Assembly (NCBI GenBank): GCA_020349025.1
Contig: CP070763.1
Coordinates: forward strand, 2,003,427-2,067,426
Source of the DNA: Candidatus Latescibacterota bacterium
GTDB taxonomy: Bacteria > Krumholzibacteriota > Krumholzibacteriia > G020349025
Length of the DNA: 64,000 nt
Reading direction: 5' to 3'
A program made the translations under genes and the position numbers. Below the pieces are notes generated by a model. It was not told where the DNA came from and made no database searches. It worked only from the letters and a program-made list of their open reading frames with translations. Below, in pieces: positions 1 through 64,000 of the stretch (its first letter is position 1; every line of letters begins with the position of its first letter).

Positions 1-1301
1 TAGCCGCACCCGGCACCCAACGTGCGCTCACCGATCACGATCGCGGCCTGGTTGACCTGCAGAAGCGTGGCGAACTGCTCCGATGCCGACGCCGTGTGCC
101 GGTCGACGAGCACGAGGAGGGCTCCCTCCCAGGCTCCGGCCGCGAACTCCCAGTCGAGCGGATGGAAGAGCTCACCGAGGATCGCGTCATCGCTCTTCGA
201 CGCGGCAGGCACCACCGCGTCGGGATCGGCGAAGATCCCGCAGCTGCTGGCTTGCACGAGCTGCGTGCAGTCGAGCTCGGCGTTCGCGACCTCGAAGAGC
301 GCAGTGCGATCGCAGGGGGGATCGGCCGCCTCGAGCTGCGTTTTCAGGATGGCGACCGCTTCCTGCACCAGCGCGCGCGTGGAGCTGCTCACAACCGGGT
401 TCGCGGCCTCCTCCGTCAGCCATTGGACGCGGCGCTCGATTCGACGCGTGTAGTGTGGATGCTTGACGAAGCCGAACGGAGGACAGTGCAACGGCTGCCG
501 CGTCAGAACGCGCGGCGCGATCCCGGCCCACTCCGTGCCACCGCCATTTCGCGTGATGTCGATGAGCAGCGCATCGACACCCTGCGCGCGCAGCATGCGT
601 GCGTGCTCCGCGAGAGAGGCGAGCAAGCGCTCCGCCACGCGCCGGCGAAAGCGCCACTGGCACGCCTCGTCGCAGGGAGCCTCGAGCTCGCTCCGGAACT
701 CCTCCCAGGTGCTTGCGCCCACGCGGCGATAACGCCTCTCATCGAACTCCGCGATGCGCACGAATCCGACGCGGCGTCCGTCGTCCAGTGTGAGCAACCC
801 AACCGGAAACGGGTTGTCTGGCGACTCGGGCTCGAGGCGTTCGAAGCCGGCGAGCATGTCGAATGGCAGTCGGAAGTCGAGCTTGCTCGACTCGAAGCCC
901 AGCTTCTTGCAGGCGTCGCTCCCCGACAGGCGGGGCGAAAGAGGTGGCTCCTCGTCGGAGTGCGATGTCGGCAGCTCGCTCCCCTTCCGCACCCGGAAGT
1001 GAGGATCGTCGAAGGCGCGGACGAAACGCTCGATCGCCTTGCGCGCCCCGCGTCGCGTGCGCGCGCGACGCAGCGCCTCGAGCGTCTCCTGGTTGAGCTC
1101 GTAGGGATCGAGCTGGCGCTCCTCGATCACCCACTCGAGGTTCGCGTAGACCGACGACATGTGTTGTTTCAGGAGCGCGTAGTCCGCGAGCCACGGATCG
1201 GGATCCGACTCCCCGACGAACCCACAACCGACAACGACGAGAAGGAGTGCGGATCGAAGAACCGCAGAGTTGAGAGAGTGGGCCTGACGCATGGCCTGCA
1301 T
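1..1301 (-). CDS. S41 family peptidase, lipoprotein-like (C-terminus cut by window edge)
   Basis: At least 433 codons are open on the minus strand and run off the left edge, so the C-terminus is missing. A hydrophobic N-terminus ending LLLVVVGC looks like a lipoprotein signal, which would place the enzyme in the periplasm or outer membrane. The segment TASASEQF near residue 405, after LLVLVDRH and before VIGERTLGAGCG, is the serine motif of S41 (C-terminal processing/tricorn-like) proteases. An upstream DALLIDITRNGGG segment matches the family's substrate-binding strand. ATG 1301 is chosen because GGAGGG sits 8 bases upstream; an ATG at 1292 is also possible. The gene diverges from the flavin oxidoreductase at 1490. 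The family call is firm; the substrate cannot be told. Confidence 0.85.
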   Translation of the reverse strand, partial: MQAMRQAHSLNSAVLRSALLLVVVGCGFVGESDPDPWLADYALLKQHMSSVYANLEWVIEERQLDPYELNQETLEALRRARTRRGARKAIERFVRAFDDPHFRVRKGSELPTSHSDEEPPLSPRLSGSDACKKLGFESSKLDFRLPFDMLAGFERLEPESPDNPFPVGLLTLDDGRRVGFVRIAEFDERRYRRVGASTWEEFRSELEAPCDEACQWRFRRRVAERLLASLAEHARMLRAQGVDALLIDITRNGGGTEWAGIAPRVLTRQPLHCPPFGFVKHPHYTRRIERRVQWLTEEAANPVVSSSTRALVQEAVAILKTQLEAADPPCDRTALFEVANAELDCTQLVQASSCGIFADPDAVVPAASKSDDAILGELFHPLDWEFAAGAWEGALLVLVDRHTASASEQFATLLQVNQAAIVIGERTLGAGCG

Positions 1302-1394
1302 GGACGCCACCCTCCCGGCGCTCGCGGCACTCGCTCGGATGCAAACGGGAGCAGAGGGTCGCACAAGCGCTTTGCACCTTCAAGCCTCGCCGAT

Positions 1395-1423
1395 TTGACG
1401 CCGCGACTCGCGTTTCCTAGTGT
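1395..1423 (+). promoter_or_regulatory. Putative sigma70-type promoter for the oxidoreductase at 1490
   Basis: TTGACG at 1395-1400, a 17-base spacer and TAGTGT at 1418-1423. The -35 matches five of six consensus bases and the spacing is ideal; the -10 is weaker. It lies in the divergent gap between the S41 peptidase and the oxidoreductase and points at the latter. Confidence 0.4.
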
Positions 1424-1489
1424 GCGGAAGATCCACACTGTTCCGCGGAGGGTGTCGGGTGCCGACGCTGGAGACGATCGCCGCGAGGG

Positions 1490-2977
1490 ATGAACCGCGC
1501 GCGCTTCGCGGCCTCCCAGGCTGCCGCTGGAGCCCGCGTGCCTCGTGACTACGATGCGTTGGTCGTCGGCGCGGGGCCGAACGGACTCGCTGCAGCCATC
1601 ACGCTGGCTCGCGCCGGCTGCTCCGTTCTCCTTCTCGAAGGCAAGGCACAAATCGGTGGCGGTGCACGCACGGCTGAGCTCACGCTGCCCGGTTTCCATC
1701 ACGACGTCTGCTCCGCCGTCCATCCGCTCGCGCTCGCGTCCCCCTTCTTTCGCCAGCTCCCGCTCGAGGAGCACGGCCTGGAGTGGATCCATCCGCCGCT
1801 GCCACTGGCGCACCCTTTCGACGATGGATCGGCGGCCATTCTGACGCGCTCGCTCGACGACACCGCGGCCGGGTTCGGCGACGATGCACGTGCCTACTAC
1901 GATCTGATGCATCCGCTCCTGAGCTCCTTCGAGACGCTCCTGCCATCGCTCCTCGCGCCGTTGCGTCTGCCGCGTCATCCGTTGCCGCTGGCGCGCTTTG
2001 CGCGCAACGGACTGCAACCGGCACGGAAGCTGGCGCAGACGCTTTTCGAAACACACACCGCTCGCGCGCTGTTTGCCGGCCTGGCCGCGCACTCGATCCT
2101 GCCGCTCGAGCGCCGCCCCTCGGCGGCGTTCGGCCTTCTCCTCGGCCTGCTGGGCCACTCCGTGGGCTGGCCGCTGCCTCGCGGTGGCTCGCAGCGCATC
2201 GCCGATGCGCTGGTTGCGGTCCTCGAGCTTCTGAACGTCGAGATCGTCAGAGCAACGCGCGTCGATTCGCTCGCGGCGCTGCCATCTGCCGATGCCGTGC
2301 TTCTCGATCTGACGCCACGGCAGATCGTGCGGATTGCGAGCGATTCCCTCCCTGCCAAGTTGCTGCGGAAGCTCGCGCGCTATCGCTACGGTCCGGGCGT
2401 GTGCAAGCTCGACCTGGCGCTGGACGGCCCGATCCCGTGGGCGCACGACGCCTGCGTGCGCGCCGGGACGGTGCACGTCGGTGGCTCGCTGGAAGAGATC
2501 GCGCAAGCCGAGTCGGAAGTGTGGCGCGGCTCGCTCCCGGAGCGCCCCTTCGTTCTCGTCACCCAATCGAGCCTCTTCGACCCGACACGGGCACCGGCGG
2601 GGAAGCACACGGCGTGGGCCTATTGTCACGTGCCACACGCCTCCGGCGTGGATGCTTCGGAGCACATCGAGCGGCAGATCGAGCGTTTCGCGCCCGGTTT
2701 CCGCGCTCGCATTCTGGCGCGAAGCGTGCGGACCACGAGCGACCTCGAGCACGACAATCCGAACCTCGTCGGTGGCGACATCAATGGGGGCGTGCAGGAC
2801 CTCGGACAGCTCTTCACCCGTCCGGCGCGCCTGTTCGACCCCTACGACCTCGGCCCCATCCATCGTTCCGGTGTCGGGAATCTCTTCATCTGCTCCTCTT
2901 CCACGCCTCCAGGCGGCGGCGTCCACGGCATGAACGGCTACCATGCCGCCCGCTCGGCGCTACGGTATCTGGGTTGA
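1490..2977 (+). CDS. FAD-dependent oxidoreductase, phytoene dehydrogenase/PYROXD2-like
   Basis: This 495-residue protein has an N-terminal dinucleotide-binding motif, VVGAGPNGLAAAITLARAG at about residues 25-43, followed by the GGGART segment typical of carotenoid-desaturase-like flavoproteins. The C-terminus carries the closing FAD motif around STPPGGGVHGMNG. Overall length and both end motifs match the PYROXD2 branch rather than true carotenoid desaturases. No carotenoid genes are nearby, so a carotenoid role is not supported. The ATG at 1490 has no well-spaced Shine-Dalgarno; a GTG about 16 codons in is an alternative. The reaction is unknown. It is probably a soluble cytoplasmic redox enzyme. 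Confidence 0.85.
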   Translation: MNRARFAASQAAAGARVPRDYDALVVGAGPNGLAAAITLARAGCSVLLLEGKAQIGGGARTAELTLPGFHHDVCSAVHPLALASPFFRQLPLEEHGLEWIHPPLPLAHPFDDGSAAILTRSLDDTAAGFGDDARAYYDLMHPLLSSFETLLPSLLAPLRLPRHPLPLARFARNGLQPARKLAQTLFETHTARALFAGLAAHSILPLERRPSAAFGLLLGLLGHSVGWPLPRGGSQRIADALVAVLELLNVEIVRATRVDSLAALPSADAVLLDLTPRQIVRIASDSLPAKLLRKLARYRYGPGVCKLDLALDGPIPWAHDACVRAGTVHVGGSLEEIAQAESEVWRGSLPERPFVLVTQSSLFDPTRAPAGKHTAWAYCHVPHASGVDASEHIERQIERFAPGFRARILARSVRTTSDLEHDNPNLVGGDINGGVQDLGQLFTRPARLFDPYDLGPIHRSGVGNLFICSSSTPPGGGVHGMNGYHAARSALRYLG

Positions 2978-3098
2978 GGGCGTGCCGCACGCGTGTGTGA
3001 ACGCCGCTTGCACACCGTGATGCGTTGCAACATCCAGGAACATGCGCAACATCGGAGGAGCAGCGGCCACGCCGCTGCATTCCAGGTCGGGAGAAGCC

Positions 3099-3377
3099 AT
3101 GTCGAGGAACAACCGCGTGCATCGAACCCTCGTGCGCACGCTGATCGCCGCGTTGACTCTGGGCATTGCCGTGCTCGCGGGTTGCGGAGTGCGAACCGTA
3201 CGCTTCGTCCACCATCCGGCGACGGCGAAGGTGGTGGTCGTGGAGAAGAGTCACCAGCACACGGCGAAGTGCGGTCATTACAAGTACAAGGGCAAGTGGT
3301 ACAAGGCGAAGAAACACAAGCACGGCAAGAAGTGCGGCCACAGGCACGTGGATGGGGTCTGGGTGTACACGCCCTGA
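3099..3377 (+). CDS. Small His/Lys/Cys-rich lipoprotein
   Basis: A 92-residue protein with a basic N-terminus, a hydrophobic stretch and a lipobox LAGC at residues 26-29, so it should be a lipid-anchored envelope protein of about 64 residues after processing. The mature part is very rich in His, Lys and Tyr. It contains two similar units, KCGHYKYKGKWY and KKCGHRHVDGVWVY, joined by a KKHKHGK linker. The paired Cys-Gly-His motifs suggest metal binding, but this is inference. ATG 3099 is preferred over an in-frame ATG at 3042 because GGGAGAAG lies just upstream and the signal peptide then begins correctly. I do not recognise a named family. Confidence 0.7.
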   Translation: MSRNNRVHRTLVRTLIAALTLGIAVLAGCGVRTVRFVHHPATAKVVVVEKSHQHTAKCGHYKYKGKWYKAKKHKHGKKCGHRHVDGVWVYTP

Positions 3378-3625
3378 GTCCGCCGCGCGTCGACTCAACG
3401 CAAGCCGCAACTCCGCTGCAGCGTCGCGATCGAGAAGCGATTTGACGTGCCCACCTCTTCTGCGCCCCGTATGATCTCCGCCGGGACGAGTCCGCCCCGG
3501 CCGGAGGTCGGCGCGGGTGCATCAGACCGATCCAGAGAGTCTCTGCAGGTCGCGATGGACGCGCGTCGCGCTGGCCGACATCGCGGCCCGCACGCCCGAA
3601 GAACACCCGTACCTGGGCGACAAGC

Positions 3626-4027
3626 AAGCCCGAGCTCGAGTATCCGGATGCTCTCTTCGAAAACCCGGGCTTCGGCAACCATTGGCTCGGCGTGAAGCTG
3701 GTGGGAACGCGCTCCAACCGCTCTGCGATCGGGGCGCGGATTCGTGTCGACATCGTCGAGGAGGGAACGAGGCGCTCGCTCGTCCGTCACGTCACGAGCG
3801 GCGGCAGCTTCGGGTGCAATCCGCTGCGCCAGCACATCGGGCTCGGCAAGGCGAGCTCGATCACCAAGCTCGAGGTCTTCTGGCCGACGAGCGGTGAGAC
3901 GCAAACCTTCGAGCAGATGCCGCTGGATCACAGCATCGAGATCACGGGGGGGCAGTCGAACTACCGAACCCTCGAGCTTCACCCCGCCACGTTCCGCGCC
4001 GCGCAAAGCCAAGAGGACGCGCCGTAG
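3626..4027 (+). pseudogene. Remnant of an ASPIC/UnbV-domain (CRTAC1-like) protein
   Basis: The open frame encodes NPGFGNHWLGVKLVGTRSNR, followed by IGARIRV and a domain ending near LELHPATFR. This is the ASPIC/UnbV module normally found at the C-terminus of long secreted FG-GAP proteins. Everything N-terminal is missing: in this frame the upstream sequence to the TGA at 3443-3445 shows no FG-GAP repeats and no convincing start with a ribosome binding site. The first in-frame ATG (3692) falls inside the domain. I read it as a 5'-truncated gene rather than a functional short protein. It runs towards the selenoprotein gene and stops inside a terminator-like hairpin. Confidence 0.6.
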
Positions 4028-4036
4028 CGCGTCCTC
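4013..4036 (-). terminator. Hairpin between convergent genes, probable terminator
   Basis: Perfect 9-bp inverted repeat, GAGGACGCG at 4013-4021 and CGCGTCCTC at 4028-4036, with a 6-base loop. It lies about 28 bases past the stop of the minus-strand thioredoxin-like gene; on that strand it is followed by TTGGCTTT. It also overlaps the stop of the ASPIC/UnbV remnant, so it could act in both directions. Confidence 0.5.
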
Positions 4037-4063
4037 TGTGACCTTCGAGCCTCGTGGCCCCGC

Positions 4064-5275
4064 TCACTCGCCCGATTCGCCCGTTTCGCCCGACTGCTCC
4101 GCCAGCAGCTTGCGGAAACGCTCGAGCTGCTTCGGGTAGTACTCCGAGTCGGGATCTTCCTGAATGGCGAGCTCGATGAAGTAGACCGCGTCCTTGCAGC
4201 TCCCACGCGCGTTGCAGATCTCCGCCACCGTATCGAGGATCATCGCCTTGCTCTTGCCGTTGTCGGCCAGCTCCACACCCTTGCGGGCGAGAGTGTCCGC
4301 CTCTTCCAGGTTGACGTTGTTCTCGAAGCACCACCACGCGAAGCCATTGAGGCTGTCGGCGTCCTCCATCCAGCCGTCGTCGTACGTCGCCTTCTTGTAG
4401 GCCACCGCCTTCGCCTCGTCATGCTCGACGAAGAGTGCATGATCCACCTGCAGGCGCGTGCGCTTCTTCTGGATGCTCTCGTCTTCGGCCCCCTCGGTTT
4501 CCCGCATCGCAAGCTCGAGGTACGGAACCATGATCGTGGCATCGTCCTTCTTGCGTCCGAGTGACGTCATCATCCCCGCGACGTTGGCCACGTCCTCGAC
4601 CGAGCGCCCCTCGAAGGCCAACGCCGCGTCGGCGGCGTTCTTGGCGTCGACCGTCTTGAAGTCGTCCTGGTACACACCCCAAGTCGTGTTCTGGAAGATC
4701 TCGTAGCGGAAGTCCTTGTCGCTGCTGCCACGCAGCGTCTGCGCTCTCTGGTACCACTCCACGGAGGAGTGGAAGTCCTCCTTCGTCTCGTAGAAGGTGG
4801 CCAGCTTCGCAGCATCGTTCATGTTGGGGTTCGACTCGTAGCGCGCTCGTTTCTGATCGATGGTCGTGGGATCCTTCACGCCGGAGTCGAGCGTCGCGAT
4901 GAATTCCGCGGCCTCGCCGTATCCCCACCAACGTTCCACGGTCTCCCCCTTGGCGTTCGCCAGCAGGAAGGTGGGATACCCCTCGATGCCGTACTCCTTG
5001 GCGAGCTCCTTCCCCTCACCTTTTTCGGCATCGAGCTGGAGGAATACGACGCGTCCGAGTGCTTTCTGCAGCTCTGGGAGAGTGTCCACCTCACGGGTGA
5101 ACTTCTTACAGGAGCTTCACCACTCGGTGTAGAAGTCGAGAAGCAGGAGCGCATCGTGCTCGGCCGCAGCCTTCTTCGCCTCGGCGAAGTCCGTCGGCGC
5201 GTGCGTTGACTGCGCCATGGCTGCCGCCGGCACCAGAAGCGCGGCGAAGAGGATCAGCCGGCTCGTGAGCTTCAT
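4064..5275 (-). CDS. Exported thioredoxin-like selenoprotein (Sec53) with C-terminal helical repeats
   Basis: The reading frame is 404 codons with one internal TGA at 5117-5119. Residues 1-21 form a signal peptide ending AMA, so the protein is exported. Residues about 46-52 read LDFYTEW, then TGA, then SSCKKFTREV. This is the thioredoxin active site with TGA exactly where the first Cys of WCxxC belongs. Downstream, GIEGYPTFLLANAKG gives the cis-Pro loop. Residues about 150-390 are helical, TPR-like repeats. TGA is read here as selenocysteine (codon 53) because the frame stays open and domain-like on both sides and a SECIS-like hairpin follows. If not, it is two truncated ORFs (5275-5117 and 5089-4064). 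ATG 5275 has AAAGGA upstream. Likely role: periplasmic thiol/disulfide or peroxide chemistry (inference). Confidence 0.8.
5084..5116 (-). promoter_or_regulatory. Candidate bacterial SECIS element downstream of the in-frame TGA
   Basis: Reading the minus strand from the base after TGA, 14 bases precede a stem GTTCACC (5102-5096), a 5-base loop CGTGA (5095-5091) and the other arm GGTGGAC (5090-5084), 7 pairs including one G-U. The loop starts 21 bases after TGA and has G as its second base. Known bacterial SECIS elements have a small apical loop about 16-37 nt from UGA with a G in the first two loop positions. An outer AGCTC/GAGCT pairing (5116-5112 with 5074-5070) may extend it. Confidence 0.6.
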
Positions 5276-5395
5276 GGAGGCGGTCCTTTCGTTGTGTGAG
5301 GGGTCGAGGCACGTGCGCGAGCAGCATAGCATCGACCGGGCGCGGGGTCAGCACTCGTGGCTCACCCTGGGCGTACGTCGTTTCGGCGTATTCTG

Positions 5396-8300
5396 TTACG
5401 CCAAGCGCAGATAAGCGCGAAGCTGCGGCGGGACGCGGCGCCTCACGAGCGCTTGTCGCACCTCCCACTCCGTTCCGGGAGGCGGCTGCGTGAGGAAGCG
5501 CACCTCGCCGGCGACGCGCACTGCGATTGGCACGCCGTCGCGGTAGAGAACGCGGTTGCGCGTGTGCGCCGGCACCCGCTCGCCCGGCGTGACGATGCCC
5601 ACGAGGTTGAGTGCATCGGCTGCGCTCACCGAGAGCATCTGGCCATCGAGCGGTGTGCGGCGCACGCGTCGCAAGGTCTCCACGGCTTGCGGGAGCGCAA
5701 ACTGCTCCCCCGTGAAACTGGAGACGAAGCGGCCGCCGCGGATCTCACCCCGCGCTTCCATCCTTCGCAGGAGGCGCAGAATGTCGCGCCACTGAGGGAT
5801 CGCCGGCTCGCGTTCGATCATGCGACGGAAGAGGACACCGTAGCGCCGCAGCAGCGTGCGCGCGACGTGCTCCACCGACTCGGAGGCCAGCTCCGCTGCG
5901 CCCTCTTCCGGCGCGGTGCCGTGCTGCACCAGAACCCAGCGCCCCGCGTCCTCGACGCCGAAGCGCGCCAGCGCGCGCCGGCGTTTCCCCCCCCCGCGCA
6001 ACGGCCGCCGCCGGTCCGATGGCACGAGCAGCGCGCGCAAGCCGGTGAAGCCGTCGGCCGACACGCGACCACAAGCCACGAGCTCACCCAGAGCCGATTC
6101 CACCTGGGTGTGCAGCAGACCGCTTCCCCGCACGATGTCGTCGAAGAAACACGCACCGCGCTCGTGAAGCAGGGTCTCGACCGCACGCGCTTCGGGCGAG
6201 CGCTGCGGGGTGTCCGCGCCCTCGGCCGTCGCGGATCGCCATGCCGGCACGTGCTGCCTCGGCAGGAACGTGATCGGCGTCGTGCGTACGGGACCCGACG
6301 TGCGCGCACGCCCCGTCCCACGCTCTGCGCCTTGGCCGTTGCGCCCCTTCGGAGGGGAGAGGCGCGTCCACACGAATCGACCCGAGAGACACAGCGAGTC
6401 GAGCCAGGCTGGATCGTAGTCGGCGACGCGTGCCGGCAGGATCTCCGCTTCCCACGCGGCCGCCGCCGCCTCGAACCCTTCCAGCTGCTCCAGGACCGCC
6501 GCGACAGCGCTCGCTCCCTCCGCTTCGGCGTCGGGAAGGACGCGCTGCCATTGCAGCAGAAAGCGCATGTAGTCCGCCGGTGTCACCGGCTCGATCTCGC
6601 TTCGCAGCCGCTTCAAGGTGTAGCGGTGGATGCGCGCCAGGAGGCGCCGGTCACACCACTCCTCGGTCGCCCCACCCGGCGTGAAGCGGCCGCGAAGCGC
6701 GAACCCCTCCGACTCGAGCGCCGCAAGCGCCGTGTCGATGCGCGCGCTCGGCACTCCGAGCGACGTCGCCAGATCGTGCACGGTGACCGGTCCCAACCCT
6801 TCCAGGCGACTGCGCACGATCTCCACCAACGCCGTTTCGGCAGACCACTGCGTGGCACGCGCGCACTCGGGCGGTGCAATGTGCGGCTCGAGTCGTGCGC
6901 TCGGGAAGAGTGCCGCAAACTGGGGCAAGCGTTCCGCCGCCACCCACAGCCGCAGTTCGTCGCCGCCGCCGATCGACAGCGTCGTCACGCGATGCTCCGT
7001 CGCCAGCTGTTCGAACTGCGATTGCCAGCTGCGCCCCTCTGCGGCCGTCAAGAAGCCGTAGAGCACCAGTGCGTCGTGCAGCTCGTCGTAGCTTTCGACC
7101 TGGGGCCAGATCTCCTCACGCACGCGGTCGATCGCCGCTTGGTCGAGCGCACCGAGGTCGGCCGCCGTCTCCGGGTCGAGCCAGCGCCGACTCAGAACCG
7201 CCTGGGTCCGGCGCTCTTCGAGTGGTGCGTCGTCGAGAAACGCGTACGGTCGGGCGTTGAGGATCTCCTGCGACAGGGGTGAGGGCTCGCTCACGTCGCG
7301 AGCAATGACTTCGATCTCACCGGCAGCGATCGCCCGAAGCAGCGACTCGAGACGCTCGACGTCCATCGCTTCTTCGAGGCAATCCCGAATCGTCTGCTGC
7401 ACGAGCGGATGCTCGGGTACTTCGCGATCTCCGGGCAGATTCTCTGCGCACGCGACCTGATCGGGGAAGACGACGGAGAGCAGGTCCTCCGACTGAATCC
7501 GCGTCAACTGCGGCGGCACGCGGCGACCGCCGCTGAAGCGCAGCACCGCCAGGCTGCGCGTGCTGTTCCAACGCCAGCGCACGGCGAACATCGGTGCCGC
7601 CAGGAGTGCTTGCACCAGGACGTCGCGCAGCGTCGCCGCGTTGAGGTAGCGAGCAACATCCGCGAGCGCAAAGCTGTGTGTCGGACCCAAAGAGATGACG
7701 ATGGCATCCTCGGTGGCTGCCGCCTGCAGCTCGATGTTGAACTTGCGGCAGAAGCGCTTGCGCAGCGCCAGCCCCCAGGCACGATTGATGCGACTGCCGA
7801 AGGGTGCGTGCACGACGAGCTGCATTCCACCCGTCTCGTCGAAGAAGCGTTCGAGGACGATGCGTTCCTGCGTCGGCATGGCACCGAGCGCCGCCTGCGC
7901 CGCAGCTAGATAGTCCACGATCTGGCGCGCCGCCGCGGGTGCAAGGTTGATCTCGTCGACGAGCCAGCGGCACGATTCGAGCGACAACGCTTCGCCCTGG
8001 CTCGCCGCGTCGGGACCGGCACGGTCCGGGTCGATCACCGCCGCCGCGTCCGAGGCCATGCGTGTCGCCAGCTCCTCGCGCAGGCGTGAGACGGCGAGTG
8101 AGAGCTCGACGCTGCGCCCCGGCGCCTCGCCGAGCCAGAACGGGATGCTGGGGGGTTGCCCCTTTGCATCCTCCACCCGAACGCGCCCCGGCTCGACGCG
8201 GCGAATCAGCCAGGAGGCGTTGCCGAGCTGGAAGATGTCGCCCGGCATGCTCTCGACCGCGAAGTCCTCGTTGACGCTGCCGATGAAGGTCCCGGTGGGA

Positions 8301-9829
8301 TCGAGGACCACCTGGTAGTCCGCGTTGTCGGGGATCGCGCCCCCACACGTGATCGCCGCGAGGCGTGCGCCGCGGCGTGCGCGCAGCCGGCCGTTCACCG
8401 CGTCACGGTGCAGGTGCGCGCTGCGACGCCCGCGGCGGGTGCTGAAGCCGTTGGCGAGCATCGTTACGACCGCGTCGAAGTCGTCGCGACTCAGGTCGCG
8501 GTACGGGTGGGCGCGGCGGACGAGCGTATACAGCGCCTCTTCACGCCATTCCTCGCACGCCACCGCGGCGACGATTTGTTGCGCCAGGATGTCGAGCGGT
8601 TGCTCGGGGATCACGAGCTGGTCGAGCTCGCCGCGGCGGATGGCGTCGACGAGCGCCGCGCACTCCACGAGCTCGTCGCGGCTCAGCGGAAAGAGCCTGC
8701 CTTTCGGGATGCGTCCGACCCCGTGGCCGGAGCGCCCGACACGCTGCAGGAGGGTGGCAATCGAGCGCGTCGATCCGAGCTGGCACACGAGGTCGACGTC
8801 GCCGATGTCGATGCCGAGCTCGAGCGACGCGGTCGCAACGAGAGCCTGCAGGTGCCCCTGCTTGAGGCGTTGCTCGGCGTGCAGTCGATGCTCGCGCGAG
8901 AGGCTGCCGTGGTGTGATGTGACGTTCTCCGGGCCGAGTCGTTCGCTCAGGTGACGCGTCACGCGCTCCGCCAGGCGCCGTGTGTTGACGAAGAGGAGCG
9001 TCGTGCGGTGCTGCGTGATCAGCGCTGCCAGCCGGTCGTAGATCTCCTCCCACACCTCACCCGACATCACTGCCTCGAGGGGCGACCCGGGAACCTCGAT
9101 GGCGAGGTCGAGCCGGCGCGCATGACCGCTGTCGATGATCGTGCACTCCGGCCTCTCGTCGGCGCTCACGTTGTCGCGACCCACCAGGAAGCGAGCCACC
9201 TCGTCGATCGGACGCTGCGTCGCCGAGAGTCCGATGCGCACCAGCTTGCGCCCGCAGAGCGCTTCGAGACGTTCCAGCGTCAACGCCAGGTGGGAGCCAC
9301 GCTTGCTGCCCACGAGAGCATGGATCTCGTCCACGATCACGCTGCGCGTCGTTCTCAGCATCTCGCGGCCGCGCCGGCTCGTGAGCAGGATGTAGAGAGA
9401 CTCCGGTGTCGTGACCACGAGGTGGGGCGGGCGCTTCACCATCGCTTCGCGTTGCGACGCCGGCGTGTCGCCGGTGCGCACGAAGACGCGAACCTCGGCG
9501 TCCGCGTCGCCACGCGTCTCGAGCTGGGCGCGGATGCCGGCCAACGGCTCCTGCAGGTTGCGCTCGATGTCGTTGCTGAGTGCCTTGAGCGGCGACACGT
9601 AGACGACCTGCGTTTCGTCCGCAAGCGTTCCTGCCTGCGCCTGCTGCACGAGTGAATCGATGGCGGCGAGGAAAGCGGCGAGCGTCTTGCCGGAGCCGGT
9701 GGGGGCCGCGATCAGCGTGTGGCCCGCAGCGTGGATCGACGGCCACGCCTGCGCCTGTGGCACGGTTGGAGACTCGAAGCGGCTCGCGAACCACTCACGA
9801 ACCGCTGGATGGAAGAGTTCCAGACTCAT
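5396..9829 (-). CDS. lhr: Lhr-family ATP-dependent DNA helicase (large)
   Basis: 1477 residues, the full length of the long bacterial Lhr type. The N-terminal superfamily 2 core shows APTGSGKT (Walker A, about residue 45), [13 protein letters not shown] (DEIH box), GLSATQRP (motif III), [10 protein letters not shown] and QRVGRSGHG (motifs V/VI). A winged-helix/Lhr-core region and a long C-terminal Lhr-CTD follow. Lhr enzymes unwind nucleic acids in DNA repair. ATG 9829 ([10 protein letters not shown]) is chosen because similarity begins there; the frame stays open upstream to 9967 but with Arg-rich non-protein-like sequence. It stands alone, diverging from the gene at 9933. Confidence 0.93.
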
Positions 9830-9932
9830 CGGACGAGTAAAGCACAAAGGCACGTGCCCGGGGAAGACGCCGCCACTCCGCGATATACTGACGCAGTCCG
9901 TGTGCGCTTTGTCGAGTGCGGGGAGGTCGCGT

Positions 9933-10622
9933 TTGAAGATCGTTCGCCTGCGCCGTCGCGTGCGCATCCTCGACGGTGACGACGTCTTGAGCGAGATCCT
10001 GGATCATCCGGGACCGACCGACACCCTCTTCGACGTCCTGGCCGCGTGCGTGCAGGCGCTCGCGCCGGGGCCGCGCGTGGCCATACTCGGCTTCGCCGGT
10101 GGCGGCGTCGTCGCGCCGCTGCGGGCGATGGGGTTTGCGCACCCGATCGAAGCGGTGGATCGCTCGGTCGCCGCCGAAACCCTGTTTCGCGAGCTCTCCT
10201 CCGCGTGGGAGGAGCAGGTCGAGGTGACTCAGGCGGATGCTGTCGATTGGTTGCGCGCGACACGGCGACGCTACCACCTGATCCTGGAAGACCTCTCCAC
10301 CTCGTCCGGGCGCGACGCGGTGAAGCCAGCCATCAGTCTGAACACGCTCCCCGCCCTCGTGAAGCGTCGCCTTACGCCCGACGGCATCGCGGTCACGAAC
10401 GTCTTGCCCCGACCTCGCTACTCGTGGCAGCGACTCCTGTCGCGCATCGCACGCCCCTTTGGCGCTGGGCTCGTGGTCCACCTCGACGAGTACGTCAACA
10501 GGATCCTGCTGACCGGGAACGTCCCGACACCGCAGCTGGCGTCGCGGCGCATCCGTGCTGCACTCGCCTCCATCGGCTCGATGCAATCGGATCGCGTGCG
10601 AGTGCGGCGCTTCACACCGTGA
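9933..10622 (+). CDS. Spermidine synthase-like / SAM-dependent methyltransferase-fold protein
   Basis: 229 residues starting at TTG 9933, which has GGGAGG six bases upstream; no ATG fits the start of similarity. [19 protein letters not shown] (about residues 47-65) is the glycine-rich nucleotide-binding loop of the Rossmann methyltransferase fold. IEAVDRS follows, with Asp at the ribose-contacting position, then TQADAVDWL and YHLILEDLS, as in spermidine synthase-like proteins. The length is shorter than true spermidine synthases and the amine pocket cannot be verified, so a polyamine role is not claimed. It converges on the cstA-like gene with about 85 bases between stops. Confidence 0.7.
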
Positions 10623-10707
10623 CGGCACGCCACCACCTTCCAGTCGGTCCGACCCTGGAGCGTCATCGATACCCAGCCATGCTTGCCGACATGCGGTGTC
10701 CGTCCCG

Positions 10708-12363
10708 TCAAGCACCGGTCGTGGCAATCTCCGGCTTTCGTCTACGTCCGCGCAGGATTCCCCACGCCTCGGCGAAGACCGACAACGCCAGCGCGATGAG
10801 GAGCAGGTCCACGCCGGCGATGATCCACTCCGACACGCCACGATCGCTACCGACCAGAGCAGCGTGGATCTGCAGAACGAGAGCGGCAATCGTCGTCACC
10901 AGCATCAACAGAGACGGGATGAGCGTCGGGAGCGCGTCACGACCACGTTGCAGAAGCCAGCAGGAGACGACGAGCAGCGCCAACCCGGCGACGAGCTGAT
11001 TCGAGGCGCCGAACGCAGGCCACAGCCTGCGCCACTGACCCGAGTAGGCGAGCAGGAAGGCGGCACCCACGACGAGAAGAGTGGGCAGGAAACGTCTTTC
11101 GGTCCCGAGAAGCTCTGCCGTCAGGTAGCGACCCAGGCGTGTAGCGGTATCGAGCGTGGTCAGGATGAAGAAGTTCAATGCCATGACGGCGAACGCCGTC
11201 CCGTACTCCCCGAAGAACACGCGCGTGATCGCCCCGTACCCTTCGCCGAACGCCGTGATCGCGCCACCCTGCCCGCGCAGAAGCTCTGCGTGTTCGGCAA
11301 TGCCAAGCCCGGCCCCCACGGCGACCACCACCAGGACCGCGACCAACGACTCCACGAGCATCGCGGCGTAGCCCACGCGGCAGGCGTTGCGCTCGTTGTC
11401 GAGCTGCTTGCACGTCGTCCCGGACGAGACGACCGAATGGAAGCCGGAGATGGCGCCGCACGCGATCGTGACGAACATCATCGGCCAGAGCGGACCCGCC
11501 GCCGGCCATTGCGACGGAACGAAGCGGGTCGCCGTCGCCGCGGACATGCTGGGGTTGGTCACCACCACACCGAGAAGGCCCAGAAAGATCGTCGCGAACA
11601 GAATGTAGGCGGAAAGATAATCGCGCGGTTGCAGCAGATACTGCACCGGCAACACCGACGCCACAAAGCAGTAGAGAAAGAGCAGCACGATCCACCCCGT
11701 GTGCGGATCGGCGCCAGGAAAGCGGATCGGCAGCGTCTCACCCAGTGCCATGGCCGCCGCCAGCGCCGCCAGCCCGAGGAAGGTCACCGACACCAGGCGC
11801 GCGCGCGTTTGGATGCCGCGGTAGAGGAAGAGCCCTGCGAGCGCGGCAACCGGGAGAATGCCCAGGCTCGGGAGTACGATCTGCGGCTTGGCAACGAAGG
11901 TGCCGGCGGCGAGCTCTGCGAACACCGCGAGCACCAGAACCAACGCCACCAGAATGAACACGGTGAACGCCCGGCGCGAGCGCGGCGCGATGACGCTTCC
12001 CGCGACCTGGGCGATCGAGCTGCCGCCGTGGCGCACGGCGACGACGAGCGAGGAGAAATCCGCCACCGCACCCATGAGCACGCCGCCCAGAAGAATCCAC
12101 ACGAGCGACGGACCCCAGCCCCAGTAGGCGACGGCGAGCGCCGGTCCCACGATCGGTCCGGCCGCGCAGATCGACGAAAAGTGGTGACCGAAAAGCACGA
12201 GCCAGTGGCGCACGGGCACGTAGTCGACACCGTCGTAGTGTGTGTGTGCCGGGGTGCGACGCTCGGGATCGATCCCCAGCAAGCGCGAGATGAAGCGCCC
12301 GTAGAGGCGATAACCGAGCAGAAGAAACACCAGAGCAACGAGGACCAGGACACGGCTGCTCAT
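10708..12363 (-). CDS. cstA: CstA-family peptide/pyruvate transporter
   Basis: 551 residues with many membrane helices (about 14-16). Family-typical segments include the start region LLGYRLYGRFISRLLGIDPE, HHFSSICAAGPIVGPALA and GAISGFHSVVSSGTTCKQL. CstA carriers import small peptides or pyruvate during carbon limitation. The protein is shorter than E. coli CstA (about 700 residues), as in the shorter branch of the family. ATG 12363 has a strong GGGGGAAGC just upstream. It is a single gene, diverging from the phospholipase D-like gene at 12481, with no LytTR or two-component regulator beside it. Confidence 0.9.
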   Translation of the reverse strand: MSSRVLVLVALVFLLLGYRLYGRFISRLLGIDPERRTPAHTHYDGVDYVPVRHWLVLFGHHFSSICAAGPIVGPALAVAYWGWGPSLVWILLGGVLMGAVADFSSLVVAVRHGGSSIAQVAGSVIAPRSRRAFTVFILVALVLVLAVFAELAAGTFVAKPQIVLPSLGILPVAALAGLFLYRGIQTRARLVSVTFLGLAALAAAMALGETLPIRFPGADPHTGWIVLLFLYCFVASVLPVQYLLQPRDYLSAYILFATIFLGLLGVVVTNPSMSAATATRFVPSQWPAAGPLWPMMFVTIACGAISGFHSVVSSGTTCKQLDNERNACRVGYAAMLVESLVAVLVVVAVGAGLGIAEHAELLRGQGGAITAFGEGYGAITRVFFGEYGTAFAVMALNFFILTTLDTATRLGRYLTAELLGTERRFLPTLLVVGAAFLLAYSGQWRRLWPAFGASNQLVAGLALLVVSCWLLQRGRDALPTLIPSLLMLVTTIAALVLQIHAALVGSDRGVSEWIIAGVDLLLIALALSVFAEAWGILRGRRRKPEIATTGA

Positions 12364-12480
12364 GCTTCCCCCTGATGCTTCGGGAGCCCGCGACGGCTCT
12401 CCATCCTAGAGGATCGCTCGAGGCGCCGGAAGCATTCCCTCCCTTGGTCTCGCATGGCGCCGGTGCTACGATGCGCGCAC

Positions 12481-13716
12481 ATGCGCGCGCACCCCGTTGC
12501 ATTCTGCCGACGCCCCATCGGGACGCTCGTCGCAGCCCTGGTGGCTCTCGTTACGGCGATGCCCGGGGGTGGCGCCGAAGCGCAGCCGCCTCTGCAGCTC
12601 GTCGAGACCTTCCCGATCGAGACATCGCTCGACAACGAAGATCTCCCGGAGGCGCACGAAATCTGGCTCGAGATGATCGAATCCGCCACCACGAGCCTCG
12701 AGTTCGCCGAGTTCTACGCCAGCAACGCGGCCGACAGCCGGCTCGAGCCGATCGTGCAGGCGATCGAGGCGGCCGCCGAGCGCGGCGTGCGCGTGCGCTT
12801 TCTCTCCGAGCAGAGGTTCTACTCGGTCTATCCCGAGACACTCGAACGCCTCGGGCGTCGCGACGGCATTCGTGTGCGCCGCTACGACACTTCGCAGTCG
12901 ACGGGCGGCGTTCTGCATGCGAAGTACTTCATCGTCGACGGGCGCGAGGCTTTCGTCGGCAGCCAGAACTTCGACTGGCGCGCGCTCATGCACATCCAGG
13001 AGCTCGGCCTGCGTGTACGGATTGCGAGCGTGGTCGCCATGCTGCAGCACACCTTCGAGCTGGATTGGTCGATGACCGGGGGTGAGGCGCCGCCCGACGC
13101 GGCGCCCGACGCCGACTTCCCGGTGCAGGTCCCCAGCGTGCAGGGAACGGCACGCGTCTCGCCGCTCTTCAGCCCGAGTGGACGTCTGCCGGACGAGCGT
13201 CTGTGGGATCTACCGCGCATTCTCGAGCTGATGCGAGGCGCGCAGCGGAGCATCCGCATCCAGCTGCTCTCCTATCGCAGCGTCGGTCGCGACGGCACCT
13301 ACTTTGCCGACCTCGAGACGGCGCTGCGCAGCGCCGCGGCGCGCGGCGTCCAGGTGCAGCTTCTGCTGTCGCACTGGAGCAAGCGCGCTGGAACGATCGA
13401 AGGTCTGCAGAGCCTGCAGAGCCTTCCGAACATCGACGTGAAGCTGGCCACGATCCCGGAGTGGTCGGGCGGCTTCATCCCGTACGCGCGCGTCATCCAC
13501 GCGAAGTACATGGTCGTCGACGGCGAGAGCGCGTGGCTCGGAACGAGCAACTGGGAGAGGGACTACTTCTACGCCAGCCGCAACGTCGGTCTCTCCGTGA
13601 GCGGCGGTCGCGTGCCGGAGCAGCTGGAACGCTTCTTCATGAAGACGTGGAACAGCCCCTACACGGAGCGGGTCGATCCCTGCGCTCGCTACGAAGCACC
13701 GCGCATCGGCGAGTGA
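12481..13716 (+). CDS. Exported phospholipase D-like protein, two HKD-type motifs
   Basis: 411 residues with an N-terminal signal peptide (RRPIGTLVAALVALVTAMP). Two PLD half-sites are visible: HAKYFIVDG followed by GSQNFDWRA at about residue 140, and HAKYMVVDG followed by GTSNWERD at about residue 340. Both keep His, Lys, Asp and the Gly-Ser/Thr-Asn segment of the PLD superfamily, so one active site formed from two halves is expected. The exported location suggests phospholipid or extracellular phosphodiester substrates; the exact one is unknown. The start could be ATG 12454 instead; 12481 gives a better signal peptide. The next gene begins 5 bases after the stop, suggesting co-transcription. 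Confidence 0.88.
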   Translation: MRAHPVAFCRRPIGTLVAALVALVTAMPGGGAEAQPPLQLVETFPIETSLDNEDLPEAHEIWLEMIESATTSLEFAEFYASNAADSRLEPIVQAIEAAAERGVRVRFLSEQRFYSVYPETLERLGRRDGIRVRRYDTSQSTGGVLHAKYFIVDGREAFVGSQNFDWRALMHIQELGLRVRIASVVAMLQHTFELDWSMTGGEAPPDAAPDADFPVQVPSVQGTARVSPLFSPSGRLPDERLWDLPRILELMRGAQRSIRIQLLSYRSVGRDGTYFADLETALRSAAARGVQVQLLLSHWSKRAGTIEGLQSLQSLPNIDVKLATIPEWSGGFIPYARVIHAKYMVVDGESAWLGTSNWERDYFYASRNVGLSVSGGRVPEQLERFFMKTWNSPYTERVDPCARYEAPRIGE

Positions 13717-13721
13717 CGAAG

Positions 13722-15365
13722 ATGGCCGTCGGATTGCGCAACTTCGCTGCCGATCGCGTTGCCGCCTGGCTTCTGCTGCTCCTGGGCATTGCTCTTTTTC
13801 TATGGCTCGCGAGCGCGCGCGCGTGGGTGAACGACGACGCCTTCATCACCTTCCGCTACGCGCACAACGTCGCCGCCGGACATGGGATCGTGTGGAACGT
13901 CGTCGAGCCGCAGCGCGTCGAAGGCAGCACCTCGCTGGCGTGGACGCTCCTCAACGCGGCCGCCGTGCGCGCCGGGCTCGAACCGCTCCCCTTCTCACAC
14001 GGCCTCGGGTTGCTGGCGGGTGCATGCACCCTTCTCCTCCTTTTCGTCGGCGCGCGTCGAGGACTCGCTCTCGCCCCCCTGCCGGCGCTCGTCGCCCCGG
14101 CCCTCCTGTGCGCGGAGCGACAGTGGGTTCTCTGGAGCGTCTCCGGGATGGAGATGACGGCGGCAACGATGCTTCTCGCGCTCGCGAGCATCCGCATGCT
14201 GCGCGAGCAGGGCGCGATACCGCACTGGAAGGATGGCTGGGGCAGTGGATTGCTCTTCGCCATGGCCACACTCCTGCGTCCCGAATCACCCCTCCTGCAC
14301 GCCGCAGCAGCCGCCGGGATTCTCCTGGTCGGAGGGCGGCGCGCCTGGCGACCCGTCGCGACCTCGACGCTGCTGCACGCGGTCGCGCTCCTGCTCCTCA
14401 CCGGCTGGCGCCTTCTCTACTTCGGCCAGCCATTGCCCAACACGTTCTACGCCAAGGTGGGCGCGTTGCAGCTCGATCGCGGCTTGGAGTTTGTCGCGGC
14501 GTTCGTGACCCAGGGCCACATCCTGCTCCAGCTCGGCGTGATCGTGGGGGCGAGCGTGGTGACGTGGAAGCGCGCGCGCCTGCCGCTTGCTGCATTCGGC
14601 ATGCAGGGAATCGTGTGGCTCACTTGGGTCGCGGCACTCGGTGGCGGCCGCTGGGAGTTTCGCCTCCTGGTTCCGATTCTCCCTGCTCTCGCGCTTCTGA
14701 CCGCGGTCGCCGTAGCGCAGGTCGGCGGCGGGCGAGCGCAGCGCGACGCGGCGGCGCCGCGCTCACAGCGCGCGATCCGCGCGGGCGCCGCCGTTTTGCT
14801 GGCGCTCCTGCTCGTCGCCACCTCCGCGCCTGCCCTGCACCGCCCCTTTCGCTCCTTTGGGGATGTGCTCTCGAGCGCGCAGCTGCTGCAGAGCGCCGAG
14901 TATGTGGGGCTCGAAGCCAGCCTGCTGCGACGCTATCTCGGACCGCGCGAGCGCATCTGCACCGGCTGGGCCGGCGCCATCCCCTACTTCACGCGCGCCT
15001 GGCACTTCGACCCCTGGGGACTGAACACTCCGGAGATTGCACGCCGGCCCCTCGACCCGACCCAGGTCGTCTTCCACCAGCGACACGCGCTCTGGAGCGA
15101 CCTGAGGGCGAATCGCGTCATGTTCTGCGACCTCTTCAACCACTTCCTGTTTCCGGCGCCCTTCGATCCGCGCCAGCGGCGCGGCGTCGTGCCCTGGGTG
15201 CAGCCGGGCGTGTCGGTCTACAGCGCTCGCCTCCCGGAAGGACACTACTGGGTCTTCACGTCGACGCGCGCGCGCGCCGAGGTGGAGTCGCGTCTGTCGA
15301 TGTGGGGGCTGGAGCTGGTGTCGGTGATGGAGCTACCAGCGGGGTGGCCGCGGCTCGGCGAGTGA
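13722..15365 (+). CDS. GT-C type membrane glycosyltransferase, arabinofuranosyltransferase-like
   Basis: 547 residues, about ten membrane helices in the N-terminal two thirds and a soluble C-terminal part. DDAFITFRYAHN in the first extracytoplasmic loop carries the acidic pair expected of GT-C enzymes that use polyprenyl-phosphate sugar donors. VEGSTSLAW and GQPLPNTFYAKVG are typical of the arabinofuranosyltransferase-like group in many Gram-negative bacteria. The acceptor is unknown. ATG 13722 lies just after the phospholipase D-like stop, so translation is probably coupled. No other cell-surface polysaccharide genes are present in the window. Confidence 0.75.
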   Translation: MAVGLRNFAADRVAAWLLLLLGIALFLWLASARAWVNDDAFITFRYAHNVAAGHGIVWNVVEPQRVEGSTSLAWTLLNAAAVRAGLEPLPFSHGLGLLAGACTLLLLFVGARRGLALAPLPALVAPALLCAERQWVLWSVSGMEMTAATMLLALASIRMLREQGAIPHWKDGWGSGLLFAMATLLRPESPLLHAAAAAGILLVGGRRAWRPVATSTLLHAVALLLLTGWRLLYFGQPLPNTFYAKVGALQLDRGLEFVAAFVTQGHILLQLGVIVGASVVTWKRARLPLAAFGMQGIVWLTWVAALGGGRWEFRLLVPILPALALLTAVAVAQVGGGRAQRDAAAPRSQRAIRAGAAVLLALLLVATSAPALHRPFRSFGDVLSSAQLLQSAEYVGLEASLLRRYLGPRERICTGWAGAIPYFTRAWHFDPWGLNTPEIARRPLDPTQVVFHQRHALWSDLRANRVMFCDLFNHFLFPAPFDPRQRRGVVPWVQPGVSVYSARLPEGHYWVFTSTRARAEVESRLSMWGLELVSVMELPAGWPRLGE

Positions 15366-15381
15366 TCTTGCTGGGCCGCAC

Positions 15382-16032
15382 TCAGGCCGTGCGCGGCACC
15401 TCGTGCTCGCGACCGCTGAGGCCCTCGATGGCGCGCGCCGCCGCGTCCATGGCCGAGTCCACCTGCGATTCGTCGCCCGACATCATCAGGCGTCCGAATG
15501 CACCGTACGGCTGCACGTGGATGAGCTTCACCGTGGCCGCCTTCTCCGCCTCGTTGGCGGCGAAGACCGCGTAGGCAGCCGGTGCCGTCTCGAAGATGAG
15601 GAGCGATTCACCCGGGATGATCATCGAACCGTTGCGGTTGCGATTGATCGTCTGGGCGTGCATCGGCTCGATGGCGCGGATGATCTGCTTCGAGACCACG
15701 GCCGGCTTGAGTCGATCCGACTCCTCCATCTCCAGGTGGCCGAGCACGGCCTGCCCCGCCTGACGCACCTCGCCCTGGTCGACGTCGTGCAGCTCGAGGA
15801 TACCGAAGGCGCGCTCCACGACCTGGTTCGCGGGCTGCACGCGCGTCGCCTTCAAACAGATATCGGTGATCTTGTTGATGGCGATTCCCGGCGCGATCTC
15901 CACCCACAGCGAAGCCATGTCCTTCACGGGTGGGAAGCCGCGACCGGTCACGCCGAGGAAGGCGGCCAGCTGCGGCTGCAGGCTGTCGAGGAACACGTAC
16001 GAGCGCAGTGTGATCGATCCGTCGCCTGACAT
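15382..16032 (-). CDS. Bacterial microcompartment shell protein, tandem BMC (BMC-T)
   Basis: 216 residues with two BMC domains in tandem. The first spans about residues 35-100 ([20 protein letters not shown] onwards). The second spans about 145-210 ([20 protein letters not shown], then [20 protein letters not shown]). Alpha-helix/beta order and the closing [13 protein letters not shown] are as in shell trimers. There is no signal peptide, so it is cytoplasmic. GGAGG lies 7 bases before ATG 16032. No other shell protein, vertex protein or encapsulated enzyme is in the window; it follows the respiratory cluster on the same strand, 34 bases after the preceding stop. Shell proteins without a partner locus are known, but its function here is open. 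Confidence 0.85.
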
Positions 16033-16066
16033 CCATGAACCTCCACGACGCCGAAGGCAGGGCGCG

Positions 16067-16795
16067 CTACTGCGATTGCTTCAGGACGATCGCCGGCACC
16101 TCGACCAGCTCACCCGCCTTCACCCCGATCTTCGTCTCGCTGGTGCCGAGCTTCTCGTGCCACGTCATGAGCGTGTACTCCCCTGGCGGGACCTCGTCCA
16201 GCTCGAATGTTCCATCCGTGCCGGTGACGACGTGGTAGGGGTGCTCGAAGACGAGAAGATAGGCGTTCATCCAGGTGTGTCCGGCATCGCAGCGCAGCCG
16301 GTGGATTCCCGGGTAGCGGATCGGCTTGCGGATGGTGGTTCCCGCCCTGGCCATGGCCAGGTTGATGCGATTGCCGATGCCGCCCCCGAGCACTTCGGTG
16401 CGCGTGTTGTGGAGCACCGGGTCGGAGTTCTTGATCTCGATCTTCTGCCCCACCGTGAGCGACTGCACGTGTGGTTCGAAGCGGCACTCGCGGTTGTCGA
16501 GCTCGCCGATCGCTTCGAGATCGATCGGGCGCCCCACCCCGACAGCCGCCAGGTAGACCACGACGTTCGCGAGTGCGCCTCCCTCGCCGACGACGAAGGT
16601 GCGATCTTCGACCGTGGTGCCGCACACGCTGACGTTCTTGTGCACTTCCGTGACCACGGCGGCCGGCGGCTGCCCCTCGAGGCGCACGCGCCCCGTCAAG
16701 CTGCCCGCGTTCTCGACTTCGACTCCCTCGTACGCCCACACCGGCGCGGCCAACAGCAACAGCGGGAGAATGCTCAAGAGCATCGCCAACCTCAT
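16067..16795 (-). CDS. Exported carboxypeptidase-regulatory/cupredoxin-like protein
   Basis: 242 residues with a signal peptide ([21 protein letters not shown]). Two beta-rich parts follow: [18 protein letters not shown] (a carboxypeptidase-regulatory-like fold) and a section with [38 protein letters not shown] and a closing [20 protein letters not shown]. The HNTR His and the Cys/His of CDAGH resemble the copper ligands of cupredoxins; such proteins are often annotated plastocyanin- or methylamine-utilisation-like. Copper binding is inferred. Its place directly after the octaheme cytochrome gene suggests a periplasmic electron carrier or assembly protein for that complex. An ATG five codons upstream (16810) is also possible; neither has a clear ribosome binding site. 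Confidence 0.65.
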
Positions 16796-16947
16796 GCATG
16801 ACCCACACATCGATCAGGCGGACTGGGATCATTCTAACGTGGCGAAACCGCGCCTCGCATCCCAATTCGCCGCGTCGCACGCCGCGAGCGCGCGCCCTGG
16901 CCAGAGAGCGGCGTGCGCGCCCCGTGGGAGGGTGGTGGGGGTGTCTT

Positions 16948-19842
16948 TCATCGGCGCGAGCTGACCTGACCGCTGTCGCCCAGACTCCACAGGAAGTTGC
17001 GCAGGTCGATCAGGTCCTGCTCGGGGTTCTCGACGAGCGGCGTGTCCTCGTCGTAGAAGAAGTTCGGCATGCGCGTTCCGGGCTGGATCGCCTGCGGGTT
17101 GCGCAGCCAATCCGGCACCCATTCCGGCCGCAGGCGCTCGCGTGCCATGTTGAGGTCGGGGCCCCACTGCGTCGGCGGCGACTCCGGCAAGACGTTGCCG
17201 GACGGATGGCAGGAGTTGCATTTCAGACTGGTGGCGTAATTCGAGGTCCCCTTCTGGCCGAATAGGGCGCGCCCACGCCGCAGGCTTGCCGGCGTGATCG
17301 ATGCCCTGTCGAGGAAGGGATAGCGCTCGTCGACGCGCGAGATCCCCTGGAACATCGACACGAGCGTGGTGATCTGCTCGCGCTCGAAGTGGAAGCTCGG
17401 CATGCGCACTTCGAGCCACGGCCGAATCGTCGTCGGCGCGTGCAGGAACTCGATCAGCCACTCCGGCTGCACCTTGGCACCGGTCGGTGTGATGAGGGGT
17501 GGAGCCTTCGACGGATCTTCGACGTATTGGGCGAAGTCGCCGCCGAAGTCCATCAGTTGGTGACAGCCCATGCAGTTGTTGTTGGAGACCAGCCGCATGC
17601 CTTCGTTGCGCGCCTGCTCGTGCGCATCGTACATCTTGCGCTTCGTTGCGGGAATCTCATCCTTGACGAGACTGAGAACGAAGGTCGTCACCGCCGTGAT
17701 CTGCTCATCCGAGAGATTGAACTCCGGCATGCGCAGCTTCTCTTGTGGATCCTTCACCTTGCCACGATCCCAGATGCGTGGATCGTGCAGCTTGGTCTCG
17801 ATCCAATCCCAGCGCGTGTGCGGCACGTCGTGGATGAGACCGAAGTCGAAACGCGTGATGATCTTGCTGCCCTCGGTCGTGAGCTCCACACCAATCGGCT
17901 CTGCCGTCTCGAAGCCGGGAATGTCGTGGCAGGCGTAGCAGCCGTAGCGCCCGATCAGCTTCTCGCCCAGGAAGAGCATCTTGTCGTAGTTCGACATCGT
18001 GGCGATCGTTTCTTCGGCCACACGTCTCGACATCGAGTTCTGCAGGTACTCGAGCGTCACCTCGTCGCGCAGTTGTGGGTTCAGGTCCGGCAACGCCTCG
18101 CTACCGAATCCCTCCGCTGGCGCCAGACCCATCAAGTAGGTCGTGATGTCGGCGGCTTCCTGCGCGCTCAAACGCAGATTGGGCATGCGCGTGTCGGGGT
18201 TCCAGTGCTTCGGATTGCGGATCCAGGAGTACACCCAGTCCGACGTCGTTTTCTCGGACAATCCGATCAGGTTCGGTCCGAAACGTTGGCGCGTGGTGAT
18301 CGAGTCGAGACCACCCTCCGGTGTGCCCACCAGGTGACACCCCTTGCACCCCACAGCGTTCACCAACTGCTCGCCGTTCAAGGCATCGCCGCGCAGACCG
18401 TGCGGCATCCTCTGAACGCTGCGCCTTTCCGACCTGGCGAACAGATACTCGGTGATCGCCGCGACCTCGACGTCGTTGCGCGCAAGAGAGCGCTCGTCGC
18501 TCGTGTTGGAGAGGTTGAAGAAGCGCGGCATCGCCGTCGTCGGCCGGAACGACCAGGGATCCTCGACCCAACGTCGGACCCAATCGCGATCGCTCTTCGA
18601 CGCGAGCACGCGCAGCGACGGTCCCACCTTCGGCCCGATCTTCCCCTCCACCTTGTGACAACCCCAGCAGCCGACACGCTCGAACGTTTCGCGTCCCATG
18701 TTCAGCGTCGGCGCGCCGGCCAGGTAGACCTCGTCTTTGTGGCACTTGTAGCACGAGGCCTGCGCGTACTGTACCGGCAGCATCGGATGGTCCCACTTGT
18801 GGATCGTCTCCCACTCGTACTTCTGCTCCCACTCCTCCCTCTGCTCGGCGTTGCGTGGGTAGTGCGCCGCATACTTGAAATCCACCGACCGGTCCCAGCC
18901 GCTGTGGCAGACGCTGCAACCGAAGTCCTCGATCGGGTGTGGTGAGCGCGAGGTAAGGAAGAGATCGAGGTTCGGATGCGAGCGGAACGGCTGCTCCGCC
19001 TCCTCCCAACCCTCTTTGTCGATCCCCTGGTGGCAGGTGTGACAGCGGTCGACACGCGGAATGGTCTGGAAGTTGACGTCGAAGCGGAGGTCCTCGACGA
19101 CGACCTGCTGGATCTTGATGTTCGGGGAGATGAAATCGAGCATCGGGCTGTTGCGGACGGTCGTGACCACGCCACCCTCGAGGCTCTCCAGCTGCCCTTC
19201 GAGGCGTGTCTTTTCCGCTTCGAGCGTCGCGATGCCACTCTCCACTTCGTCGACCGCGGCGGTCAGCGCCGCGAGCTCTGCTTGCACGGCGTCGCGCTCG
19301 GCAGTCGCCTCCTGGAACTCGACCAACGTCTCTTGCCGCTCCAAATCGAGCTCGTGCAAACGCTCTTCGGCTTGTTCCAGCTGCGCGTGATCACCGTGCC
19401 CCTCCTCCACGTGTTCTCGCAGAGTCTCGAACTCGTAGCGGTACGCGTCGTACACGGCGCGTGCGAAACGGTTGGCCTGGTCTGCAACGTAGTAGCGCTT
19501 CTCGGCGTCGCCGAAGCGCGCACGCGCCTCCTCCTGCTCGATGCGCCGTTGCCGCAAGCCGTCCTGCGCCGTCGTGAGCTGCGCGTGCAGCTCTTCGAGC
19601 TGCTGCTTGCGACGGCCGCGAGCGAGCCGATTCTGCTCGCGCTCGAGCTGGGCCCGGACCTTCTCCATCGAGAGGGAGCGGAACTCCCGCTGGTAGCGTT
19701 TCCACGGTTTGTCGTAGTCGACGTCGACGACCCACCAGACGATCGAAAGCAGAGCCGCCAACGAGGACCAGAAGAAGATCTTGTTCAGGCGAGGAATGTT
19801 GTACGCGTGATCCGGTTGCGCCTTTTTCGGTTTCACCGCCAC
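16948..19842 (-). CDS. Membrane-anchored octaheme c-type cytochrome with coiled coil
   Basis: 964 residues. One membrane helix (about 15-36) is followed by a long charged coiled-coil region (about 50-230), then eight CxxCH heme sites starting at residues 267, 309, 364, 392, 499, 635, 757 and 875. After the later hemes come five Met-Pro segments (TAMPRFFN, TRMPNLRL, LRMPEFNL, VRMPSFHF, TRMPNFFY), the sixth-ligand motif of class I cytochrome c domains. It follows the subunit IV-like gene by 56 bases and very likely replaces cytochrome c1/f as electron acceptor from the Rieske protein. GTG 19842 is used for numbering; GTG 19836, with GAGG seven bases upstream, may be the true start. Confidence 0.9.
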   Translation of the reverse strand: MAVKPKKAQPDHAYNIPRLNKIFFWSSLAALLSIVWWVVDVDYDKPWKRYQREFRSLSMEKVRAQLEREQNRLARGRRKQQLEELHAQLTTAQDGLRQRRIEQEEARARFGDAEKRYYVADQANRFARAVYDAYRYEFETLREHVEEGHGDHAQLEQAEERLHELDLERQETLVEFQEATAERDAVQAELAALTAAVDEVESGIATLEAEKTRLEGQLESLEGGVVTTVRNSPMLDFISPNIKIQQVVVEDLRFDVNFQTIPRVDRCHTCHQGIDKEGWEEAEQPFRSHPNLDLFLTSRSPHPIEDFGCSVCHSGWDRSVDFKYAAHYPRNAEQREEWEQKYEWETIHKWDHPMLPVQYAQASCYKCHKDEVYLAGAPTLNMGRETFERVGCWGCHKVEGKIGPKVGPSLRVLASKSDRDWVRRWVEDPWSFRPTTAMPRFFNLSNTSDERSLARNDVEVAAITEYLFARSERRSVQRMPHGLRGDALNGEQLVNAVGCKGCHLVGTPEGGLDSITTRQRFGPNLIGLSEKTTSDWVYSWIRNPKHWNPDTRMPNLRLSAQEAADITTYLMGLAPAEGFGSEALPDLNPQLRDEVTLEYLQNSMSRRVAEETIATMSNYDKMLFLGEKLIGRYGCYACHDIPGFETAEPIGVELTTEGSKIITRFDFGLIHDVPHTRWDWIETKLHDPRIWDRGKVKDPQEKLRMPEFNLSDEQITAVTTFVLSLVKDEIPATKRKMYDAHEQARNEGMRLVSNNNCMGCHQLMDFGGDFAQYVEDPSKAPPLITPTGAKVQPEWLIEFLHAPTTIRPWLEVRMPSFHFEREQITTLVSMFQGISRVDERYPFLDRASITPASLRRGRALFGQKGTSNYATSLKCNSCHPSGNVLPESPPTQWGPDLNMARERLRPEWVPDWLRNPQAIQPGTRMPNFFYDEDTPLVENPEQDLIDLRNFLWSLGDSGQVSSRR

Positions 19843-19898
19843 ACCTCGTCTCGCACTCGGTGCCTCCGGGAGGCATCGCCCCCGTCACCACCCCGGTG

Positions 19899-20978
19899 TC
19901 AGATATTGAAGAAGAACTCCGGGATCGCAACGATGTACTTCAAGTTGAACAACCAGCGCAGATACATCTTGATCGGTAGCGCCACGGTGCAGATCAGGAG
20001 GAACGCGACCAGGTAGAAACGCGCCGCGCCCAGCTGCTCGTACATCTTCTTCATGATCGTTTGCGCCAGGAGCTTCGGCAGGATCAGCAGGTAGGCCACC
20101 ACCAGCACGATCCCGGGAAGCTCACGCAAAAGCCAGTTGGCCGGCAGCCCCTGATTGAGCGCCTTCACCCAGAAGAACTCGGAGAGGTTGACGTTCACGA
20201 GCGCTTCCAGCTTATGAACGTCCCACTGCTCGTAGGGACCGAAGAAGTTCCAGTTCGGACCTCGGAGGATGGTGCCGAGGATGATGAGCGCGCACCACAG
20301 CACGATGAACCCGTACAGGAAGAAGCTCACTGCGAACTTGCGTTCGGCAAACGTGTAGTAGCCGTTCCCCTTCGGGTTCAGATCGACGTACGGAATCGCC
20401 ATCAGACCGATGATGATGAAACCGGGGAAGACGACTCCGGCGAGCCACGGGTCGTAGTACACCAGCATCTCCTGCAACCCGAGGAAGTACCACGGTGCCT
20501 TCGACGGGTTGGGCGTGACGTTGGGATTCGCCGGCTCCTCGAGCGGCGCCGGCAACCCCAGCGCCCACACCACCAGGATCGCGGTGCAAAGGATCGCGGC
20601 GATGAACTCCGGGTAGACGAGGTCGGGCCAGGTGAAGACCTTGTCGTGCGTCTCATCCGCCTCCACCGGCCTGCCGCCCGCTTGAATGCGCGCGTCGTTG
20701 CGGTAGGCTTGGAACATCGACAGCCAGGTGAAGAAGAAGACGATGATCAGCATGCTGATGATCGGCACGTTGTCCGGGTAGGTGACGATGCCGCGGAAGT
20801 TGTCGTTGCGCAGACTGAAGGCGAAGAAGACGATGACGAGAAGGAGACCGACGAGCCCGGCTCGCTTCGTCCAGAAGACGCGGTTGAAGAACATGACGAA
20901 GCTCAGCACCGTCGCCACCGTCACGTAGATCGACGGTCGCGCAAGCCAGTTGATGATCGCCTCGATCGTCTCGGTCAT
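19899..20978 (-). CDS. Cytochrome b C-terminal subunit (subunit IV/PetD-like) with extra N-terminal helices
   Basis: 359 residues, about eight to nine membrane helices. Residues about 155-200 contain NPSKAPWYFLGLQEMLVYYD and AGVVFPGFIIIGLMAIPYVD, the quinol-site region of cytochrome b C-terminal halves; the usual PEWY-type motif appears as APWY. About 100 residues with roughly three helices precede it, which ordinary PetD (about 160 residues) lacks, and about 130 residues with further helices follow. GGAGGTGGC precedes ATG 20978. With the adjacent b6-like gene it makes a split cytochrome b. The added helices may anchor the multiheme partner (inference). Confidence 0.88.
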   Translation of the reverse strand: MTETIEAIINWLARPSIYVTVATVLSFVMFFNRVFWTKRAGLVGLLLVIVFFAFSLRNDNFRGIVTYPDNVPIISMLIIVFFFTWLSMFQAYRNDARIQAGGRPVEADETHDKVFTWPDLVYPEFIAAILCTAILVVWALGLPAPLEEPANPNVTPNPSKAPWYFLGLQEMLVYYDPWLAGVVFPGFIIIGLMAIPYVDLNPKGNGYYTFAERKFAVSFFLYGFIVLWCALIILGTILRGPNWNFFGPYEQWDVHKLEALVNVNLSEFFWVKALNQGLPANWLLRELPGIVLVVAYLLILPKLLAQTIMKKMYEQLGAARFYLVAFLLICTVALPIKMYLRWLFNLKYIVAIPEFFFNI

Positions 20979-21039
20979 GCCACCTCCTCGCGGAACCGCA
21001 GCCGGCTTCGAAGATTCTCGCGAACGGGGTCAACCCGGG

Positions 21040-21819
21040 TCAGAGCGGCCCACTGATGCCGCCATCTTTGCGCACACGCCAGAAATGGACGCTCAAGAGC
21101 AGCGCAACCACCAGCGGGAAGGCGATGCAGTGCAGCACGTAGAAGCGCAGCAACGCTCCTGCCCCCACGAAGCGCCCGCCGAGAAGCGCGAAGCGGATGT
21201 CGCTGCCAGCATGCACCATGCTGATGTCACCGAGCTTGAGCAGGGCGGCTCCCGGCCCCTCATGCCCCACGAACGGTGTGGCGCGAGCCATGTTCGTGCC
21301 CACCGTCACCGCCCACATCGCCAGCTGATCCCAAGGCAGGAGGTAACCGGTGAACGACAGGAGCAGCGTCAGCACGAGGAGAATCACACCCACGTTCCAG
21401 TTGAACTCGCGTGGCGGCTTGTAGGAGCCGGTCATGAAGACACGGAACATGTGCAGCCACACGGTGATGACCATCGCGTGCGCGCCCCAGCGGTGCAACT
21501 CGCGCGTCATGCCGAGCGGGATCTGCTCGCGCAGATCGACGATGTCGGCGTAGGCGAACTCGATCGTGGGGCGGTAGTAGAACATCAAGAAAACGCCGGT
21601 TACGGTCTCGACGAGAAAGAGGAAGAAGGAGATGCCACCCATGCACCAAGTGAACTCGAGCTTGACGCCCGACTTGCGCACCTTGACCGGATGCAGGTGC
21701 AGGATGACGTTCGACATCATGACGAGCACGCGGTTGCGGTTGGTGCTCGGCATCCCGTGCCGGAAGAAGGAGTTCCAGACTTGCGACTTGATGAGGCCGT
21801 TCCACATGCGGCTCAGCAT
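21040..21819 (-). CDS. Cytochrome b6-like subunit (N-terminal cytochrome b half)
   Basis: 259 residues, four membrane helices. Heme ligands are visible in [20 protein letters not shown] (two His 14 apart) and in [20 protein letters not shown] (two His 15 apart). The second spacing, one residue longer than in mitochondrial-type cytochrome b, is the b6 pattern. [20 protein letters not shown] is the conserved quinol-site helix. GGAGG lies just before ATG 21819. It sits between the Rieske and subunit IV-like genes and forms the quinol-oxidising core with them. Confidence 0.95.
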
Positions 21820-21853
21820 GGTTCCTCCGCGCGGACGCTCTCGCGTTGCATGA

Positions 21854-22546
21854 TCACGCCAGGTTCAGGAACGACTCCGGGTCGCTCCACTGCCCCTTCT
21901 CCTGCTGGTAGATCTTCGTCTTGTCGACGAGCACCTGTCCATCTTCCGCCATGACGACGCGATAGCGCTCGAGCGGACGTGGCGCCGGTCCCTCGAAGTT
22001 GATGCCGGTCATGTAGAAGCCGCTGCCATGGCAGGGACACTTGAACTTGCTCTCGTTGGAGAGCCAGTTGGGTGTACATCCCAGATGCGTGCAAACCGTC
22101 GAGAGCGCGTAGATGCCATCATCGTTGCGCACGAGCCACACTCCGTACTTCTCTTTGAAGCGCTCGTCGACGCTGCCGACGCTGAACTCCTCCGGGAAGC
22201 CCGCCTTGAAGGTCATGGCCGGCTCGAAGAGAACGTTCGGGAACATGAAACGGGTCATGGCGCCGAGGGCCGCCAAGAAAGACGCTGTGTACACGGCCCA
22301 AGCTGCGCCCAGCCAGGGGAAGAACTCGCGCCGGCTGACCGGCGCCGTCGGCTCCTGCTGCTTCTTCTTGGCTGCAGCGCCGCTTCTGCCGTCCGCCTTG
22401 GGCTTTGCTTTCGCTGCTGCCGGCGCGGCCTTCGGGGTCGCTGTCGATGCGGCAGCCGGAGCGGCGCCGGGGCTCGGCTCGGAGGACACCCCGGGCGTCG
22501 ACTCGGAGGGCTTCTTCGACTCGGTGGGCGGGTTCGACTCGCTCAT
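21854..22546 (-). CDS. Rieske iron-sulfur protein with long Ala/Pro/Lys N-terminus
   Basis: 230 residues. The cluster-binding boxes CTHLGC and CPCHGSGF, at about residues 150-180, give the two Cys and two His ligands of a [2Fe-2S] Rieske centre. [10 protein letters not shown] precedes a membrane helix (about 80-100): a Tat signal-anchor as in other Rieske proteins. The first 70 residues are low-complexity Ser/Pro/Ala/Lys, an unusual cytoplasmic tail. It is the first gene of the cluster running to at least 19842, with a candidate promoter at 22628-22656. GAGGCTGAA precedes ATG 22546. Confidence 0.95.
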
Positions 22547-22627
22547 TTCAGCCTCGAGGAATGTCTCTCGGAGCCGCGTCGACGGCGGCCTTGCCTGTGG
22601 CGGCCGGAGGTCCTGAAAAACGGACTA

Positions 22628-22656
22628 ACACTATGTGATTTGGCTCATTCGGACAA
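22628..22656 (-). promoter_or_regulatory. Putative promoter of the Rieske/cytochrome b cluster
   Basis: On the minus strand TTGTCC (22656-22651), a 17-base spacer and TAGTGT (22633-22628), 82 bases before the Rieske start. The same -10 hexamer appears in the candidate promoter at 1395-1423. Both hexamers are imperfect, so this is tentative. Confidence 0.35.
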
Positions 22657-22736
22657 GCGCAAGTGGCGTCGCTTGAAACACGCCGCCCGCCGCGCGCCGT
22701 CTGTGCCCCTTCGAAGCCGGTTGAAAGACAAACGCC

Positions 22737-23717
22737 TCAACTGTTGGCTCCCGACTCGCCCGCTGCCAGCTGCTTTTCCGCCTCCTGGCGCACGACGGGA
22801 AAGGGCGCGCTCTCCATCGTCTCCTCGAGGAGATCACGCGCACTCGGATAGGTTTCTTGCAGCACACCCAACGCCTTGACGGCGTTGAGCATCACGCTCT
22901 TCACGCTCTCGTCGGTCATCCCGTCGATGCGACTCAGGTGCAGGCTGTTCACCATCTCCTTGAGGACCGCGTAGCCAGCCCCATCCCCGAGGAGCGCCAG
23001 CCCGATCGCCGCGTTCCAGCGCACGTCCTCGGCGGTGTCCTGCAGGCTCGACGTCAGCGGCTCGACGCTGCGCGGATCGCGCAGGCTGCCGAGCGCGTAG
23101 GCACTCGTCTTCCGCACGGCCGGATCGGCGTCCTCGAGAGCGGCGATCAGGGCGGGAACCGCGGCGCGGTCCCCGATCGAGCCCATTGCCCACGCCGACC
23201 ACATGCGCGTTTCGACATCCTCGTCGCTCGCCAACGCCTTCTCGAGCGTTGGCAGGTTCTCCGCGGTGCCGATGCGGCCGAGCACGATCGCCAGATAGCG
23301 CTGCACGCGCGGATCGTCGCTGGCGCCAGCTTCGAAGGCGCGCTCCACCTCCGCCACGAAGAGCGGGTCTCCGCGCAGATCCTCCTCGTCGCGCGCGAGA
23401 TGGTTCGAGAGCTGGAACGCAGCGTACCAGCGGTCGTTGCCCCCTGAGGTGCGAAGCTGCTGCAGGTAGTCGAGAGCGGTTTCGTCGTTCCGAAGCAGAT
23501 GACTGAAGAGAGTGAAGACGCCGACGATCCCGAGGACGATGAAGAAGGGATAGAGCGCGAACTCCTTCACCCAGGCGCCCATCTTCTCGCGCGCTGGGGA
23601 GTCGCTCGGCGCGGCCTCGTCGCCGAGCTTCGCAGCCGGGTCGGGCGCGTTCTGCTCTGGACGCGGCGGGTCACCGCTGTGGGAATCGGGAGTCACGTCC
23701 GACCTGCCGGAAAGCAC
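22737..23717 (-). CDS. Membrane-anchored HEAT-repeat protein
   Basis: 326 residues starting at GTG 23717. About 48 polar residues are followed by one membrane helix (LYPFFIVLGIVGVFTLFSHL, about 54-73) and then HEAT repeats of about 30-35 residues, clearest at AVPALIAALEDADPAVRKTS and SVEPLTSSLQDTAEDVRWNA. HEAT repeats are scaffolds for protein or cofactor contacts; no catalytic motif is seen. It lies between htpX and the Rieske gene on the same strand, with a good promoter candidate of its own (23755-23784). A role in assembling the neighbouring complex is possible but unproven. ATG at codon 46 is an alternative start. Confidence 0.8.
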   Translation of the reverse strand: MLSGRSDVTPDSHSGDPPRPEQNAPDPAAKLGDEAAPSDSPAREKMGAWVKEFALYPFFIVLGIVGVFTLFSHLLRNDETALDYLQQLRTSGGNDRWYAAFQLSNHLARDEEDLRGDPLFVAEVERAFEAGASDDPRVQRYLAIVLGRIGTAENLPTLEKALASDEDVETRMWSAWAMGSIGDRAAVPALIAALEDADPAVRKTSAYALGSLRDPRSVEPLTSSLQDTAEDVRWNAAIGLALLGDGAGYAVLKEMVNSLHLSRIDGMTDESVKSVMLNAVKALGVLQETYPSARDLLEETMESAPFPVVRQEAEKQLAAGESGANS

Positions 23718-23754
23718 GGGATTGATGGGGACACGCTGTGGAAGCCGTTGGCGC

Positions 23755-23784
23755 AGCGTAGGAGCACCCAGCTCGAGGTGTCAA
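23755..23784 (-). promoter_or_regulatory. Putative sigma70-type promoter for the HEAT-repeat gene
   Basis: A perfect TTGACA (23784-23779), an 18-base spacer and TACGCT (23760-23755), about 38 bases before GTG 23717. The -35 is exact; the -10 matches three of six. Confidence 0.45.
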
Positions 23785-23817
23785 GACGGCGCCATCCGGT
23801 TTGAAACGCGGGAAGCA

Positions 23818-24675
23818 CTACGCGGCGACGCTCATCGAGGCAGCCATGCGCTCGAGACGCGCCACCCGGTCGGCCGTGCTCGGGTGGGTCGAGAAGAGGC
23901 TCGACATCCCTTTGCCACGCAACGGGTTGACGATGAACTGATGCGCCGTGGCCTCGTTGGCGCTGCGGAAGGGAACGCTCGCCGCACCTCGCTCGAGCTT
24001 GCGCAGAGCCGACGCCAGCGCCAGCGGCTTGCCTGAGAGGCTTGCACCCGTGCGATCGGCGGCGAACTCGCGACTGCGCGAGATCGCGAGCTGCACGATG
24101 ACGGCCGCAATCGGCGCGAGGATCATCACCAGAAGCATGGCGATCGGGTTACCACCCCGGTCGCGGCCTCCGCCGCCCAGGAACACGCCCCACATGGCGG
24201 TGCGAGAGAGCAGCGTGATCGCGCCGGCCATCGTCGCCACGATGCTGCTGATGAGGGTGTCGCGGTTCTTGACGTGACCCAGCTCGTGCGCGAGCACGCC
24301 CTCCAGCTCCTCCTGGTTGAGGAGGCGCAGGATCCCCGCGGTCACGGCAACCGCTGCGTGTTGCGGGTCACGCCCAGTGGCGAAGGCGTTCGGCGAATCG
24401 TTGGGAATCATGTAGAGGCGTGGCATCGGGATCTCGGCGCGCTCGCTGAGCCGTTGCACCACCGCGTGCAGCGCTGGCGCGTGAGCCGCCGACACGGGCT
24501 GCGCCCGATACAACGCCAGCACGGCCTTGTCGGAGAACCAGTAGGCGGCAAAGTTCATGACGCCGGCGATCACGAGAAACAACCAGGCACCGCGGGGGCC
24601 AGCGAGCATGTTGCCCACCCACACCAAGAGCAGCGTCATCGCGCTCATCAGCAGCGTGGTCTTCAGGAGATTCAT
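23818..24675 (-). CDS. htpX: HtpX-like zinc metalloprotease
   Basis: 285 residues, the usual HtpX length. Two N-terminal membrane helices are followed by VLAHELGHVKNRDTL, the HExxH zinc site with catalytic Glu (about residue 130), and two more helices. EFAADRTGA supplies the third ligand. HtpX proteases degrade misfolded inner-membrane proteins with an active site facing the cytoplasm. AGAGGAACGCC precedes ATG 24675. It is upstream of the HEAT-repeat and respiratory genes on the same strand, but the downstream gene has its own promoter candidate, so an operon is not certain. Confidence 0.95.
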   Translation of the reverse strand: MNLLKTTLLMSAMTLLLVWVGNMLAGPRGAWLFLVIAGVMNFAAYWFSDKAVLALYRAQPVSAAHAPALHAVVQRLSERAEIPMPRLYMIPNDSPNAFATGRDPQHAAVAVTAGILRLLNQEELEGVLAHELGHVKNRDTLISSIVATMAGAITLLSRTAMWGVFLGGGGRDRGGNPIAMLLVMILAPIAAVIVQLAISRSREFAADRTGASLSGKPLALASALRKLERGAASVPFRSANEATAHQFIVNPLRGKGMSSLFSTHPSTADRVARLERMAASMSVAA

Positions 24676-24896
24676 GGCGTTCCTCTGGCGCCGAGCCGCG
24701 TGCGCCGGATGGAGAAGCTCGATTGGAACTCGACGAACCTGTCATGCGGCAGATCCGGCCAGAGTATTGGATCGGTGCTGGAGCGAGGTCAAGAGATCCC
24801 GGGCGCCGAAGCGGCTCCTCGGGGCAACCCATCCGGGTGCCCGCGCGAACCGGCGTTTGGATGTCCTAAACCATTGATTCAATTAGATTTATCGTT

Positions 24897-27131
24897 TCAG
24901 CGCCGGCGTAGGCCGGGGACGAGCGTGCCGGAACGGGTGCCCGGGTTGCGGCCCAGCACGTCTTCGTAGTAGGCGCGCAGGATCTCGCCGACGGCGGCCG
25001 CATGGGCCACGCAGCCGCGCGGCCAGTGCGGAGGATCCCCCCAGGCCATCGCCGAGATCTGGCCCAGGCAGTCCGCCTCTAGATGGCTGCGGACCGGCTC
25101 CAGCAGTTGCTGCGCCCGTTTCTTCCCCTCGGCGCCGCGCGCCTTCACCAGGGCGGAGATGTAGGGACCGATCCACCAGGGCCACGCCGTGCCTTGGTGG
25201 CTCGCGCGCATGCGCTTCTCCCCGTCGCCGTCGTACGTGCCCTGATACGCCAGGTGACCCGGCTCGAGCGAGCGCAGTCCGAGCGGCGTCACGAGCCGCT
25301 CGGAGACCACTCGTACCAGGCTCTCGGCGCTCTCGCTGTCGAGGAGCGGGAAGGGCAGGCTGACGCTCAAGACCTGGTTGGGACGGATCGCGTCGTCGGT
25401 GCCGTGCGGCGTCGCCAGGTCACGCAGGCAGCCCCTCTGCGGGTTCCAGAAGGTGGGGATGAACGACTCCTCCACCTGCTCGGCGCGTCGTGCGAAGCGG
25501 GCCATGTCGCTCGGGATCGAGAAGCGCTCCGCCAGGCGCTCCATCACCTTGAGCGCGTTGTACCACAGCGCGTTGACCTCGACTGCCTTGCCGGCGCGCT
25601 GCGTCACCGGCTCGCCGGCCACGCGCGCATCCATCCAGGTCAGCGCCACGCCGGGCTCGCCGCACGTCAGGAGGCCATCGCGATCGACGCGGATGCCGAA
25701 ACGCGTGCCCTCTTCGAAGTAGCGCATCGTCTCCAGGAGTGGAATGCGAAGCTCGGTGCGTACGAAGTCGAAATCGCCCGTGTACTGCAGGTACTTGAAG
25801 ATCGCGACGTAGAACCAGAGCGTCGTATCGACGGCGCTGTACTCCGGGCGCACGCCGTCCAGGAAGCGCGTCGGCAGCAGACCGCGCTCCATGGCGCGGG
25901 CGTAGGCACGCAGGATCGCCTTGGCGTCGCGGAAGCGCTCGGTGACGAGCAGAAGCCCGGTCATCCCGATGAGCGCGTCGCGCGACTGATCGGCAAAGAA
26001 AGGATAGCCGGCGATGATGGCGGGTAGATCGCGCTCGCGACGCACCACGAACTGATCGGCGGCCAGAGCCAGACGCCGGGCGAAGACGGTCTCGTCCGGA
26101 GCGCGTGCCATCACTTGCTCGAGCCGCTCCACCTCGCGCGACTCCGACCAGACGCTGGCCTGCGTCTCCGGCGGATGCAGCGTGCAGGTCACGGTGAGCG
26201 TGTCCCCGACCTCGAGCTCGCGCTCGAAGTATCCGTAGCTCCACAAGTCCTCGCTGAACTCCAAGCCGGCGTAGCGATCTTGCGGGTACTCGACGCGCTT
26301 GTACCAATCGAGCCCCTCGCTGAAGCGCGCCTCCGGGCAGACCAGATAGACCGGCTCCCAGTCCGGGTAGGGCGTACAGCGCATCACGGAACCGTCGGTG
26401 CCGAGCGCGCGCACGCCGTAGCTCCTCTGGATCCGGTTGTTCTTCTCCCCGAGCGCGTGCAGGTCGCGAAAGGCGAACAGCGGTCGCACGCGCACGCGGA
26501 TACGCTCGAGCGGGGCGAGCTTGAGGCTCTTGCGCGCCTCCGCCGCCGTCAGCTTCGCGCGTCGCCCCGGCTCGCTCGGGAACGGCAGCATCTTGTATTG
26601 CATCACCACGGTGTTCTCACCGTGCACGAGAGAGAGACGCTTCTCCAGGCGCCAGCGCCGCCCGGTGTAGAGGAACGTCGGCACCGGATACAACGTGAAG
26701 CTGCCACTCAGCTCGTAGCCGCGCGGGTGGACCACTCCGGGATAGAAGCTCGTGTCGATCGAGCGCGACGCCCCCGGAACGTGAACCGTCTCCTTCATCT
26801 TGGACAGGACCACGACCCGCCCCACCGAGCCGCGGATCGCGGCCACGAGGAGCCCATGATGCCGGCGCGTGTTGAGACCGATCACCGTCGACATGGCGAA
26901 ACCGCCGGTGCCGTTCGTCAGCAGCCACTCCTTCTTGGAGCCGCGTGACAGGTCGCGGCACTCGGCGTCTGAGATCGAGATCTGCACCGGGTCGAAGGCA
27001 CCGCGGCGTGCGCGCCGCGGCCGCTCCGCCGCGGGCACCGCTCCACTGCCGCGTGCGCGCTCGTGCGCGCTCAGCCCACGCTCCGCGGCGCGCGCGACCG
27101 TGCGCGTGTTGCCGTCGCGCCGGGTGCTCAT
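24897..27131 (-). CDS. Glycogen debranching enzyme (amylo-alpha-1,6-glucosidase, GH133)
   Basis: 744 residues. An Arg/Ala-rich, probably disordered N-terminus (about 50 residues) precedes LLTNGTGGFAMSTVIGLNTR, the start of the bacterial debranching N-domain. The C-terminal (alpha/alpha)6 glucosidase domain contains VDTTLWFYVAIFKYLQYTGD, TWMDARVAGEPVTQRAGKAV and EVNALWYNALKVM, with the acidic residues used in catalysis. It removes alpha-1,6 branches from glycogen in the cytoplasm, working with a glucan phosphorylase; one is encoded at 52565. ATG 27131 overlaps the stop of the upstream hydrolase as ATGA, implying coupled translation. Confidence 0.92.
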   Translation of the reverse strand: MSTRRDGNTRTVARAAERGLSAHERARGSGAVPAAERPRRARRGAFDPVQISISDAECRDLSRGSKKEWLLTNGTGGFAMSTVIGLNTRRHHGLLVAAIRGSVGRVVVLSKMKETVHVPGASRSIDTSFYPGVVHPRGYELSGSFTLYPVPTFLYTGRRWRLEKRLSLVHGENTVVMQYKMLPFPSEPGRRAKLTAAEARKSLKLAPLERIRVRVRPLFAFRDLHALGEKNNRIQRSYGVRALGTDGSVMRCTPYPDWEPVYLVCPEARFSEGLDWYKRVEYPQDRYAGLEFSEDLWSYGYFERELEVGDTLTVTCTLHPPETQASVWSESREVERLEQVMARAPDETVFARRLALAADQFVVRRERDLPAIIAGYPFFADQSRDALIGMTGLLLVTERFRDAKAILRAYARAMERGLLPTRFLDGVRPEYSAVDTTLWFYVAIFKYLQYTGDFDFVRTELRIPLLETMRYFEEGTRFGIRVDRDGLLTCGEPGVALTWMDARVAGEPVTQRAGKAVEVNALWYNALKVMERLAERFSIPSDMARFARRAEQVEESFIPTFWNPQRGCLRDLATPHGTDDAIRPNQVLSVSLPFPLLDSESAESLVRVVSERLVTPLGLRSLEPGHLAYQGTYDGDGEKRMRASHQGTAWPWWIGPYISALVKARGAEGKKRAQQLLEPVRSHLEADCLGQISAMAWGDPPHWPRGCVAHAAAVGEILRAYYEDVLGRNPGTRSGTLVPGLRRR

Positions 27132-27997
27132 GCGTGCCCCTCTCTTCTTGGGGCGAGTCGGAGATGTGCTTGCAGCCACTCGAGCGAGACGCGCATCGCC
27201 TCTTCGAGCGCGGGCGTCGTCCCCGCCCACGGATGCACGGCTCCGAACGTGTGGCCGGCGCCCTGCACCTCGTGCAGCGTGGCGCTCCCCGGCGTGCGCG
27301 CCGCGAGGAGCTCGCGCCCCTCCTGCACCGGGACCGAGAGGTCCTGCTCGCCGTGTACGAGGAGGAGCGGGATCTGCAGCTCCGCCACCGCGCGCACGAC
27401 GTCGTAGCGTTCGCGGTTCTCCTCCAGATCCTCGACGGCCGTGTAGTCGATGCGCATCTGCTGCTGCGTGCGCGTGTTGAGAAACTCCAGAAAGCCCTGG
27501 CGTTTCCACGCCCCCAGCTCGCGCTCCGAGTAGCGCCACAGCGTCGACACGGCGGCCCAGGTGACGACGGCGCCGATGCGCCGGTCGTCGCGGGCGCGCA
27601 GCAGAGCGGCTGCGCCGCCGCGCGAGTGTCCGAGGAGGGCGACGCGCTCGAGGTCGGGAGCGGCTTCGGGGAGCCTCCCCGCCTCGAGTGCATCGAGGAC
27701 GCAGCCGAGGTCGTCCAGCTGCCGCGACATCGTGTCGCCCGCAAAGCGATCGAGCTCGGTGAAGTTCTCGAGATCGGGCCCGATGCCGGAGCCGGAGAAG
27801 TTGAAGAGGATGGTGAGGAAGCCGCCCTGGGCCAGGCGGCGTCCGAGCTCCGGGAAGAAGCCCCAGTTCTTGAAGCCTTTGAAGCCGTGACAGACGACCA
27901 CGGTGGGGCGCCCTGCAGCCTCCCCGTCTGGGAGGAGGACGTCGCCCCGCAGGGGCAAGCCGTCCCGGTTCGGCAGCTCGAACGCGACTCCCCGCAT
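27128..27997 (-). CDS. Alpha/beta hydrolase (dienelactone hydrolase/prolyl oligopeptidase-like)
   Basis: 289 residues. VVCHGFKGFKNWGFFPELGR holds the oxyanion-hole HG motif. LLGHSRGGAAALL (about residue 110) is the GxSxG nucleophile elbow. HGEQDLSVPV gives the acid and GAGHTFGAVHP the catalytic His. There is no signal peptide, so it should be a cytoplasmic esterase-like hydrolase. Start 27997 (MRGVAF) is preferred; an ATG two codons earlier exists. It overlaps the debranching gene by 4 bases and follows nth by 54 bases. The substrate is unknown; linkage to a glycogen enzyme is not evidence enough. Confidence 0.88.
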   Translation of the reverse strand: MRGVAFELPNRDGLPLRGDVLLPDGEAAGRPTVVVCHGFKGFKNWGFFPELGRRLAQGGFLTILFNFSGSGIGPDLENFTELDRFAGDTMSRQLDDLGCVLDALEAGRLPEAAPDLERVALLGHSRGGAAALLRARDDRRIGAVVTWAAVSTLWRYSERELGAWKRQGFLEFLNTRTQQQMRIDYTAVEDLEENRERYDVVRAVAELQIPLLLVHGEQDLSVPVQEGRELLAARTPGSATLHEVQGAGHTFGAVHPWAGTTPALEEAMRVSLEWLQAHLRLAPRREGHA

Positions 27998-28051
27998 CCA
28001 CACCCTCCCACGCGGCGTCGGGCCGGACTCACGCCGGCCGCCGCCGCCCCG

Positions 28052-28792
28052 TCACACCTCGCTCGAGGGGCAGAGATCGTTCAGAACACAGGCGTCGCAC
28101 CGGGGCCGGCGCGCCACGCAGACCCGGCGTCCGTGCTCGATGAAGAGGTGCGCAAGCTGTGTCCACTTGCTTCGTGGAACGACCTCCATGAGGTCGAGCT
28201 CGATCTTGTTCGGCTCCTTCTGCACTGTCAAGGACAGGAGCCGCGAGATGCGTGTCACATGCGTGTCCACGACGACCCCGGGGATCCCGAAGGCATTCCC
28301 GAGGACGACGTTCGCCGTTTTCCTCCCGATCCCGGCGAGCTGGACAAGGCTCTCGAGGTCGGCCGGCACCTCGCCGCCGTGCCGCGCCACGAGCTCCTGG
28401 GCGCAGGCGACGATGCTGCGCGCCTTGTTGCGGAAGAAGCCGGTGCTGCGGATCTGCTCCTCGACCTCTCCAATCTCCGCTTCGGCGAGGGCGAGCGCCG
28501 TCGGGTAGCGCTCGAAGAGCGCCGGCGTCACCTTGTTCACGCGCGCATCGGTGCACTGCGCCGACAGGATCGTGGCAACGACGAGCTGGAGCGGGCTGTC
28601 GTAGTCCAAAGAGCAGCGGGCGTCCGGATACTCACGCTCGAGCCGCGCCAGGATGGTGCGAGCGCGGCGCTTCTCGGCGGCCAGATCGCGCTCGGGCTTG
28701 GCGCCTCGCGCGCTCCTCTTGCGGCCGGAGCTTTGCTTTCTCGTGCCGCCGGCGTGCGCGGCGCGCGCGGCACGTGCTCGCTTCGCCTTCAC
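28052..28792 (-). CDS. nth: Endonuclease III, DNA glycosylase/AP lyase
   Basis: 246 residues starting at GTG 28792. The first 35 residues are Lys/Arg/Ala-rich; the glycosylase core follows. LAGIGRKTANVVLG is the helix-hairpin-helix with the catalytic Lys, and GVVVDTHVTR supplies the catalytic Asp. CVARRPRCDACVLNDLC (Cys spacings 6, 2, 5) is the C-terminal [4Fe-4S] loop. It excises oxidised pyrimidines and cleaves the abasic strand. The GTG overlaps the polX stop as GTGA, so the two repair genes are translationally coupled. The frame stays open upstream, but that part is the shadow of polX. Confidence 0.95.
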   Translation of the reverse strand: MKAKRARAARAAHAGGTRKQSSGRKRSARGAKPERDLAAEKRRARTILARLEREYPDARCSLDYDSPLQLVVATILSAQCTDARVNKVTPALFERYPTALALAEAEIGEVEEQIRSTGFFRNKARSIVACAQELVARHGGEVPADLESLVQLAGIGRKTANVVLGNAFGIPGVVVDTHVTRISRLLSLTVQKEPNKIELDLMEVVPRSKWTQLAHLFIEHGRRVCVARRPRCDACVLNDLCPSSEV

Positions 28793-30672
28793 CCTGGTTT
28801 CGCCTCCGCACGCGCACGTCTTTCGCCGAAGTGCGCGTCGATGCCCGCTGCGTCGCGTGTGTTCAGGACGTGGTGCGGCTCCAACCAGCCGCGCCGCGCC
28901 AGGCCGACACCGTACTCCACGTGGGCCAGGCCCGGCACGTCGTGCGCGTCTGGATCGACGCAGAGGAGAGCGCCACGGTCGCGTGCCGCGCGGATCAGCG
29001 AGCCGTCGGGGTCCATCCGCTTCGGTTGCCCGTTGATCTCCACGGCCACACCGTGACGCGCCGCGGCGTCGAAGACGGCTGCAAGATCGGCGTCGATCGC
29101 GGGGCGCTCGAAGAGGATGCGGCACGTCGGGTGCGCCAGAATCGACACGTACGGGTTCTCGAGCGCGCGCAGCAGACGCTGAGTCTGCGCCTCGCGACCC
29201 AGCTCCAGGTGGCCGTGGATCGCCGCGATGACGAAGTCGAAGCGCTGCAGCATGTCTGCCGGCTCGTCGAGGCTCCCATCCGGCCGGATCTCTGCTTCGA
29301 TCCCGTGCAGGATGCGAATCCCCGGCAGACGCCGGGCGACACGCGCCACTTCCCCGCTCTGTGCCAGGGCCGCGTCACGCGGCATCCAGCCCGCGGAGTG
29401 GCTGTGATCACTGATGCCGATGTACTCCCAGCCGCGATCGCGCGCCGCGCGCACCACCGCTTCGAGCGAGTCGCGCCCGTCGCTGGCCTGCGTGTGCACG
29501 TGGAACGTCCCGCGCAAGTCCGCGAGCGTGAGCAGCCTTGCGGGCAGGGAGTCGCTCTCGGCGGCTTCGATCTCGCCCTCATCCTCTCGCAGCTCGGGTG
29601 GAACGTAGCGCAATCGCAGCGCCGCGAAGATGGCCTCCTCGTCGGCGCAGCGGATGAGCTCTTCGCCGCGGAAGAGGCCGTACTCGTTGATCTTGATCCC
29701 CATGCGCACAGCCCGGCCGCGCATCGCCACGTTGTGCGCCTTGCTGCCGGTGAAGTGGTGCAGCGCGTACGGGTACTGCTCGTCCGTCACGACGCGCAAG
29801 TCGATCTGTAGACCGCTCGGATGCAGAATGCTCGTCTTCGTCGGCCCGCTGCCGATGACGCGTTCCACCCACGCGCCCGAGGCGAAGTGCTGCGTCACGG
29901 CGTCCGGGTCCGTGGTGCTCGCGACGATGTCGACGTCGTGCACCGTCTCCTTGCGCCGCCGCAGACTTCCCGCCAGCGCGGCGCGGATGACGGCGGGATG
30001 CTGCGCCAAGGAGTCGTACACGGGTGTCGCGTGCTCGGCGGCGACGCTCCAGAAGAAACGTGCGCTCACGCGCCGCAGGTAGGCGATGCCGCGCAGGATG
30101 TTCTCCTGCGTCTTGGCTCCGAACCCGCGCACCTCCTTCAGCTGATCCTCACGGCATGCTGTCTCCAGTGCGTCCACCGTGCCGATGTCCAGCGTGTCGT
30201 AGAGGAGCTTCACCTTCTTGGGGCCGAGGCCGGGAATGCGCAACATCTCGAGCAGCCCATCCGGGACGCGGGAACGCAGCTCCTCGTGATCGGCGAGGCG
30301 TCCGGTGCGGGCGAGGATCGCCACGCGCTCCGCGATGCCGCTGCCGATCCCGCGCACCTTGCGCAGGTCACCGCTGTCGACGAGAGCCACGAGCTCGTCC
30401 CCGACGCCGGGCAGGATGCGCGCCGCGTTCTCGTACGCCCGCACCTTGAACGGGTTCTCGCCCGTGATCTCCAGGAGGGCCGCGATCTCCTGCAAGATGG
30501 CCGCGATCTGCTCCGCGTTCAGAGCCACGGGCGGAGCGAGCGCCTCGGGCGCCGGAGCCGCAGGCGCTGCCGCTGTTTTCTTGCGCGAGGTGCGCTTGCG
30601 ACGCGCGCCCGGAGCAGAGGCCCGCGCGGCGCCGCCCTTGCGGGTGCTCTTGCGCGCCGACACCCGGCTCAC
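28789..30672 (-). CDS. polX: DNA polymerase/3'-5' exonuclease PolX (family X plus PHP domain)
   Basis: 627 residues. A 40-residue basic Ala/Lys/Arg tail precedes helix-hairpin-helix repeats (VRGIGSGIAERV, IPGLGPKKVKLL, VRGFGAKTQENIL). The polymerase palm has AGSLRRRKETVHDVDIV with the metal-binding Asp pair. The C-terminal PHP domain has TFHVHTQASDGRDS, ISDHSHSAGWM, AHPTCRIL and DPDAHDV, carrying the metal ligands for 3'-5' exonuclease activity. It fills short gaps in base-excision repair, fitting the coupled nth gene. It is first in a four-gene minus-strand cluster (polX, nth, hydrolase, debranching enzyme). Confidence 0.95.
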   Translation of the reverse strand: MSRVSARKSTRKGGAARASAPGARRKRTSRKKTAAAPAAPAPEALAPPVALNAEQIAAILQEIAALLEITGENPFKVRAYENAARILPGVGDELVALVDSGDLRKVRGIGSGIAERVAILARTGRLADHEELRSRVPDGLLEMLRIPGLGPKKVKLLYDTLDIGTVDALETACREDQLKEVRGFGAKTQENILRGIAYLRRVSARFFWSVAAEHATPVYDSLAQHPAVIRAALAGSLRRRKETVHDVDIVASTTDPDAVTQHFASGAWVERVIGSGPTKTSILHPSGLQIDLRVVTDEQYPYALHHFTGSKAHNVAMRGRAVRMGIKINEYGLFRGEELIRCADEEAIFAALRLRYVPPELREDEGEIEAAESDSLPARLLTLADLRGTFHVHTQASDGRDSLEAVVRAARDRGWEYIGISDHSHSAGWMPRDAALAQSGEVARVARRLPGIRILHGIEAEIRPDGSLDEPADMLQRFDFVIAAIHGHLELGREAQTQRLLRALENPYVSILAHPTCRILFERPAIDADLAAVFDAAARHGVAVEINGQPKRMDPDGSLIRAARDRGALLCVDPDAHDVPGLAHVEYGVGLARRGWLEPHHVLNTRDAAGIDAHFGERRARAEAKPG

Positions 30673-30791
30673 CCCCTGACCCGCGGCTCGGAGTCTGGAC
30701 GAGCGATCGGACGCCCTTTCAAACCGTTGCCATAGAACATGTTAGAATCGTCTCTCAGCCAAACTTGATAGAAGTTTGTGAAGGGATTCAC

Positions 30792-30820
30792 TTGGCAACC
30801 CCCGAGCGGCTCGCTATGGT
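30792..30820 (+). promoter_or_regulatory. Putative promoter of the ferredoxin pair
   Basis: TTGGCA at 30792-30797, exactly 17 bases, TATGGT at 30815-30820. The start site would be near 30828, leaving a leader of about 110 bases before ATG 30940. A second -10-like GTTAGAAT lies at 30741-30748 without a clear -35. Confidence 0.4.
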
Positions 30821-30939
30821 GGAATCTGCCGTGCGGGTTGCACAGCCCGCCCTCCCGGCCTCGTCTTTCCCGGGTGTCTGCAGTGGCCCCGTTGCCGTAC
30901 TCTGGCGCCACTCTGCGGCTGCCGTAAAGGACCAGAAGC

Positions 30940-31398
30940 ATGGCGTTCTTCATCACCGACAAGTGCATCGGCTGCACCGTGTGCGAAACCAACTGCCCCA
31001 CCGACACGATCAGCGGGCAGCGCAACGAGCTTTACGTCATCCACCCGGAAGACTGCATCGACTGCGGCGTGTGCGCCATCTACTGTCCCGTGGATGCCAT
31101 CATGGACCCCGATGGCAACATCGTCAAACGGATCAAGCCGCGTGACATTCCCAAGGCGAAGGTCGACCCCGATTTCTGCACCGGCTGTGACTACTGCATC
31201 GAGATCTGCCCGGAGGATTGCATCGCGCTCGTGCAGCGCGAGGAGGGGGACGCCCACGGCCACCTGGGTCAGCTCCTCGCAGTCGTCAACGAGAAGAAGT
31301 GCGTCAGCTGCAAGCTCTGTGAAATGGTCTGCGCCAAGAACGCGATCTGGGTCGATCGCGACACGCCCTACATCAAGAGACCGATCGAAATGTACTAG
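30940..31398 (+). CDS. Polyferredoxin with four [4Fe-4S] motifs
   Basis: 152 residues. Four CxxCxxCxxxC motifs are visible: CIGCTVCETNCP (about 10-21), CIDCGVCAIYCP, CTGCDYCIEICP and CVSCKLCEMVCA. This is two bacterial 2[4Fe-4S] ferredoxin units joined by a linker (IKPRDIPKAKVD). It is a soluble cytoplasmic electron carrier. The last motif lacks the usual Pro after the final Cys. AAGGA lies 9 bases before ATG 30940. A second ferredoxin gene follows after 32 bases, so both are probably one transcript. No dedicated oxidoreductase is in the same operon, so partners are unknown. Confidence 0.92.
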   Translation: MAFFITDKCIGCTVCETNCPTDTISGQRNELYVIHPEDCIDCGVCAIYCPVDAIMDPDGNIVKRIKPRDIPKAKVDPDFCTGCDYCIEICPEDCIALVQREEGDAHGHLGQLLAVVNEKKCVSCKLCEMVCAKNAIWVDRDTPYIKRPIEMY

Positions 31399-31430
31399 CC
31401 GCGCGACAGCGCTGCTTCCAGAGGTGAATC

Positions 31431-32138
31431 ATGGCGAACACCGAGATCGCGGGCGAGATGCTCGAGTTCTTCGTCGACAAGGAGACCTGCATCGGCTGCG
31501 TCGCCTGCGCCGACGCCTATGATCAGATCTTCAAGATGGTGGACGACAAGGCCGTCGCGTACGCCAAAGCGGAGCCCGGCAGCGTCCGACCTACGAGGGT
31601 CATCAAGTGCTGTCCGGTCGATGCAATCTCACTCGTTGCCGGCGAGATGGACGAGGGAGAAGAGGAGCTCACGAGCCTCGACATCGTGGAGGGTTGGCGC
31701 GAAGAGTGGGCGAAGCATCGAAACGAGCCGGAGGAGCTCCTGGAGCGCGAGCGCCGCTACGGGCGCATCGTGCACCTGCTCAAGGAGGAGAAGGGCTTCC
31801 GCCTACGCATCGAGCTGCCGCGGACCATCCCCAACCACCGACTCGTGTACATGTACGGCATCCATCGAGAGCCGCCCGAGTACGAGTACGTGGTGGAGCA
31901 GATCGGTCCCCGAACCCTCTCGGTCCGCGCCCGCCTGACCGATCCGAAACTGCGTTTCCTGGCCGGGAAAATCAACTCGTTCCCGGTCTCCTTCAAAGTG
32001 GACTTCGCCTTCCCGGACGCCGTCGGCGCCTGCTATCGCAGGCTGTACGAAGGCGGAATCGAGATCTACGCGTTCCTGGAAGGCGTTCTGGATACTGACG
32101 CGCAGCTGCGCAAGGCGATGCTCACCCACGTGGCCTGA
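31431..32138 (+). CDS. Single-cluster ferredoxin fused to an uncharacterised C-terminal domain
   Basis: 235 residues. The N-terminal 75 residues contain CIGCVAC and, about 35 residues later, CCPVDAI, the Cys set of monocluster [4Fe-4S] ferredoxins. Residues about 95-235 form a separate domain (IVHLLKEEKGFRLRIELPR onwards) with mixed helix and strand and no Cys cluster; I do not recognise it. AGAGGTGAATC precedes ATG 31431. It is co-transcribed with the polyferredoxin. The fused domain could bind a redox partner or another protein; this is a guess from architecture. Confidence 0.8.
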   Translation: MANTEIAGEMLEFFVDKETCIGCVACADAYDQIFKMVDDKAVAYAKAEPGSVRPTRVIKCCPVDAISLVAGEMDEGEEELTSLDIVEGWREEWAKHRNEPEELLERERRYGRIVHLLKEEKGFRLRIELPRTIPNHRLVYMYGIHREPPEYEYVVEQIGPRTLSVRARLTDPKLRFLAGKINSFPVSFKVDFAFPDAVGACYRRLYEGGIEIYAFLEGVLDTDAQLRKAMLTHVA

Positions 32139-32176
32139 CGCTTCCAACAGGGTGCTCGTACCGTGCCCACCGGGAA

Positions 32177-32202
32177 CCGCTCCGCCGACAGCGACGGAGC
32201 GG
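32177..32202 (+). terminator. Rho-independent terminator-like hairpin after the ferredoxin operon
   Basis: CCGCTCCG (32177-32184) and CGGAGCGG (32195-32202) pair perfectly with a 10-base loop, followed by CGCCTTCTTTC. It lies 39 bases after the second ferredoxin stop and before the convergent DUF5996 gene. Confidence 0.6.
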
Positions 32203-32257
32203 CGCCTTCTTTCGGCGCGGGTGGTCACAAGGAGGCCGGGCGTCGCAGCTCGATGCC

Positions 32258-33169
32258 TCACGAGCTCGGCAGCTCGAGTTGCGCCCGCGGCCACTCCGCG
32301 AGCTTGGCGGCCGCTTCATACGAGCTTTGCAGGAAATCGAGAAGCGCGGCCCTTGGGTCCTTTGCGCGTCTGAAGTCTTCGTAGCGCAGCAGGGCCATGC
32401 CGCCCTGCGGCGCCCACGACGCGGCTGCGGGGCGAAGTGGCTGCGAGGTCAAGCCCTGCGGCTGCGGGTGGGCGTAGGCGTAGAAGGCGGGCTCGCGCAC
32501 CTGGTCGTCGCCCACCCAGAAGCCGGCGCTGATGACCTCGTGCGAGTACGCTTCGCGAGTCACCGGGTCGGCATCGGCGGCCACGGCCACGGCGCGCCCC
32601 GAGAAGCGCGTCACGGCCAGGTCGAAGCTGTGCCAAAAGAAATGGACCGGGCTGCACTTGCCGAGGAAGCGTCCGCGGAACTCGCAAAAGATCGGCTCGA
32701 GGTGTGACAGGATCCACCAGAAGCGATGCACGGAGTCGGGGTCGTAGGTCGCGTGCGTCTCGTCGGTGGCGAAGAGCTCGCGGCTCTTGACGCGCTCCGG
32801 GTCGAACGGCTTTGCCAGCACCGTCACACGCATGCCGCACTCCTGCAGCGCCTCGAACAACGCGACGTAGAAGCGCGACACCGAGACACCGCGCAACGGC
32901 ATGCGCCGCACGTCGCCTGCGCTGGTCCGCAAGAGAAGCTCATGATCGACGAAATCGAGCTCGAGGTCGAAGCTCTGGTTGCCGCACGGGATGGTGCGGG
33001 TCGTCAATCCGCGCGCCGACAGGTAGAGCGGAGCGTGCCACCAGTGGTTCAGCTTCGGGGACAGCGTCAGTCGGATCTTCCCGACGATCTGACAGAACAG
33101 GTGCAAGGTGATCTTCGTCTCTTCCCACTCCGCGAGTGGCAAGCTCGGGTAGACCTCTTCCGCCTTCAT
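32258..33169 (-). CDS. DUF5996 family protein
   Basis: 303 residues starting at ATG 33169, which overlaps the nitroreductase stop as ATGA. WEETKITLHLFCQIVGKIRL at the start, NHWWHAPLYLSARGLTTRTI and HFFWHSFDLAVTRFSGR are the conserved blocks of this family, which has no assigned function. Many Trp and His residues and no signal peptide point to a soluble cytoplasmic protein. It is the last gene of the minus-strand cluster that begins with the molybdoenzyme at 36734. A frame extension to 33217 exists but has no ribosome binding site. Confidence 0.85.
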   Translation of the reverse strand: MKAEEVYPSLPLAEWEETKITLHLFCQIVGKIRLTLSPKLNHWWHAPLYLSARGLTTRTIPCGNQSFDLELDFVDHELLLRTSAGDVRRMPLRGVSVSRFYVALFEALQECGMRVTVLAKPFDPERVKSRELFATDETHATYDPDSVHRFWWILSHLEPIFCEFRGRFLGKCSPVHFFWHSFDLAVTRFSGRAVAVAADADPVTREAYSHEVISAGFWVGDDQVREPAFYAYAHPQPQGLTSQPLRPAAASWAPQGGMALLRYEDFRRAKDPRAALLDFLQSSYEAAAKLAEWPRAQLELPSS

Positions 33170-33798
33170 GACGACTCCCCGGTTGGATCCTCCACCCAAG
33201 CTGCCGTTCGCTTCCACGTGCGCGCGAAGACGAGCTCGGACAGTGGCTTGCGCAACCGCACCGCCTCATCGCGCCGGCGCAGCGTGTCGTCGAGGGCATC
33301 CAGCTCCGCCGCGTAACCGAGAGCCAGAGCCGTGAGCGCCTCGTACCCTTGCGGAATCGTGTACTCCTCGCGCGCCCTCTGCGGCAAGATTCCAATCATC
33401 GGATGCACCGACAAACCGAGCGCCGTTGCTTGCAACTGCAGGCTGCACGTCGCCATGCCGATGTCGTGCTGGGCGGCAGGATTCGGCTTGTCGTTGTGCG
33501 AGAAGTGCAGTCTCGCCACCGCCAGCGCCAGGACCGGTGCACGACGTGCCCAGGCTTGGTTGCCCTCGACGAGGCACGCGAGCATGCGCTCGAACTCAGC
33601 TGCGTCCTTCTTGCGCGCCACGATGAAGCGCCACGGCTGTTCATTGTAGGAGGACGCCGCCCAGCGCGCCGCTTCGAAGAGGGAACGCAGATCGCTCTCC
33701 GAAACCGGCCGCGCATCGAAGCCGTACGGGCTCCAGCGCGTCGCAATCAACTCGTGGATCGAGTGGCTCGTGCGAGCACGTTTCGCTTCGTTCATCAT
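33166..33798 (-). CDS. Nitroreductase family FMN flavoprotein
   Basis: 210 residues. ATRWSPYGFDARPVSESDLR and AASSYNEQPWRFIVARKK are the N-terminal FMN-binding blocks of the nitroreductase fold. SLQLQATALGLSVHPMIG carries the helix that lines the flavin site, and ALALGYAAE ends the core. Such homodimers reduce nitro groups or quinones using NAD(P)H. GGAGG lies 5 bases before ATG 33798; an ATG at 33810 includes that sequence and is less likely. It is translated with DUF5996 through an ATGA overlap and follows the rhodanese by about 40 bases. Confidence 0.92.
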   Translation of the reverse strand: MMNEAKRARTSHSIHELIATRWSPYGFDARPVSESDLRSLFEAARWAASSYNEQPWRFIVARKKDAAEFERMLACLVEGNQAWARRAPVLALAVARLHFSHNDKPNPAAQHDIGMATCSLQLQATALGLSVHPMIGILPQRAREEYTIPQGYEALTALALGYAAELDALDDTLRRRDEAVRLRKPLSELVFARTWKRTAAWVEDPTGESS

Positions 33799-33837
33799 CA
33801 ATCCCTCCATGCGAGGTCGAGCAGGAGGAGCGCGCCT

Positions 33838-34158
33838 CTAGTAGCGCGGCATCTCCGGGTCGACCTCGGCAGCCCAAAGGTCGATGCCGCCGCGCAGGCT
33901 GCGGACGTTCTCGAAGCCACGCTCGGCCAACGCCAGCACGGCGTGCAAGCTGCGCACACCGTGATGGCAGTAGAGAACGTGCAGGCGGTCGCGGTCGATC
34001 TTGTCGACGCGCCTCCCGAGCTCGTACATCGGGATGTGTCGCGAATCGGGCAGGCGCACGATTTCGTGCTCCCACGGCTCGCGGACATCCACGAGGACAA
34101 CGGGCTCACCCGAATCGAGGAGTTCCTTCAGTTCGTTGGCTTCGATCTCGTAATGCAT
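33838..34158 (-). CDS. Single-domain rhodanese-like protein
   Basis: 106 residues, one rhodanese domain. VVLVDVREPWEHEIVRLP is the family's first signature and LYCHHGVRSLHAV holds the active-site Cys in a six-residue loop, CHHGVR. It probably moves sulfane sulfur in the cytoplasm. GGGAG lies 8 bases before ATG 34158. Neighbours are the DUF167 protein and molybdoenzyme upstream and the nitroreductase downstream. Rhodaneses often serve molybdenum enzymes by sulfur transfer to the cofactor, which would fit here, but the sequence does not prove it. Confidence 0.93.
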   Translation of the reverse strand: MHYEIEANELKELLDSGEPVVLVDVREPWEHEIVRLPDSRHIPMYELGRRVDKIDRDRLHVLYCHHGVRSLHAVLALAERGFENVRSLRGGIDLWAAEVDPEMPRY

Positions 34159-34195
34159 CGCAACTTCTCCCGGACTCGTCGGCTCGATCCGATCG

Positions 34196-34492
34196 CTACC
34201 GCGATCGCAGCGCCGCGTCGATCCGACGCTGCAGCTCCTCTGGACTCACGCCGTGGACCCGCAGCCTCTTTTCCTGCGACGTCGCCCCCGACACGATCTC
34301 CACCGCGCTCCGTTCCACCTGGAGCAACGCGGCGACGACGTGCACGAGCTCCTGGTTCGCCTGCCCACGCTCCGGCGCGGCGCGCACCGCCACCTTGACG
34401 CCCTCGCCATGGCGCCCCAGCAGGCCGGCCCGACGCGATCGCGGCTTCACGCGCACCGCAAGCAGCGACGTGCACGCATCAGAGGCCGTCAT
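34196..34492 (-). CDS. DUF167/YggU family protein
   Basis: 98 residues. LAVRVKPRSRRAGLLGRHGE, VKVAVRAAPERGQANQELVH and VEIVSGATSQEKRLRVHGVS are the three conserved strand/loop blocks of the small DUF167 fold. Function is unassigned. ATG 34492 has GGAGG nine bases upstream; the frame extends to 34591 but that part is the shadow of the molybdoenzyme's C-terminus. It sits 25 bases after the molybdoenzyme stop and 37 bases before the rhodanese start, so it is within the same operon. Confidence 0.88.
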   Translation of the reverse strand: MTASDACTSLLAVRVKPRSRRAGLLGRHGEGVKVAVRAAPERGQANQELVHVVAALLQVERSAVEIVSGATSQEKRLRVHGVSPEELQRRIDAALRSR

Positions 34493-34517
34493 GGGACGGA
34501 GCCTCCTGCGGACACGC

Positions 34518-36734
34518 TCATGGCGCCGCCGCCGTGGCCGCGACCGCCGCTTCTGCCCTCTCGCCGCGCGCGGGAACGACGCGCACCGCAACCGACTTGA
34601 ATACGGGCGTCCGCGAGCTGGGGTCGATGCGTCTCGGGACCAGCACGTTCGCCTCCGGGAAGTAGACCGCCAGGTTGCCGGGGCGGATGTCGATCGGCTG
34701 CACGCGCACGGGACCGTAGCTCCCCGCCTGCGCCGAGATGAACACGCGCTCCCCTGCCGACAGGCCGAGCCGGCGCACGTCGTCTGGGTGTATGAAGACG
34801 ATGTCGCGCCCTTCGACGCCGCGGTACAGGTCTTCGTAGTCGTACACGACAGTGTTGAATTGCCCCTCGGAGCGCAGCGTCATCAAGCGCATCTCACCTT
34901 CAGCGAGCGGGAACTCAGGCGTCGTCGTGGCGTGGAAGTGTGCCCGCCCGTCCTCGGTGGCGAAGCGTGGCTCGTGGCGCACGCGTCCGCTGATCGTGAA
35001 CTCGCGCTTGGTCGAGTCGATCGCGTACATCTCGGCGAACCCGGGAACCACCTTCGCCATCTCTTGGCGCAAGGTCCGGTGGCTCTTCCAACGCTCCCAG
35101 TCGATCGGCTCGCGCGGCAGCACGCGGGCGGCAATCGAAGCCACGATGTCCACCTCGGAGCGGATCTCGGGCGACAGCGGTGCCGCACCACCCTCGGAGA
35201 GGCGCACGTAGTTGAACATGCTCTCCTGCGTGGTCCACTGCGCTTCCTCGTCGCGCGTGCGCGCGGGGAGGAGGAGCGTGCTCCGGCCCCGCCCGTGGAA
35301 GTGGCCCGGGTTGAGCTTCGTCGAGATGTAGAGCGCCGACTCCACCTGCTGCATGCTGCGCGCCGCCCACTCCGGATCGGGCGAGGCGCTGAACAGGTTG
35401 CCACCCAGATAGACCGCGGTTCGAATCCTCCCCGCCTCCATCGCCTCGATGCTCTCGAGGGTGTCGAGACCCTTCGTCGTGGGGAGCTCGATCCCATACG
35501 CTTGCTCCAAGGCGTCGGCAAACGCCGCCTTGAGCGCCGGCGTCACACCGACCGAGCCCACGCCCTGCACGTTGGAGTGACCGCGAATGGGCAGGAGTCC
35601 GCAGTAGGGTCGACCCAACATGCCGCGCAACATGGCCAGGTTGGCAATCTCCAGAACGTTCTGCACACCGTGCGCATGCTGCGTGATCCCCATCGCCCAC
35701 ATGAAGATCGCCCGCTCCGAACGCGCATAGGCACGCGCCACCTCCTGCATCGTCGCGCGCGCGACACCGCTCGCGCGCTCCAGCTCGCCCCATGCGGCCG
35801 CGCGCAGGTCCGCCTCCACCGCATCGAACCCGGTCGTGTAGCGCTCGATGTAGTCGCGATCAAGGGCGTCCGCTTCGAGCACTCCTTTGGCGACCCCCTT
35901 CAGGAAAGCAATGTCGCCGCCGATGTGCGGCTGCACGTAGACATCGGAGACGCGCGAGCCGAAGAGCAGGCTCAGGGGGCGCGACGGAATGCGGAAGCGC
36001 ACGAGGCCCGGCTCGCGTAGCGGGTTGACGACGACGACGCGGCCGCCGCGCTTGCGGATGTCCACCAGGCGCGTGATCAGACGCGGGTGGTTGGAGGCGG
36101 GGTTCGCGCCGACCAGGAGAGCGAAGTCCGCATGCTCGACGTCTTCATGGTCGATGGTTGCGGTTCCGGCTCCAATGGCCATCCCCAGCCCGACACCGGA
36201 GGCCTGGTGGCAGTAGTAGGAGCAGTTGTTGATGTTGTTGGTGCCGTAAACGCGCGCGAAGCACTGCAGCAGATAGGCCGCTTCGTTGCTGCTGCGACCC
36301 GAGGAGTAGAACATCGTCTGCGCCGGCGGCGTGTCGCGCAGCGCCGTCGCCGCACGCTCCAGCGCCTCGGTCCAGCCGATGCGGCGCCAGTGTGTGCTGC
36401 CCTCCTCGTACAGCACCGGGAAGCCGATGCGACCCACGTCCTCGAGCCGCTTGTGATCCCAACCCAGAAGCTCCTCGTGGGAGTGCTGGGCGTAGAACTC
36501 CTCCGGGATCGGCGGCATCATGTCCGCGGCTTGCGCCTGGAACGACTTCTTGCACACCTCGAGAGCGTTGCCGCTCTCGTTGCGCATGCCGCCACGCTGT
36601 CCCCCCATACCGAGAGCGCAGGTCTTGCACGCATTGCGGGCACGCATGCGTCGATAGAAGCGCAGAACTCCGCCCGCTTCGCGCGCCTTGCGCCACGAGT
36701 ACCGGAGAGCCGCGAAGCCTCCACCGCTGCGCAT
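34518..36734 (-). CDS. FdhF/YdeP-family molybdopterin oxidoreductase
   Basis: 738 residues. A basic N-terminus leads to CKTCALGMGG and then EVCKKS, giving three visible Cys for an iron-sulfur cluster (about residues 36-63). RIGWTEALERAA, MFYSSGRSSNEAAYLLQCFA and NNINNCSYYCHQASGVGLG follow the formate dehydrogenase-like fold. Cys175 in YYCHQAS stands where FdhF has its selenocysteine or cysteine molybdenum ligand. The C-terminal dinucleotide-binding domain includes MTLRSEGQFNTVVYDYEDLY. No signal peptide is seen, so it is cytoplasmic; the reaction is uncertain. ATG 36734 is chosen because GGAGG lies 5 bases upstream; ATG 36749 would include it. It heads a five-gene cluster. Confidence 0.9.
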   Translation of the reverse strand: MRSGGGFAALRYSWRKAREAGGVLRFYRRMRARNACKTCALGMGGQRGGMRNESGNALEVCKKSFQAQAADMMPPIPEEFYAQHSHEELLGWDHKRLEDVGRIGFPVLYEEGSTHWRRIGWTEALERAATALRDTPPAQTMFYSSGRSSNEAAYLLQCFARVYGTNNINNCSYYCHQASGVGLGMAIGAGTATIDHEDVEHADFALLVGANPASNHPRLITRLVDIRKRGGRVVVVNPLREPGLVRFRIPSRPLSLLFGSRVSDVYVQPHIGGDIAFLKGVAKGVLEADALDRDYIERYTTGFDAVEADLRAAAWGELERASGVARATMQEVARAYARSERAIFMWAMGITQHAHGVQNVLEIANLAMLRGMLGRPYCGLLPIRGHSNVQGVGSVGVTPALKAAFADALEQAYGIELPTTKGLDTLESIEAMEAGRIRTAVYLGGNLFSASPDPEWAARSMQQVESALYISTKLNPGHFHGRGRSTLLLPARTRDEEAQWTTQESMFNYVRLSEGGAAPLSPEIRSEVDIVASIAARVLPREPIDWERWKSHRTLRQEMAKVVPGFAEMYAIDSTKREFTISGRVRHEPRFATEDGRAHFHATTTPEFPLAEGEMRLMTLRSEGQFNTVVYDYEDLYRGVEGRDIVFIHPDDVRRLGLSAGERVFISAQAGSYGPVRVQPIDIRPGNLAVYFPEANVLVPRRIDPSSRTPVFKSVAVRVVPARGERAEAAVAATAAAP

Positions 36735-36807
36735 CGTGACCTCCGCCATTGTCGCGCTCGTCGAGGATCGTGGCGCAGTATAGCAGGATGCGACGCGTGT
36801 TCGATGC

Positions 36808-38766
36808 TCAGCGCGTCAGCTCCATCTCCGCCATGCGCTCCACGTAGGTCCGCGTTACCTGCTTGCGTGAAAGCAAGCCGAGAAAGTGGCGCTCGGCTTC
36901 ATCCCACACGATGATCTCGTCCAGATCCACGCTCGCCAGCAGACGCAGAACTGCCGCCAGATCGGTGTTGGGCGTCACATGCGGAAAATCGCTGACCATG
37001 AGATCCTGCGCGATGATCACGTCGGCGGGCAGGTGCTCGTTGATGACCCTGCGGATCTGCTCGAGCGACACCACGCCCACGAGCACGCCGCCCGAGTCCA
37101 GGACGGGGAACGTCGTCTGCTCGGTGGAGGCAATCGCCGTGAGGATGTTGCCGAGGCCCTCCCCTTCGTGCAACACGTGCACCTTTGCATCGGCACGCAC
37201 CACCTCGGCAACGCGGATCCCGCGCAGGACGTCGATGGCGTAACGCCCTTGATGTGCGGGGGAGTCGACGCGATTCGGCACCTGACTCGAGTACAGCTTC
37301 CAGCGTCGCGACATCGCGAACGTCAAGGCGCACACCCACATCGAAGGCAGCAGGAGCGAGTAGCTGCCGGTCATCTCGCTCACCATCACGAGCGTGGAGA
37401 TGGGCGTCTTGGCGATGCCGGAGAAAAAGCCCGCCATCCCGACGACGACGTAAGCAGCCGGTTGCTGCACCACGTTGGGGAAGAGATTGTGGAGGATGAG
37501 GCCGACAGCGCCCCCGACGCATCCCCCGATCACCATCGAGGGTCCGAAGACCCCCGCACTGCCACCCGAGCCGATGCTGAAAGACGTGGTGACGATCTTC
37601 CCGAGGGCGATGATGGCCAGCAGCCCGGCTCCGACCGTGAGCGTCGTGGGTGCATCCAGCGCATCCTGAATGACGCCGTAGCCGAACCCGAGAACGGAGA
37701 GCGACTCCTCGCGTCCCGACGCGGCCAGGAGCCCGACACCCAGGAGGCCGGTGAAGAGGCCACCGAGCGCCGGCTTGAGAACAACCGGTACCTTCCAGCG
37801 CTCGAACCAGCGGTGCACGCCGTAGAAGGTGCGCACGTAGAGGAACCCGTAGACGACAAGGACCAGGGCGAGCGCGAAGTAGGCGGCGAGCTCCAGCGGA
37901 TTCGTGAAGGTGAGGGCCCCAGTGCGGAAGAGAGTCCCGGTGCCGTGGAAGAGCGTAAACGTGCAGTAGGCGATGATCGACGCGATGCAAGCCGGAATCA
38001 TCACCGTGGCCTCGAACTCCGAAGAGCTGTAGAGAATCTCCGATGCGAAAAGTGCCCCGGCGAGCGGTGCCCTGAAGATGCTGCCGATGCCGGCACCGAT
38101 TCCCGCCGCCATCAGGATGCGGCGGTCCTCGGCCGACAGCCGCAGGCGTGTGGCGATGAAGGAGCCGAAGCCGGCACCAGTCTGCGCGATCGGTCCTTCG
38201 CGCCCGCCCGAGCCGCCGGAGCCCAGCGTCAACGCCGAGGCGAGGATCTTCACCAACGGAACCGTCGGGCGAATGTACCCGGCGCGTGTGTGGTAGGCCT
38301 GAATGGCAGCATCGGTCCCGTGTCCAGCCGCTTCCGCCGCAAGCCAGCGCACCAGCGCGCCGGAAAGCAAGCCACCCAGCGCTGGGACAAGTGCCAGAGC
38401 CCAGAGCCGACGTGTATCCGGAACGAAGTGGAAGAGCGGCTCCTCACCGGCCGGGAGCGCGGGGCTCCAACCGGCGAGCCGTTCGAGGAAGAAGTGCACG
38501 CCAGCGCGGCTGAGATAATCGAAGAGGAGTCCACCCAGTCCGGCAACGATGCCGACCGCCGCGCAGTAGAGCAGCCAGCGTGCGCCGTGCTGCAGCTCGG
38601 CGCTGCCGAGCGCCACCACCGCCCGACGCAGGCGTTCCTCGAAACGTTTTCCCCGCGAAGCGCTGGTGGCCAACCGGTCGTTTCCTCTTCGGAAGTTTCC
38701 AGGAAAGAACCGCGACGGGCTTCGCCCGTGGACGTGCCCGGCAATGTCCGAGCCGCACGCTAGCAC
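36808..38766 (-). CDS. ClC-type chloride channel/antiporter with C-terminal CBS pair
   Basis: 652 residues. The membrane domain shows LTLGSGGSGGREGPIAQTGA (selectivity segment and gating Glu of GREGP) and GKIVTTSFSIGSGGSAGVFG (second conserved GS region). The gating Glu is present, but the usual GSGIP appears as GSGGS. Two CBS domains occupy about residues 515-650 (ADVIIAQDLMVSDFPHV, DEIIVWDEAERHFLGLLSR) and may sense adenine nucleotides. A roughly 60-residue polar N-terminus precedes the first helix. The start at 38766 (GTG) is not backed by a clear ribosome binding site; a TTG further in could be used. It diverges from sppA. Confidence 0.93.
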   Translation of the reverse strand: MLACGSDIAGHVHGRSPSRFFPGNFRRGNDRLATSASRGKRFEERLRRAVVALGSAELQHGARWLLYCAAVGIVAGLGGLLFDYLSRAGVHFFLERLAGWSPALPAGEEPLFHFVPDTRRLWALALVPALGGLLSGALVRWLAAEAAGHGTDAAIQAYHTRAGYIRPTVPLVKILASALTLGSGGSGGREGPIAQTGAGFGSFIATRLRLSAEDRRILMAAGIGAGIGSIFRAPLAGALFASEILYSSSEFEATVMIPACIASIIAYCTFTLFHGTGTLFRTGALTFTNPLELAAYFALALVLVVYGFLYVRTFYGVHRWFERWKVPVVLKPALGGLFTGLLGVGLLAASGREESLSVLGFGYGVIQDALDAPTTLTVGAGLLAIIALGKIVTTSFSIGSGGSAGVFGPSMVIGGCVGGAVGLILHNLFPNVVQQPAAYVVVGMAGFFSGIAKTPISTLVMVSEMTGSYSLLLPSMWVCALTFAMSRRWKLYSSQVPNRVDSPAHQGRYAIDVLRGIRVAEVVRADAKVHVLHEGEGLGNILTAIASTEQTTFPVLDSGGVLVGVVSLEQIRRVINEHLPADVIIAQDLMVSDFPHVTPNTDLAAVLRLLASVDLDEIIVWDEAERHFLGLLSRKQVTRTYVERMAEMELTR

Positions 38767-38892
38767 ACGCCTACGGGGCGTTCAACGCGCACCCTGGCCG
38801 CTTCGCGCCACTCCTGCTATGCTGCGCGCGTCGGCGTACCCGATTCTCCAATCACCCGCTTTCGAAGCCACCGGCGCGACGGGGGATTCCAC

Positions 38893-40596
38893 ATGTGGCG
38901 GTTCTTGCGCTTGCTCCTGGCGCTGATTCTCAGCCAGATCGTGATCTTCTTCCTCTTTCTGGCTCTGCTCCTCGGCGTCGTCGCGACGTTCTCGTCCGTG
39001 CCGAGCGTGCAAGAGGAGAGTGTGCTGTGGGTGCAGCTGCAGGGGGAGATCGTCGAGTACCCCACGTTGCCACGCGTTCCCTTTCTGCGCCGCAGACCCC
39101 TATCGCAGAGCGCCATCCTGGAAGCACTCGACATGGCGGAGCGCGACGATCGCATGACCGCCGTCGTCCTCGACATCGACTATCCGCGCATCGGCTGGGG
39201 CAAAGCCTCGGAGCTGCACGAAGCGATCCTGGGCTTCAGACAGAGCGGTAAACCGGTGTTTGCCTACGCGCCTTTCCTCGACGAAATCAGCCTTTTCGTG
39301 GCGACCGCGTGCGATTCGATCTTCCTGCCACCCACGGGCAAGATCTACATGGATGGGATCGGCATCGGTCCCATGTACTTCAAGGGCACGTTCGACAAGC
39401 TCGGTGTCCGTCCCAACTTCGCGCGTACCGGCGAGTACAAGGACGCACCCGAAACCAGCCTGCGCCGCGACATGTCACCCGAATCGCGCGAGCAGTGGAG
39501 CTGGCTGCTTGATGGCATCTGGGTCGAGTTCCTCGAGACACTCTCCACGAGTCGCAACATCGGGCGCGCCGACCTGGAAGAAGCGCTGAACCTCGGGCTC
39601 CTGCAACCGCACCAGGCGGTCGATCTCGGTTTGATCGATGGCGTGCGCTATCGTGAAGCGCTGTTGGGTGAGCTGGTGGAAGACGCGAACGATCCGCGCC
39701 TGGTCCCTCTGATGGGTTACCACCAGGGGATGGAGGCGCGTGCGCCAAGGCGCGGCGACGCCATTGCCGTGGTGCACACGCGCGGCCTCATTCTGCGCGG
39801 GCGCAACAGCTACAACCCGTACGTCGGAACCATCCTGGGCGCGGCCTCGGTGGTGCGCGACCTCGAGGCCGCGACGGCGGACGACGACGTCGTGGCCGTG
39901 GTGCTGCGTATCGACAGCCCGGGCGGTGAAATCATCGCCAGCGACATCATCAGCAACGCGGTGGAACGCGTGCAGACGCGCAAACCCGTCGTCGTCTCCA
40001 TGGTCGACGTGGCGGCGTCCGGCGGCTACATGATGTCGTTCCGGGCCAACCGCATCGTCGCACTGCCGACGACGATCACGGGCAGCATCGGCGCTTACAC
40101 CGGCAAGCTCAACCTGCGCGGCCTCTACGGCAAGATCGGCGTGACGCGCGACTTCGTCACGCGCGGCTCCTTTCCCTTCCTGTTCAGCGACTACCACGAC
40201 TGGAGCGCCGAGGAGGAGAGCCTCATCGTGAGCCGGCAGCGAGAGGACTACGATCGCTGGATCTCCGGCATCGCCGCCAATCGCAACCTGACGCCGGAGA
40301 CGGTGGACCGTCTCGGGGGCGGCCGCGTTTGGACCGGCCTGCAGGCGCTCGAGCACGGTCTCGTCGATGCGCTCGGGGGACAGGAGCTGGCGATCGAGGT
40401 GGCGAAGGACGTCGCAGGCCTGGCCGAGGATGCGCGCCCGCGCATCGTGCACTACCCGGAGGAGCGCGGCTTCATGGACCTGCTCCTCGAAGAGGGGGAT
40501 CTTCTCTGGGCCAGCCTCGTCGAGAGCTGGGCGGGATCGTGGGCACCGCCGCGCGACGCGTCGTGGGGCGTTCTCAACTTCGATCTGCTGCGCTGA
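38893..40596 (+). CDS. sppA: Signal peptide peptidase SppA, long (67K) type
   Basis: 567 residues, close to the tandem-domain E. coli SppA length. One N-terminal membrane helix (about 10-30) anchors it facing the periplasm. ARTGEYKDAPE, near residue 180, carries the catalytic Lys of the N-terminal half. MVDVAASGGYMMSFRANRIV, near residue 375, carries the catalytic Ser of the C-terminal half. ITGSIGAYTGKLNLRGLYGK follows as in the family. It cleaves leftover signal peptides. GGGGGA lies 6 bases before ATG 38893. It stands alone between the ClC gene and the convergent eRF1-like gene. Confidence 0.94.
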   Translation: MWRFLRLLLALILSQIVIFFLFLALLLGVVATFSSVPSVQEESVLWVQLQGEIVEYPTLPRVPFLRRRPLSQSAILEALDMAERDDRMTAVVLDIDYPRIGWGKASELHEAILGFRQSGKPVFAYAPFLDEISLFVATACDSIFLPPTGKIYMDGIGIGPMYFKGTFDKLGVRPNFARTGEYKDAPETSLRRDMSPESREQWSWLLDGIWVEFLETLSTSRNIGRADLEEALNLGLLQPHQAVDLGLIDGVRYREALLGELVEDANDPRLVPLMGYHQGMEARAPRRGDAIAVVHTRGLILRGRNSYNPYVGTILGAASVVRDLEAATADDDVVAVVLRIDSPGGEIIASDIISNAVERVQTRKPVVVSMVDVAASGGYMMSFRANRIVALPTTITGSIGAYTGKLNLRGLYGKIGVTRDFVTRGSFPFLFSDYHDWSAEEESLIVSRQREDYDRWISGIAANRNLTPETVDRLGGGRVWTGLQALEHGLVDALGGQELAIEVAKDVAGLAEDARPRIVHYPEERGFMDLLLEEGDLLWASLVESWAGSWAPPRDASWGVLNFDLLR

Positions 40597-40655
40597 AAGC
40601 CCGTGGGCGCTCGCAGAGCCGCGCACGTGCCGAGCAAAGCACGCGACGGCCCTGC

Positions 40656-41774
40656 CTACGTCCGGTAACGCAGCAACGCAGCCACGCCGGTCTGCATCTG
40701 CAAGCTCGCAGGGACCGCCGCCACCTCACCGCCGCTCGCCAGGACCTTCGTGATCAACTCCCCGCGCACATCGGTGCTCTCGACAATGCCCGCACAGAAG
40801 GGGCAGCTGAGCGGAACGTGTGTCCCCATCGAGCTGCAGCCGGTGCAGCGCCAGCCGCGCGCATCGAAGTCAGAGCTGACGTAGAGGCGCCGGATCGCGT
40901 GCTCGTTGGCGGCTTGCAGCACTTCGGCGGTGCCGCGCGCTCCACGCGTGGGCGAGAGCGCATCGTCGAGCTGCCGCTCCAGCTCGAGTTCGTTGCGCCG
41001 CTCTTCACCGCGTTCGAAGCTGGCGAGGATCCTGCCGACGATCTCGCGCTCCTGTGCCTTCAAAGACACCGGCAGTCCCACGACGACACGCTGCACAACA
41101 CGCTCCGGCAGGTAGGCGCGAAATGCGGTGACCACCTTCTCCGGGCCGGCGATGACGACGGCGAGCGCGGGCTCTCGATCGGAGAGCTGTGTGAGCGCGC
41201 TCGCAACCTCACGATGGTGGTGATCCACTTGGTCGTCGACGCGTCTCTGGAAACGCATCTGCGACCAGCCCCCTTGGTGGTGGCGTCGCATCACGTCGTT
41301 GTGGATCTCCGCTTGCGGTTGAATACTGCCGGCGCCGAGCTCGAGAATGCGTGCCGAGCGTGAGTCCACCAGACACGCGAGGACACGCGGCGCACCGCTC
41401 GTCACGGATTGCAGCGGGTCGAGGTAAGGGCGGTCGGAAACGACGAACGTGCTTCGAAACGGCTCGCTCGAGCCGACGACATGAAAGACCTTTTGTCGGG
41501 CGCAGGCAAAAAGTGCAACTCCTTGGCTCTTGCGCTCGACGCGAGCATGAATGACGTCTTCGAGATAGGCGAGGACGTGGCGACCGTCCGTGTCGATGTA
41601 GTTGCGATCTCGCGTCCTGCGTGCATCGGTCAGCGCGTGGCGCAGTTGGCCGCGAACAAACACGCGCATCGCCTCTGCGGATTCTTCGTTGTGGCCAATG
41701 TCGAGGTAAACGCTCAGGAAGGGATACGTGGGTGGAAGGCTCTGCAAGTCCCGAAGCTCTCGGGTGTATGGCAT
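40656..41774 (-). CDS. Vms1/eRF1-like (bacterial release factor-like) protein with zinc ribbon
   Basis: 372 residues. The order matches eRF1/Vms1 superfamily proteins of bacteria: an N-terminal domain (TYPFLSVYLDIG), a central RNase H-like domain (VLACLVDSRSARILELGAG), a loop QGGWSQMRFQRR at about 167-178, and a C-terminal L7Ae-like domain followed by a zinc ribbon (CTGC...CPFC). GGWSQ is placed like the GGxxQ loop of Vms1, which cleaves peptidyl-tRNA on stalled 60S subunits. A ribosome-rescue or tRNA-cleaving role is inferred. ATG 41774 has GAGGGAG upstream; the open frame continues to 41939 without a ribosome binding site. Confidence 0.82.
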   Translation of the reverse strand: MPYTRELRDLQSLPPTYPFLSVYLDIGHNEESAEAMRVFVRGQLRHALTDARRTRDRNYIDTDGRHVLAYLEDVIHARVERKSQGVALFACARQKVFHVVGSSEPFRSTFVVSDRPYLDPLQSVTSGAPRVLACLVDSRSARILELGAGSIQPQAEIHNDVMRRHHQGGWSQMRFQRRVDDQVDHHHREVASALTQLSDREPALAVVIAGPEKVVTAFRAYLPERVVQRVVVGLPVSLKAQEREIVGRILASFERGEERRNELELERQLDDALSPTRGARGTAEVLQAANEHAIRRLYVSSDFDARGWRCTGCSSMGTHVPLSCPFCAGIVESTDVRGELITKVLASGGEVAAVPASLQMQTGVAALLRYRT

Positions 41775-42258
41775 CTTGGTCTCCCTCAGCTCGAGTAGGG
41801 GGGAATCCACCATTGCGGTGTCCAGGGACGGACGAGCTGGCAGTACGGGGCCTTGACGGGGGTGGGCGGACGAGAGAGGCGCTGTGGAGCGCAGGCTTGC
41901 GGTGAAGCCTCGAGACCCCAACCGACCATCCATGTCCAAGTCGCAGCATCAGCGATGCCTCTCTCTCCGTTTACTCTACACGGATTCGGGGACGCCGGGA
42001 AGAGCCATCGGGAAGCGATGCAACTCCCGGTCACAACGTCGCTTCGCCGACCGAGCGGGCCCGGGCTCGGCGCCCCCGACGGCCGAGGTCGGTGCGGCGG
42101 AGCGCCTAGTCGCGCACACCATCCCGAGCCGATGAGCTTCTCCACGAGTGGACGCCAGGAGGGAGCAGCAGACGACGTGCATCCATCCGTCCCCCGACGC
42201 AGGTCGACACGGCAAGCGAAACGGGAAGCTGAGCCCGCAACGAACGAGCAACACCACC
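41775..42258 (+). other. Gene-free stretch upstream of the eRF1-like gene
   Basis: 484 bases between the eRF1-like start and the MATE stop, both on the minus strand. Open frames here lack ribosome binding sites and protein-like composition. It contains short G+C-rich inverted repeats (for example CCGAC/GTCGG near 42080-42100) but no clear promoter hexamers or T-tract terminator. I see nothing else in it. Confidence 0.5.
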
Positions 42259-43647
42259 TCAAACCAGCGCAGCCTCGCGCAGACGCCTTTCGATCCACGC
42301 AGGCTGCTTGCAGCGAGCGGCGAGGATCACGGCGCGCGCCGTGCTGAACAGAGCCATCGCGATCCACAATCCAGCGAGCCCGAGGTGCAGAACGCCCGCC
42401 AGGAGCAGAACCGCCGGGACGAAGACGCCGAGACAGGAAACAGCAATCTGCAACGAGAGGAAACGCGTGTCGTTGGCACCGATGAACACGCCGTCGAAGA
42501 CGAAGGCGATGGCGTTGATCGGTTGCAGGAGCACCATGATCCACGTCAAGCCGACGACGGTGCGGACGACCTCAGGATCGCGGGTGAAAGCGGCGGCGAT
42601 GAGCCGCATCCCGAACAAGTAGAGGAGCGCGTACACGCCGCTGATCGCGAGCCCCCACAGGGTCGCACGCCCGATCAGACGGCGCGTCAGCGACGCCTCG
42701 CCCGCTCCGAGCGCGTTCCCGACCAGCGTCTCGCACGCCAGCGCCACGCCGTCGATCGAGTAGGCGGACAAATACCACAGCTGCAGGAGTATCGCGTTCG
42801 CAGCCAGCGGCACCTCGCCGAGACGCGCCGCCACCGCGACCATGACGAAGTACGCGGCCATGAGAAGCAAGGTGCGATTGAACAGGTGTGTCTGTGTCGC
42901 CAGGAGCCTTCGCAGCCGACGTGGGCTGAAGAGCCCGGCGGCGTGCCAACCTGCGCGCAGCGCGTGGTTGTAGCGCACTGCAAGCACCGCCAACGCGACG
43001 CTCACCCCAGCGAGCGCACCGAAGAGGCTCGCCCACGCCGCCCCGACGACACCCAGCTTCGGCAGCCCGAGCAACCCATGGATGAGCAGCACGTCCCCCA
43101 CCACGTTGACGACGTGGAGGACCAGAGTGACCACGAGCGGCGTCACGGCATCCTTCATGCCGCGAAAGAAACCGGAGAGCGCGAACAGCAGCAGCACGGC
43201 GGGCGCGCCGAGGATACGAATCTCGATGTAGGAGTACGCCCAGCGCTGCACCTCCGGCGTGCCGCCCGCGAGACGCAACCCCAGCGTCGCGATCGGTTGG
43301 CGCAGGAGAATGATCGACACCCCGAGCAGGAGCGCGAGGGTCGCCGACTGAAGCAGGGTTTGCCCGGCGCGCGCGTCGTCGCCGGCGCCGTACGCCTGTG
43401 CCACGATCGCCGTGGTCCCCATTCTCAGGAATCCGAACACCCAGTAGAGAGCGTCGAAGACCATGGAGCCGATCGACACCGCACCGATGAACGCCACGGG
43501 ACCCAGCTGCCCGACGAGAGCAGTGTCGGCGATGCCCACGAGGGGCACGGTGATCGTGGCAAAGAAGCTCGGGATCGCGAGGCGCAGGATCTCGCGATTC
43601 AGGTGGGTGGATGGCGGACGTGTGCGCGCGACGCGTGGGGCGTTCAC
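42259..43647 (-). CDS. MATE family multidrug/organic cation exporter
   Basis: 462 residues, about twelve membrane helices in two similar halves. IPSFFATITVPLVGIADTAL and GFLRMGTTAIVAQAYGAGDD are the N-half signature, and IDGVALACETLVGNALGAGE is its C-half counterpart. This matches the DinF/NorM-like MATE fold that exports cations or drugs in exchange for Na+ or H+. It starts at GTG 43647. It is a single gene with about 1 kb of non-coding DNA upstream, so no substrate can be inferred from context. Confidence 0.93.
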   Translation of the reverse strand: MNAPRVARTRPPSTHLNREILRLAIPSFFATITVPLVGIADTALVGQLGPVAFIGAVSIGSMVFDALYWVFGFLRMGTTAIVAQAYGAGDDARAGQTLLQSATLALLLGVSIILLRQPIATLGLRLAGGTPEVQRWAYSYIEIRILGAPAVLLLFALSGFFRGMKDAVTPLVVTLVLHVVNVVGDVLLIHGLLGLPKLGVVGAAWASLFGALAGVSVALAVLAVRYNHALRAGWHAAGLFSPRRLRRLLATQTHLFNRTLLLMAAYFVMVAVAARLGEVPLAANAILLQLWYLSAYSIDGVALACETLVGNALGAGEASLTRRLIGRATLWGLAISGVYALLYLFGMRLIAAAFTRDPEVVRTVVGLTWIMVLLQPINAIAFVFDGVFIGANDTRFLSLQIAVSCLGVFVPAVLLLAGVLHLGLAGLWIAMALFSTARAVILAARCKQPAWIERRLREAALV

Positions 43648-44660
43648 GCGCGCAGCATATCACGAAGAGAAAGCCCGCCCGGCCGAGGGGGGCCAGGCGG
43701 GCCAGGGGGGAGACGGCGAGTGATGCGTCGGTGGAGCTTCCATGCTCCATTGGTCGCTCTGCTCGGGGCTGGCGGAGCCGCCGGCCGTTGCGCGCTGCCG
43801 AGGCCGGCGTGCTCCACGCCCCGAACGAGGCGGCGGCATGGCAAGTGTTATCCGGAGTATCTTAGCGCGGAGCCAACGACATCCGGTTCTCGCTACACCG
43901 CCGCACATCCATTTCGACCCAAACGGACCCGAAACCCAGCTGCGCGACGCACGATCCGAGGGGCGGACGCAGCGTCCGATTCCGCTTCAGGCAACCGACG
44001 AATCGGGCCGCGCGAACAGGGAGAAGCCACCACGGCGCGCCCACCTGCGACGCCTCCGCGGTCGCTTTCCCGAAGCGTTGGGGCGGGGCGAATCGAAGGC
44101 GCAGGGTGAGTGGGACAGTCGGGCGGGAGCGACCGGCACCCAGAGGGGACCGGATACGCCACGGGTAGTGGGAACCACCCGGATGTGCCCGCACGTTGTA
44201 CCCGCGTCCGTGGATCGCTCCATCGACGGAATCAGGCTTCGGCTTACGCTCGTGTGCGTCTCGGTACGAACAAACGCCCCGGACGCACCACTCGCGCGAT
44301 GCAGTGGTGGAACAGGCAATCCCCGTTCCCCGGTCTGGAAGCAACAGGCCGCCGCTCGCGGCCCGACCTGAATCCGTTGCAGCGCAACCGCTTGGGAGCG
44401 GCAGGGAACGCCGGTACGGCAATCAGACGCAACGGCGGGCGTCACGAGCGGGAAGAATGGCTCAATGTCACGGGCCCAATCGGTGCCGATCCCCCAAGCT
44501 GGAATCGTCTGTGACCATGCCGCCGCGACGTGCGCTCCGCTTCCTTGTTCTTCCTCGACGCGGCGGATCGGCCTGCGACCCGATTGACGCCTCGCCGTGC
44601 CGCCGCTAGGATTCGACGTTCTCGTTGCCGCTCATCCGACTCTCCCCGGATTCGTGGACC
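43648..44660 (+). other. About 1 kb without a supportable gene
   Basis: This gap between the divergent MATE and folE genes is by far the longest non-coding stretch here. Several frames are open for 100-200 codons on both strands, as expected in G+C-rich DNA, but none has a ribosome binding site with matching codon periodicity or a recognisable motif. Short hairpins cluster at 44345-44475 (GGCCGC/GCGGCC, CCGCT/AGCGG, ATCGG/CCGAT), which could mean a structured RNA. I checked for SRP, RNase P and tmRNA consensus and did not find a match. Confidence 0.5.
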
Positions 44661-45203
44661 ATGCAGGATCTGATACGAAAGCTGCTTCTCGAGATGGGTG
44701 AGGACCCGGAGCGCGAGGGCCTGCGCCGGACGCCGGAGCGTGTCGCCGAAGCGCTCCGCTTTCTGACGCAGGGGTACGAGCAGGACGTCGAGAAAACGCT
44801 GAACGAAGCCGTCTTCCGCGAAGACTACAACGAGATGGTGATCGTTCGTGACATCGACTTCTTCAGCATGTGCGAGCACCATCTCCTACCGTTCTACGGC
44901 AGGTGTCACGTCGCGTACGTCCCCGACGGGAAACTGATCGGGCTCTCCAAGGTCCCCCGAATCGTCGAGATCTTTGCTCGGCGCCTGCAGATGCAGGAAC
45001 GCCTGACGCAGCAAATCGCCGACTGCCTCGAGCGAGCGCTCGAGCCCTCGGGCGTCGCTGTCGTCACCAAGGCGTACCACCTCTGCATGTCGATGCGCGG
45101 TGTCGAAAAGCAGAACGCGCATGCCGTGGCGAGCGCCATGCACGGGAGCTTCTTGCAGGACTACCGGACGCGCGAAGAGTTCATGGGGCTGATCCAGCCT
45201 TGA
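44661..45203 (+). CDS. folE: GTP cyclohydrolase I (FolE)
   Basis: 180 residues, typical FolE length. [20 protein letters not shown] gives Cys and His zinc ligands; [20 protein letters not shown] is the dimer/active-site segment; HLCMSMRGV provides the third ligand Cys. It converts GTP to 7,8-dihydroneopterin triphosphate, the entry to folate or other pterins. ATG 44661 is chosen for the family start; a TTG at 44625 is in frame. Its stop overlaps the TTG of the following SDR gene (TTGA), so the two are coupled. Confidence 0.96.
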
Positions 45204-45943
45204 GCGCACGCAAGAGAGCACCGGAGCAGGGTCGAGCCTTGCGTGGCCGGGTGGCGCTCGTGACCGGAGCCGGGCGCGGACTGGGGCGCGCCATCGCCTC
45301 GGAGCTGTCGCGGCACGGTGCCCGCATGGTCCTCACGGCGCGAACCGCACGCGAGATTCGCGCCACGGCCCGCGCTCTCGAACGCAAGGGTGGACAGGCG
45401 CTCGCACACCCTTGTGACGTGCGCGACTCGCGCCAGGTTGCAGAGCTCCTCGCAGCCAGCGTGGCGCGCTTCCGCAATCTCGACATCCTCGTGAACAATG
45501 CGGGCGTCTTCCGGATGGCTCCCCTGCAGAAGACCGACGAAACGATGTGGGACGACATCCTCGACACCAACCTGAAGGGAACGTACCTCGTCACCCGCGC
45601 CGCCCTGCCGCAGCTCGAGCGTCGCAAAGGACAGATTGTGAACATCCTCTCCACCGCGGCACGCATCGTCTTCCCCGACAACAGCGCATACTGTGCCTCG
45701 AAGTGGGGCCTGCTTGGTTTTACGAACGCGCTGCGCGACGAGCTGCGTCCGCGCGGCATCCGCGTCAGTGCGGTTCTGCCGGGTGCCGTGGATACGCCGA
45801 TCTGGGACGAGGTTCCGGGCCACTGGGAGCGTGATACGATGCTGCGTCCCGACGCCGTCGCACGCGCCGTCGCGCACGTCTGCACCCAGGTGGGCAGCGC
45901 CTCGACGGACGAGATCCTGCTCACGCCGGCACGCCGCGCGTAA
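45200..45943 (+). CDS. Short-chain dehydrogenase/reductase coupled to folE
   Basis: 247 residues from TTG 45200. [16 protein letters not shown] is the NAD(P)-binding loop, [11 protein letters not shown] the structural NNAG motif, and [20 protein letters not shown] holds the catalytic Ser-Tyr-Lys set (YCASK). All catalytic residues are present, so it is an active-looking oxidoreductase. The Arg after the glycine-rich loop region (TARTAREIR) suggests NADPH. Overlap with folE suggests a pterin substrate, similar in principle to sepiapterin or dihydropteridine reductases of the SDR type; this is inference. A GTG near codon 17 is an alternative start. Confidence 0.85.
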
Positions 45944-45986
45944 GGCGCTGCAGGAATCGCGGCGACGCTGCCGGGATTGGAGACTC

Positions 45987-46880
45987 ATGCGATTGGTGAG
46001 CTTTGGCGAGCCGGGTTCGGAGAGACCCGGCGTCGTGATCGACGACCGCATCGTCGACCTGCAGCGTTGCGACGTCTCGCTGCCGGGCAGCATCCGAGAC
46101 ATTCTGGATCAAGAGCGCTTGCACGACGCGCGCCGGATCGTCGAGAGCGGAGAGGCTCCTGCAGAAGCGCACGTGGCGCTCGCCGGCACGCGCCTCGGGC
46201 CCCCGATCCCGTGGCCCTCCAAGATCGTCTGCGTCGGTCTCAACTACGCCGATCATGCGGCGGAGCAGAACCGGCCACTGCCGAAGGTTCCGCTGCTCTT
46301 CGCCAAGGCCACCACCGCGCTGCGGGGCACGGGGGATGCCATCCTCTTGCCGGTGAACGAGGAGCGCGTCGACGTCGAAGCGGAGCTGGCCTTCGTCATC
46401 GGGCGCCGTGCACGCCACGTGGGCGCTGCCGATGCCGACGCCGTCGTCGCCGGCTACATGTGTTTCAACGACGTCTCCGGGCGCGCCGCGCAGTATTCCG
46501 ATCGGCAGTTCTTCCGTGGCAAGGGCTTCGACACCTTCGCGCCGTGTGGACCCTACCTCGTGACCGCCGACGAGATCGCCGATCCGCACGCACTCGCCAT
46601 CGGCTCGCGGGTCAACGACCGCGTCATGCAGCAAAGCAACACGAGCCAGCTCGTCTTCAAGGTTCCGCAGCTGGTGGAGTACATCACACGCTCGATGACG
46701 CTCCTTCCCGGCGACATCGTCGCCACCGGAACGCCGGCCGGCGTCGGTGTGTTTCGTGATCCGCCGATCTTCCTGCGGGATGGGGACCGCGTCGAGGTCT
46801 CGATCGAAGGCCTGGGAACGTTGTCGAATCCGGTGCGCTCGGAGCGGGTGGAGGAAACGGGGACTCGGGCGATCAGGTGA
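45987..46880 (+). CDS. Fumarylacetoacetate hydrolase-family protein
   Basis: 297 residues. MRLVSFGEPGSERPGVVIDD begins the small N-terminal domain. The core has VCVGLNYADHAAE, VDVEAELAFVIGR, GYMCFNDVSGR, GKGFDTFAPCGPYLV and ATGTPAGVGVF. These include the Glu/Glu/Asp metal ligands and the usual end of the FAH fold. Members hydrolyse or decarboxylate acylpyruvates and related catabolic diacids; the exact substrate is unknown. GGAG lies four bases before ATG 45987. It follows the SDR gene by 43 bases, so folE, SDR and this gene may be one transcript. Its 3' end overlaps the convergent Memo-AMMECR1 gene by 8 bases. Confidence 0.9.
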   Translation: MRLVSFGEPGSERPGVVIDDRIVDLQRCDVSLPGSIRDILDQERLHDARRIVESGEAPAEAHVALAGTRLGPPIPWPSKIVCVGLNYADHAAEQNRPLPKVPLLFAKATTALRGTGDAILLPVNEERVDVEAELAFVIGRRARHVGAADADAVVAGYMCFNDVSGRAAQYSDRQFFRGKGFDTFAPCGPYLVTADEIADPHALAIGSRVNDRVMQQSNTSQLVFKVPQLVEYITRSMTLLPGDIVATGTPAGVGVFRDPPIFLRDGDRVEVSIEGLGTLSNPVRSERVEETGTRAIR

Positions 46881-48420
46881 TCCCGAGCTCCGCTTCGGAG
46901 AAGACGACCGCCTCGAAGCGCTGGATCCGAGCTCCACGCTTCCATGCGTCGGCGGGAAGTCCCGCCTTGCGGCAGACGTTGTCGAGGAACTCCTCACGTC
47001 CCCAATGCAGCTGCACGGGGACCTGCGGCAGCAGGATCCCGCGCCGTCCCTCCTTGTCGATGAGCAAACCGTCGCGTCCCACCTCGATCTCGGCGACGTC
47101 CTCGACATCCTGGAGCGGACCGAGAACCGAGATCTCGATGTCGAGATCCTCCACCTCTTCGGGCGCGACCGAGGCGAAACGCGGGTCGCGTGTGGCCGCG
47201 GCGCGCGCGTTCTCGATGACCGCTTCGACGAGCGCTTTGCGCGCTTCCAGCCAACCGATGCAACCTCGGAGGCGGCCGCTTCGCCGTGTGTGCAGGCTCA
47301 CGAAAGCAGCGCGCGGCACGTTCAGGTCGGGCGACAGCTCCGACGCCGCGTAGAGGTCCGACGGCAACGGGGTTCCACGCGCCGCGTGTGTCACGCTCTC
47401 GCGTGCGAGGCGCAGCAACGCGCGCCGATCCTGCTCCGGGATCGAGGCGCGCGGCCACGGGCTGTCGAGCGGAGAGCCGCCATCGAACGATCCCATCCGA
47501 TCCGCCTCCCGGACCATCTCCTCAGCCTCCGCAGCGAGCTTTTCGCTCTCGTCATCCCCCTCGGTGAACGCCAACGCTGCGTAGCTCACCGAGTGTGACC
47601 AGTCACCCGTGATCGCGCCGCTCGTGGTGTACCCGCGCAGCTCCCCCTTCCAGGTGCGCGGCAGCATCTGCAGCAGGACGCCGAGGGGTCGCCGACCACA
47701 GATCGTATTGCCGGTGCGCTCGAGCACGCTGTGGAACTCGTCGAAGGAACCGCGCGTGATGGCGTCGATCGCCTGCGCGTCGAAGTTGCGGATGTTCTCC
47801 TCCACCCGCTCGACGAACGGGACGTAGCCGAAGGCCTTGCCGTAGTGCATGAAATCGCTGCTGATGACGAAGAGCGTGCGTGCATCCAGCAACGCCGAGA
47901 GACTTGCCGCGACCTCGTCGAACTCGTCGCCGCGCAGCTCCCCCACCAACACCGGAACGAGCCTGGCTCCCGGGAGCCGGTGCTGCAGAAAGGGCAGCTG
48001 CATCTCGATGGCGTGCTCCTGCGCGAAGGGGCGCGGCGTGCAGACGAAGTGAGGTTGCGACGCCAAGGCCTCCACCGCCTCCAAGTCCACGGCCACCTGT
48101 CCGAGCGGGCTCTCGTAGTGCGACGACGGATCCACCGCGGCACCCGTCAAAGGGAAGCGGTGGTTGGGTGCGAGAACGACGACGCGCTCGTGATGATCGC
48201 GACCCGCGGCGACATAGCCGTGAGCGGCGGTCGGCCCGGAGTAGCGCAACCCGGCATGCGGTACAACCAGAGCGCGCAGGGGCGCTCTGCGCCGCCACGG
48301 ACGCGCTGCGTCCAGCATCACCTCGACCTGGGAGGTGAGATGCCCCGGCTCCTCCGGATACCAGCTTCCCGCGACTGTGGCGGGACGGGCTCCGGTCGGT
48401 TGGAAATCCTGGCCCGACAT
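46873..48420 (-). CDS. Memo-like protein fused to AMMECR1 domain (AmmeMemoRadiSam system B+A)
   Basis: 515 residues. Residues about 8-280 are the Memo domain: VPHAGLRYSGPTAAHGY, VLAPNHRFPL, FAQEHAIEMQLPFL and VISSDFMHYG carry the conserved His/Asp/Cys-type metal pocket. Residues about 325-515 are an AMMECR1 domain: LRLARESVTHAARG, AFVSLHTRRSGRLRGCIG and ENARAAATRDPRF, including the LRGCIG signature. In the AmmeMemoRadiSam set these are usually separate proteins next to a radical SAM enzyme; no radical SAM gene is in the window. ATG 48420 has GAGGG upstream; the ORF extends to 48585 without similarity. Confidence 0.92.
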   Translation of the reverse strand: MSGQDFQPTGARPATVAGSWYPEEPGHLTSQVEVMLDAARPWRRRAPLRALVVPHAGLRYSGPTAAHGYVAAGRDHHERVVVLAPNHRFPLTGAAVDPSSHYESPLGQVAVDLEAVEALASQPHFVCTPRPFAQEHAIEMQLPFLQHRLPGARLVPVLVGELRGDEFDEVAASLSALLDARTLFVISSDFMHYGKAFGYVPFVERVEENIRNFDAQAIDAITRGSFDEFHSVLERTGNTICGRRPLGVLLQMLPRTWKGELRGYTTSGAITGDWSHSVSYAALAFTEGDDESEKLAAEAEEMVREADRMGSFDGGSPLDSPWPRASIPEQDRRALLRLARESVTHAARGTPLPSDLYAASELSPDLNVPRAAFVSLHTRRSGRLRGCIGWLEARKALVEAVIENARAAATRDPRFASVAPEEVEDLDIEISVLGPLQDVEDVAEIEVGRDGLLIDKEGRRGILLPQVPVQLHWGREEFLDNVCRKAGLPADAWKRGARIQRFEAVVFSEAELGIT

Positions 48421-48724
48421 ACTGGATCCCTCGGCGGCCGCGGCGTTCCTGTCGGCAGCGACAGCGCCTGCGCACGCGCGTTGCGTGGTGCGAACGGAAG
48501 GGACGGAACACTGCCGACTGGCCAAGCGTAGACCTGCGCCGGACTCCCTGCAAGCCCTTGCGGTAGATCGAGCTCGGCGTGGCATGTGCGTTGCTCGACC
48601 CCGCTGCGGAGTTGCTCCACGTGCCGTCGGGTCGCGAGCCTGGGAAGAAGAGGCTCGCCCGTCCGCGTACAGCCGCGTGGAGCTGCGGTTCTCACAGACA
48701 TGGGGTCACGAAGAGGTGGTTGGA
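48421..48724 (+). other. Divergent gap before the barrel protein gene
   Basis: 304 bases between the Memo-AMMECR1 start and the barrel protein start. It must hold both promoters, but I see no convincing hexamer pair and no hairpin worth naming. Confidence 0.4.
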
Positions 48725-49504
48725 ATGTTGCGCAAGACGCTGTTGGGAATGATCGCGAGCGTGTGGATCGCGACGACCGCGTCCTCACAAGAGGTTCCCG
48801 TGCAGCTCGAGGTCTCCGGTGCGTTCTTGACGCAGTACATCTGGAACGGATTCGACCGCGTCGAAGCCCGCGGTCTGGAGTCCGGTCCCGTGGTGCAACC
48901 GCAGGTCACGGTCGGAATGCGAAACTCGCCACTCCGCGCCCACGTGGCCGGCTCGTTCGTCGTCAACGAGCAGAGCGAGCTGCACGAAACGATCTACGGC
49001 GTCAGCGTGGTGCGCGACGCCACGCCGTTGACGCGTCTCGGCCTCGGCTACAATTACTACGACGATCGCGTTGCGTTGGGTCCCGACGAGCAGAGCGCCG
49101 ACGCACACGAGGTTTGGGGATCCCTCGAAGCGAGAAGCCCGGTGGGCTCACGAATTGTTCTCGCGGCGAAGTGGGAGAAGCCGACGCGGGAGGGCCTCGA
49201 CCCCTTCACGCTCTTCCTCGGCGAGCTCGGTTACGAGGTGCCCCTGCTTCCCGTCGTCGGTCCGGGTGGCTTCGGACTCGATCTCGACGTCTCGACGAAC
49301 GTCATCTACACCACCGGCATGAAGCAGAACGACGTCGAGGTTCTCTCCTCCGGCTTCACCGTCTGGCAGATGGGGGCCGCGGCTTCCCTCAAGTCGGGCC
49401 GCGTGGCCGTGATCCCGTCGTTCAACTACCAGGTGACTCTCAAAGATGCGGTGAATGACAAGAATCCGGTCTGGGGCGGCGTCACCGTCTCCTACGCCTT
49501 CTGA
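48725..49504 (+). CDS. Predicted outer-membrane beta-barrel protein
   Basis: 259 residues with a signal peptide (MLRKTLLGMIASVWIATTAS). The mature part alternates polar and hydrophobic residues in strand-length segments, for example LEVSGAFLTQYIWNGFDRVE and SRIVLAAKWEKPTR. It ends WGGVTVSYAF with a terminal Phe, the C-terminal signature used for outer-membrane assembly. No helix-forming or enzymatic motif is seen. It is likely a small porin-like or structural barrel. GAGGTGG lies 5 bases before ATG 48725; the frame extends upstream to 48335 but as the shadow of the Memo gene. Confidence 0.75.
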   Translation: MLRKTLLGMIASVWIATTASSQEVPVQLEVSGAFLTQYIWNGFDRVEARGLESGPVVQPQVTVGMRNSPLRAHVAGSFVVNEQSELHETIYGVSVVRDATPLTRLGLGYNYYDDRVALGPDEQSADAHEVWGSLEARSPVGSRIVLAAKWEKPTREGLDPFTLFLGELGYEVPLLPVVGPGGFGLDLDVSTNVIYTTGMKQNDVEVLSSGFTVWQMGAAASLKSGRVAVIPSFNYQVTLKDAVNDKNPVWGGVTVSYAF

Positions 49505-49512
49505 ATCGCAAC

Positions 49513-49538
49513 GGGCCGCCGGTTCGATCCGGCGGCCC
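49513..49538 (+). terminator. Strong hairpin between convergent genes
   Basis: A perfect 10-bp inverted repeat, GGGCCGCCGG (49513-49522) and CCGGCGGCCC (49529-49538), around the loop TTCGAT, 8 bases after the barrel protein stop. It lacks a T-tract on either side, so it may be a Rho-assisted or bidirectional terminator for the barrel gene and the convergent VIT/VWA gene. Confidence 0.5.
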
Positions 49539-49562
49539 GATGCGGTGTCCCTCTGCCTGCGC

Positions 49563-52181
49563 TCAGCGAACCTGCAGCTCGCACGTCGCCACGATCCCGA
49601 TCAAGTCGGGTGCTCCGAGCCCGATCTCGATGCGGTAGAGCCCCGGCACGGCGAACGCATAGCCGCCCGCTCCGTTCAGCGTGACAGTCCAGGTGCGCGA
49701 TGCACCCGGTGCCAGCTGCACCGTCGCGGGAGTCGCCACGCTCCAGGGGCGCGGTGCGGGGATCGGGTTGCCGTCGAGTTGCACGCGAGCAACCAGACTG
49801 CCATCGCGAAGATCGAGCTTCGCGGGCACCTCGATCGGGCGCGCGCTGCGGTTGTGCAGCGTCACGCGAATGTGGATCGCTGAAGCGGCCGATACCTCGG
49901 CACGTGACGGTTCGACCACGAGCGCGAAGCCGACCGACGTCGACCCCTCCCCCGATTTCACTTCGCGCTCCTTCGGCTCGGTCTGCGGCACCCGAGTCGC
50001 GGCGTCGAATGCCTCCTCGCGCTCGACGGGCGAGGCCAGCGGCGGCGGCGGCGCCAGCGCCAGGCTCGCGCGCCCCATGACCGACGACAGCTTCCTGGAG
50101 AGACCCTGGCCCCGATGCGGAGCGCTCGCCCCGAAAACACCTTCGTGGCTCACGCCCTCCGGCATCGGCACCGGCTGCGCCACGAGCATCGTCTCGCCGC
50201 TTTCGTTGACGACCTGGTTGTCCACGGCGACGAACGAGGTGTAGCTCGACACCAGCCGGAAGCGCAGCGCCAGGTCGGTCACCTCGCGCACGAGCTCTGC
50301 TTGCTCGCCCGCGAGCATGCGGCTGGTCAGGCCCGCAATGCGCTTGCGCGCCCAGAGCACGGCGACCTCCTCATGATCCTGCGCGCGCTCCGGCAGTCTC
50401 ACGCGCACCCGACGTTCGAAGTCGTGTCGTCCCAGCTTGCCGCGGACCGTCACCGTGCCACGACCCGGCTGCTCGTAGACCCCGCTCACGACCAGGGGCT
50501 GTCCAGCAAAAAGATCGGGCAGACGCGCCGGCTGCACGTCGCGCACCTTCAGATCGCCCCAGTCGATTCGGAGATCGGTGAGGTAGGGGTGCGACACGCG
50601 TGCGTAGAAGCGCTCCACGACCTCACGCGTGTCTGCGTGCAGCGCCACGTAATCCACGGCACCGCGACCCTCTTCGGCCAGGCCGTCAAGGAGGTAGCGA
50701 TTGACGCTGCTGCCAATGCCGAAGGAGAAGAGGCGCGCGTCGCCAACGAGAGTGCGCACCAGGTGGAGGATCTCCGCGTCGTTGCCGATGTAACCATCGG
50801 TCATGAAGAAGACCAGGCGAATGCGCTCCGGATTGGCCGGGTAGCGTAGCGCCGCCTCGATTCCGGCACGCATGTGCGTGCCGCCCTGACCACGCAGGCG
50901 CTCGATGTAGCCGAGCGCGCGTTGGACGTTCTCTGGCGTGTTCGCCACCGGCTTGGCAGCGAAAGGGGAGGCGCTCTCGGAGAAACGGATGATCTGGAAG
51001 GTGTCGTCCGGGTTGAGATGCTGCAGCGCCCAGCGCATGGCGGCCTTCACCTTGGCCATCGGCTCGCCGCGCATCGAGCCGGAGGTGTCGAGCAGGAAGA
51101 TCATCTCCTTCGGACGTGCCTCCTGCGCCGTCACCGTCGCTTCCGGTTGCAGCAGGAAGGAGAAGTATCCCTCCGGCGACTCGCTCGGATCGCGGTATGC
51201 CAGCATCCCGAACTCCGGACCTTCGCCTGCAACCGTCCAGCGCAGGATGAAGTCCTTGTTCGGGATCGTGTCGCTCGCCTTCAACGACACGCGCGCGCGG
51301 CTGCGGCCGTCGCGCATCACGTCGACGGCGTGGCTGTCGCAGCGCAAGTCACGCAGTGCGACGCCGGCGTCCAGCTCCACCGTGATGCCGAGATCGTGTC
51401 CCGAGCGCATGCCAGGCGGCAGGACGGGAGGGGTGATGCGCGACGCATCGGGGACGCGATCGGTATCGGGAGCCCATCCGCTGCCGCGTCGCTGCGGCTG
51501 CGTGCCGCTGCTTGCCGGCGTGATCCCGCTCCCGAGAGGCGTGCCCGGAATGAAACGCGGGCCGACCACCGTCGGGAACACCATCTCGTACTCGCCATCC
51601 TCGTACTTCAAGTTCTCGACGAAGCGCAGGCGCACGACGATCTCGTGACCCGGCATGATGTTGGCGATGCTCTGCGTGAAGATGTTGGGACGCTCCTGAT
51701 CGAGAAGTGCCGCGGTCCGGCCGGCGCGCTTGGCGCTCTCGTAGATCTCGCGTGCCGCTTGTCTCTCGTGGATCTCGCCACGGATGATGCGCTCACCGAT
51801 GCGCATCTCGAAATCGTTCACGGCCGCCTCGTGCGGCAGCGGGAAGACGTACACGGCTTCGATCGGTGTCGCATACGGGTTCGAGAAGCGTTGCTCCACG
51901 GTGACCTGCGCCGTCTGCCCTGCCACCTGCGCTCGCACCTCGGTATGCTCGAGTGGGAAACGGCCCATCGGCTTGCCGTCGGGATCCACCACCTGCAGAT
52001 CTGGCGTGAGCGGCCCATTGCCGCACCAGCCACGCTCCTTCTCCTGCGGCTCGGCCTCCGCTGCCAGGAACAGCGCCCCCAGCGTCAGGAGCGGCAGGAT
52101 CTTGCGTGCGAGCGGATGTCGCGCTGGTTGCGTGTGCGGACTCGTCGATCTCGCGAGTCGCGTCGTTGCGTTGCGGGGCAT
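49563..52181 (-). CDS. Exported VIT and von Willebrand factor A domain protein
   Basis: 872 residues. A signal peptide or anchor (about 25-42, KILPLLTLGALFLAAEA) precedes a VIT domain at about 60-190 (VEQRFSNPYATPIEAVYVFP; FTQSIANIMPGHEIVVRLRF). The VWA domain begins at about 360 with FLLDTSGSMRGEPM, whose DxSxS supplies the MIDAS metal site. A C-terminal beta-rich region follows. This order resembles inter-alpha-trypsin-inhibitor-like bacterial proteins; the usual LPxTG-like sortase signal is absent. VWA domains bind protein or surface ligands. GGGAGG precedes ATG 52181. It is a single gene between the barrel gene and glgP, with no regulator nearby. Confidence 0.88.
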   Translation of the reverse strand: MPRNATTRLARSTSPHTQPARHPLARKILPLLTLGALFLAAEAEPQEKERGWCGNGPLTPDLQVVDPDGKPMGRFPLEHTEVRAQVAGQTAQVTVEQRFSNPYATPIEAVYVFPLPHEAAVNDFEMRIGERIIRGEIHERQAAREIYESAKRAGRTAALLDQERPNIFTQSIANIMPGHEIVVRLRFVENLKYEDGEYEMVFPTVVGPRFIPGTPLGSGITPASSGTQPQRRGSGWAPDTDRVPDASRITPPVLPPGMRSGHDLGITVELDAGVALRDLRCDSHAVDVMRDGRSRARVSLKASDTIPNKDFILRWTVAGEGPEFGMLAYRDPSESPEGYFSFLLQPEATVTAQEARPKEMIFLLDTSGSMRGEPMAKVKAAMRWALQHLNPDDTFQIIRFSESASPFAAKPVANTPENVQRALGYIERLRGQGGTHMRAGIEAALRYPANPERIRLVFFMTDGYIGNDAEILHLVRTLVGDARLFSFGIGSSVNRYLLDGLAEEGRGAVDYVALHADTREVVERFYARVSHPYLTDLRIDWGDLKVRDVQPARLPDLFAGQPLVVSGVYEQPGRGTVTVRGKLGRHDFERRVRVRLPERAQDHEEVAVLWARKRIAGLTSRMLAGEQAELVREVTDLALRFRLVSSYTSFVAVDNQVVNESGETMLVAQPVPMPEGVSHEGVFGASAPHRGQGLSRKLSSVMGRASLALAPPPPLASPVEREEAFDAATRVPQTEPKEREVKSGEGSTSVGFALVVEPSRAEVSAASAIHIRVTLHNRSARPIEVPAKLDLRDGSLVARVQLDGNPIPAPRPWSVATPATVQLAPGASRTWTVTLNGAGGYAFAVPGLYRIEIGLGAPDLIGIVATCELQVR

Positions 52182-52564
52182 GGGGTCCTCCCGTCGTGTC
52201 GGTTTCGAGCCTCGCTGTCGTTTGGGTGGCGCCCACTGGCCACTCGAGTCACCTACCCGGCAGGCCTGCGCCTATTCCCAACGCCAGCGCGTCCGTCTTG
52301 ACACACCGCGCAATCGTGCCAACCCCGTTTCGGCCCCGCCAGGTCCTTTGAATCGGCAGCATGCCCGCTTTTTTGGCGCCCAGACGGCGCGTTCGGCACG
52401 CTCTCAGCATGCAGAGGGGGCCGGTGCGCGGTGCTCCAGGCGGCACGCCCATGAGCAGAGCGCCCGGCTGTGGAAACACCCCGCGGCGGCTCGATATAGT
52501 GTTCCTCCTTGCGGCGTCGAGACGCTCCGATGCTCCGATCGCCACAACCGAAGGGACGTGTTCG
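52182..52564 (+). other. Divergent gap upstream of glgP
   Basis: 383 bases between the VIT/VWA start and the phosphorylase start. A TATAGT -10-like hexamer occurs near 52490 without a good -35, and a TTGACA near 52306 has no -10 at 17 or 18 bases. No ORF with a ribosome binding site is present. Confidence 0.4.
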
Positions 52565-54319
52565 ATGCGTCTGACACCAGCCGTGATCCGCAGCAAGCTC
52601 GGGTACTTCTCCATGGAGATCGGTCTCGACCCGCGCATCCGCACCTACAGCGGTGGCCTCGGCGTTCTCGCGGGGGACACGCTGCGCTCCGCCGCCGACC
52701 TGCACGCGCCGATGGTTGGAGTCACCCTCCTGCACCGGAACGGCTACATGCGCCAGAGTCTCGGCGCGGACGGAATGCAGCAGGACGCTCCCTACCCCTG
52801 GAATCCAGCCGAGATGCTGGAGCCGTTGGAGCGGCAGATCTCGATCCGGATCGAGGGGCGCGAGGTGCGTATCCGGGCCTGGCGCTTCATGGTCGCCGGC
52901 GTCACCGGGCACACGATCCCGGTCTACTTCCTCGACACGGATGTCGACGGGAACGATGCGTGGGATCGGACGCTGACGGGCCAGCTCTACGGCGGCGATG
53001 CGCGCTACCGGCTGTGCCAGGAGGTGGTGCTCGGTGTGGGCGGCGTGGCGATCCTGCAAGCTTTGGGGCACGGCCCCGACCTGCAGTACCACATGAACGA
53101 GGGACATTCGGCGCTTCTGACGCTGGCACTCCTCCAGCGCCAAACGCGCGCGCGCGGCTTGCGAACATTCACCGACGCCGACGTGGAGGCGGTACGCTCA
53201 CGCTGCATCTTCACCACACACACACCGGTGCCGGCCGGACACGACAAGTTCGCGCTCGACCTGGTGCAGCAGGTGCTCGGGCAGGAGCAGGCGGAAGTGC
53301 TCCAGAAGCTCGAGTGTGTGCACGAAGGTCGCTTGAACATGACGCACGTCGCCCTGCGATTCTCGCGCTACATCAATGGCGTCGCCATGTTGCATGGCGA
53401 GGTGTCGCGTGACATGTTCCCGCGCTTCCCGGTCAACGCGATCACCAACGGTGTGCACGCGGTGCACTGGACCTCCGCGCCCTTCCGCAAGCTCTTCGAT
53501 CAACATATTTCACAGTGGCGGCGCGACAATCTCTACCTGCGCTACGCGCTCAAGATCCCGACCGACGAGATTCGCAGCACGCACGCCGAGGCGAAGCGCA
53601 CGCTGGTCGACGAGATCGAGCAACGCACCGGCGTGCGCTTCGACCCGGACGCCTTCACGATCGGCTACGCGCGCCGTGCCACGGTGTACAAGCGCGGCAA
53701 CCTCATCTTCAGCGACACCGATCGTTTGCGACGCATCTCGCGTGAAGTCGGCAAGCTGCAGCTGGTGTACGCGGGCAAGGCGCACCCGCAGGACGCCGCC
53801 GGCAAGGAGATGATCCGCAGCATCTTCGAGGCCGGGGAGGAGCTGCGCGGGGACGTCGAGATCGTCTTCCTCGAGAACTACGACATGAACCTGGCTCTGA
53901 AGTACGTCGCCGGTGTGGACCTGTGGCTGAACACGCCGCGCCGCCCGCAGGAAGCGAGCGGCACCAGCGGCATGAAGGCTGCCTTGAACGGGGTCCCCAG
54001 CTTGAGCGTTCTCGACGGCTGGTGGGTCGAGGGGCACCAGGAGGGTGTGACCGGCTGGGCTTTCGGCGACTGCCCCGGCTGCGATGCCGACACGCCGGGA
54101 GAGATCGCATCGCTGTACGACAAGCTGGAGAACGTGATCGTCCCGCTCTACTACGGTAAGCAGGAGGAGTTCGCACACGTGATGCGCAACGCCATCGCGC
54201 TGAACGGCTCCTTCTTCAACACGCAGCGCATGCTGCTGCAGTACCTGACCAACGCCTACTTTCCGCCGGACCACCAACCGGCCGTGCCGCAGCCGGAAGC
54301 AGCGCCGGCGCGTGGCTGA
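52565..54319 (+). CDS. glgP: Alpha-glucan phosphorylase, short type
   Basis: 584 residues. The start FSMEIGLDPRIRTYSGGLGV matches the core of the TIGR02094-type alpha-glucan phosphorylases; the N-terminal DUF3417 region of longer members is absent. HMNEGHSALLTLALL, FTTHTPVPAGHDKFALD, YARRATVYKRGNLIFSD, YAGKAHPQD and RPQEASGTSGMKAALNG are the substrate- and PLP-site motifs, with the PLP Lys in GTSGMK. It releases glucose-1-phosphate from glycogen chains in the cytoplasm, using chains trimmed by the debranching enzyme at 24897. ATG 52565 is preceded by AAGGGA at about 14 bases. It is transcribed alone and converges on thrC. Confidence 0.95.
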   Translation: MRLTPAVIRSKLGYFSMEIGLDPRIRTYSGGLGVLAGDTLRSAADLHAPMVGVTLLHRNGYMRQSLGADGMQQDAPYPWNPAEMLEPLERQISIRIEGREVRIRAWRFMVAGVTGHTIPVYFLDTDVDGNDAWDRTLTGQLYGGDARYRLCQEVVLGVGGVAILQALGHGPDLQYHMNEGHSALLTLALLQRQTRARGLRTFTDADVEAVRSRCIFTTHTPVPAGHDKFALDLVQQVLGQEQAEVLQKLECVHEGRLNMTHVALRFSRYINGVAMLHGEVSRDMFPRFPVNAITNGVHAVHWTSAPFRKLFDQHISQWRRDNLYLRYALKIPTDEIRSTHAEAKRTLVDEIEQRTGVRFDPDAFTIGYARRATVYKRGNLIFSDTDRLRRISREVGKLQLVYAGKAHPQDAAGKEMIRSIFEAGEELRGDVEIVFLENYDMNLALKYVAGVDLWLNTPRRPQEASGTSGMKAALNGVPSLSVLDGWWVEGHQEGVTGWAFGDCPGCDADTPGEIASLYDKLENVIVPLYYGKQEEFAHVMRNAIALNGSFFNTQRMLLQYLTNAYFPPDHQPAVPQPEAAPARG

Positions 54320-54360
54320 GTCACGCCGCCTGCGGCGCAGCACGCAGGCCCTGCCAGCGT

Positions 54361-55671
54361 TCAGGAGAGCGAGCGCAGGAGCTCCCGCAAGCGCGCGGAA
54401 TCCGTTTCCACGTCGATAGGATCGCGACGCTGCCCGAGTGCGCGTCGGAGCGGCTCCGGCAGCTGCACCTCTTCACCCGTCGCCTCATGCACGACCTCGG
54501 GAAACTTGCCTGGGTGCGCCGTCGCCAGGAGAATCGCGGGCCGAAAACGTGCATGGCGCCGGCGCGCGACGAGCCCCACGGCGGTGTGCGGACAGAGCAC
54601 GCGTCCGGTCGCCACGTAGGTGTCGCGAATCGCCCGCCGCGTCTGGGTATCGTCCACGCTCTCGGCGACCACCTCGTGCCGCAACGCTCCAACCTTGCCC
54701 TGATGCAGCGCGATGATCCGTTTGGCGTTGCTCGGGTCGCCGACGTCCATGGCGTTGCTGAGCGTGGGCACCGCCTCGCGCGGCTCGAGCCGACCACTTT
54801 GCAGGTAGCGCGCGAAGGTATCGTTGCGATTCGTCGCCGCCAGCAGGCACGCGATCGGTGCGCCGCTTCGACGCGCCCACAGCCCAGCGGTCAGGTTCCC
54901 CAGGTTCCCCGAGGGCACCACCACGAGTGGCTCGGCCAGCTCGGGCGAGGGCGTCACCTCGCCCAACGCCGCCGCGAGCTCGAGACTGGCGTGGACGTAG
55001 TAGCTGATCTGCGGCAACAGCCGCCCCACGTTGATCGAGTTCGCAGACGTCAGCTCCAGGTCGCGCGTCAGCGCGGTGTCGCGGAAGGCCGCCCTCACCA
55101 TGCGTTGGCAGTCGTCGAAGGTCCCCGCGACGCGCAGGGCGTGCACGTTCCCGGGTGCGGACGTCAGCTGTGCTTCCTGGAGTGGGCTCACCTTTTCGGC
55201 GGGATAGAGAAGAACGACACGCACGCCCTCGAGGCCACTGAATGCGTGCGCCACCGCCGAGCCGGTGTCCCCCGACGTGGCGACGAGAACCGTGACGGTC
55301 GCACCCGGGTTGCGCAGACGCCAGAGAGCACGCGCCATGAAACGCGCGCCAAAATCCTTGAAGGCCCCGGTGGGGCCGTGAAAGAGCTCGAGAAGCCAGG
55401 TGCCCTCATCCAGCCGCGTCAGCGGCACGGGGAAGTCGAACGCCTCCTGGCACAACGCCGCCGTCGCCTGCGTACCGAGCTCCGCATCCAACCAGGCGCC
55501 CAGGGCCGCGCGCGCGCGCGCGGCGAAGCTGGCATGACGCACCCCCGGCGGATCGAACGGCGGGATGCTCTCCGGCACGTAGAGACCCCCATCTGGCGCT
55601 TGGCCGCGAAACAGCGCCTCGCGAAACGAGACGCTCGGCCCCTCACCGGATGTGCTGCGAAACGAAACCAC
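54361..55671 (-). CDS. thrC: Threonine synthase
   Basis: 436 residues from GTG 55671, which has GAGGA five bases upstream. VSFRSTSGEGPSVSFREALF begins the E. coli-type N-terminal domain. LFHGPTGAFKDFGARFMARA holds the PLP Lys, VLVATSGDTGSAVAHAF the phosphate-binding loop and LTSANSINVGRLLPQISYYV a conserved block. It converts O-phosphohomoserine to threonine. No thrA or thrB lies in the window. About 105 bases upstream is an intrinsic terminator inside a structured leader, preceded by a 37-codon ORF: a possible attenuation arrangement. The frame remains open upstream to 56007 but has no similarity there. Confidence 0.94.
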   Translation of the reverse strand: MVSFRSTSGEGPSVSFREALFRGQAPDGGLYVPESIPPFDPPGVRHASFAARARAALGAWLDAELGTQATAALCQEAFDFPVPLTRLDEGTWLLELFHGPTGAFKDFGARFMARALWRLRNPGATVTVLVATSGDTGSAVAHAFSGLEGVRVVLLYPAEKVSPLQEAQLTSAPGNVHALRVAGTFDDCQRMVRAAFRDTALTRDLELTSANSINVGRLLPQISYYVHASLELAAALGEVTPSPELAEPLVVVPSGNLGNLTAGLWARRSGAPIACLLAATNRNDTFARYLQSGRLEPREAVPTLSNAMDVGDPSNAKRIIALHQGKVGALRHEVVAESVDDTQTRRAIRDTYVATGRVLCPHTAVGLVARRRHARFRPAILLATAHPGKFPEVVHEATGEEVQLPEPLRRALGQRRDPIDVETDSARLRELLRSLS

Positions 55672-55778
55672 GGCATTCCTCGATCGTCGATCCGACTGCG
55701 CGAGACGAGTCGTTGTACCACACGGATCACGGCCTGGCGAGGCACGGACGGCACGTTGGCATGCCCACCACAGCGAGA

Positions 55779-55809
55779 AAAAGCGGGACGGCCAGAGGAC
55801 GTCCCGCTC
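55779..55809 (-). terminator. Intrinsic terminator in the thrC leader
   Basis: On the minus strand AGCGGGACG (5' arm at 55809-55801) and CGTCCCGCT (55791-55783) pair perfectly over 9 bases with a 9-base loop, followed directly by TTTTTCTC. This is the only textbook hairpin plus T-run in the window. It lies about 108 bases before the thrC start codon. Confidence 0.85.
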
Positions 55810-55811
55810 GA

Positions 55812-55884
55812 GATGGTCTCGGGTAGCCCCGAGACAGGCTCGGGGACGATGCCGAATCCCGAAGCTACTGCATGAGAACCATCT
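55812..55884 (-). promoter_or_regulatory. Structured leader RNA upstream of the thrC terminator (possible attenuator)
   Basis: Nested pairings are visible on the minus strand. AGATGGTTCTC (55884-55874) pairs with GAGACCATCT (55821-55812). Inside lie GTAG/CTAC and the hairpin CCCCGAG-CCTGT-CTCGGGG (55846-55828). Alternatives exist: CTCGGG can pair with CCCGAG further down, and CGTCCC near 55849 can pair with GGGACG of the terminator's 5' arm. Mutually exclusive helices next to a terminator are the hallmark of an attenuator or riboswitch. No known riboswitch class is recognised. Confidence 0.5.
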
Positions 55885-55909
55885 TTCTCGTGGCCGACAG
55901 CTCGGCCGT

Positions 55910-56023
55910 TCAGAAGCGCTCCGCGCCGACGCCTGTCTCCCGCACCGGCGCTGCGGTGGACTCTTCGACACACGTGCGCGAAATGGAGAAAGCGAGTGTG
56001 ACGGCAAGGCAAGAACGCTTCAT
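55910..56023 (-). CDS. Small ORF (37 aa) upstream of thrC, leader peptide or secreted peptide
   Basis: ATG 56023 is preceded by a very strong Shine-Dalgarno, AAGGGGGG, three bases upstream, unusual for a chance ORF. The product starts MKRSCLAVTLAFSISRTCVE and is 37 residues. It has four Thr but no run of Thr or Ile codons, so it is not a classical thr leader. The hydrophobic N-terminus could also be a signal peptide. Its stop lies 26 bases before the structured element. It is downstream of the PBP gene on the same strand. I judge translation likely and function unknown. Confidence 0.5.
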   Translation of the reverse strand: MKRSCLAVTLAFSISRTCVEESTAAPVRETGVGAERF

Positions 56024-56273
56024 AGTCCCCCCTTGAAGCGTGGGGATCGATTGCCGGCTGGGCGGTCTCGCGGCCGGTCGCGGCACCACCTTGCGACTCC
56101 GATCCGGGGGGATGGATTCGGAAGCGCGCACACAGGGGCCGCGGCCGCGACACGCCAATCCCACTCGTGGCAGATGTTGGCGCGATGCTGTCGATCCAAC
56201 TAGAAAGGATAATCCTCTCGCGCCCGGCGTTCAAGCGTCGGCTGGCCCGGTCGCGCGGGGTGGGGGCTGGACG

Positions 56274-56289
56274 GCCGGCCCAGGCCGGC
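56274..56289 (-). terminator. Weak hairpin after the PBP gene
   Basis: A short G+C palindrome (GCCGGC repeated around a 4-base loop) lies about 11 bases after the PBP stop without a T-run. It may slow transcription, but evidence is thin. Confidence 0.3.
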
Positions 56290-56299
56290 TGGAGGATCC

Positions 56300-59200
56300 T
56301 CAGCGGGCGTCGGCTGGGCCCGCGTCCGCCTGGCGCACGTCGTTCGAGACCAGAGGCTCGATTGCAGGCGCGAGCACCTTGAAGGCCTGCAGCGCCAGCG
56401 CGCTGGTGAAGGAGTAGTCGCGCGCGGCCTCACCCGGAACCAGTGCCGTCACGACGCCGTAGTGGTGCTCACCGAGGAAGAAGACGAAGGAAGCGGTGCG
56501 GTTGACGACACGCGACGAGAGGAGCTCGCCGCTCGAGCCGAAGCGCTCGAAGCGATTGTCCCCCGAACCCGTTTTGCCGCCGATCGCAACGCGGCCCGCT
56601 TCCGTGTGCTGCAGGGCACCGCGCACGCGCCGTCCCGTGCCGTTCTGCACCACGTCTTGCATCAGCTGTTTGAGCACCTCCGCCGCCGCTTCCGGCATCA
56701 CGCGCTCGGACGGCGCGGGTGACGCTTCGAAGTGTGTCTCGAACGGTGTCTTCTCGCCGAAGTGGATGGCCTGCACACGCAGCACCGGAGCACGCAAGCC
56801 TCCATTCTGGAGAATCCCGACGAACTCGGCCAGCGCGGTGGGCCGATCGGCTGAGCTCCCGATCGCCGTCGCCAGCGAGGGCACGAGTGAGTCGAAGGGA
56901 TAGCCGAGCTTCTGCCACGAGGCATGGATGCGGTCGAAGGCGCGTCGTTCCAGCTCGGTGCGCAGCCGCAGCCTCTGCGCTCGCCACGCGCCCTTGCGGA
57001 ACAACCAGTCGTACGCCTCGCGGCGTGCTACGGCGCTGCGCTCGACCAGATCGGACCAGGTCGCGTTTGGATTGCCGATGCGGTCGCGCACGAACCAGAT
57101 CGCGAGCGGCTCCCGTTTCATGAGCCACGCTTGATCGCTCAGACCGCGGCCACGGCGTGCATGGGTCACGTAGTAGCGTTGCATCGCCGCATCGACCTTG
57201 CGCTGCGGAAAGACGCGGCGCGCCGCACGGCGCAGCTCCTCCAGAGACGCCTCCGGATGCGTGCCCAGGTGGAAGATCGCAAAGCGCTCGAGCGCACGCT
57301 TGTCCTCACCCACCAGCGCGCGGATCGCACTGTTCGCTTCCAGGCTGCCGTATCTCCTGTAGGCGCGCCGGAGATGCTCGCGCGACTCGCGCTCCACCGC
57401 GGCGTCGAGAAGCTCGCGCCGATCCGCGTGCGTTTGATCGTCGAGGATGGAGGCTTCGTCGTAGCCGAGCTCCGCCGTGTAGTAGCGCACCATGTCACGC
57501 ATGAGACGGATGAAGACCAGGTTCACGGAGTGTCGGAACGCCGTTCGTAGCGTGATCACATCGTCGAAACGGCCGTCGAAGTTCTGGAAGGAGTGCATGC
57601 CTCCTCCGGTAAAGAACGTGACCCCAGGGTCGGCGGAGAAACCACGGCTGAGACTGGCCCACAACATGCGCTCCAACGAGGCGCCGGGGTGGTAGCGCAG
57701 GTAGCCGACGCTCCAGCGCGTGATCGGGTCGAGCCCCGCCTTCTGCAGCCTGCGCAGCTTCGCCTTCGAGCTGCCCCTGTAGCGTTCGCGCAGCTCCGAG
57801 ACGATCATCAGGTAGGTGGCGAGCGTACGCAGCTTCGCCGTGGAGCCGAACTCGAGCTTGGCGTCCTCGTTCAGGTCCAGAGCCCGATCGAGGTTGTCGG
57901 CCTGGACGAGCAGTCGATTGCCGTTCGTGTCGCTCTCGTAGAGTGTGAAGGAGTACGCCACCTGAGCCGGGTCGTTGCTCGCCAGGAGGCGATCCGTGAG
58001 GAACCCGTTGTCGCGCAGGAACGTGGGGTTGTGCAGCTTCCGCAGCGTGTTCATCACCTCGATTTGCGCCGCAACGTCCAGGGTCGTGCGCACGCGCAGG
58101 TCGAGGTGATCGAGCTCGTAGAGGCTGCGGACGCCGAGCATCGCCAGGAGATCCGTACGGATCGCGTTCGCGGCCTTGCGCTCGCCGAAGCGCACTTGGT
58201 GCCGGCGTGGTGCACGCTCGCGCAGCGCCAGTGGAGCAACCCGCGCCGCCGCCGCGAGGCGATGGCTGATGATGCCTTCGCGCGCGAGCTCGCGTAGATA
58301 GAACTCGATGCGCCGCTCGAGCGCGGCGGGAGCCTCGTCCAGATAAAGCGCCGGGCGTCGCGTGGCGAGTAGCAGCGCGAGCGCCTGTTTGAAGCTCTCC
58401 CCCTTGCGCCCGACGCGGTCGCCATCCTCCGGTAGCGACAGGTCCACGACCAGCTGCTCGAGCGACTTGCCGAACCAGACCCACATCCCCTCGCCGAGAC
58501 CGGCGACCTCCCCCGTACCCGGGGCCGCACCCAGGGGCAGACCGTTCAGGTAGTCCACGACGACGCGGCGGCGCGGCCCAAGGGTGTTGCTTCCGTCGCG
58601 ATACGCGCTCACCGAAGCGGCGGTCATCTGGCGCAGCTTGTCGAAGACACCCGATGTGCGCCCGTTCGGTGAGTGCCGGAACTTCTGCACCTGTGTGGCC
58701 AGAGTGCTGCCGCCGGAGCGGTTGCCGGTGCCGAACATCTTGTCGAGCACGTAGCGCCAGCCGGAGATCACGAGCCGGTCCCACTCGAGCGCGGGATTCA
58801 GGTGTGGTCGCGTCTCGTCGAGCAGCTGGCGGTTCTCGACGTAGAGAAGCGCTTGCACGACGACGGGAGGAATGTCGATGAACTCGCGAAAGAGGTTGCG
58901 CATCGGCCGCGCATCGTAGACGGCCTGCCCCGTCACGTCCTCGATCAGGAGCGCGGGCTCGCTCTTCTCGTCATAGGGGGGAGTGATCCCACGTTGCGCC
59001 AGATCCCTCAGTTGTGGCGACGGATCGGCTTGTCGCGCCACGGGGAAGCCGCACGCGTCGAGCCGCTCCTGCATGCCGCCGAGCGCCGTGTAGCCGTGGC
59101 GGATATCGTACGGCCCCTCGGCTGCGCGCACCGGCGCTGGACTGGCGCCTTCGCGCACCTCCCAGGTGAGGCGCGCCGCATAGCTCGACAGCCAGCGCGA

Positions 59201-59440
59201 CTGCAGCGTCGAGGTGTGGACCTCCCACAGCAGGAAACCGAGGAACCCGAGCAGCAGAAGCACGCCGCCGAGACGCAGCGAGGTGCGCGCGCGCGCAAGC
59301 GGGAGTCCTTTGCCGCGCCAGATCGGTACGACGCGCGCCGGCGCCTCCGGAACCACCGGTGCTTGCACCTCGGACTCTGCTCGGGATGGAGCCGACCCCA
59401 TGTTGGCGTCCAATGCACTCCAATGCGGCCATCCGTCCAT
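56300..59440 (-). CDS. Large class A penicillin-binding protein with an insert in the transpeptidase domain
   Basis: 1046 residues. One membrane helix (about 49-67, LGGVLLLLGFLGFLLWEV). The glycosyltransferase domain has LYVENRQLLDE with the catalytic Glu and GGSTLATQVQKF at residue 243. The transpeptidase motifs are STAK at 533, SVN at 638 and KTG at 956. SVN and KTG are 318 residues apart against about 125 in E. coli PBP1b, so about 190 extra helical, Arg-rich residues are inserted. It polymerises and cross-links peptidoglycan in the periplasm. ATG 59440 is chosen over 59395 on weak grounds. It diverges from thiL. Confidence 0.88.
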   Translation of the reverse strand: MDGWPHWSALDANMGSAPSRAESEVQAPVVPEAPARVVPIWRGKGLPLARARTSLRLGGVLLLLGFLGFLLWEVHTSTLQSRWLSSYAARLTWEVREGASPAPVRAAEGPYDIRHGYTALGGMQERLDACGFPVARQADPSPQLRDLAQRGITPPYDEKSEPALLIEDVTGQAVYDARPMRNLFREFIDIPPVVVQALLYVENRQLLDETRPHLNPALEWDRLVISGWRYVLDKMFGTGNRSGGSTLATQVQKFRHSPNGRTSGVFDKLRQMTAASVSAYRDGSNTLGPRRRVVVDYLNGLPLGAAPGTGEVAGLGEGMWVWFGKSLEQLVVDLSLPEDGDRVGRKGESFKQALALLLATRRPALYLDEAPAALERRIEFYLRELAREGIISHRLAAAARVAPLALRERAPRRHQVRFGERKAANAIRTDLLAMLGVRSLYELDHLDLRVRTTLDVAAQIEVMNTLRKLHNPTFLRDNGFLTDRLLASNDPAQVAYSFTLYESDTNGNRLLVQADNLDRALDLNEDAKLEFGSTAKLRTLATYLMIVSELRERYRGSSKAKLRRLQKAGLDPITRWSVGYLRYHPGASLERMLWASLSRGFSADPGVTFFTGGGMHSFQNFDGRFDDVITLRTAFRHSVNLVFIRLMRDMVRYYTAELGYDEASILDDQTHADRRELLDAAVERESREHLRRAYRRYGSLEANSAIRALVGEDKRALERFAIFHLGTHPEASLEELRRAARRVFPQRKVDAAMQRYYVTHARRGRGLSDQAWLMKREPLAIWFVRDRIGNPNATWSDLVERSAVARREAYDWLFRKGAWRAQRLRLRTELERRAFDRIHASWQKLGYPFDSLVPSLATAIGSSADRPTALAEFVGILQNGGLRAPVLRVQAIHFGEKTPFETHFEASPAPSERVMPEAAAEVLKQLMQDVVQNGTGRRVRGALQHTEAGRVAIGGKTGSGDNRFERFGSSGELLSSRVVNRTASFVFFLGEHHYGVVTALVPGEAARDYSFTSALALQAFKVLAPAIEPLVSNDVRQADAGPADAR

Positions 59441-59512
59441 GACGGTCGTCGCGACCTGCGTGCGAACCAGCGCCGACGAGGACCACCCGTGGGGGCTGCG
59501 GGCTACCGCTGC

Positions 59513-59529
59513 ATTGTGTGGGGCACAAT
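59513..59529 (+). promoter_or_regulatory. Inverted repeat between PBP and thiL genes
   Basis: ATTGTG and CACAAT flank a 5-base centre TGGGG, in the 290-base divergent gap. The size and symmetry suit a dimeric repressor site, but no regulator is known and a 6-bp arm can occur by chance. Confidence 0.25.
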
Positions 59530-59730
59530 CAAAGCCTATCACAGCCGGGGCCTCTGATGGGGCGCTTGACCGGCTTCTTCCCCGAAACGCTCTGGTGTGC
59601 GGCGATCGACGGGCTGCTATCGTACGGCGCGAGGCTCGACGGTCGGCGTCAATCGAGAGCGAGCGAGCTCGAGCGATGCGTCGCACTCGACCGGCGCATC
59701 GAAACAGGGCCTCTGACACGAGGTGTTCTC

Positions 59731-60768
59731 ATGCAGCGTAGCTCCAGCGCTCCGCTCAGAAGAGGGCGGGCCCGCTCGGCTGTCGCGACGCTTGCCGACC
59801 TGGGTGAGATGCGCCTGATCGAACGCCTCGGGTCACTCCTCCCGCGCGAGCCGGGTTGGGTGGTGGCGGGCCGGGGCGAGGATGACACCGCCGTGCTCGA
59901 AGGTCCCGGACGCCATCTCACGCTCTTGACGTGCGACGTCCAGGAGGAGGGGCGCCATTTCGAGCGTTCCTGGATCGACCCTCGAACCCTCGGGCGGCGC
60001 GCCGCGGCGGTCAACTTGAGCGACATCGCAGCCATGGGTGGGGAGCCGCGCGTGGCCCTGGCGTCGCTCATGCTGCCGGCCGATCTGGAGCTGCGATGGT
60101 TCGATGGCATCCTGCGCGGGCTCGGAGAAGGCCTCGCGGCCTACGGCGCCGCGCTCGTCGGCGGGAATCTGTCGCAAACGGCGCAGCGGCTCGCCATCGA
60201 CATCACCCTCTTGGGTCGTGTGACACGTCGGCGCCTCACACGCCGCCGGGGCGCGCGCCCCGGGGACCGCATCCTGGTGACGGGATGGCCGGGAGAAAGC
60301 GCCGCAGGTCTGGCTCTCCTGCAGGCGCGTGCGCCGCGCGGCAAGCTGCAGCGACGTCATCTCGAGCCGGAGCCTCGAGTGCGAGCCGGGCAGGCGCTCG
60401 CGGCGGGCGGGGTGACGGCAATGATCGACATCAGCGACGGCATCGCCACCGATCTCAGCCACCTGTGTGACGCGAGCGGTGTCGACGCGGAGGTCGATCT
60501 CTCCGACGTGCCGGTCTCCGGGGTGATGCGGCGCGCGGCGACCCGTCTCGGTGCCGAGGCCCACGCCTGGATCCTGAACGGCGGTGAGGCGTACGAGCTC
60601 CTCTGCACCGCTCCACCCCGTCGCGTCGCACGCTTGCGGCGAGCGCTCGGCGACCTGCCTCTGACCGATATCGGGGTCGTCCTCCCCGCACGCTCCGGAC
60701 GCTGGCTCCTGCACGACGCCGATCGCCACCCGCTGCGCACTGGCGGCTACGAGCACTTCGCACGCTGA
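59731..60768 (+). CDS. thiL: Thiamine-monophosphate kinase
   Basis: 345 residues. GRGEDDTAVLEGPGRHLTLL and CDVQEEGRHFERSWIDP are the N-terminal ATP/Mg blocks; NLSDIAAMGGEPRVALASLM is the AIRS-type core motif, GDRILVTGWPGESAAGL the linker and MIDISDGIATDLSHLC the C-terminal metal-binding motif. It phosphorylates thiamine monophosphate to the diphosphate cofactor. ATG 59731 has GAGGTG 6 bases upstream; about 25 residues precede the usual ThiL start (MRLIERL), so an ATG near 59809 is a second candidate. The next gene is 159 bases downstream. No other thiamine genes are present. Confidence 0.93.
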   Translation: MQRSSSAPLRRGRARSAVATLADLGEMRLIERLGSLLPREPGWVVAGRGEDDTAVLEGPGRHLTLLTCDVQEEGRHFERSWIDPRTLGRRAAAVNLSDIAAMGGEPRVALASLMLPADLELRWFDGILRGLGEGLAAYGAALVGGNLSQTAQRLAIDITLLGRVTRRRLTRRRGARPGDRILVTGWPGESAAGLALLQARAPRGKLQRRHLEPEPRVRAGQALAAGGVTAMIDISDGIATDLSHLCDASGVDAEVDLSDVPVSGVMRRAATRLGAEAHAWILNGGEAYELLCTAPPRRVARLRRALGDLPLTDIGVVLPARSGRWLLHDADRHPLRTGGYEHFAR

Positions 60769-60927
60769 GCGCTGCGCGCATCGCCATGCGGCGCGACGCC
60801 GGTCCGGAGGCGCCTGCCAACGTGCGAGCCCCGTCACACGCGGTCTGGAATCGCAACGGAGCGAAGCCTCGCTTCCTGACGCTCCGTGGTACATCGTATG
60901 CTCTTCCGTGCGCGAACTGGAGGGCGC

Positions 60928-62805
60928 ATGCGCAAGCCCCGAACACTGTGCGAGCTTTTCCAATACTCGCTGGCCGATCGCCCGCGCGAGCGAGCCTACC
61001 TGCACAAGGTCCAAGGCAGCTACCGACCCGTCTCGAGCCGCGCTTTCGCAGACCGTGTCGAGGTGATCGCGGCGGCGCTGCGTCAGATCGGCGTGCAACC
61101 TGGCGACCGCGTCGCGATCCTCGCCCCCAACCGACTCGAGTGGGCGGCCGCCGACTACGCCATCCTGCACTGCGGAGCCGTGACCGTTCCGCTCTACCCC
61201 ACGCTCCAGCCTGCAGCGGTGCAGCACATCTTGAACGACTGCGGTGCGATGGCGGCGTTCGTCGCCGACGCCGAGCAGCTGCAGAAGCTCGGCACCTCGA
61301 AAGACCTCCCGCACCTGCAGTACGCCATCCTCTTCGACCCTCCGGCGCCGCAGACGGAAGGACCGCGACACATCCTGTCTCTCGGCGAGTTCGAAACGAG
61401 AGGCGCCGCGACACACGATCCGGAGGTTTTCACCCGCACCTGGGCGGCGGTGACGCCCGACACTCTGGCCACGCTGATCTACACGTCGGGAACCACGGGC
61501 GTCCCGAAGGGCGTGATGCTGACGCACGCCAACATCGTCTCCAATGTTCTGACCGTGCTGCAGCGGCTGCCGATCGGCCCGACCGACTCCTGTCTGTCGT
61601 TTCTACCTCTGTCGCACATCTTCGAGCGCATGGCAGGGCACTTCACGATGTGGCACGCGGGGACGTGCATCGCCTTCGCCGAGAACGTCGAGGCCGTGCC
61701 GCAGAACCTGGTCGAGGTGCGTCCGACGATCCTGATCAGCGTGCCGCGCCTGTACGAGAAGATGAATGCGCGCGTGCTGGCAGCGATCGCCGAAGCGCCC
61801 CCGCTGCGGCAGAAGCTCTTCGCGTGGGCGACCGACGTCGGGCGGCGCAAGGTGCAGGCGCAGCAGGCGGAGCGCAGTTTGCCCCCATGGCTGCACCTGC
61901 AGTACGCCATCGCGGATCGACTGGTCTTCGCGAAGCTGCGTGAACGCCTGGGTGGGCGCATTCGTTTCATGGTTTCGGGCGGCGCGCCGCTCGCGCCGGC
62001 CATTGCGGAGTTCTTCCACGCTGCAGGGCTGTTCATCCTCGAGGGGTACGGGCTCACGGAGACTTCACCGGTGATCGCGGTCAACCCGATCGATCGACCG
62101 CGGATCGGCACGGTCGGCCCTGTGCTTGATGGCGTCGAGCTGCGCCTAGCCGAGGATGGAGAGATCCTCGTGCGCGGCCCCAACGTCATGCAGGGTTATT
62201 TCGGCTTGCGGGAGGAAACGGAGGCGGCCCTGCGTGACGGCTGGTTCCACACCGGGGACGTGGGCCAGGTCGACGCCAACGGCTACCTGCGCATCACCGA
62301 CCGCATCAAGGATCTGATCGTCACCGCGGGGGGCAAGAACGTCGCGCCGCAACCGATCGAGTCGCGCCTCAAATCGTCTCGATTCATCGCCGAGGTCGTT
62401 CTCGTCGGCGATCAGCGCAAGTACGTGTCGGCGCTCCTCGTGCCGCAGTTCGCCAACCTCGAGGCGCACGCGCGTACGCTGGGTGTCGAGCACAAGTCGG
62501 CGCAGGAACTCGTTCGAGCGCCCGAGATCGTACAGCTGTACGAGAAGCTCCTCGGCGCGCTCAACGTGCGCCTGGCGCCGTACGAGCGCATCAAGCGCTT
62601 CCGCCTCCTCGAACGCGAGCTGCAGCTGGAGACGGGTGAGATCACACCCACCATGAAAGTGAAGCGCAACGTCGTCGCACGCACACACGCCGACCTGATC
62701 GAGAGCTTGTACGCAAGGTCGCCGCACGAAGGCGTCGGTTGCCCGCCCACGGACGCCGGCGAGCTCGAAGACTCGCTCGCCGGCGACAGCGCCTCAAAAA
62801 GCTGA
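60928..62805 (+). CDS. Long-chain fatty acid-CoA ligase (AMP-forming)
   Basis: 625 residues. YTSGTTGVPKGVMLTHANI (P-loop), GYGLTETSPVIAVNP (adenylation motif), WFHTGDVGQVDANGYLRITD with RIKDLIVTAGGKNVAP (hinge and C-domain) identify an acyl-adenylating enzyme. The size and the FACL-like LSHIFERMAGHF block point to long-chain acyl-CoA synthetases of the FadD15 type. It activates fatty acids for degradation or lipid synthesis at the membrane. GGAGG lies four bases before ATG 60928. There is no fad cluster nearby. Confidence 0.94.
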   Translation: MRKPRTLCELFQYSLADRPRERAYLHKVQGSYRPVSSRAFADRVEVIAAALRQIGVQPGDRVAILAPNRLEWAAADYAILHCGAVTVPLYPTLQPAAVQHILNDCGAMAAFVADAEQLQKLGTSKDLPHLQYAILFDPPAPQTEGPRHILSLGEFETRGAATHDPEVFTRTWAAVTPDTLATLIYTSGTTGVPKGVMLTHANIVSNVLTVLQRLPIGPTDSCLSFLPLSHIFERMAGHFTMWHAGTCIAFAENVEAVPQNLVEVRPTILISVPRLYEKMNARVLAAIAEAPPLRQKLFAWATDVGRRKVQAQQAERSLPPWLHLQYAIADRLVFAKLRERLGGRIRFMVSGGAPLAPAIAEFFHAAGLFILEGYGLTETSPVIAVNPIDRPRIGTVGPVLDGVELRLAEDGEILVRGPNVMQGYFGLREETEAALRDGWFHTGDVGQVDANGYLRITDRIKDLIVTAGGKNVAPQPIESRLKSSRFIAEVVLVGDQRKYVSALLVPQFANLEAHARTLGVEHKSAQELVRAPEIVQLYEKLLGALNVRLAPYERIKRFRLLERELQLETGEITPTMKVKRNVVARTHADLIESLYARSPHEGVGCPPTDAGELEDSLAGDSASKS

Positions 62806-62870
62806 GCCGTCCGCCTCGCAGGGGCACGCGACGCGGCAGCCGACCACTTCCGAAACCCGAGCCGCGATGA

Positions 62871-63218
62871 TCACGACTTCGAAGCGTGTGCAGCCGCCTC
62901 GTCGGCTTTCTTGACGGCGCGACGCAGGATGTGTTTCTGCTTGTGGATGGCGTGGCGGATTTCGTGCAGCCTTGCCTTGTCGTGCGCCGCCAACGCCTCG
63001 TCGCGCTCCTTCTTGAGCGCTTTGATCTTCTGCTTGATCGCGGTTTTGTCGATATCGACCGCAGCGTGGGCGTGCGTGTCGATCCCGAGCTTCTCGGCGA
63101 GTACTTCGACGAGCTGCTCTTTCTTCATCGACGTTACACCATCGACATCGGGAAACTTCGCCGCAATCTCCTCGCGCAGCTTCCCCGCCGTCATCTTCTT
63201 GATCTCTTTGTAGTCCAT
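62871..63218 (-). CDS. Small Rho N-terminal-like/coiled-coil protein
   Basis: 115 residues. The first 45 (YKEIKKMTAGKLREEIAAKF, then SMKKEQLVEVLAEKLG) resemble the Rho N-terminal/SAP-like helix-turn-helix found in small DNA/RNA-binding proteins. The rest is a highly charged helix (AIKQKIKALKKERDEALAAH, HKQKHILRRAVKKADEAAAH) that probably forms a coiled coil. AGGAGG lies 5 bases before ATG 63218 and a TATAAT-containing promoter candidate is upstream. It is convergent with the acyl-CoA ligase. Nucleic-acid binding is inferred from the N-terminal fold. Confidence 0.75.
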   Translation of the reverse strand: MDYKEIKKMTAGKLREEIAAKFPDVDGVTSMKKEQLVEVLAEKLGIDTHAHAAVDIDKTAIKQKIKALKKERDEALAAHDKARLHEIRHAIHKQKHILRRAVKKADEAAAHASKS

Positions 63219-63301
63219 CAGCTCCTCCTGCAGACGGAATGCCCGTCGGCCGGCACACGCCCGCGTCTTCGAATCGCAGATCCAATGCGGACCGGGTGGG
63301 G

Positions 63302-63330
63302 ATTATAGGTGGCGACCGGCTGGGAGGAAA
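63302..63330 (-). promoter_or_regulatory. Putative promoter of the Rho-N-like gene
   Basis: On the minus strand a perfect TATAAT (63307-63302), a 17-base spacer and TTTCCT (63330-63325), about 84 bases before ATG 63218. The -10 is exact and stands out in G+C-rich DNA; the -35 is poor. Confidence 0.45.
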
Positions 63331-63332
63331 GC

Positions 63333-63352
63333 CCACTCCCCTTCGGGAGTGG
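63333..63352 (-). terminator. Terminator-like hairpin after the phosphatase gene
   Basis: CCACTCCC and GGGAGTGG pair perfectly over 8 bases with a 4-base loop, about 47 bases past the phosphatase stop, followed on the minus strand by GCTTTCC. The T-run is short. Confidence 0.5.
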
Positions 63353-63398
63353 AGCGCGGGTGCGGCGCTCCGGGTGGAGAGGTGTGACGAGCTCGAAG

Positions 63399-64000
63399 CT
63401 ACGGGCCGCTCTTGGTCACGGTGATCTCGTCGCGCACGCTGCCCGTCTCGCTTTCGATTTGCTGGATGTGGAGCTCGTTGCCGCGAACCGTCGCGTGCGT
63501 GAACATGATCGTCTCGTCGATCGCGACCGCGTTGATGTCGCAATCCTCGGTGCTCGTACTCTTCAGCTTCGCACCGCATCCCGTCACGATGTAGATGGTG
63601 CCATCCGGATCGTTGTAGTGGGGATCCTGCTCCTGGTTCAAGGGCGTCGGGCCGCGCATCGGATAGAGTCGCTCGTAGGTGTGCGCATGCCCCATGAAGG
63701 CGACATCCACGCCGTACTCGTCGAAGAGCGGGTGGAAGTTGTCGATCACGGCGTCCTCGTTGCCTTTGTACGTGCAGGTGTAACCGGGGTGGTGGTAGTA
63801 GGCGAAAATCCAAGTTGCGTCGCGGTGCGCCTCGAGGTCGGCACGCAACCACGCCACCTGATTCTCACGATCCCAGATGTTGCCGTTGCGCGTGTCGAGT
63901 GCGATGAAGTGCGCGTTGCCGCGATCGAACGAGTAGTAGTGCTCGTTGTTCGGCAGGTACCACTGCTGTGCGAAGTTCTGGTCCGGGTCGACGTGCCAAT
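63399..64000 (-). CDS. Purple acid phosphatase-like metallophosphoesterase (N-terminus cut by window edge)
   Basis: About 200 codons of the C-terminal part are present; the frame is open to the right edge, so the start lies outside. HYYSFDRGNAHFIALDTRNG, FAYYHHPGYT and FMGHAHTYERLYPM are the purple acid phosphatase C-terminal blocks, with His residues of GHAH and the HHPGY loop forming part of the dimetal centre. TIYIVTGCGAKL is the following conserved strand. These enzymes hydrolyse phosphate esters, usually outside the cytoplasm; no export signal can be checked here. A hairpin at 63333-63352 follows the TAG stop. Confidence 0.85.
   Translation of the reverse strand, partial: WHVDPDQNFAQQWYLPNNEHYYSFDRGNAHFIALDTRNGNIWDRENQVAWLRADLEAHRDATWIFAYYHHPGYTCTYKGNEDAVIDNFHPLFDEYGVDVAFMGHAHTYERLYPMRGPTPLNQEQDPHYNDPDGTIYIVTGCGAKLKSTSTEDCDINAVAIDETIMFTHATVRGNELHIQQIESETGSVRDEITVTKSGP

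Follow-up and report, generated by a model that had tools for sequence, protein, structure and literature searches.

A catalogue of 2026 lists 119 families and subfamilies of selenoproteins, among them thioredoxin-fold proteins with a UxxC site entered under PF00085 or PF13098 (Table 1 in PMC13188914), and makes no mention of TPR in any of the 119. A literature search combining tetratricopeptide and selenoprotein returned nothing relevant. Trx7/PDZ (NF041199) and the rhodanese/DsbD fusion TsoB (NF045694) resemble the protein described here in being thioredoxin-like Sec proteins that carry a second, fused domain. No NCBIfam model is described as having a thioredoxin-TPR architecture. When this protein was compared to the NCBIfam selenoprotein models none scored above its curated cut-off, and the TsoB model gave a weak local match (3e-7, 28.8 bits against a cut-off of 805). 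For the RNA signal, the bacterial SECIS model requires a loop of 3–9 nt with a G in the first two loop positions on an upper stem of 4–16 bp (PMC13188914), located 16–37 nt from the UGA and with an MFE of −7.5 or lower (PMC13188914).

The window, i.e. the whole stretch of 64 000 nt that was analysed, includes on its minus strand a reading frame at 4064–5275 that begins with ATG (5275–5273), ends with TGA (4066–4064) and contains a single internal TGA, at 5117–5119 (ATG...TGG TGA AGC TCC TGT AAG...GAG TGA from 5275 to 4064). When the internal TGA is read as Sec the product is 403 aa long, its homologues are full length, and the active site is W-U53-S-S-C56-K, a UxxC site with the resolving Cys56 encoded at 5110–5108. 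The Pfam models Thioredoxin (3.5e-14, 53.1 bits) and Thioredoxin_2 (7.8e-14, 52.3 bits), PF00085 and PF13098, both score above their curated cut-offs over residues 36–130 and span the TGA; together with Pfam, the alignment and the predicted fold define a thioredoxin domain of residues 28–134 (4874–5194) that has a CxxC-type site and a cis-Pro loop, GYPT. Pro101 is invariant in the alignment and the frame on either side of the TGA is conserved in 30 aligned homologues, bearing out the proposal in the initial annotation of one continuous thioredoxin-fold protein across this codon. TGA 5117–5119 falls within a single exported protein, where it occupies the first position of the thioredoxin CxxC site. 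The putative signal peptide (MKLTSRLILFAALLVPAAAMA, followed by Q; 5213–5275) was recognised by eye, and one relative (L037) has a lipobox in the corresponding place.

The remainder of the protein, residues 136–403 (4067–4870), is predicted to form a TPR superhelix. An AlphaFold model built with 30 homologues (mean pLDDT 94.9, pTM 0.87) consists of a thioredoxin domain followed by such a superhelix. In Foldseek searches the N-terminal part retrieved 2kuc, the C-terminal domain of DsbD and thioredoxins, and the C-terminal part retrieved consensus TPR superhelices, the best PDB matches being consensus-TPR proteins (E 8e-7); no PDB entry among the matches listed covers both parts well. Since Pfam TPR models remain below cut-off (TPR_12, 16.9 bits against 30.1), TPR is a structural assignment, backed by the clearer TPR-like repeats of the Cys-containing relatives. 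The TPR-like C-terminus originally put at about 240 residues is thus retained as to its nature and lengthened to about 265 residues, 136–400. An NxxAWFC...LDTLAE motif also ends the 375 aa product, by eye a DUF1028-type hydrolase, of a gene outside the window, at 7605–8732 of locus L073 on the plus strand (G000:C1:825604-826731), which suggests that this tail is a mobile module.

The signal peptide, the UxxC site, the cis-Pro and the DsbD-like thioredoxin domain all point to a thiol-disulfide oxidoreductase of the envelope, and we are highly confident that it is a genuine selenoprotein with a thiol redox role in the envelope. In the mechanism we propose, SelB carrying Sec-tRNA would bind the hairpin directly 3′ of the UGA (5119–5117) and Sec would be inserted at residue 53, after which the protein would be exported by its own signal peptide. 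There, as a periplasmic reductase, it would use its thioredoxin domain to reduce disulfides (or sulfenic acids) of client proteins, with Sec53 attacking to give a mixed selenenylsulfide that Cys56 resolves, and the oxidised Sec-Cys pair would most likely be re-reduced by the transmembrane reductase DsbD. The TPR superhelix may hold the client or a partner, and is the natural candidate for partner binding. The reductive direction, DsbD as donor and client binding by the TPRs are inferred, and for these specific details the balance is only somewhat in favour. A Cys-type DsbD is encoded in the genome at G000:C1:2560802; its gene is not adjacent and the donor assignment is therefore a guess. More tentatively, and with rather less than an even chance of being right, the family could be an undescribed one and a principal conserved exported selenoenzyme in a bacterial class that is represented here largely by draft genomes and has tRNA-Sec almost universally, the TPR part bringing a specific set of envelope clients to a DsbD-fed Sec reductase.

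The alternative that survives best accepts the selenoprotein and gives it another job, as a reductase in an envelope peroxide or sulfenic/methionine-sulfoxide pathway or as a disulfide isomerase. Sec at the attacking position would suit peroxide-resistant chemistry, and the thioredoxin domain is similar to PDI domains and to 2kuc, not only to DsbD. However, Pfam detects neither a peroxiredoxin nor an Msr domain in it and no conserved neighbour points to a peroxide, Msr or isomerase role, and we consider this reading unlikely, though well short of negligible. The neighbours of the homologue loci differ and there is no operon partner conserved across families; as nothing is shared, the neighbourhood assigns no function by association. 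An amidohydrolase-like gene is nearby in nine loci (L053, L058, L059, L060, L062, L064, L066, L067 and L068), in several of them just upstream of the selenoprotein gene and on the same strand. In the window, a 111 aa frame at 3692–4027 (plus strand) comprises a UnbV_ASPIC domain alone and is probably a remnant of a longer FG-GAP/UnbV protein.

Machinery for Sec insertion, which the initial annotation had wanted sought in the source genome, is present there. The 3.84 Mb genome, a single contig, encodes tRNA-Sec (76 bits; called by ARAGORN as tRNA-SeC, anticodon TCA), SelB (375 bits), SelA (509 bits) and SelD (392 bits), all four above curated cut-offs; those of the three proteins were reached by only one or two of 14 control genomes and that of the tRNA model by five of the 14. 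A tRNA-Sec match above cut-off was found in 72 of 80 genomes of the class. The SelD gene (L016; G000:C1:1552743-1553666, minus strand) itself has one in-frame TGA, within the motif HGAGUACK, and SelD is thus very probably a selenoprotein too. An AIR-synthase family protein (Pfam AIRS and AIRS_C) is encoded in the window at 59851–60537 on the plus strand (L017) and matches SelD in part, at 88.8 bits, which is below cut-off. A second likely selenoprotein is located outside the window (L106; G000:C1:2385000-2387200), a weak AhpC/TSA (Prx-like) frame with one TGA at about position 960 of the locus (LRHLRULPCREH) and a strong hairpin (−23 kcal/mol) after it. A second TGA in the window, at 28054 on the minus strand, was considered as a Sec codon and rejected: it follows a Cys-rich tail which, by eye, looks like the end of an endonuclease III-type protein, and is hence a normal stop.

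A bacterial SECIS element was located at 5069–5119 on the minus strand. The 51 nt from the UGA fold with −19.0 kcal/mol (z −3.06), a stability that no sequence in 200 shuffles equalled; when upstream bases were included in a 61 nt fold, z was only −1.0. The apical hairpin consists of 7 bp (5102–5096 with 5090–5084) closed by a 5 nt loop, CGUGA (5095–5091), that starts 21 nt after the UGA, and it agrees with the published bacterial model (PMC13188914). In aligned genes the loop, as CGUGA or CGUGC, is kept without gaps in all 25 Sec genes, and neither the Cys nor the Ser copies have it. These 25 genes all encode the Arg in the loop by CGT, a codon used for only 36 of the 454 (8 %) Arg residues elsewhere in them, counts that come from related sequences and are not independent trials. 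This codon bias indicates that selection acts on the RNA. Four of the Sec genes found later (L070, L071, L075 and L097) share the loop, L099 has CGGGC, and L072 folds with a longer stem over a CCCGUGGGG core. Pairing reaches 96 % in the 200 cells of the helix, against 37–58 % when the partner strand was slid as a control, and one pair occurs as GC, CG, AU, GU and UG in different genes. Strict double-sided covariation is confined to one pair, and most of the variation affects one side only, as the region is also protein-coding. A generic bSECIS hairpin with a 6 bp stem follows 282 of the 1207 TGA triplets in the window and is common by chance, so that proof rests on the conserved geometry and not on the presence of a hairpin; the exact geometry occurs at only two of the 1207. 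A search of the window with Rfam returned nothing above threshold. When a SECIS covariance model was run against the genome in which the gene lies, the thioredoxin-TPR gene was the only convincing match, and the next matches, in no credible selenoprotein, were discarded.

These data bear on whether the TGA is instead a true stop, with either a short N-terminal peptide or a product starting at GTG 5089 being made. A 341 aa ORF does begin after the TGA, but Cys56 and some of the thioredoxin fold would be missing from its product, the stretch from the TGA to the GTG is conserved both as protein and as SECIS, and the genome has the Sec machinery; we regard this reading as very improbable.

A search of 289 related genomes recovered approximately 35 full-length homologues (29–44 % identity), nearly all with one internal TGA, and the set was later enlarged by five genes and then by one more. 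The initial annotation had asked what homologues carry at residue 53 and took a non-redox residue there as counting against Sec. Among 38 homologous thioredoxin-TPR genes, including the one in the window, 31 have TGA, about thirty of them in other uncultured bacteria and in all cases at the identical active-site codon, and five have Cys (L024, L027, L028, L034 and L076), so the expected TGA or Cys is found with the exception of one Ser copy (L030), while one gene (L098) is broken at the site. The Ser copy, for which the same mode of catalysis would not be expected, occurs with a Sec copy in a single genome, G285 (loci L030, WSYSC, and L099, WUAAC). More distant relatives with the same order of domains have CGPC or CGWC at the site. 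As the genomes of the Cys copies retain tRNA-Sec, their state cannot be put down to loss of the system. On the tree the Sec state needs three changes (bootstrap range 2–4), which is compatible with one or several origins of Sec. In G001, the single other genome of the same family that was examined, there is no comparable homologue (best match 1.9e-6). A scan of the genome contigs for named relatives found only four distant thioredoxin matches because the peptide patterns it used assume Cys codons. As standard gene callers either end the frame at the TGA or begin it downstream, mis-annotation of the family is likely across the whole group.

An accidental replacement of a Cys codon, through sequencing error or in a pseudogene, needs a change of only one base (TGA versus TGT or TGC), and one homologue, L098, is broken at its active site. 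However, 31 homologous genes from different genomes share an in-frame TGA at the identical codon together with a hairpin, missing from the Cys copies, which excludes chance, error and a pseudogene, and we give this explanation hardly any weight. Decoding of the UGA as Trp or through general suppression, for which the open frame and nothing further speaks, is the least credible of all, given that the site is occupied by Cys in the Cys-type relatives, that TGA also terminates this gene, that tRNA-Sec, SelA, SelB and SelD are all encoded and that the SECIS is specific to the TGA copies. Sec at the nucleophilic Cys position of a UxxC site, as originally claimed, is supported by the machinery, the conserved TGA and the TGA-specific hairpin, and we infer from sequence evidence that selenium is incorporated at residue 53.

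With respect to DsbD, the protein shares the fold and the DFYxxWCxxCK signature of the C-terminal (gamma) domain, but Sec replaces the first Cys and there is no membrane domain; Pfam found no DsbD_TM match. The exported Cys-type proteins L077, L078 and L080, in which the thioredoxin domain is like PDB 2kuc, have the same domain order, the conserved NxxAWxC TPR motif and the C-terminal tail, whereas their site is CGPC or CGWC with no in-frame TGA there. In NF041199 and NF045694 the motif is CxxU or UxxxxU and the partner domains are different (PMC13188914), and the window protein has UxxC. With Sec, Cys and Ser versions of one protein occurring naturally in related genomes, what Sec offers over Cys in an envelope reductase can be tested directly. 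The catalogued UxxC entries described as Trx or thiol:disulfide interchange protein have the thioredoxin fold and an N-terminal Sec in common with the window protein (PMC13188914), and differ by description in that the thioredoxin domain of the window protein is fused to a TPR superhelix of approximately 265 residues, which the catalogue does not mention (PMC13188914); the PF13098 entry could contain thioredoxin-TPR selenoproteins (PMC13188914). The best reading of the sequence is hence that of a new architecture or subfamily among the thioredoxin-fold UxxC selenoproteins, set apart from the catalogue entries by description, which would add a Sec-TPR architecture to the known selenoproteins.
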